Positions 1 through 23,154 of a stretch of 23,154 nt of DNA are shown here, in pieces. Below the pieces are notes generated by a model. It did no database searches. It saw nothing but the letters and a program-made list of their open reading frames with translations, and had not been told where the DNA came from. The position numbers and the translations under genes are program-made. The first letter of the stretch is position 1. Every line of letters begins with the position of its first letter. Source of the DNA: a virus; the IMG/VR virus record IMGVR_UViG_3300015261_000158, positions 1-23,154 of that record. The stretch is one strand, 5' to 3'.

Positions 1-285
1 AAGGATTTAGTTGATGCACAAAACCAGATTGCTGCTCTTGTGCGTGATGTTGCCGCTGGCCGTAAGCAGCTGCAAGTCCACGTCCGTTGCCCCGCCGTGC
101 CAGCGGATAAATCCACCGGCACCACCGGCATGGATGATGGAACCCGCGCCCGACTTACTGACACCGCTGAGCGGGATTATTACACCCTCAGAAAGCGCAT
201 CGAAACAGCCCGCAAGCAGATAGAAGGCATGCAGGATTACATCCGCCAGCAATGCATGACACCACAATCAACAGCCTCGCAATAA
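1..285 (+). CDS. Rz: Rz-like inner-membrane spanin, 3' part only
   Basis: The reading frame is open from the first base of the window and stops at 283-285, so only the last 94 residues are visible. The N-terminal membrane anchor lies upstream. The visible part has the features of lambdoid Rz proteins: a charged helical stretch and, near the end, the recognisable run RLTDTAERDYYTLRKRIE followed by QIEGMQDYIRQQC. Rz spans the periplasm and joins the outer-membrane lipoprotein Rz1 to fuse the two membranes in the last step of lysis. The Rz1 gene is embedded in the +1 frame, the normal arrangement in this family. The stop codon lies in the loop of the terminator at 273-298. Assignment is from family pattern and the embedded Rz1; partial because of the window edge. 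Confidence 0.85.
   Translation, partial: KDLVDAQNQIAALVRDVAAGRKQLQVHVRCPAVPADKSTGTTGMDDGTRARLTDTAERDYYTLRKRIETARKQIEGMQDYIRQQCMTPQSTASQ
14..223 (+). CDS. Rz1: Rz1-like outer-membrane spanin lipoprotein, embedded in Rz
   Basis: This 69-aa ORF lies entirely inside the Rz gene in the +1 frame. It starts with a basic residue pair and a hydrophobic stretch (LLLLCVMLPLAV) and has a lipobox V-S-S-C with the modified cysteine at residue 20. Lys follows the Cys, which does not give an inner-membrane retention signal, so outer-membrane sorting is expected. The mature part of about 50 residues is proline-rich (APPCQRINPPAPPAW), typical of o-spanins. I chose ATG at 14 over TTG at 11 because AAGGA at 1-5 is then 8 bases upstream. 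It acts with Rz in outer-membrane disruption at the end of lysis. Nesting plus lipobox plus proline content makes the call strong. Confidence 0.85.
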   Translation: MHKTRLLLLCVMLPLAVSSCKSTSVAPPCQRINPPAPPAWMMEPAPDLLTPLSGIITPSESASKQPASR

Positions 286-298
286 AGCGGGGCTTTTT
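273..298 (+). terminator. Intrinsic terminator after Rz/Rz1
   Basis: AGCCTCGC at 273-280 pairs with GCGGGGCT at 287-294 (one G-T pair) around the loop AATAAA, followed by five T. The Rz stop codon lies in the loop. A near copy of this hairpin occurs at 638-661. Confidence 0.75.
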
Positions 299-316
299 AC
301 TTTTACGGAGATCCGT

Positions 317-631
317 ATGGGGTATTTCACTGATTTGATTAAGCGTTGGTTTAAGCGAGACAAAACGCGGAAAGAGCGCAGCGCTATTAAGCATACGACG
401 GTAACCCCGCTATATGGCGGATCAACTGGGCAAACCGACTCATACGATCCCATGAGCCTGACCAGCCCACTTAATCCGGCGAATGCGCTTAGTCCTTTAT
501 GGTCTGAACCATCCGCCACTTGTTCGGATAACTCGCATGATTTTTCATCCCACTGCCATGACAGCGGGGGTTATGACAGTGGGGGTTATGACAGCGGTAC
601 ATGCGACACAAGCAGCTACGGCTGCGATTGA
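317..631 (+). CDS. Unrecognised 104-aa protein with Asp/Ser/Gly/Cys-rich tail repeats
   Basis: I do not recognise this protein. The start ATG has a good Shine-Dalgarno GGAG at 307-310, six bases upstream. The N-terminal quarter is amphipathic and strongly basic (FTDLIKRWFKRDKTRKER). The middle is polar and proline-containing. The last 35 residues are rich in Asp, Ser, Gly, His and Cys and include HDSGG-YDSGG-YDSGT, made by a 15-bp tandem DNA repeat at 556-600. Three Cys and two His in the tail could bind metal or form disulfides, but that is speculation. It sits between the spanin genes and a small membrane protein and has its own terminator on each side, like a separately acquired cassette. 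Codon context and the Shine-Dalgarno site support a real gene; function unknown. Confidence 0.6.
   Translation: MGYFTDLIKRWFKRDKTRKERSAIKHTTVTPLYGGSTGQTDSYDPMSLTSPLNPANALSPLWSEPSATCSDNSHDFSSHCHDSGGYDSGGYDSGTCDTSSYGCD
556..600 (+). repeat. Three tandem 15-bp units inside the 104-aa gene
   Basis: Units at 556-570, 571-585 and 586-600 share the core ATGACAGCGG or ATGACAGTGG. They keep frame and encode the repeated peptide (H/Y)DSG(G/T). Copy number could vary by slippage without breaking the frame. Confidence 0.8.
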
Positions 632-637
632 TGTAGC

Positions 638-661
638 GCCTCGCAATAGCGGGGCTTTTTT
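638..661 (+). terminator. Intrinsic terminator, near copy of the one at 273-298
   Basis: GCCTCGC at 638-644 pairs with GCGGGGC at 649-655 around the loop AATA, followed by six T (656-661). The stem sequence matches the terminator after Rz. Confidence 0.75.
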
Positions 662-675
662 ATTGGGAGAAAGAG

Positions 676-855
676 ATGGATTTGACGTTCATGCTGGCTG
701 CCTACGGCGCAGTAGGCGTAACGCTGCTGTTAATCGCTGGTGGATGGGTAACAGTACGTGAGTATTTCAGGCGCAAGGCGGCAGAGAAACAGGCCGAGAT
801 CGATGCTCTGGTTGAAAAACGGATAGCTGAGAAGCAAGCGCAAACCAACACCTAA
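676..855 (+). CDS. Small single-pass membrane protein, 59 aa, unrecognised
   Basis: ATG at 676 is preceded by GGGAG at 665-669, six bases away, and the frame runs to TAA at 853-855. The product begins MDLTFMLAAYGAVGVTLLLI. It has one hydrophobic segment at about residues 5-27, then a basic cluster (YFRRKAAEK) and a highly charged, probably helical tail rich in Glu, Lys and Ala to residue 59. The positive-inside rule predicts N-terminus out and C-terminus in the cytoplasm. It follows the lysis genes, so a lysis-related or membrane-effector role is possible, but nothing in the sequence proves it. It is short enough to be missed by length cut-offs. The Shine-Dalgarno site and the clean membrane-segment/charged-tail pattern support a real gene. 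Confidence 0.65.
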   Translation: MDLTFMLAAYGAVGVTLLLIAGGWVTVREYFRRKAAEKQAEIDALVEKRIAEKQAQTNT

Positions 856-875
856 TACATTTTCTCTATAGGACT

Positions 876-1012
876 ACCCCAGCGGGCGGTGGGGCGAATA
901 ACACCCGCAGCATAAGCGCCGGTCGGCCCCAGGCCTAATCCTTGCCGGTGGCTTGTGCGGACAGCCGGAAAGACGGCAGGCAGTACAGGCGGCCTTTAAG
1001 CAGAGGGCCGCC
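876..1012. other. GC-rich stretch with a chain of stem-loops upstream of the terminase genes (possible structured RNA or packaging-site region)
   Basis: I see no convincing coding frame here. Complementary segments are dense. CCCCA 877-881 pairs with TGGGG 890-894, or alternatively GCGGG 882-886 with CCCGC 904-908. GCATAAGC 910-917 pairs with GCTTGTGC 951-958 (one G-T), enclosing CCGG 919-922 with CCGG 945-948 and GGCC 925-928 with GGCC 932-935. GCCG 964-967 pairs with CGGC 974-977 around GAAAGA. GGCGGCC 988-994 pairs with GGCCGCC 1006-1012. None is followed by a T run on either strand, so these are not ordinary terminators. In related phages the packaging start site (cos or pac) lies near the terminase genes. 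A structured RNA is the other reading. Confidence 0.45.
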
Positions 1013-1036
1013 GATAGTGCTTAACAAAAGGGATTT

Positions 1037-1240
1037 TTAAGGCTTAACCATTTCAAACATGGAAATTAAGCCCCCTTGCAGTCTGTCTTTCACCACAATA
1101 CGGCCATCCTTTTCAAGGGTAGACAGTATTTGCAGTGTTTCGGCCAAATCTTCTTCAGTGGTAACGGGGTAGCGCGACATGCAGAAAACACCGTTACGGC
1201 TAAGAGAAGAAATTAATTCGATTAGTGGTTTGTATTTCAT
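1037..1240 (-). CDS. Small minus-strand protein, 67 aa, possibly a DNA-binding regulator
   Basis: This is the only convincing gene on the minus strand. I chose the ATG at 1240 because AAGGA (1252-1248 on the minus strand) is seven bases upstream, while the in-frame ATG at 1246 is only one base from it. The product starts MKYKPLIELISSLSRNGVF and continues with a predicted helix (TEEDLAETLQILSTLEKDGR), then a short strand-rich end (IVVKDRLQGG...MFEMVKP). Helix-helix-hairpin order resembles a small winged-helix domain, but I cannot name a family. It lies opposite to the late operon, between lysis and packaging genes, with an inverted repeat and a possible promoter just upstream. A repressor or late-gene modulator is a reasonable guess, no more. 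Confidence 0.6.
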   Translation of the reverse strand: MKYKPLIELISSLSRNGVFCMSRYPVTTEEDLAETLQILSTLEKDGRIVVKDRLQGGLISMFEMVKP

Positions 1241-1250
1241 AAGCATTTCC

Positions 1251-1291
1251 TTCTTAAAAGAAACATTTTAAGAAAAGTCATTTGTCACCAA
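1251..1291 (-). promoter_or_regulatory. Candidate promoter and operator-like inverted repeat for the minus-strand gene
   Basis: TTCTTAAAA at 1251-1259 and TTTTAAGAA at 1266-1274 form a perfect 9-bp inverted repeat with a 6-base spacer. Reading the minus strand, TAAAAT (1270-1265) is a good -10 box, with a poor -35 TTGGTG (1291-1286) 15 bases upstream. The repeat overlaps the -10 and ends next to the ribosome-binding site, as expected for an operator that shuts off its own gene. If transcription starts further upstream, it would instead fold as a hairpin beside the Shine-Dalgarno sequence. Confidence 0.4.
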
Positions 1292-1322
1292 AGCTACTGG
1301 ATCATCGTTCCCGGGGTTAACT

Positions 1323-1925
1323 ATGAAAAAACCAGACTGGGAGGCCATTGAGTCAGCCTACCGGGCTGGCTTGCTGTCACTCCGTGAAATTGCTTCACAG
1401 CACGGCATCAGTGAAGGTGCCATTCGTAAACGCGCAAAGCGTGATAAATGGTCGCGTGACCTGAGCGCCAAAGTTAAAGAACGCTCAGATGATCTGGTAC
1501 GCAAGGCAGAGGTACGCAAAAAGGTACGCAGTGAAACCACTTTGACCGAGCGCGTACTGATCGAGGCTACCGCCGAGGTAATCGCAAACGTTAGGATGGA
1601 ACATCGGGGAGATATTCGCCGGGCGCGTGAGATTACCAACATGCTCTTTGATGAGCTGGCCGCCGAGTGTGCCGATGTTGAGGCACTGGAGAAGCTCGGT
1701 GAACTTATGCATTGCCCTGACGACAAAGGCCGCGACAAACTGAATGAGCTGTATCACTCGATCATTTCAATGCCTGAGCGGGTTAAATCAGCAAAGGCGC
1801 TCTCCGAGGCGTTAAAAAACCTTATCGGTCTTGAGCGCCAGGCTTATGACATCGGCAGCAATACCGCCGACGATGCGACCCAAAAGCTGTCTGATCTTAT
1901 GGATGAGCTTTCAGGGGGTGCCTGA
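1323..1925 (+). CDS. Terminase small subunit
   Basis: This 200-aa protein starts with a helix-turn-helix at about residues 15-42 (LSLREIASQHGISEGAIRKR), the DNA-recognition part of phage terminase small subunits. The rest is long, charged and probably helical, suited to ring oligomerisation and contact with the large subunit. It recognises the phage packaging site and loads the motor on DNA. Its stop overlaps the start of the large terminase (TGATG at 1923-1927), so the two are translationally coupled. The role follows from the helix-turn-helix plus position directly before the large subunit, a near-universal phage arrangement. I see no strong Shine-Dalgarno site before ATG 1323. Confidence 0.85.
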   Translation: MKKPDWEAIESAYRAGLLSLREIASQHGISEGAIRKRAKRDKWSRDLSAKVKERSDDLVRKAEVRKKVRSETTLTERVLIEATAEVIANVRMEHRGDIRRAREITNMLFDELAAECADVEALEKLGELMHCPDDKGRDKLNELYHSIISMPERVKSAKALSEALKNLIGLERQAYDIGSNTADDATQKLSDLMDELSGGA

Positions 1926-3415
1926 TGGCGCTTAAACCTGAACATCTGGCCCGGCTTAGGGATAAGTTCTGGCGGCTTAACAATCTGTACTGGATCACCG
2001 ACAAGCGAGGTAAGCCGGTACGTTTCAAAATGACCCCGGAGCAACAGGCTTACTTCGAGGGCATGCATACCCGCAACATTATTCTAAAGGCACGCCAGTT
2101 AGGTTTTACGACTGAGGTTTGCATTATCCAACTGGATGCAGCGCTGTTTGAGGGAGCAAAGTGCGCGCTGATCGCACATACCCTCAACGACGCAAAGCGC
2201 CTTTTCCGCGAGAAAATCAAATATGCCTATGATCGTCTCCCCGCCGAAATACGGGCGGCCAATCCTGCGTCTAATGATGCAGCTGGTGAGCTGGTTTTTA
2301 AGAAGGGCGGCTCGCTCTATGTTTCAACGTCTTTTCGTGGCGGCACGCTGCGTTATCTGCATGTTTCCGAGTTCGGGAAGATTTGCGCCAAGTATCCTGA
2401 CAAAGCGCGAGAAATTGTTACCGGTGCTTTCGAAGCAGTATCAACTGACTGTTTCACGACGATTGAAAGCACAGCAGAAGGCCGCGCGGGCTATTTCTTC
2501 GATTACTGCCAGACTGCGGAAAAAGCGGCGTTATCTGGTGCGACCCTCTCTCAACTAAGCTGGAAATTCTTCTTTTTCAGCTGGTGGATGAACCCGCAGT
2601 ACGCGATTGACCCGGTTGAGCCTCTACCGCAGCGCCTGCGCGATTATTTCGATGAACTGGAGGCAAAGCACAGCCTAAAGCTCAGTGACCGTCAGAAAGC
2701 GTGGTATCAGGCCAAAGAAACCACCCTCGGCGACGACATGAAACGGGAATACCCGTCGATCCCTGCCGAGGCGTTCCAGCAGTCTGTGGAAGGCGCTTAC
2801 TACGCGAAACAATTCGCCGTCCTCTACTCACAACGCCGCATCGGCCAGCTGCCTGACAATAAACACTTACCGGTTTACACGTTCTGGGATCTCGGCGTCG
2901 GTGACTCGACGGCGATCTGGTTTGTGCGCGTGGTCGGTAATGAATTCCATGTTATCGACTACTACGAGAACAGCGGCGAAGGGCTTCGCCACTACATGAA
3001 GATCCTCAAGGACAAGGGCTACACCTACGCCGAGCACTGGGCACCCCACGATATTGATAACCGTGAGTTTGCGAACGACGGCAAATCCCGCCGCCAGCTG
3101 GCGCGCGAGGGGTACGAGGTAGACGGCGAAATCTATTCCATATCGTTCAATGTGGTGCCGAAGCTAGGTGTGGATGAGGGGATCGAGCTGGTGCGCGAAA
3201 TACTCCCACGTTGCGCGTTTGACAGCGCGAAATGTGAGGAAGGCATAAGCCACCTGGAAGCCTACCGCAAAGAGTGGGACGCCAAGCGGGGCTGCTGGAA
3301 AGACAACCCATTGCACGACTTCACTTCGCACGCCTCAGACGGTTTTCGCTATTTCGCCGTAGCGATGAGCCGCACGAAACCAGCGGCGAATATCAAAATA
3401 GGATTTAGCTACTAA
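1925..3415 (+). CDS. Terminase large subunit (packaging ATPase and nuclease)
   Basis: This 496-aa protein has the usual motor layout. The Walker A-like loop KARQLGFTT is at residues 55-63. The Walker B strand LRYLHVSEF is at 142-150 with Glu149 as likely catalytic base, and a coupling motif ESTAEG at 181-186. The C-terminal RNase H-like nuclease is marked by FWDLGVGDST (Asp323) and SHASDGFRYF near the end (Asp472). It cuts concatemeric phage DNA and pumps it through the portal into the prohead. The non-GKT Walker A is normal for this terminase class (Terminase_6-like). Length and both domains are complete. It overlaps its neighbours by one base or codon on both sides. Confidence 0.95.
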   Translation: MALKPEHLARLRDKFWRLNNLYWITDKRGKPVRFKMTPEQQAYFEGMHTRNIILKARQLGFTTEVCIIQLDAALFEGAKCALIAHTLNDAKRLFREKIKYAYDRLPAEIRAANPASNDAAGELVFKKGGSLYVSTSFRGGTLRYLHVSEFGKICAKYPDKAREIVTGAFEAVSTDCFTTIESTAEGRAGYFFDYCQTAEKAALSGATLSQLSWKFFFFSWWMNPQYAIDPVEPLPQRLRDYFDELEAKHSLKLSDRQKAWYQAKETTLGDDMKREYPSIPAEAFQQSVEGAYYAKQFAVLYSQRRIGQLPDNKHLPVYTFWDLGVGDSTAIWFVRVVGNEFHVIDYYENSGEGLRHYMKILKDKGYTYAEHWAPHDIDNREFANDGKSRRQLAREGYEVDGEIYSISFNVVPKLGVDEGIELVREILPRCAFDSAKCEEGISHLEAYRKEWDAKRGCWKDNPLHDFTSHASDGFRYFAVAMSRTKPAANIKIGFSY

Positions 3416-4842
3416 TGGCAGACCTGAACATTGATTACCACCATCCTGCCTGGTTTGAGTTTTCCGACGAGTGGCGCATGGTGGCCGACTGCGTGGACGG
3501 CGAGCGCGCCATTAAGCGCAAAGGCAAGCGCAGGATGGTGTATCTGCCCCATCCGTCCAGCGACTGGCAGACCAGCGATCCGCAACTGACCCGGTATAAC
3601 GCCTATGTGACGCGAGCGCCGTTTCTCAACGCCACCGGGCGAACTTTGCAGGGGCTGCTGGGCATTGCCTTTTCCAAACCCTTAAAAATTGAGCTATCCG
3701 GCGCGCTGGACGTGCTGGCGGGCGACGTGGACGGGCAAGGGCTTTCGCTCGATCAGATGGCGCGTGATGCGGTATCGCAAAACCTCCAGAAAGGACGAGC
3801 CGGTATTCTGACCGATTACACTGGCAGCGGGGAGCAACCACTTGCCCGCACCGGTCGCCCGGTGTTGAAACTTTACAAGGCCGCGCAGATCATCAACTGG
3901 CGCGTGACCAACGGCAAAACCTCACTGGTTGTGCTGAAAGAGTTTGAAGCCGTGGATCTCCCGGATAATTTCCGGCTGGAGTTGCGCCTGAAATGGACGG
4001 AGCTTCGATTGATTGATGGCAAGGCCCATGTGCGCATCTGGAAGCAATCAGCTGAAGAAGGCGTGAAGGCTACCAATCTGGCACCGATTCTCGATCAGGC
4101 TGGTAAAGCGCTTACTGATCTTCCGTGGTCATGGATTGGGGCCAACAACAACGATCACACACCGGACGCACCGCCGCTGGCGGATATCGCCTCGGTAAAC
4201 ATCAAACACTACCAAGCTGAAGCTGATATCGCGGAGATCGCCCACCTTTGTGGGAACCCAACACCCGCCGTTTCAGGGCTTAGTGAGTCCTGGGCGGATA
4301 GATACCTGAAAGAAGGTATCCGCATCGGCTCTACGACTGGCGTGCTTCTGCCTGTTGGTGGAAAGCTTGAAATTGTTCAGGCTGAGGATCGGAACCTCCC
4401 CATAATTGTGGCTGAGCGTCGCGAGAAACAGATGGCAATGCTTGGCGCGAAGCTGGTAGAGCGTGGCACATCATCCAGAACGGCCACACAAGCCGCAGAT
4501 GAGGCGCAAACCGATAATTCAATACTCTCGCTTTGCGTGGGGAATGTGGAAGCCGCCATAAATCGCTCTCTCGCGTTTGCTGCGGCCTTTGCTGGTGGCA
4601 GCGGCACGATCACCATCAATAAGCGGTACGAAGTCGCCCAGCTCGACTCGCAAGCCATCTCAACGCTGCTGGCTGCGGTGCAGAGTGGGAAAATGTTGCT
4701 GGTGGATTTCATCCGTTACATGCAATCCATCGGATTGGTCGATCCAGCGGCCAAGCCAGAGGAAGTGGAAACCGCGTTGCGTGCGCAGTCAGACCTGATC
4801 GGCAATACCTACGAGCAGGATAATGATGATGGTGACAATTAA
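3415..4842 (+). CDS. Portal protein, DUF4055 type
   Basis: The 475-aa product follows the large terminase with a TAATG overlap (3413-3417) and precedes a MuF-like gene, the expected place for the portal. The sequence looks like the DUF4055 group of portal proteins: an N-terminal region with YHHPAWFEF and YNAYVTRAPFLNATGRTLQGLLG, a central mixed region, and a long C-terminal helical part after RTATQAADEAQTDNSIL. The portal forms the twelve-subunit ring at one head vertex through which DNA enters and leaves. I place it by gene order and general resemblance; no short catalytic motif exists to prove it. Confidence 0.85.
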   Translation: MADLNIDYHHPAWFEFSDEWRMVADCVDGERAIKRKGKRRMVYLPHPSSDWQTSDPQLTRYNAYVTRAPFLNATGRTLQGLLGIAFSKPLKIELSGALDVLAGDVDGQGLSLDQMARDAVSQNLQKGRAGILTDYTGSGEQPLARTGRPVLKLYKAAQIINWRVTNGKTSLVVLKEFEAVDLPDNFRLELRLKWTELRLIDGKAHVRIWKQSAEEGVKATNLAPILDQAGKALTDLPWSWIGANNNDHTPDAPPLADIASVNIKHYQAEADIAEIAHLCGNPTPAVSGLSESWADRYLKEGIRIGSTTGVLLPVGGKLEIVQAEDRNLPIIVAERREKQMAMLGAKLVERGTSSRTATQAADEAQTDNSILSLCVGNVEAAINRSLAFAAAFAGGSGTITINKRYEVAQLDSQAISTLLAAVQSGKMLLVDFIRYMQSIGLVDPAAKPEEVETALRAQSDLIGNTYEQDNDDGDN

Positions 4843-5929
4843 CGATCAGTTGCGCGATGAAGCGATCAGCCATGCGCTCTACGTGGCGCGCTATGGCAAC
4901 GGCGCGGCCCGCAAAATGATCCGGCTACTAAATGAGGCTGATTCTCTGTTATCTGCGGAGTTATTAAACGTCCTCGATGGTGTAGACGCGGCGACATGGA
5001 GCGAGCGCCGCCTTGCTTCCCTGCTGGCGTCTGTACGCCGCCTTAATCACAAGGCATACCAACCCGTTACGGAGGCGCTGAAAAGCGAGCTAGCGGCATT
5101 TGCCGGGCATGAGGCGGGCTATCAATTTGACCTTTTCAACCAGTTATTGCCGGATTCCGTATTAAGCCACGTTGAGCTGCAAGCGATCACGCCTGATCAG
5201 GTTTACGCGGCGGCAGCCTCGCGACCTTTTCAGGGGCGGCTATTGTCTGAATGGGCCACCAATCTGGAAGCCGACCGGTTGACGAAAATCACCAACGCGG
5301 TACGCATGGGTTACCTGTTAGGAGAAACCACCGAGCAGATCACCCGCCGCGTGGTCGGCACCAAAGCGGCCAATCGCGAGGATGGAGCAATTCAAGGCAA
5401 CCGGCGCAACCTGGCGGCGGTGACCCGAACGGCCATAGCCCATGTAGCCAGCACGGCCCGCCAGTCATTTGCCAAAGCTAACAGTGATTTGGTGAAGGGC
5501 AAGCAGTGGCTATCGACGCTCGATACCCGGACAACCACGATCTGCATTGTTCGTGACCGACTGAAATACACGCTGGATGGGAAGCCCATCGATCATAACG
5601 TGCCATACCTGCGCGGGCCGGGCAGGGCGCATTTCTGCTGCCGTTCTACCGAGACACTGATCCTCAAATCCTGGCGGGAATTGGGGATCGATGTTGACGA
5701 AATGGACGCTGGCACCCGCGCCAGCATGGACGGGCAGACACCCGGCGACACTACCTATTCAGAATGGCTACAGCGCCAGCCCTACTACCGGCAAAAAGCC
5801 GTCTTGGGCAAAGAGCGTGCCGACCTGCTGCGCGCCGGGAAACTGAAAGTGCCGGACTTCTTTAACGACCGGGGGGAATTCTTAACCCTCGATCAGCTGC
5901 GGCAACTTGAGCCGCGAGCTTTCAAATAA
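4823..5929 (+). CDS. MuF-like minor head / head morphogenesis protein
   Basis: This product of about 366-368 aa overlaps the portal gene by 20 bases. Three in-frame ATGs (4823, 4826, 4829) are possible starts. AGGA at 4817-4820 fits 4826 or 4829 best. The C-terminal half carries the hallmark of the Mu gpF / SPP1 gp7 domain: KQWLSTLDTRTTTICIVRD, then PYLRGPGRAHFCCRSTE, with the conserved TLD.RT..IC and HF.CRS pattern at roughly residues 230-280. Such proteins sit inside the prohead near the portal and in some phages are ejected with DNA. Gene order portal-MuF-scaffold-capsid is standard. Strong call on family, moderate on exact role. Confidence 0.88.
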   Translation: MMMVTINDQLRDEAISHALYVARYGNGAARKMIRLLNEADSLLSAELLNVLDGVDAATWSERRLASLLASVRRLNHKAYQPVTEALKSELAAFAGHEAGYQFDLFNQLLPDSVLSHVELQAITPDQVYAAAASRPFQGRLLSEWATNLEADRLTKITNAVRMGYLLGETTEQITRRVVGTKAANREDGAIQGNRRNLAAVTRTAIAHVASTARQSFAKANSDLVKGKQWLSTLDTRTTTICIVRDRLKYTLDGKPIDHNVPYLRGPGRAHFCCRSTETLILKSWRELGIDVDEMDAGTRASMDGQTPGDTTYSEWLQRQPYYRQKAVLGKERADLLRAGKLKVPDFFNDRGEFLTLDQLRQLEPRAFK

Positions 5930-5933
5930 TCCC

Positions 5934-5960
5934 AAAGGGCTGCCAGTGGCGGCCCTTTTT
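5934..5960 (+). terminator. Intrinsic terminator between MuF and scaffold genes
   Basis: AAAGGGCTGCC at 5934-5944 pairs with GGCGGCCCTTT at 5948-5958 around the loop AGT, with one T-G pair, followed by T to 5960. A second GC-rich hairpin without a T run (GCGGCC 5968-5973 with GGCCGC 5977-5982) lies just downstream, before the next ribosome-binding site. Confidence 0.8.
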
Positions 5961-6004
5961 CTTTCCTGCGGCCAGAGGCCGCGACCATCTCGACGGAGTT
6001 GATG

Positions 6005-6667
6005 ATGCTCAAATTCAAAATTGATAAAGCCGCCTTTGACGCGCTATCAGACGACCAAAAAGCCATGTATCAGGAAGCCGGTGAAGGCTACCAACTGGCG
6101 ATTGAGGGCTTGCCAGACGTATCCGGCCTGGAAGCCAAAGTGAACGAGCTGCTGGTCGATAAGGAGGCCGCCGAGAAGGCAGCACGCGAAGCAGCAGAGG
6201 AAAAGGCCCGCAAAGAAGGTGATGTTGCCGCCATCGAAAACAGCTGGAAACAGAAACTGGCTGATACCGAAGCGCGCTATCAGAGCCAGATCGAGAACCT
6301 GAACGGCTCGCTTAATACGCTGCTGGTGGACAACGTGGCGCAGAGCCTCGCCACCAAATTAGCTGGCGAAGCCGCGCCGGTAATGCTGCCTCATATCAAG
6401 AGCCGCTTATCTGTGGAAATGAAGGACGGCAAGCCAGTTACCCGCGTACTCGATGCAGACGGCAAGCCATCGGCTTTAACCGTTGACGAGCTGGGCGCGG
6501 AATTCACCGGCAATAAAGCCTTTGCTGGCGTAATTATCGGATCAAAAGCAAGCGGCACCGGCGGCGCTGGTGACCCTTCGAAACCTGTTAGCGGAGCTGA
6601 CGGACTGGGCGGCAACGACCTTGTGAGCGAAGCCGCGAATATTATTAAAAATATGGGAATTGAATAA
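6005..6667 (+). CDS. Capsid scaffold protein (DUF6651-like)
   Basis: I chose ATG 6005 because GGAG at 5995-5998 is then six bases away; TTG 5999 and ATG 6002 are less well spaced. The 220-aa product has an acidic start (FKIDKAAFDALSDDQ), a long Ala/Glu/Lys-rich coiled coil at about residues 38-100, and a Gly/Ser/Pro-rich linker near the end (GSKASGTGGAGDPSKP). This composition is typical of phage scaffolds, which act as an internal template for capsid assembly and then leave. It ends with TAATG overlap into the major capsid gene. The N-terminal part and overall layout resemble DUF6651 proteins found directly before capsid genes. Role inferred from composition and position. Confidence 0.75.
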   Translation: MLKFKIDKAAFDALSDDQKAMYQEAGEGYQLAIEGLPDVSGLEAKVNELLVDKEAAEKAAREAAEEKARKEGDVAAIENSWKQKLADTEARYQSQIENLNGSLNTLLVDNVAQSLATKLAGEAAPVMLPHIKSRLSVEMKDGKPVTRVLDADGKPSALTVDELGAEFTGNKAFAGVIIGSKASGTGGAGDPSKPVSGADGLGGNDLVSEAANIIKNMGIE

Positions 6668-7629
6668 TGACTCTCCACATTTTCGAAACACAAGTTTCTA
6701 CCGCTGCCACCGAGCTGGTGGCTCAGCAAGTGCAAAAATTTAATACCGCTTCCGGCGGCGCGCTGGTGATGGGATCTGGCGATCACATCGGTGATTACAT
6801 TGAGCGCACCAGCTGGCAACTAATTGGCGGTCTGGCGCAACGCCGTAATGCCTACAAAGACGGCGATCTGACCCCGGATGAACTGGGCCAGATTCTGGAT
6901 CGCATGATCAAGATCGATGGCCGTATTGGCCCGGTTTCTATCACGCCAACCATGATGAAGCGTTTGGGTAAAAGCGTAGATGAGGCGTCTGCTGTAGTGG
7001 CTGCGCAGGCTACCGAGGCGATGCTTCAGGATTACCTTAACTCTACCTGTGGCGCGCTGCTGGCTGCCATCAAAGGCAACGCCAATATGATCACTGATCT
7101 TTCCAGCGCCGAGGGCGTGAAACCGTCGCTGGCGGGCCTGAACAAAGGCGCACGTCCGATGGGTGATGCGTTCTCGCGTCTGGTGGCATGGGTAATGGAT
7201 GGCGCGACCTATAACGACTTCATCGACGAGTCGCTGACCAACGCCAACCGCCTGTTTCAGATCGGCAATGTGAACATCATGCAGGATGGGCTGGGCCGTC
7301 GCTTCGTGATTTCCGATATTCCGGCGCTGGCAGAAGGCAACCTTCAGCACGTTCTCGGCCTGACTGCTGGCGCTGCTGCGGTACAGACCTCCCCACTCAG
7401 CATGCTGGCGCAGCCGGTGTTGGGCAAAGAGAACCTGAAAGCGCTGATGCAGGGCGAATACGACTACACCGTGGGCCTCAAGGGTTACCAGTGGGCAGAT
7501 AACGCCATTAAGTCGCCGACCGATGAACAGCTGACCACCACCAAAAACTGGAAGAAAGTACGCACCAGCGATAAAGACACCGCTGGCGTACTGGTGACCT
7601 TCGGCAAAAAGGCTGAGGCAAAAAAGTAA
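6667..7629 (+). CDS. Major capsid protein (zero-frame product, 320 aa)
   Basis: It lies after the scaffold, with a TAATG overlap, and before the connector genes. It starts MTLHIFETQVSTAATELVAQ and has Ala/Gly-rich and mixed alpha/beta segments without membrane or signal sequences. Patterns such as QLIGGLAQRRNAYKDGDLTP, RIGPVSITPTMMKRLG and GRRFVISDIPALAEG fit phage major capsid proteins, probably with the HK97 fold, though this cannot be proven from sequence by eye. The last codons read GCA AAA AAG TAA: the slippery heptamer A AAA AAG lies directly before the stop and can shift ribosomes into the BIG2 frame (see 6667-7892). The unshifted product would form the bulk of the shell. Confidence 0.85.
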   Translation: MTLHIFETQVSTAATELVAQQVQKFNTASGGALVMGSGDHIGDYIERTSWQLIGGLAQRRNAYKDGDLTPDELGQILDRMIKIDGRIGPVSITPTMMKRLGKSVDEASAVVAAQATEAMLQDYLNSTCGALLAAIKGNANMITDLSSAEGVKPSLAGLNKGARPMGDAFSRLVAWVMDGATYNDFIDESLTNANRLFQIGNVNIMQDGLGRRFVISDIPALAEGNLQHVLGLTAGAAAVQTSPLSMLAQPVLGKENLKALMQGEYDYTVGLKGYQWADNAIKSPTDEQLTTTKNWKKVRTSDKDTAGVLVTFGKKAEAKK

Positions 7630-7892
7630 CATCCGTAACTGTTAGCGGGCCGGCGAGCGTGAATGTTGGCGAAACCATCACGCTAACCGCCGCCGTTGAA
7701 CCTGCCGACGCTGAAAGCTACACCCTTGTGTGGTCTGTTGATGATGAATCATTAGCGACCATCGACCCCAAAACCGGGGAATTGGCGGGCGTGGCTGCTG
7801 GCACCGCTGGCGCTGTCTGTACCGCACAGAACAGCGACGGCAGCGAGGTAGCCAGTGAGGCGCATGCAGTTACGGTTACGGCACCAGCGTAA
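6667..7892 (+). CDS. Major capsid-BIG2 fusion made by -1 frameshift (predicted 408 aa)
   Basis: At A AAA AAG (7620-7626) a -1 slip of the two Lys tRNAs avoids the stop at 7627-7629. Reading resumes at GTA 7626, adding 88 residues up to the stop at 7890-7892. The added part starts VTSVTVSGPASVNVGETITL and is a full bacterial Ig-like (BIG2) domain with the typical SVDDESLATIDPKTGELAG core. Its first strand lies upstream of the only possible internal start (GTG 7659), which also lacks a good ribosome-binding site. This argues that it is made as a fusion. A 7-bp inverted repeat (GTTAGCG 7641-7647, CGCTAAC 7681-7687) starts 14 bases downstream and could stimulate the shift. Ig-like decorations fused to phage structural proteins by frameshift are known. 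Confidence 0.8.
7620..7626 (+). promoter_or_regulatory. -1 ribosomal frameshift heptamer A AAA AAG in the capsid gene
   Basis: The zero-frame codons are AAA AAG followed at once by TAA. The -1 frame is AAA AAA then GTA. A AAA AAG is among the most slippery -1 sites known in E. coli. An earlier AAA AAG in the same tail would shift into a stop (TGA 7614-7616), so only this site gives the fusion. Confidence 0.8.
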
Positions 7893-7896
7893 CACT

Positions 7897-7918
7897 AAGG
7901 GGCTTTGGCCCCTTTTTT
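7897..7918 (+). terminator. Intrinsic terminator after the BIG2 domain
   Basis: AAGGGGC at 7897-7903 pairs with GCCCCTT at 7908-7914 around TTTG, followed by T to 7918. It ends the capsid cassette. Confidence 0.85.
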
Positions 7919-7930
7919 ATGGAGATCCAC

Positions 7931-8413
7931 ATGATCGATAACGACCCGGCTTCGCCGACGTTTAACAGCTATGGAGACGTGGCGGGCCTGCTGGCTTTTG
8001 CTTCATCGCGTGGCTATGACGTGCCGGAGGAATCCGCCGAAATGTTGCTGTTTCAGGCTCTCGACTACCTGAACCTACAACCCTGGGCGGGACGACCAAC
8101 GAAACGGGGCCAGCCACTGCCGTGGCCGCGCGCTGGCGTGGTGGTCGGGGGCGAAGCTATCCCTGACGATGAAATCCCGCAGGCGCTCATACAGGCCCAA
8201 TACCGGCTGGCTGTGTCGGCGCAGGAAATCGACCTGATGCCGGGCTACGGTGGTGCGCAGGCGCTGCAAGAATCGGTGAGCGGTGCAGTGTCCATCACAT
8301 ACAGCGAACAGACGCTTGGATCAGGGGTTTACTTCCCCTGGCTACGCCAGCTTTTGGGGGATCTGCTGGGCGCGGGCGCATCGTCCGTTAACTTTCGCGT
8401 GATGAGGGATTGA
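7931..8413 (+). CDS. Head-tail connector protein of the DnaT-like family
   Basis: I chose ATG 7931 (160 aa) because GGAG at 7921-7924 is six bases upstream. The in-frame ATG at 7919 sits in the terminator T run with no ribosome-binding site. The product has FNSYGDVAGLLAFASSRGYDVP, PWAGRPTKRGQPLPWPRAG, and a C-terminal YFPWLRQLLGDLL. This resembles a phage family often labelled DnaT-like ssDNA-binding protein, but its constant place after the capsid gene makes a connector/adaptor role at the head-tail joint much more likely. The function is inference from position; the family resemblance is from pattern memory. Confidence 0.7.
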   Translation: MIDNDPASPTFNSYGDVAGLLAFASSRGYDVPEESAEMLLFQALDYLNLQPWAGRPTKRGQPLPWPRAGVVVGGEAIPDDEIPQALIQAQYRLAVSAQEIDLMPGYGGAQALQESVSGAVSITYSEQTLGSGVYFPWLRQLLGDLLGAGASSVNFRVMRD

Positions 8414-8416
8414 ACC

Positions 8417-8767
8417 ATGCCGATCAGTTACCCGCGAATGAGGGCCACGGCTAAAAGGCTACTCACCGGAAACGGCACCATCTGGAAGGTCACCAGACCG
8501 GGAAAGGTAGAGGTGATCGCCGGGGTGGAGCACGCCCGGCCAGATACTCATTTTGATGCTATTGGCGTTCGTAGTGACTATAAACCAGCAGAGGTGGACG
8601 GCTCGCTGATCATCGGTGGCGACGTGCGAATCGTGTTTACCGCTGATCAGGTACTGCTGGTGGGCGATCTGGTAGATATCGATGGTAAGCCGTATCGAAT
8701 TGTTAACCCTAACCCGGTTAAGCCCGCTGATCTGGTGCTTTGTTACCGGGCGCAGTTGAGGGCATAA
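8417..8767 (+). CDS. Probable head closure / head-tail joining protein, 116 aa
   Basis: Small, mostly beta-strand protein starting MPISYPRMRATAKRLLTGNG. It has a run of alternating strands (DVRIVFTADQVLLVGDLVDIDGK) and ends with PADLVLCYRAQLRA. The DG(L/K)...Y.I pattern near the end is common in small beta-barrel stoppers that seal the portal channel after packaging. It follows the connector with a three-base gap and precedes a gp10-like gene, the usual place of the stopper. There is no motif that proves it, so the role is inferred from order, size and strand pattern. Confidence 0.65.
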   Translation: MPISYPRMRATAKRLLTGNGTIWKVTRPGKVEVIAGVEHARPDTHFDAIGVRSDYKPAEVDGSLIIGGDVRIVFTADQVLLVGDLVDIDGKPYRIVNPNPVKPADLVLCYRAQLRA

Positions 8768-8768
8768 C

Positions 8769-9182
8769 ATGAGCGAAAACGCCGCATTTATGGCTTCCAT
8801 TAACGCATTCGTGAGCAAGGCTAAGGCCAATCAGGAACAGGTGCTAAGAGCAGTTTTTCTGCGTATCCACACCCGGCTGGTGATGAAATCACCCGTATTA
8901 ACCGGGCGGTTTCGTGGCAACTGGCAGATCGGTTTAGATAAACAACCGGAAGGCACGCTTGATGTATTCGACAAAACCGGCAGCGAGACGATAGCCCGCG
9001 GCGCGTTGGTGATTGAGCAGTTTAAGGTTGGTATGCATTCGGTTTACTTCACCAATAACTTGCCTTATGCCTACGCGCTGGAAATGGGCCATTCACAGCA
9101 GGCACCCGGCGGCATGGTGCGCATCACCGCCGCAGAGTTTCAGCGCTTCTTTGATGCCGCTGCGCAGGAGGTGCGGACATGA
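8769..9182 (+). CDS. HK97 gp10-like neck / minor tail protein, 137 aa
   Basis: It starts one base after the stop of the previous gene, with GAGGG (8758-8762) as ribosome-binding site. The N-terminal helix is followed by the pattern SPVLTGRFRGNWQIGL, then NNLPYAYALEMGHSQQAPGGMV, which is typical of the HK97 gp10 / neck family (LTG..R..W, then PYA..LE.G...Q.P.G). Members sit at the head-tail joint or tail top. The last four bases overlap the next gene (ATGA at 9179-9182). Confidence 0.8.
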   Translation: MSENAAFMASINAFVSKAKANQEQVLRAVFLRIHTRLVMKSPVLTGRFRGNWQIGLDKQPEGTLDVFDKTGSETIARGALVIEQFKVGMHSVYFTNNLPYAYALEMGHSQQAPGGMVRITAAEFQRFFDAAAQEVRT

Positions 9183-9592
9183 TCCCTGACATTGGCGCGG
9201 CCATGAATGCTCGATTGGGGGCATGGGCCGATGAGCAGGAAATCCCGCTAATCATTGAGAACTGCCAGGCAGACAAGCCCGGAGGTCTGTTTCTGGAATC
9301 GTTCGACATGCCAGCGACACCCCATACGCTCGATCTCGGCCTGACCTGCCACGTTTACACCGGAATTTTTCAGGTGAACATCGTAGTGCCGGTCGGCAGC
9401 GGAACGAGCACAGCGCGCTCCGTGGCGCGCAAGGTGGCAGATCTTTTCCCGGAAGGTCAAATAATTAAGGGCGATGGTTTCGCCTGCTGGGTAAGCGCAC
9501 AGCCCGCTATTTATGCTGGCGTGCTCAACCCACGAAAAACCCGCTATTCAATCCCGGTAAGCATCTCTTACCGCGCTGACATTTCCAGCTAA
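9179..9592 (+). CDS. Tail terminator-like protein (DUF4128), 137 aa
   Basis: The gene overlaps the previous one by four bases and ends at the terminator at 9591. The product has an alpha/beta pattern: N-terminal helix (IGAAMNARLGAWADEQ), strands around LTCHVYTGIFQVNIVVPVG, a helix with TARSVARKVADLFP, and terminal strands RKTRYSIPVSISY. This is the layout of lambda gpU-like tail terminators, and the sequence resembles the DUF4128 group. Such a protein forms a ring that stops tail-tube growth and docks the tail to the head. Position directly before the tail tube gene agrees. Confidence 0.75.
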   Translation: MIPDIGAAMNARLGAWADEQEIPLIIENCQADKPGGLFLESFDMPATPHTLDLGLTCHVYTGIFQVNIVVPVGSGTSTARSVARKVADLFPEGQIIKGDGFACWVSAQPAIYAGVLNPRKTRYSIPVSISYRADISS

Positions 9593-9614
9593 CCCGGCAT
9601 CCGCCGGGTTTTTT
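9591..9614 (+). terminator. Intrinsic terminator between neck genes and tail tube gene
   Basis: AACCCGGC at 9591-9598 pairs with GCCGGGTT at 9603-9610 around ATCC, then T to 9614. It overlaps the last two bases of the preceding stop codon. Confidence 0.85.
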
Positions 9615-9641
9615 ATTTCCATCATTCACAAGGAGGCCACA

Positions 9642-10319
9642 ATGGGCTTTCAACTTCCGAACGGCTCAACCATTCAGGTGGGATCTGAGTTCGGCGACGA
9701 AATTAAAGTTACAGCCGTATCTAACGCCAAAGGCGCGGTTTTCAGCTGCGAAGAAGGGCATGGGCTGGTGGTAGGCGATGAAGTGCTGATCACTTCGGGC
9801 TGGCCGCTAATTAACTATCTGGCCGCCCGTATCAGCGACGTGGGCGTAGACGATAACACCGTAACCATCGGGGTAATCGACTCGACTGATGAGAACTTTT
9901 TCCCGAAAGGTAATGGCATCGGCTCGCTACGCAAAATCACCGCATGGACTCTGATCCCGCAGATCACCGAGCTTTCACAATCCGGCGGCGATCAGCAGTA
10001 CATCCAGATCCAGTTTCTGGAGGACGACCGCCAGCGCAACCTGGCGACCTACAAGGCCGCGAAAACGCAGACTATTACCCTAGCGCACGATTCCAGCCTG
10101 CCGATCTATGAGGTGCTGAAAAAGGCCGACCGCCGGGGCGATACGTTACCGCTGAAGATGTACGTGCCTAAAGCCACCGAAACCCGGTACTGGAGCGGCA
10201 CCCCATCATTCGATCCGCAGCCACAAACTGCCCCTAACACCGTGGAAACGGTGCAGGTTTCGTTTGCCGTCAAGTCTATGGACATGGCGTTTTACAAAGA
10301 CGCAGAAGCAAAAATCTAA
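9642..10319 (+). CDS. Major tail (tube) protein
   Basis: ATG 9642 follows an almost perfect Shine-Dalgarno AAGGAGG, the strongest in the window and fitting for a protein made in many copies. The 225-aa product is mostly beta-strand (SEFGDEIKVTAVSNAKGAVF, TVTIGVIDSTDENFF) and ends with VETVQVSFAVKSMDMAFYKD. It lies between the tail terminator and the G/GT chaperones, the fixed place of gpV-type tube proteins. The subunit stacks as hexamer rings around the tape measure to form the tail tube. Assigned by position, size, fold pattern and strong translation signal. Confidence 0.85.
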   Translation: MGFQLPNGSTIQVGSEFGDEIKVTAVSNAKGAVFSCEEGHGLVVGDEVLITSGWPLINYLAARISDVGVDDNTVTIGVIDSTDENFFPKGNGIGSLRKITAWTLIPQITELSQSGGDQQYIQIQFLEDDRQRNLATYKAAKTQTITLAHDSSLPIYEVLKKADRRGDTLPLKMYVPKATETRYWSGTPSFDPQPQTAPNTVETVQVSFAVKSMDMAFYKDAEAKI

Positions 10320-10328
10320 CCTAATTGA

Positions 10329-10346
10329 TGCCCCGGCAACGGGGCA
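10329..10346 (+). other. Hairpin without T run between tail tube and G genes
   Basis: TGCCCCG at 10329-10335 pairs with CGGGGCA at 10340-10346 around the stable tetraloop GCAA. It is followed by AAAT rather than T, so it is not a normal terminator. It may mark an mRNA 3' end or protect the abundant tail-tube message from decay, or lower expression of G relative to the tube protein. Confidence 0.5.
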
Positions 10347-10361
10347 AAATGGAGAATGCCC

Positions 10362-10673
10362 GTGACTACTAAATTTACCCTTCAACCAAACCCGACATTC
10401 AAAGCTGACGTTAAGATCCCCCGCGCTGGTGAAGAAGATGGTGTGCTTACTTTCACGTTTAAACATTATCCGCTAGACCAGCTGGCGCACCTTGAAAAAC
10501 TCGACGAAAAGACCGCCATCGATTTTGTGGCCGACATTGCCACCGCCTGGGCGCTTCCAGACGAATTTAACCGCGATAACCTGGAAACCCTGCTGAACAA
10601 CTACCCCAGCGCGCTGAAGGCGATCACGGAAACCTACTATCGCGAGCTATTGGGTAACCGCGAAAAAAACTGA
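10362..10673 (+). CDS. Tail assembly chaperone G-like (zero-frame product)
   Basis: I chose GTG 10362 because GGAG at 10351-10354 is seven bases upstream; ATG 10356 is only one base from it. The 103-aa product begins (M)TTKFTLQPNPTFKADVKIP and has FTFKHYPLDQLAHLEKLDEKTAID and a C-terminal helical part. It ends CGC GAA AAA AAC TGA. The A AAA AAC heptamer at 10664-10670 directly precedes the stop and allows a -1 shift into the T frame. G and GT coat the tape measure and recruit tube subunits during tail assembly, and are absent from the virion. The tube-G-T-tape measure order with frameshift is classic for long-tailed phages. Confidence 0.85.
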   Translation: MTTKFTLQPNPTFKADVKIPRAGEEDGVLTFTFKHYPLDQLAHLEKLDEKTAIDFVADIATAWALPDEFNRDNLETLLNNYPSALKAITETYYRELLGNREKN

Positions 10674-10987
10674 TCCGGGCTGCGTCTGCGTTCTATACGC
10701 CTGAACCTACCGCCGAAGAGCTTGCCGCTTGGGGCATGACGGCGGACGACTTCGACGACGAAGTGATCGAGGTGTGGCCTGACTGCTGGGATGCATTCTG
10801 CATCTTCCAGGCATGCGCCACACAGTGGCGGGCCGGGGCGAACGGTGCAACCGGCCTTGATTACAACGTCTTGCCGTGGCTTATGAAGTTACACGGTGTA
10901 AAGGACGAGGCAGCAGCCCTGAGAGATATCCGCGTTATGGAGCGCGTCGCACTGAATACGATTTATGAGAATCAGGGGGCGGAATGA
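10362..10987 (+). CDS. GT tail assembly chaperone made by -1 frameshift (predicted 208 aa)
   Basis: After A AAA AAC (10664-10670) the -1 frame continues with CTG at 10670 and stays open to TGA at 10985-10987, adding 105 residues (LIRAASAFYTPEPTAEELAA...). The T part holds WPDCWDAFCIFQACATQWR and GATGLDYNVLPWLMKLHGV, the signature of the DUF1799 family of T domains. The only internal ATG (10736) lacks a well-spaced ribosome-binding site and would drop the first 22 residues, so fusion by frameshift is favoured. In lambda the shift occurs only a few percent of the time, and the G to GT ratio matters. The stop overlaps the tape measure start (ATGA). Confidence 0.85.
10664..10670 (+). promoter_or_regulatory. 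-1 ribosomal frameshift heptamer A AAA AAC at the G/T junction
   Basis: Zero-frame AAA AAC is followed at once by TGA. The -1 frame reads AAA AAA CTG and opens into T. It fits the X XXY YYZ rule and the expected place. Confidence 0.85.
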
Positions 10988-13971
10988 GTGATATCGCCAC
11001 AATTTCCCTTCGCGTAAACACCGGCGATTTAGAGCGCGGGAACAGAGCGCTAAACGACTTCCAGCAAACAGCCGGTGGGGCAGCGAAGCAAGCCGACGAT
11101 CTGAATGCCAGCTTTCGAGCCGGGGCCACCAGCCAGAAGCAGAGCGCGGCCAGCATTCGGGAGCAAAAGCAGGAATTACAAGCACTGCTGAACAAGATTA
11201 GCCCCGTAAACAAGGCGCTGGATGAACTGGACACTATTCAGCAAAACCTCGCCAATTTTCGCGGCAAATCACTGTTGAGCCTTGAACAGTACGAGCGCTA
11301 TAACGAAATTCTGGAAACCACGCGCACCAAACTGCTTGAAACGCAGGAGGCGGAAACGGCAGAAGGGCGGGCGCGACTGGAACAAGCCAGGGCGGCGCAG
11401 CGTGCGGCAGCTACGGCACAAACCTTTGTTGCTTCGTTAGAAGAACAGGTAAACGCTATCGGCAAAACCCGCACAGAGCTGCTGGAGCTGAAAGCAGCCC
11501 AACTGGGCGTTTCACAGCAGACGGCACCACTGATCGCCCGTTTGCGTGAGCAGGACGAGGCGTGGAAAAGAGGCGGCATCAGCGCGGGCCAGTATCAGCA
11601 GGCGATGCGCATGTTGCCTATGCAGATCACCGACGTTGTGACTTCTCTCGCGTCGGGAATGCCAATCTGGATGGTTGCGATTCAGCAGGGCGGCCAGATC
11701 AAGGATTCGTTTGGAGGCATCAGTAATGCATTAAAAGGCGTTATGAGTGCAATCACGCCCACCAAGCTTGCAATGGGCGGGCTGGTGGGTGTGGCTTCTC
11801 TGCTTATTACAGCCTGGTACAAGGGGAGCAAAGAGGCAGATGCCTTTAACCGGCAGTTAATTCTGACAGGCAATTATGCAGGCAAAACTGCCGGGCAGCT
11901 CAATACGCTGGCTCGCACCATTTCACGCGGGGGCTTCACCCAGGGAGAAGCGGCCAGCGCTCTGGCTAAAGTGGTTGGCACCGGCAAATTCAGCGGATCT
12001 GAGCTGGAGCAGGTGACAAAGGCCGCGCTGGCGATGGAGCACGCAGTGGGCCAGTCAGTCGAGGCCACGATCAGCAACTTTGAAAAGCTGAAAAATGCCC
12101 CCTCCCAAGCATCCGAAGAACTTAATCAGCGCCTGCATTATCTGACTTCAGCCCAGTTTGATTACATTTCATCGCTAGAAAGGCGGGGAGACAAGGAAGC
12201 CGCAGCAGCAGAGGCAGTAAGGCTTTACTCTGATGCAATGGAACGGCAGGGCAAAGAGATCTCCAATAGCCTCGGTTATATTGAGCGAGCCGCAAATGCG
12301 GTCACCAATGCCGCAAAGGATATGTGGGATCAGCTGTTGAACATTGGCCGTCCTGAGTCAATGGAAGATCAGCTAAACAAGCTCAAAGCCGACCTGGAAG
12401 AACGGCAGAAGGCGCTTAAACCTGAGCGCCAGCGTATGGGGTTTGGTTACAGCTACAACACCAGCGCCGCCGATCAAGAGTACGACCAGCAACGTAAAAA
12501 CCAGCTTGCAGCGATTGATCAGGACAAGATGCGCATTGGCCTGCTGGAACAGGCATTACAGCTACAGAACGACATAACCGAGGGGCAGAAAAAAGCGCGT
12601 GATGCTGATGACGCCCGATTAAAGTCAATCAGCGCAAGAAACCGCCTGATGGATGAGGGTTTAACCAATGCGCAGAAGCGAGCGCGGGATCTGGCTGAAC
12701 TGTGGAAGCAGGTAGCAGCAGCACCAGACGCATGGAGTAAGGAAGCCCGGCAGTCGGCAGTTGAGGTTATTAATAAGCGGTACGCGGAGAAGGAGAGCAA
12801 GCAAAAGAGAAGCAACACCATTGAGCGCTCATCCGATAATTCACAGCGTGACCTGTTAGCGTTGCAAACTGAGCTGGACGTGCTGCAACGGCATCGCCAG
12901 GCGAATGACGTTATTAGCCAGCAGCGCCGCAGCCTGTGGAAAACTGAGTCTGAAATCGCCATTTTGACCAAAAAGGCGCAGGAAGAAGGGTTAAGCCAGC
13001 AGGAGCAGATCACCCTTGCAGCCGACAAGCAAACGCTGGCCTATCGGCAGCAGTTGGCTGCCCTGGGCGACAAAGTGGAGCAGCAGAAAAAGCTAAACCA
13101 ACTTGAGCAGCAGGCGACAAGGTTTGCTGAACAGCAGGCCGCAAAACGCGCAGAAATTCAGTCCAAAATGGACGGGAAATCAAGTCGTGAAGCAGGACGT
13201 GATGCAGAGCGCGACCGGATTGATACGGCATATGCCGCCAATCCAGAAGCGCGCAGCCGTGCGATGGCAGAGCTTGAGGCCACTTATCAGAAAGAGGACA
13301 AACTCAGAGAGGATTGGCGGGCAGGCGCAAAGGTTGCTTGGGCTGACTTTGAAGAAAGTGCTACCAATACTTACCAGCAGGTATATGACTTCAGCATGAA
13401 CACCTTCAACGGAATGACAAATTTCCTTGATGACTTCGTGACCACTGGTAAAGCCAGTTTTAATGACTTTCTATCTGATGTGTTGAAAGGGCTTGCTCAG
13501 ATGCTGGTTAAAATGGCGGAAGTGCAGGCCATGAAATCGGCAATGGGTGCGTTGAAGGGAACAGCTATCGGTGACTTCTTGGGCTTTGCTTCTGGTGGCT
13601 ACACTGGCCCCGGTGGCAAGTATGAGCCAAAGGGGATCGTTCACGGCGGCGAGTTCGTTTTCACGAAAGAAGCTACTGAGCGGATCGGTGTAAACAACCT
13701 CTACGCAATGATGCAAGGTATGCCGGGTTATGCGGACGGCGGCTACGTTGGAAAAGCTCCACGCGCAGGGTTGACCTGGGGAGGCAACACCGTAGCGGTG
13801 CAAACTTCTGTCACCATCAACCAGAGCGGTGGCAACGAAAGGCAGACAGGGCAAAATCCCGCTGCTGTCCAGCGCGCCTATCAGCAAACCATCAATGAAT
13901 CGATCCGCGCAGGGATCATGAGAGAGACGCGGCCAGGCGGTATTATCTGGAATGCTACAAAGGTCCGATAA
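10984..13971 (+). CDS. Tail length tape measure protein (lambda gpH-like), 995 aa
   Basis: Largest gene of the tail module. The N-terminus (ATISLRVNTGDLERGNRALNDF) is followed by long Gln/Ala/Glu-rich coiled coils. At residues about 260-280 there is a hydrophobic stretch (MGGLVGVASLLITAWY). Another long helical region follows at about 440-770. The C-terminus has FLDDFVTTGKASFNDFLSDV and the glycine-rich ASGGYTGPGGKYEPKGIVHG and HGGEFVFTKEATERIG, typical of the lambda-type tape measure C-terminal domain. The protein sets tail length and is ejected ahead of DNA, probably helping passage through the inner membrane. It starts inside the GT stop (ATGA). By the usual rule of about 1.5 angstrom per residue, a tail near 150 nm is expected. 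Confidence 0.95.
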   Translation: MSDIATISLRVNTGDLERGNRALNDFQQTAGGAAKQADDLNASFRAGATSQKQSAASIREQKQELQALLNKISPVNKALDELDTIQQNLANFRGKSLLSLEQYERYNEILETTRTKLLETQEAETAEGRARLEQARAAQRAAATAQTFVASLEEQVNAIGKTRTELLELKAAQLGVSQQTAPLIARLREQDEAWKRGGISAGQYQQAMRMLPMQITDVVTSLASGMPIWMVAIQQGGQIKDSFGGISNALKGVMSAITPTKLAMGGLVGVASLLITAWYKGSKEADAFNRQLILTGNYAGKTAGQLNTLARTISRGGFTQGEAASALAKVVGTGKFSGSELEQVTKAALAMEHAVGQSVEATISNFEKLKNAPSQASEELNQRLHYLTSAQFDYISSLERRGDKEAAAAEAVRLYSDAMERQGKEISNSLGYIERAANAVTNAAKDMWDQLLNIGRPESMEDQLNKLKADLEERQKALKPERQRMGFGYSYNTSAADQEYDQQRKNQLAAIDQDKMRIGLLEQALQLQNDITEGQKKARDADDARLKSISARNRLMDEGLTNAQKRARDLAELWKQVAAAPDAWSKEARQSAVEVINKRYAEKESKQKRSNTIERSSDNSQRDLLALQTELDVLQRHRQANDVISQQRRSLWKTESEIAILTKKAQEEGLSQQEQITLAADKQTLAYRQQLAALGDKVEQQKKLNQLEQQATRFAEQQAAKRAEIQSKMDGKSSREAGRDAERDRIDTAYAANPEARSRAMAELEATYQKEDKLREDWRAGAKVAWADFEESATNTYQQVYDFSMNTFNGMTNFLDDFVTTGKASFNDFLSDVLKGLAQMLVKMAEVQAMKSAMGALKGTAIGDFLGFASGGYTGPGGKYEPKGIVHGGEFVFTKEATERIGVNNLYAMMQGMPGYADGGYVGKAPRAGLTWGGNTVAVQTSVTINQSGGNERQTGQNPAAVQRAYQQTINESIRAGIMRETRPGGIIWNATKVR

Positions 13972-14002
13972 ATTGATGAAGCGCATTGTGTTTCTTATGC
14001 AC

Positions 14003-14058
14003 ATAACTAAAATTCGCTCTCTAACTATTAGTGATATCAATAAGTTAGTACGTAACTA
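14003..14058 (+). promoter_or_regulatory. AT-rich leader with dyad symmetry and possible promoter for the lipoprotein gene
   Basis: The stretch between the tape measure and lipoprotein genes is much richer in A and T than its surroundings. It holds three TAACTA copies (14004, 14022, 14053) and an imperfect dyad: CTAACT 14021-14026 and AGTTAG 14043-14048 flank the palindrome TGATATCA (14032-14039). TGATATCAA resembles an extended -10 box (TG-N-TATCAA), with only a weak -35 (TTCGCT at 14013) upstream. A promoter controlled by a repressor binding the dyad would fit a gene expressed in the lysogen. Tentative. Confidence 0.35.
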
Positions 14059-14076
14059 TCTCTAGCGAGGGGCGTC

Positions 14077-14649
14077 GTGAATATTAGTTTTGAATTCAGC
14101 AATAGAAAGGCTGTGTTTTTCTCCTTTGCCATTTTGGCTTCTATCATGCTTGTCGGCTGTGCGGTGGATCAGCGTCATATCGTAAGCGGAAAGCATCATC
14201 CAACTGAGTTTGATGCGCGAGATCAGTGCTCTGCCGATGCAATAATTACTCAACGCTGGCGGGAAGTTGAAGTTAACGGTTCCTATGGCGCGGCTGGTTA
14301 CCAAGTTGAAAAACTACCTAATGGGGATTGGCTATGTAAGCAGGTTTTCGGCTCGGTACTGGAAAAGCAAAAAGCCGATTTTGCTGACGAACTGGCCGCA
14401 GACAGAGCTGGATTATCTCTTGAAGATTACAGAATTAAGAGAGCTAAGGAGCAAGAGGATTTGCATCAGGCATACTTAAAAATGTACGAAGCTCGTTATC
14501 GGCAGCAAGAAGCATGGAAGAAGGATGGCAAACTTCATTCGCACACTTATACCAATCCAGACGGATCTATTGAGGCGGTAACTGTGCATGGCGACTATCG
14601 TTGCCAAACTGACATTGATGAAAGCGGTGCAGATACTACCTGTAATTAA
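14077..14649 (+). CDS. Predicted lipoprotein moron, 190 aa, between tape measure and M genes
   Basis: GTG 14077 has GAGG at 14067-14070, six bases upstream. The N-terminus holds a basic start (NRK), a hydrophobic stretch (AVFFSFAILASIM) and the lipobox L-V-G-C with Cys28; the next residue is Ala, which favours the outer membrane. The mature part (about 163 aa) is hydrophilic, with a central charged helix (ADELAADRAGLSLEDYRIKRAKEQEDLHQ) and four further cysteines in the ends. I recognise no family. It interrupts the conserved tape measure-M order, is AT-richer than its neighbours and is bounded by its own leader and a terminator. This is the pattern of a moron, often a lysogenic conversion or exclusion gene. 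The function is a guess; the lipoprotein call is firm. Confidence 0.75.
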   Translation: MNISFEFSNRKAVFFSFAILASIMLVGCAVDQRHIVSGKHHPTEFDARDQCSADAIITQRWREVEVNGSYGAAGYQVEKLPNGDWLCKQVFGSVLEKQKADFADELAADRAGLSLEDYRIKRAKEQEDLHQAYLKMYEARYRQQEAWKKDGKLHSHTYTNPDGSIEAVTVHGDYRCQTDIDESGADTTCN

Positions 14650-14684
14650 GCAACTCATATATTTCTTCAAAATTAATCCAATCG

Positions 14685-14710
14685 AACCCGCCCACCGAGG
14701 CGGGTTTTTT
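14685..14710 (+). terminator. Intrinsic terminator after the lipoprotein gene
   Basis: AACCCGCC at 14685-14692 pairs with GGCGGGTT at 14699-14706 around CACCGA, then T to 14710. Confidence 0.85.
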
Positions 14711-14729
14711 ATTGCCCGGAGGAAACTGA

Positions 14730-15077
14730 ATGGCAATTGAAACTTTCAGCTGGCCGACGCAGATCCAGGCGGGAATGCAGGGCGAATACACTACTACTGT
14801 ACGCCGTGCAAAATTTGGAGATGGTTACGAACAGGTAGCCGCAGACGGAATTAACCCGGAAACCCAAAGCTGGCCCGTTACGATGAGCGGATCAAATGAC
14901 GAGATGCTGGCCGTGCTGGCATTTGTGCGCCGCCACGTTACTAAATCCTTTATCTGGACGGCCCCGAACGGCGAAACAAGCCTCTGGCGCGTCGATCCTG
15001 AATCAATCCGTTCGGCCCCACTTTCCCGCAATGCTATGACCATCAACGCAACATTCAAGCAGGCTTACGCACCATGA
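14730..15077 (+). CDS. M: Minor tail protein M
   Basis: The 115-aa product begins MAIETFSWPTQIQAGMQGEY and has RRAKFGDGYEQVAADGINPE, then ESIRSAPLSRNAMTINATFKQ, matching the lambda gpM family (F-GDGY-Q-DGIN signature). The ribosome-binding site GGAGG lies eight or nine bases before the ATG. gpM belongs to the tail-tip complex and caps assembly of the tip before the tube forms. Its stop overlaps the L start (ATGA at 15074). Family and order M-L-K-I-J are complete here. Confidence 0.92.
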   Translation: MAIETFSWPTQIQAGMQGEYTTTVRRAKFGDGYEQVAADGINPETQSWPVTMSGSNDEMLAVLAFVRRHVTKSFIWTAPNGETSLWRVDPESIRSAPLSRNAMTINATFKQAYAP

Positions 15078-15850
15078 GTACGACCAATCGCCCCGTAAAA
15101 CTTTACCGTGATTATCAGCAGCTGGAACCCGGCAACACGATCCGGTTGTTTGAGGTAAGCGGTGAGTCTTTCAGCATGCCCGACGTGCTGCGCTTCCACG
15201 CTTACAACCTTCCGCATACTGCCGAGGAAATTGCCGCAGCTGGTGGAGACGAAAGCAAATTACCGGCCAAATCAATCTGGTGGCAGGGCCAAGAATATTC
15301 AGCCTGGCCTTGCCAGATAGAGGGGATCGAGGCATCAACCGATGGAAGCAGCGCCCAACCGAAGTTGATCGTTGCGAACCTCGATACCTCGATCACTGCG
15401 CTTTGCCTTGCCTACGATGATTTGTTTAAAGCGAAGGTGACGATACGTGACACGCTGGTGCAGTACATCGATGCGCGTAACTTTCCTGACGGCAACCCAA
15501 CCGCAGACCCGACACAGGAGATCCTGCGCGTTTTCTACATCAACGGAAAATCCAGCGAAACAAACGAGGAAGTAGAGTTTGTTCTTTCCAGCCCGATGGA
15601 TCTGGAGGGGGTACAGCTACCACGCCGCCAGCTGCATTCGCTTTGCGCATGGTGCATTAACGGTAAATACCGTAGCGGCGATGGTTGTTCCTACGCTGGC
15701 ACACGTTATTTCGACCGATTGAACAATCCAGTTGATGATCCGGCGCTGGACGTTTGCAACGGCACGTTGACGGCCTGCAAGCTGCGATTTGGCGAGGCTG
15801 AATCGCTCGATTTTGGTGGCTTCCCCGGTACCAGTTTGATCAGGAGTTAA
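15074..15850 (+). CDS. L: Minor tail protein L, with a cysteine-rich Fe-S type C-terminus
   Basis: The 258-aa product has an N-terminal beta-rich domain (YQQLEPGNTIRLFEV, LIVANLDTSITALCL). The C-terminal domain carries five cysteines, at 191, 194, 205, 228 and 235, in CAWC..GC...VCNGTLTAC. Lambda gpL is known to bind an iron-sulfur cluster through C-terminal cysteines, and the pattern here is consistent with that. It is part of the tail tip and overlaps M by four bases. Start ATG 15074 is fixed by the overlap. The stop is followed closely by the K gene. Strong family call; cluster binding is by homology. Confidence 0.92.
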   Translation: MSTTNRPVKLYRDYQQLEPGNTIRLFEVSGESFSMPDVLRFHAYNLPHTAEEIAAAGGDESKLPAKSIWWQGQEYSAWPCQIEGIEASTDGSSAQPKLIVANLDTSITALCLAYDDLFKAKVTIRDTLVQYIDARNFPDGNPTADPTQEILRVFYINGKSSETNEEVEFVLSSPMDLEGVQLPRRQLHSLCAWCINGKYRSGDGCSYAGTRYFDRLNNPVDDPALDVCNGTLTACKLRFGEAESLDFGGFPGTSLIRS

Positions 15851-15855
15851 TAGCA

Positions 15856-16587
15856 GTGGATGAAAAACTGATTCAGGAGATTAAGCGGCATGCGGCGCAG
15901 ACCTACCCGCAGGAGTGCTGCGGTGTTATCTGCCAGAAGGGAGGCCATTTGCGTTACTTCCCCTGCCGCAACACGGCAAGCAACCCGGCGGAACATTTCC
16001 GCATCGCACCGGAAGATTACGCCAGTGCCGAGGACTGGGGGGATGTGGTCGCTATCGTTCACAGCCACCCGGACGCCACCAGCCAGCCCAGCGAGACAGA
16101 CAAGGCGCAGTGCGACCTTACAGAATTGCCCTGGCATATCGTGAGCTGGCCGGAGGGGGATTTACGCACGATCTACCCGCGAGGTGAGCTGCCGCTGATT
16201 GGCCGCCCGTTTGTGCTGGGCGTTTATGACTGTTACGGGTTGATTATGTCCTACTACCGGCAAGAGCACGGAATAGAAATCCCTGATAAACGCCTCAGCT
16301 ATGAATGGTGGACTGCTGATCACCCCGAAAATCTTTACCAAGACTATTGGTATGAATGTGGCTTTCGTGAGTTTACCGGTCCCGCCATGCCAGGCGATAT
16401 GGTGATCATGCAGGTACAGTCGCCTAAGTGGAATCACGCCGGGATTCTTCTTGAGGGCAACATGCTGTTGCATCACCTTTATGGCCGCCTTTCCGGGCGC
16501 ACGCCGTATGGCGGCTACTGGCGCGAAAGAACCATGAAAATTGTACGACACAAAGACCTGATGGGGGACACATGCAGGAAACCATGA
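15856..16587 (+). CDS. K: Tail assembly protein K: JAMM plus NlpC/P60 domains
   Basis: GTG 15856 is preceded by CAGGAG at 15841-15846, nine bases away. The N-terminal half is a JAMM (MPN+) metalloprotease-like domain with a full zinc set: Glu20, then H69-S-H71-P and S79-E-T-D82. The C-terminal half is an NlpC/P60 cysteine peptidase with YDCYG (Cys126) and probable catalytic His194 (WNHAGI) and His206. Such proteins act in tail-tip assembly and may process tail proteins or cut peptidoglycan at infection. All predicted catalytic residues are present, so both domains are likely active. Both ends fit: L ends six bases upstream and I starts inside the K 3' end. Confidence 0.93.
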   Translation: MDEKLIQEIKRHAAQTYPQECCGVICQKGGHLRYFPCRNTASNPAEHFRIAPEDYASAEDWGDVVAIVHSHPDATSQPSETDKAQCDLTELPWHIVSWPEGDLRTIYPRGELPLIGRPFVLGVYDCYGLIMSYYRQEHGIEIPDKRLSYEWWTADHPENLYQDYWYECGFREFTGPAMPGDMVIMQVQSPKWNHAGILLEGNMLLHHLYGRLSGRTPYGGYWRERTMKIVRHKDLMGDTCRKP

Positions 16588-17162
16588 CGAAAATCGAGCT
16601 GGGCGGAGCGCTGGCGCGTCAATTTGGCAAAACCCATCACAGGGCCGTTAAAAGCACAGCAGAGGCTGTGCGTGCGCTCTGCTGCACAATTCCGGGCTTT
16701 GAAAAGTTTCTGAACACCAGCAAGCAGCGTGGGCTTGCTTATCACGTTTTCCGGGGAAAGAAAAATTTAGGCGTTGATGAACTGGGTTTTCCTGTCGCCG
16801 GACAAGTGATCCGCATTGTTCCTGTCATTATCGGCAGTAAAAGTTCTGGCATTGGTCAAATGATCTTTGGTGCTGTGCTGGTGGCAGTTGGCGCGGTGCT
16901 GAGTTTTACGCCTTTTTTCGCGGCTTCTCCGTGGTTTTACAAGATGGGGGCTGCAATGGCGTTATCCGGCGTTGCGCAGATGCTATCACCTCAGACGCCG
17001 GGCCTCGCCAGTAAGCAGGACGCCGATAACCGGGCTTCATATGCTTTCGGAGGGGTGACCAACACCGCGTCCCAGGGCTACCCGGTGCCGCTTCTGTACG
17101 GTAAACGCCGGATCGGCGGGGCGATTATCTCCGCAGGCATTTATGCCGAGGATCAGCAGTAA
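16572..17162 (+). CDS. I: Tail assembly protein I
   Basis: ATG 16572 lies within the end of K (16-base overlap), with a purine-rich GGGGGA site upstream. The 196-aa product matches lambda gpI: an N-terminal ubiquitin-like part (KIELGGALARQFGKTHHRAV), a glycine-rich hydrophobic region at about residues 92-140 (GQMIFGAVLVAVGAVLSF and MGAAMALSGVAQML), and a C-terminal NTASQGYPVPLLYGKRRIGG. gpI is needed for tail tip assembly but is not found in the finished lambda virion. In lambda K and I also precede J directly. Confidence 0.92.
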   Translation: MQETMTKIELGGALARQFGKTHHRAVKSTAEAVRALCCTIPGFEKFLNTSKQRGLAYHVFRGKKNLGVDELGFPVAGQVIRIVPVIIGSKSSGIGQMIFGAVLVAVGAVLSFTPFFAASPWFYKMGAAMALSGVAQMLSPQTPGLASKQDADNRASYAFGGVTNTASQGYPVPLLYGKRRIGGAIISAGIYAEDQQ

Positions 17163-17177
17163 GTTCAACCAGATAAC

Positions 17178-17201
17178 AAGCCGCCTACGGGCGGCTTTTT
17201 T
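17178..17201 (+). terminator. Intrinsic terminator between I and J
   Basis: AAGCCGCC at 17178-17185 pairs with GGCGGCTT at 17190-17197 around TACG, then T to 17201. Confidence 0.85.
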
Positions 17202-17212
17202 GTGGGCGCAAT

Positions 17213-20200
17213 ATGACAAAAAAAACCATTCATGGTGCTAAAGGTGGTGGCGGTAAGCAGCACACCCCGAAAGAGCAGGACGATAACCTGTTATCCGTCG
17301 CGAAAGCAAAAGTGCTGGTGGCGCTGGGTGAGGGGGAGTTTGAAGGACAGCTTGATGGTAGATCAATTTTTCTGGATGGCACGCCGCTAATAAACCCTGA
17401 CGGAAGCGAAAATTTCCCCGGCGTAAAATGGGAGTTTCGACCCGGAACGCAGGCCCAGGAATACATTCAGGGCATCCCTGGCGCAGAAAACGAATTTCCG
17501 CTTTCGAACACGCAGATCACAACGGAAAAGGACTGGACGCGAACATTCGACGATTCCACGCTTTCTGCCGTTCGCCTGCGCATCAAGTGGCCGCAGCTGT
17601 TTAAGCAGAAAGATAACGGCGACATGGTGGGCTATACGCTGGAATACGTTATTGAAATGCAGGTTGACGGCGGCAGCTGGCAGGAGGTTTTGAAAACTGC
17701 GGTATCTGGTAAAACCACTGGCGGCTATGAGCGGAGCCACCGCGTTGATCTGCCCGCCGGTAAAACATGGAACATTCGCCTGCGCAGGCTAACTGCCAAC
17801 GCAAACAGCGCGCGCATTGGCGATACGATGATCCTTGAAAGTTACACCACCATCATCGATGCAAAGCTGCGCTATCCAAATACTGCGTTGCTCTACATGG
17901 AATTTGATTCCAGCCAGTTTAATGGCTCTATACCGCAAATCTCTTGCGAGCCGCGTGGTCGCGTTATTCGTGTCCCTGCAAACTATGACCCAGAAACACG
18001 CAATTACACCGGCGCATGGGACGGCACTTTTAAGTGGGCGTGGACTGATAACCCGGCCTGGATATTTTACGATCTTGTCCTGAATGACCGCTTTGGACTT
18101 GGTGACCGGCTGAACGCCGACAATGTGGACAGGTGGATGCTCTATTCGGTGGCGCAATACTGCGATCAGCTGGTGCCGGACGGCAAGGGCGGGGAAGGCA
18201 AAGAGCCTCGCTATGTGTGTAACGTCTATGTGCAGAACCGGGCTGATGCGTTTACTGTTTTGCGTGACTTCGCGGCCATCTTTAGGGGTATGACTTACTG
18301 GGGTGGCGATCAGCTTATGGTGCTGGCAGATATGCCTCGCGATGTGGATTTCGTTTATACGCGAGCGAACGTTATAGACCTCAAATACGCTTCCAGCACG
18401 ACCAAAGCGCGTTATTCAACGGCGCTGGTCAGCTGGTCAGATCCCGATAACCAATACGCTGATGCAATGGAGCCTGTATTCGAGCCGGATTTGGTTAACC
18501 GCTACGGCGTGAACCAGCTGGAGATCACCGCCATTGGCTGCACCAGACAGAGCGAGGCCAACCGAAAAGGCCGCTGGGGCATTCTGACCAACAACCGTGA
18601 TCGCATCGTGACGTTTGGCGTGGGACTCGACGGCAATATTCCGCTGCCTGGCTATATCATCGCTATTGGCGACGAAATGTTATCCGGTCGGGTTATGGGA
18701 GGGCGTATCAGTGCAGTAGATGGCCGCACCCTTACGCTTGACCGCGTTCCTTCGGCTAACAAAGATGATCGGCTGCTGGTAAATATGCCTGATGGCACAG
18801 TGCAGGCCCGTACTATTGCCGCAGTTTCTGGCAACGTAATTACCGTCACCACCGCATGGGACACCATGCCGGATGCCGGGGCGTGCTGGGTAGTTGAGAG
18901 CGACGATCTCTACGCGCAGCAGTACCGTGTTACCAGCGTGACCGACAATGGGGATGGCACTTATACGATCAGCGCATCCTGGCATGACCCGGACAAATAC
19001 GAACGCATCGACACCGGGGCAATCATCGACGAGCGCCCGATCAGCGTAGTGCCGCCGGGCCACGTTGTAGCCCCGAAAAATGTGCAGATAGAAGGCTTCT
19101 CGGTAATTAATCAGGGTATGTCTATCCAGACCCTCCACGCTTCCTGGGATGCTGCCGAAGGGGCAATCGCCTACGAGGCCCAATGGCGGCGCGATGACAA
19201 CAACTGGGTGAACGTTCCGCGATCCTCTGTTTGCGGCTTCGATATTGATGGCATTTATGCCGGTAGTTACCTGGTACGTGTGCGAGCGATTAACGCCGTA
19301 GAGGTATCAAGTGTTTGGGGCTATTCAGAGCTAACGACCCTAACAGGCAAGCAGGGGAACCCACCGAAGCCTGTTAACTTCTCTGCCGAGCCGTTGAATT
19401 GGGGCGTTCGCCTTAGCTGGGAGTTTCCTGCTGATACCAGCGACACCCTGAAAACAGAGATCCAGTATGTGGTTAACGGTAACACCGAAAATCCGCTATT
19501 GCTCGCGGACGTGCCCTATCCTCAGCGCGATTATTCCCAGCTTGGGCTTAAGGCTGGTCAGCGGTTTTTGTACCGGGCGCAACTGGTCGATAAACTGGGT
19601 AATGAGTCGGGCTGGACAGAATGGATCGACGGCATGGCTAATGACGAGGCTGGTGATTATTTGGGGGATATCGCCGATGACTTTCTGACGAAGGAGGACG
19701 GCGAAGCGCTGATAAGTGGGATCACCCTCGATCCAGAAGCCATCCTGCAGAACGCTCTTAGCGCTCATGACACCGTTCAACAGCAATGGAAGCAGTATGG
19801 CGAAAATCGCGCAGGAATCATCCAGGCACAGACGCTGGCAGCCGATGCCAACAAGTCAGTAGCAGCTCTGGAAACTACCGTAAACGCAAAATTTGATGAT
19901 TTTGACGCGACGGCATCACGTCTGGAGCAGGCAACTGCTGATAACTCATCAGCTATTGGCGAGATTAAAGATACCGTGGCTGTACAGTACGCCGATTTAT
20001 CGGCAGCGGTTGAAGGAAAAATGGATGCCTATGTTGACGCCAATGGTGGTTCGGCTATCTACACAATGAAGACTGGTGTTCAGTATAATGGTCAATACTA
20101 TGACGCCGGTATGTCTGTAGCGGTTACTGTGAACGGCGAGGCTATTGATACTCGTTTTGCTGTAAATGCAAATCAGTTTGTAGTAATGAGCGGCAATGAT

Positions 20201-20473
20201 AGCAATCGTTATTCACCCTTTGCAGTGGTTAACGGGCAGGTGTTTATGAATAACGCCTTTATTCAGGATGGCACCATTACTAACGCTAAAATAGGTGATG
20301 TTATTCAGTCTAATAATTACACGCCTGCATCTACAGGCTGGCAGCTTAATAAAGCAGGGACGTTTGAAATTAACGGCTCGACACCCGGCGAAGGGCGAAA
20401 TGTGATTAGTAGTACGGGACAAGTAGTTTATGATCAAAATGGTATCGTTAGGGTTATTGTTGGTAAGTATTAG
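17213..20473 (+). CDS. J: Central tail fibre / host specificity protein J, 1086 aa
   Basis: Close to lambda J in length. The N-terminal region has lambda J-type motifs: GGGKQHTPKEQDDNLLSVAK, YVIEMQVDGGSWQEV, and the tip-scaffold sequence FVYTRANVIDLKYASST. Two fibronectin type III-like domains follow at about residues 618-711 and 716-809 (LHASWDAAEGAIAYEAQWRR; VRLSWEFPADTSDTLKTEIQ). A coiled region (about 850-930) leads into a DUF1983-like part (YDAGMSVAVTVNGEAIDTRF) and a terminal receptor-binding part ending VYDQNGIVRVIVGKY. J forms the tail tip trimer and binds the outer-membrane receptor. The last 500 bases are clearly AT-richer than the rest, a sign of exchange of the receptor-binding end. 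Confidence 0.95.
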   Translation: MTKKTIHGAKGGGGKQHTPKEQDDNLLSVAKAKVLVALGEGEFEGQLDGRSIFLDGTPLINPDGSENFPGVKWEFRPGTQAQEYIQGIPGAENEFPLSNTQITTEKDWTRTFDDSTLSAVRLRIKWPQLFKQKDNGDMVGYTLEYVIEMQVDGGSWQEVLKTAVSGKTTGGYERSHRVDLPAGKTWNIRLRRLTANANSARIGDTMILESYTTIIDAKLRYPNTALLYMEFDSSQFNGSIPQISCEPRGRVIRVPANYDPETRNYTGAWDGTFKWAWTDNPAWIFYDLVLNDRFGLGDRLNADNVDRWMLYSVAQYCDQLVPDGKGGEGKEPRYVCNVYVQNRADAFTVLRDFAAIFRGMTYWGGDQLMVLADMPRDVDFVYTRANVIDLKYASSTTKARYSTALVSWSDPDNQYADAMEPVFEPDLVNRYGVNQLEITAIGCTRQSEANRKGRWGILTNNRDRIVTFGVGLDGNIPLPGYIIAIGDEMLSGRVMGGRISAVDGRTLTLDRVPSANKDDRLLVNMPDGTVQARTIAAVSGNVITVTTAWDTMPDAGACWVVESDDLYAQQYRVTSVTDNGDGTYTISASWHDPDKYERIDTGAIIDERPISVVPPGHVVAPKNVQIEGFSVINQGMSIQTLHASWDAAEGAIAYEAQWRRDDNNWVNVPRSSVCGFDIDGIYAGSYLVRVRAINAVEVSSVWGYSELTTLTGKQGNPPKPVNFSAEPLNWGVRLSWEFPADTSDTLKTEIQYVVNGNTENPLLLADVPYPQRDYSQLGLKAGQRFLYRAQLVDKLGNESGWTEWIDGMANDEAGDYLGDIADDFLTKEDGEALISGITLDPEAILQNALSAHDTVQQQWKQYGENRAGIIQAQTLAADANKSVAALETTVNAKFDDFDATASRLEQATADNSSAIGEIKDTVAVQYADLSAAVEGKMDAYVDANGGSAIYTMKTGVQYNGQYYDAGMSVAVTVNGEAIDTRFAVNANQFVVMSGNDSNRYSPFAVVNGQVFMNNAFIQDGTITNAKIGDVIQSNNYTPASTGWQLNKAGTFEINGSTPGEGRNVISSTGQVVYDQNGIVRVIVGKY

Positions 20474-20729
20474 CGGATGCGCGCCATTAAGTGATGTTAA
20501 AAATGTTAATTGTACGGGGCTATATGTAACAAGGCAGGGTGCAGCTAATGAAAAACGTATAGCAACTATTAGAGTTAATAAAGTACGCATTGATCATAAC
20601 GGGAAATTTTGGATTCATCCTGAACACTCCCGGATCATCCGTTTTCAGTCTGCATGGCAATCAGCCGACGTATTAACTAATTATCAGTGTAAGGGTGAAG
20701 ATTATGGCTTACGGGGCGCAGCTCTTTGA
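20430..20729 (+). CDS. Small lipoprotein overlapping the end of J (possible superinfection exclusion, Cor-like position)
   Basis: ATG 20430 lies inside the J gene (44-base overlap, different frame). The 99-aa product starts MIKMVSLGLLLVSISGCAPL: a short basic start, hydrophobic core and lipobox I-S-G-C with Cys17. Ala follows, favouring the outer membrane. Two more cysteines (near residues 28 and 86) could form a disulfide. The mature part is small and polar (ATIRVNKVRIDHNGKFWIHP). In several lambdoid phages a small lipoprotein gene of this kind beside J blocks the receptor used by the same phage (Cor proteins). The place and build fit, but I cannot confirm the family by sequence. The DNA is AT-rich; the Shine-Dalgarno site is weak, so translation may depend on J coupling. 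Confidence 0.65.
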   Translation: MIKMVSLGLLLVSISGCAPLSDVKNVNCTGLYVTRQGAANEKRIATIRVNKVRIDHNGKFWIHPEHSRIIRFQSAWQSADVLTNYQCKGEDYGLRGAAL

Positions 20730-20976
20730 TCCCACTGGTGTTGAGCTGGTAGGGCAATTTGTGCCAACCTTCATTGTTGATTACATCGTTTCACCTGCCG
20801 CAGGTTCGAGGTCATACCCCGGCATTGAGGGCAAAACACTGCGAGTCTATCCCTTGGGGTACTTAGGTTATGGGGAGTATTTCGGGACGCCGCCAGCAAC
20901 AGTTTCCGTAAGTGGGAATAGTATCAGCTGGTCGGGAGTATCCTCACAGGTTCCATTAATGGTGGTATTTGAATAA
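20704..20976 (+). CDS. Small MAYG-type protein, 90 aa (DUF6453-like?)
   Basis: I chose ATG 20704, which has AGGG at 20692-20695 eight bases upstream. GTG 20695 is in frame but would overlap that site. The product starts MAYGAQLFDPTGVELVGQF and ends SGVSSQVPLMVVFE. It is mostly beta-strand and has no signal or membrane part. Its beginning parallels the next gene (MAYGLKIYRPDGSLW), so the two look like diverged relatives. Small proteins of this kind occur beside J in lambdoid phages, some grouped as DUF6453; I suggest that family with low certainty. It overlaps the lipoprotein gene by 26 bases and its stop is TAATG-joined to the next gene. Possibly a tip or fibre-associated protein. Confidence 0.6.
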   Translation: MAYGAQLFDPTGVELVGQFVPTFIVDYIVSPAAGSRSYPGIEGKTLRVYPLGYLGYGEYFGTPPATVSVSGNSISWSGVSSQVPLMVVFE

Positions 20977-21602
20977 TGGCTTATGGTTTAAAAATATACC
21001 GCCCTGACGGCAGTTTGTGGATCAGCCCCGATGTCACGCCACTAAATTATATGGGGCGGATAGGTTTCGGAAACGGCACGTATAACACAGGGATACCTTC
21101 CAATAAATCGCTGATGTTTTTTGCCCGTCATGATGCCCCCCACGGTGCGGGACTATTCGTACCCAATAATAGCGGTGCAACGTGGGTGATCACAGTTACA
21201 AATGCGGCGGCTGGAGGCCAGCTTTATTTGTTTTCAAACCATGTGATTAACCAACACGGTTATGGTGTGGCGGTATTTAATGCGGCTGGGGAAATGGTAT
21301 GGAATACCGACATGCGACCATTACAGGTATTTAGAATAGCTAATCCGCAGGGCGTAAATATGAATGGTGCATTCGAAGTGCCGGTCGGCGTTCAGGTGGC
21401 CGTTAATCCTGGTGTTTGCTCTACTTGGATTGCCCCCATTGATCCAGCAGCGGGTATTTACCTCACGGGCGCTATGCTCGCTGGTGCCTATGGCAGCACA
21501 ATCTATGGCACTCGGATTAATGGTGATCAAACTGGCGGGGGAATGCCCGTTTGGCGCTATAAGGATGAGTTTATCTATATTGACGTTTCTAAATACCCCT
21601 AA
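20976..21602 (+). CDS. MAYG-type protein, 208 aa, related to the preceding gene
   Basis: Starts in the TAATG overlap with the previous stop (20974-20978). The product begins MAYGLKIYRPDGSLWISPDV, has FFARHDAPHGAGLFVPNNSG and TVTNAAAGGQLYLFSNHVIN in the middle, a second segment GYGVAVFNAAGEMVWNTDM that resembles its own N-terminus, and ends KDEFIYIDVSKYP. The repeated G-(L/V)-x-(I/V)-(Y/F)-x-x-x-G-x-x-x-W pattern suggests two related beta modules. It has no signal peptide or membrane segment. A structural role at the tail tip or fibre base is plausible from position between J and the side fibre, but function is unknown. Confidence 0.65.
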   Translation: MAYGLKIYRPDGSLWISPDVTPLNYMGRIGFGNGTYNTGIPSNKSLMFFARHDAPHGAGLFVPNNSGATWVITVTNAAAGGQLYLFSNHVINQHGYGVAVFNAAGEMVWNTDMRPLQVFRIANPQGVNMNGAFEVPVGVQVAVNPGVCSTWIAPIDPAAGIYLTGAMLAGAYGSTIYGTRINGDQTGGGMPVWRYKDEFIYIDVSKYP

Positions 21603-21620
21603 CGTTCTAAACATTTAAAG

Positions 21621-21644
21621 AAACCCGCTTCGGCGGGTTTTTTT
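21621..21644 (+). terminator. Intrinsic terminator before the side tail fibre gene
   Basis: AAACCCGC at 21621-21628 pairs with GCGGGTTT at 21633-21640 around the stable TTCG loop, then T to 21644. Confidence 0.88.
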
Positions 21645-21669
21645 ATTGCCTGATTCTGGAGAAACAAAA

Positions 21670-23154
21670 ATGGCAGCTGGAACTATTTCTATTAAAAACG
21701 GTGAGAAGGTGATCACCGGTATCGATACAAACTTTACTGACGCGCTTAACCCCGGCGACTTCATCGTATTCACCGCCGGAAATGTGGTTTACACCCTGGC
21801 GATCAACTCCATCGAGAGCGACACCTCAGCAACGTTAACTAAAGCATACGCCGGGCCTACGGTTACAGGCGCTGGCTGGTCTGCTGTGCCATCGGGAACT
21901 ATGGCAGCGATCACAATGGAGGTGGTTACGCAGGTTACAGAGGCTTTGCGCGGGCTGAATTTTGATAAATCAAACTGGCAGCAGGTTTTTAGCAATGACG
22001 AAGAAATAACAGTTACGCTCCCGGACGGGAAAACCTTCAGCGGCCCAAGCTGGGGGATGTTAATAGAAATGGTTAACGCCCTGAACACAAATATGGCCGC
22101 CCCAGTAGTTACTGGTACGTTGAATCAAGACGCCCTACCAAATGGAACCTATGGGCATACGATCTTATCTGGCAGCGCCACTACTGGTGCGAAGCATTAT
22201 CTGCGTAAGTTTCGCGGCGCTCAACCAGACACCGTATTTCATGAAACTGTCGAAGGCTCGCTTTACAGGCTGGCTACTGGCAGAACAGATGAACAGAGTG
22301 TTTTAGAGATCAACAATAACGCTTATCTGCGTGTTCCTGGCGAATTTCAGACTACCAACCCGAACGGGCTTCGCATCGCTTACGGCGACTATGGAACACT
22401 TATTCGCAGTGACGGCGGCATTACCTATTTTCTGTTAACAAACGCTGGCGATCCTTTCGGTAACTGGAATGCACTTCGCCCGATCTTGTTCGAGAACACT
22501 ACCGGACGCGTTACCCTGGGCGAGGGGGTGAACGTTACCGGCGCGGGGATCAATACAAACCTGCTAAATAGCACCGGCACTATTACGGCCCGTAACGCTG
22601 GCCCGTTCTCTTACGCTGAGCAATATAACTCTGTTGCATCCTCTTATTTTGAAGAGGTCAGCATCCAAGGCGAGCAGATAAGCGAATACCATGCGCTAAT
22701 TAAACAACGGGTGAGCGCGCCCAACGCCACAGCTGCGATCTCCATGGGGACGTTGATCGGAAAAGGCGCAGCGGATAATGCTGCGTCACTCTCATGGACT
22801 CTACACATGAGAGGTACTGAAGATAATGACATCCTCCATTCGTGGGATGTTAAAGGAAATTACAACGCCCCAGGCATGATCATGCCTGGCAACTACGAGA
22901 ACTTTGACGCCCGTTATCAACGCAATTTAGCAGCCTTTGCAGAGCATGAGCTTACGCTTACTGAATTACGTGAACACCGCATAAACTGTGCGATCCGCGC
23001 AATTCAGCCTTTGCAAGCGGCGGTTGATCTGGACATGGCTACCGATGCAGAACGTGAACAACTAACCGCCCTCAAACTTTACCTGGTCGAACTGCATCGC
23101 CTTGATCTCACTAAGCGACACGTTAAGTGGCCGAAAGCACCAGATTACATTTAA
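21670..23154 (+). CDS. Side tail fibre protein with Tfa-like C-terminus, 494 aa
   Basis: I chose ATG 21670, with GGAG at 21658-21661 eight bases upstream; TTG 21646 in the same frame lies next to the terminator and has none. The N-terminal 140 residues (GTISIKNGEKVITGIDTNFT; FDKSNWQQVFSNDEEITVTL) look like a virion-attachment module. The middle is beta-rich, with segments such as KHYLRKFRG and LRPILFENTTGRVTLGEG expected for a trimeric fibre shaft or head. The last 80 residues (IQPLQAAVDLDMATDAEREQ, then a Leu-rich helix and VKWPKAP) match the C-terminus of tail fibre assembly (Tfa) proteins. Fibre and assembly-type domain are thus in one chain. The stop is the last codon of the window, so the gene is complete. 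Confidence 0.85.
   Translation: MAAGTISIKNGEKVITGIDTNFTDALNPGDFIVFTAGNVVYTLAINSIESDTSATLTKAYAGPTVTGAGWSAVPSGTMAAITMEVVTQVTEALRGLNFDKSNWQQVFSNDEEITVTLPDGKTFSGPSWGMLIEMVNALNTNMAAPVVTGTLNQDALPNGTYGHTILSGSATTGAKHYLRKFRGAQPDTVFHETVEGSLYRLATGRTDEQSVLEINNNAYLRVPGEFQTTNPNGLRIAYGDYGTLIRSDGGITYFLLTNAGDPFGNWNALRPILFENTTGRVTLGEGVNVTGAGINTNLLNSTGTITARNAGPFSYAEQYNSVASSYFEEVSIQGEQISEYHALIKQRVSAPNATAAISMGTLIGKGAADNAASLSWTLHMRGTEDNDILHSWDVKGNYNAPGMIMPGNYENFDARYQRNLAAFAEHELTLTELREHRINCAIRAIQPLQAAVDLDMATDAEREQLTALKLYLVELHRLDLTKRHVKWPKAPDYI

Follow-up and report, generated by a model that had tools for sequence, protein, structure and literature searches.

A probable -1 ribosomal frameshift that would append an Ig-like domain to some subunits of a Gp13-like phage capsid

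Ig-like extensions produced by -1 frameshifting have been described for two phage capsid proteins, the gene 10 product of T3 and the major head protein of Lactobacillus phage A2, according to passages of PMC5009743 that cite Fraser 2006, Condreay 1989 and Garcia 2004. The same source gives A_AAA_AAG, the dnaX site, as the stronger slip site and A_AAG as a known weaker one. A related strategy is used by the SPP1 tail tube protein gp17.1, where a frameshift adds an FN3 domain to part of the copies (3:1), this domain being dispensable for infection (PMC8718954); in gp17.1 the extension results from a +1 shift (PMC4759559). Weak carbohydrate binding has been proposed for phage Ig domains but is unverified (PMC8718954). 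In phage K1F, Ig-like domains displayed via a frameshifted capsid product raised epithelial cell uptake (PMC13370021). Frameshift-appended capsid Ig domains are thus already known from T3 and A2, and the phage analyzed here is, judging from its sequence, very probably a further case.

The DNA analyzed (hereafter the window) is the full 23,154 nt of a viral record, positions 1-23,154 of IMGVR_UViG_3300015261_000158. The features of the capsid locus described below lie on the plus strand. The major capsid gene (6667..7629) encodes a Gp13-like protein of 320 aa. It matches PF20036 (E=1.4e-115) with 386 bits for a curated cut-off of 26.4, covers positions 2-313 of the 313 of the profile and is also assigned to phrog_247 (major head protein). 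Its top fold match is with the capsid chains of 8xb6. The gene ends with the codons GCA AAA AAG TAA. The heptamer A_AAA_AAG, in phase, occupies positions 7620..7626 and abuts the stop codon (7627..7629), exactly where a preliminary description of this DNA had placed it. It is the single in-phase copy among the 20 window genes scanned, and codon usage gives a chance of about 1e-4 for any given codon triple. The zero-frame UAA lying immediately 3' of the slip site might act as a pausing element, an adjacency repeated in 12 of 14 Ig-bearing relatives.

Downstream of the heptamer, the -1 reading frame (7626..7892) is open from 7626 to 7889 and is closed by a TAA at 7890-7892. Re-pairing one base back gives the junction ...AEAKK-VTSVTVSGP..., from which 88 codons run to this stop. 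The 88 residues carry a Big_2 Ig-like domain (PF02368, E=9.1e-13; 48.4 bits, curated cut-off 22.8), residues 1-72 being aligned with profile positions 2-74. The domain is complete, as the preliminary description had proposed, and starts at profile position 2. Modeled alone with AlphaFold, the extension is predicted with confidence to fold as an Ig sandwich (pLDDT 97), with residues 3-7 as its first strand. Among its matches by structure and by sequence are Ig domains from T5 pb6, lambda gpV and the phi29 capsid. Since 4% of base shuffles also keep the -1 frame open, openness alone is weak evidence and the weight rests on the domain match and on purifying selection in this frame. For the extension, comparison of the window with phiES15 gives a dN/dS of 0.18 in the -1 frame, against values of about 2 for the two other frames. 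Values of 0.14 and 0.16 are obtained in the -1 frame for the viral contigs L002 and L071 and for the Serratia phages Scapp and Smarc4, respectively, while the other frames range from 1.3 to 3.2 across the three pairs. The restriction of low dN/dS to the -1 frame in three pairs implies that this frame is translated and selected in three lineages. The extension is followed by a terminator-like GGGGC..GCCCC sequence and T run (7899..7918), which lies directly 3' of the capsid stop in Ig-less relatives (alignment by eye).

The capsid family set includes 51 distinct capsids, 14 with the Ig domain and 37 without. In all 14 Ig-bearing members the domain is placed in the -1 frame, and all 14 have A_AAG, which lies at the stop except in Scapp and Smarc4, where it comes one codon earlier. 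The full heptamer occurs in half of them (the window, phiES15, L006, L007, L010, Scapp and Smarc4); the other seven have the tetramer A_AAG alone. Only three of the 37 Ig-less capsids carry A_AAG or A_AAA at this place. The association between slip site and Ig domain is strong when counted by sequence (Fisher 5e-10, uncorrected for kinship of the sequences). On the best tree, presence or absence of the domain requires six changes, of which well-supported branches force only two, both in the expected direction in most pairings. Since such branches provide only two independent contrasts, correcting for relatedness leaves the association short of formal significance. The preliminary description had asked whether heptamer and second frame are conserved together and had treated loss of the heptamer from conserved capsids as grounds for rejection. 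Taken literally, these grounds apply, since sister lineages have the tetramer A_AAG in place of the heptamer; yet a slip site is kept at the same place in every Ig-bearing capsid of the family set and Ig-less relatives almost always lack it.

Contigs L014 and L073 are mostly 96-100% identical in the flanking DNA on both sides and differ by a cassette that includes the slip site. Scapp and Smarc4, whose capsids are about 48% identical, also carry A_AAA_AAG and an Ig domain in the -1 frame. In these Serratia phages the Ig-like domain (L136:3511-3798 and L139:2438-2725) is unannotated and follows the capsid end GGA AAA AAG CCG TAA. The names of contigs L009 (without the cassette) and L013 (with it) share the IMG number 2924371731, and the two possibly correspond to two prophages of one host. 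A blastn search against E. coli genomes gave no match, and a scan of viral contigs with the Scapp capsid as query found no relative. Scans with the junction pattern returned, besides the known relatives, mostly unrelated genes together with one Enterococcus-type capsid of the same layout; the bare nucleotide motif is therefore not diagnostic. Klebsiella KLB16 and Op1_ER4 and Escherichia NHEP3 have longer capsids, which were considered as possible in-frame Ig fusions; judged by eye, their C-termini are unlike the Ig domain.

The Ig domain could instead be translated from an internal start, as a small gene in its own right that produces a stand-alone head-decoration protein. GenBank/RefSeq records annotate it in this way (phiES15 gp34 and pAEv1818 gene 46), and the -1 frame of the window does contain a GTG at 7659. 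However, the window has GTT where phiES15 has its annotated start GTG, and L071 has GTA in place of the GTG annotated in pAEv1818. The window GTG is codon 12 and the first ATG, GTG or TTG of the frame; it lies past the modeled first strand, which initiation there would lose, in agreement with what the preliminary description had said of internal starts. In Smarc4 the first 25 codons include no ATG, GTG, TTG, CTG, ATT, ATC or ATA. With annotated GTGs that are not conserved, a window GTG that comes too late and no candidate in Smarc4, a shared internal start is ruled out. A separate gene would also leave the co-occurrence of slip site and Ig domain unexplained, and we consider it improbable.

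Transcriptional rather than ribosomal slippage, acting on the run of six A that precedes the G in the window, would give the same fusion. Six A is short for efficient transcriptional slippage, and L002, L011, L013, L014 and L071 keep this layout although their run is just three A long (GCAAAG), which leads us to reject this explanation as very improbable. Ribosomal -1 slippage, by contrast, fits all relatives because A_AAG is the minimal site for re-pairing of tRNA-Lys with AAA. The possibility that the frame break in this A run of a metagenomic contig arose through sequencing error or recent mutation, the gene being in truth simply fused in frame or else in decay, is negligible, since the same relation between stop and -1 frame recurs in independent genomes (phiES15, Scapp, Smarc4, pAEv1818 and other contigs, some with three A) and purifying selection acts on the -1 frame. 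In-frame readthrough of the UAA was also discarded: the next stop is three codons further on in the window.

We therefore retain, as highly likely on the sequence data, the reading that ribosomes undergo a programmed -1 frameshift where the major capsid gene ends, which puts the Ig domain on some subunits. This was the core of the preliminary description, and it is well supported by the joint occurrence of frame, slip site and Ig domain, by the lack of conserved internal starts and by selection in the -1 frame. What the sequences show is the arrangement of the frames, the encoded domain, the selection on the -1 frame, the association with slip sites and the presence or absence of the whole cassette between close relatives. 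From these we infer that ribosomes shift frame and with what efficiency, that the fusion enters the virion and that it has a role in binding. Most ribosomes would halt at the UAA and yield the 320-aa shell subunit, with a calculated mass of 34.2 kDa. A fraction would slip one base back on A_AAA_AAG, with tRNA-Lys re-pairing with AAA, and yield a 408-aa fusion of 42.8 kDa, close to the two sizes (near 34 and 42 kDa) given beforehand. The Glu-C junction peptide of this fusion, calculated from the window sequence, is AKKVTSVTVSGPASVNVGE. Ig-bearing relatives that lack the heptamer (7 of 14) must rely on a weaker site.

The fusion would then co-assemble with the shorter form and display Big_2 on part of the head. 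That a minority of subunits display the domain, and that it binds carbohydrates or host surfaces, is plausible by analogy. Our best guess is that the displayed domain would bind cell-surface or mucus glycans weakly, as an adhesin that the phage can do without; a dispensable accessory role fits the variable presence of the Ig domain between close relatives. More tentatively, and with the odds rather against it, the capsid-Ig cassette may carry its slip site along when it moves, and individual lineages may tune the number of Ig knobs per head by a heptamer/tetramer switch beside the stop. If this is so, close relatives should differ in the density of Ig display.

A 7-bp inverted repeat (7641..7687), with arms GTTAGCG (7641-7647) and CGCTAAC (7681-7687), does begin 14 bases past the heptamer as noted in the preliminary description, but a role as hairpin stimulator is not supported: the repeat is not conserved, its phiES15 counterpart being broken (GTGAGCG and CGTTAAC), and it is absent from the minimum-free-energy fold. 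Among the relatives, z-scores of the downstream folds range from -2.8 to +1.1, that is from better to worse than shuffles, and neither a conserved downstream structure nor an upstream Shine-Dalgarno-like stimulator was established. We would give the adjacent stop codon more weight than downstream structure as context of the slip site.

A second likely -1 frameshift was observed elsewhere in the window (10356-10987). The gene at 10356-10673 ends with GAA AAA AAC TGA, which places A_AAA_AAC at 10664; beyond this gene the -1 frame continues to 10987. The two halves align in order with the profile phrog_17368, as for tail assembly genes of the lambda G/GT type.

The probable frameshift fusion has been overlooked in the inspected annotated records of this capsid group. 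The phiES15 and pAEv1818 records would split a single product into two genes, and in Scapp and Smarc4 its second part is missing from the annotation. Enterobacterial phages with Gp13-like capsids would join those thought to decorate their heads by frameshifting. Their relatives constitute natural pairs, with or without the cassette and with heptamer or tetramer, for studying the function and dose of head Ig domains. The mixed use of heptamer and tetramer inside one capsid family is the aspect most worth testing.

Among known systems, E. coli dnaX has the identical slip heptamer but is a cellular gene. Its upstream Shine-Dalgarno-like element and its downstream hairpin have no established counterpart at the window capsid gene. 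SPP1 gp17.1 resembles the window in that an extra Ig-fold domain is added by frameshifting to part of the copies, and differs in being a tail protein with an FN3 domain and a +1 shift. The capsid gene of Enterococcus phage vb_GEC_Ef_S_9 (L137:1305-2773) ends with GTA AAG TAA followed by Big_2 in the -1 frame, a layout like that of the window. However, this capsid is of a different annotated lineage, one with a prohead protease, and the annotation gives its Ig domain a gene of its own. The junction of Ef_S_9 recurs in contig L174, with a later frame break. As far as T3 and A2 are described in PMC5009743, the window case differs from them in its Gp13-like capsid, in the use of A_AAG alone by half of its Ig-bearing relatives, in that a stimulatory structure is not established and in being known from sequence. 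It would nevertheless share with them the essential arrangement, in which ribosomes shift to the -1 frame as they approach the end of the major capsid gene and so place a C-terminal Ig-like domain on some of the subunits.
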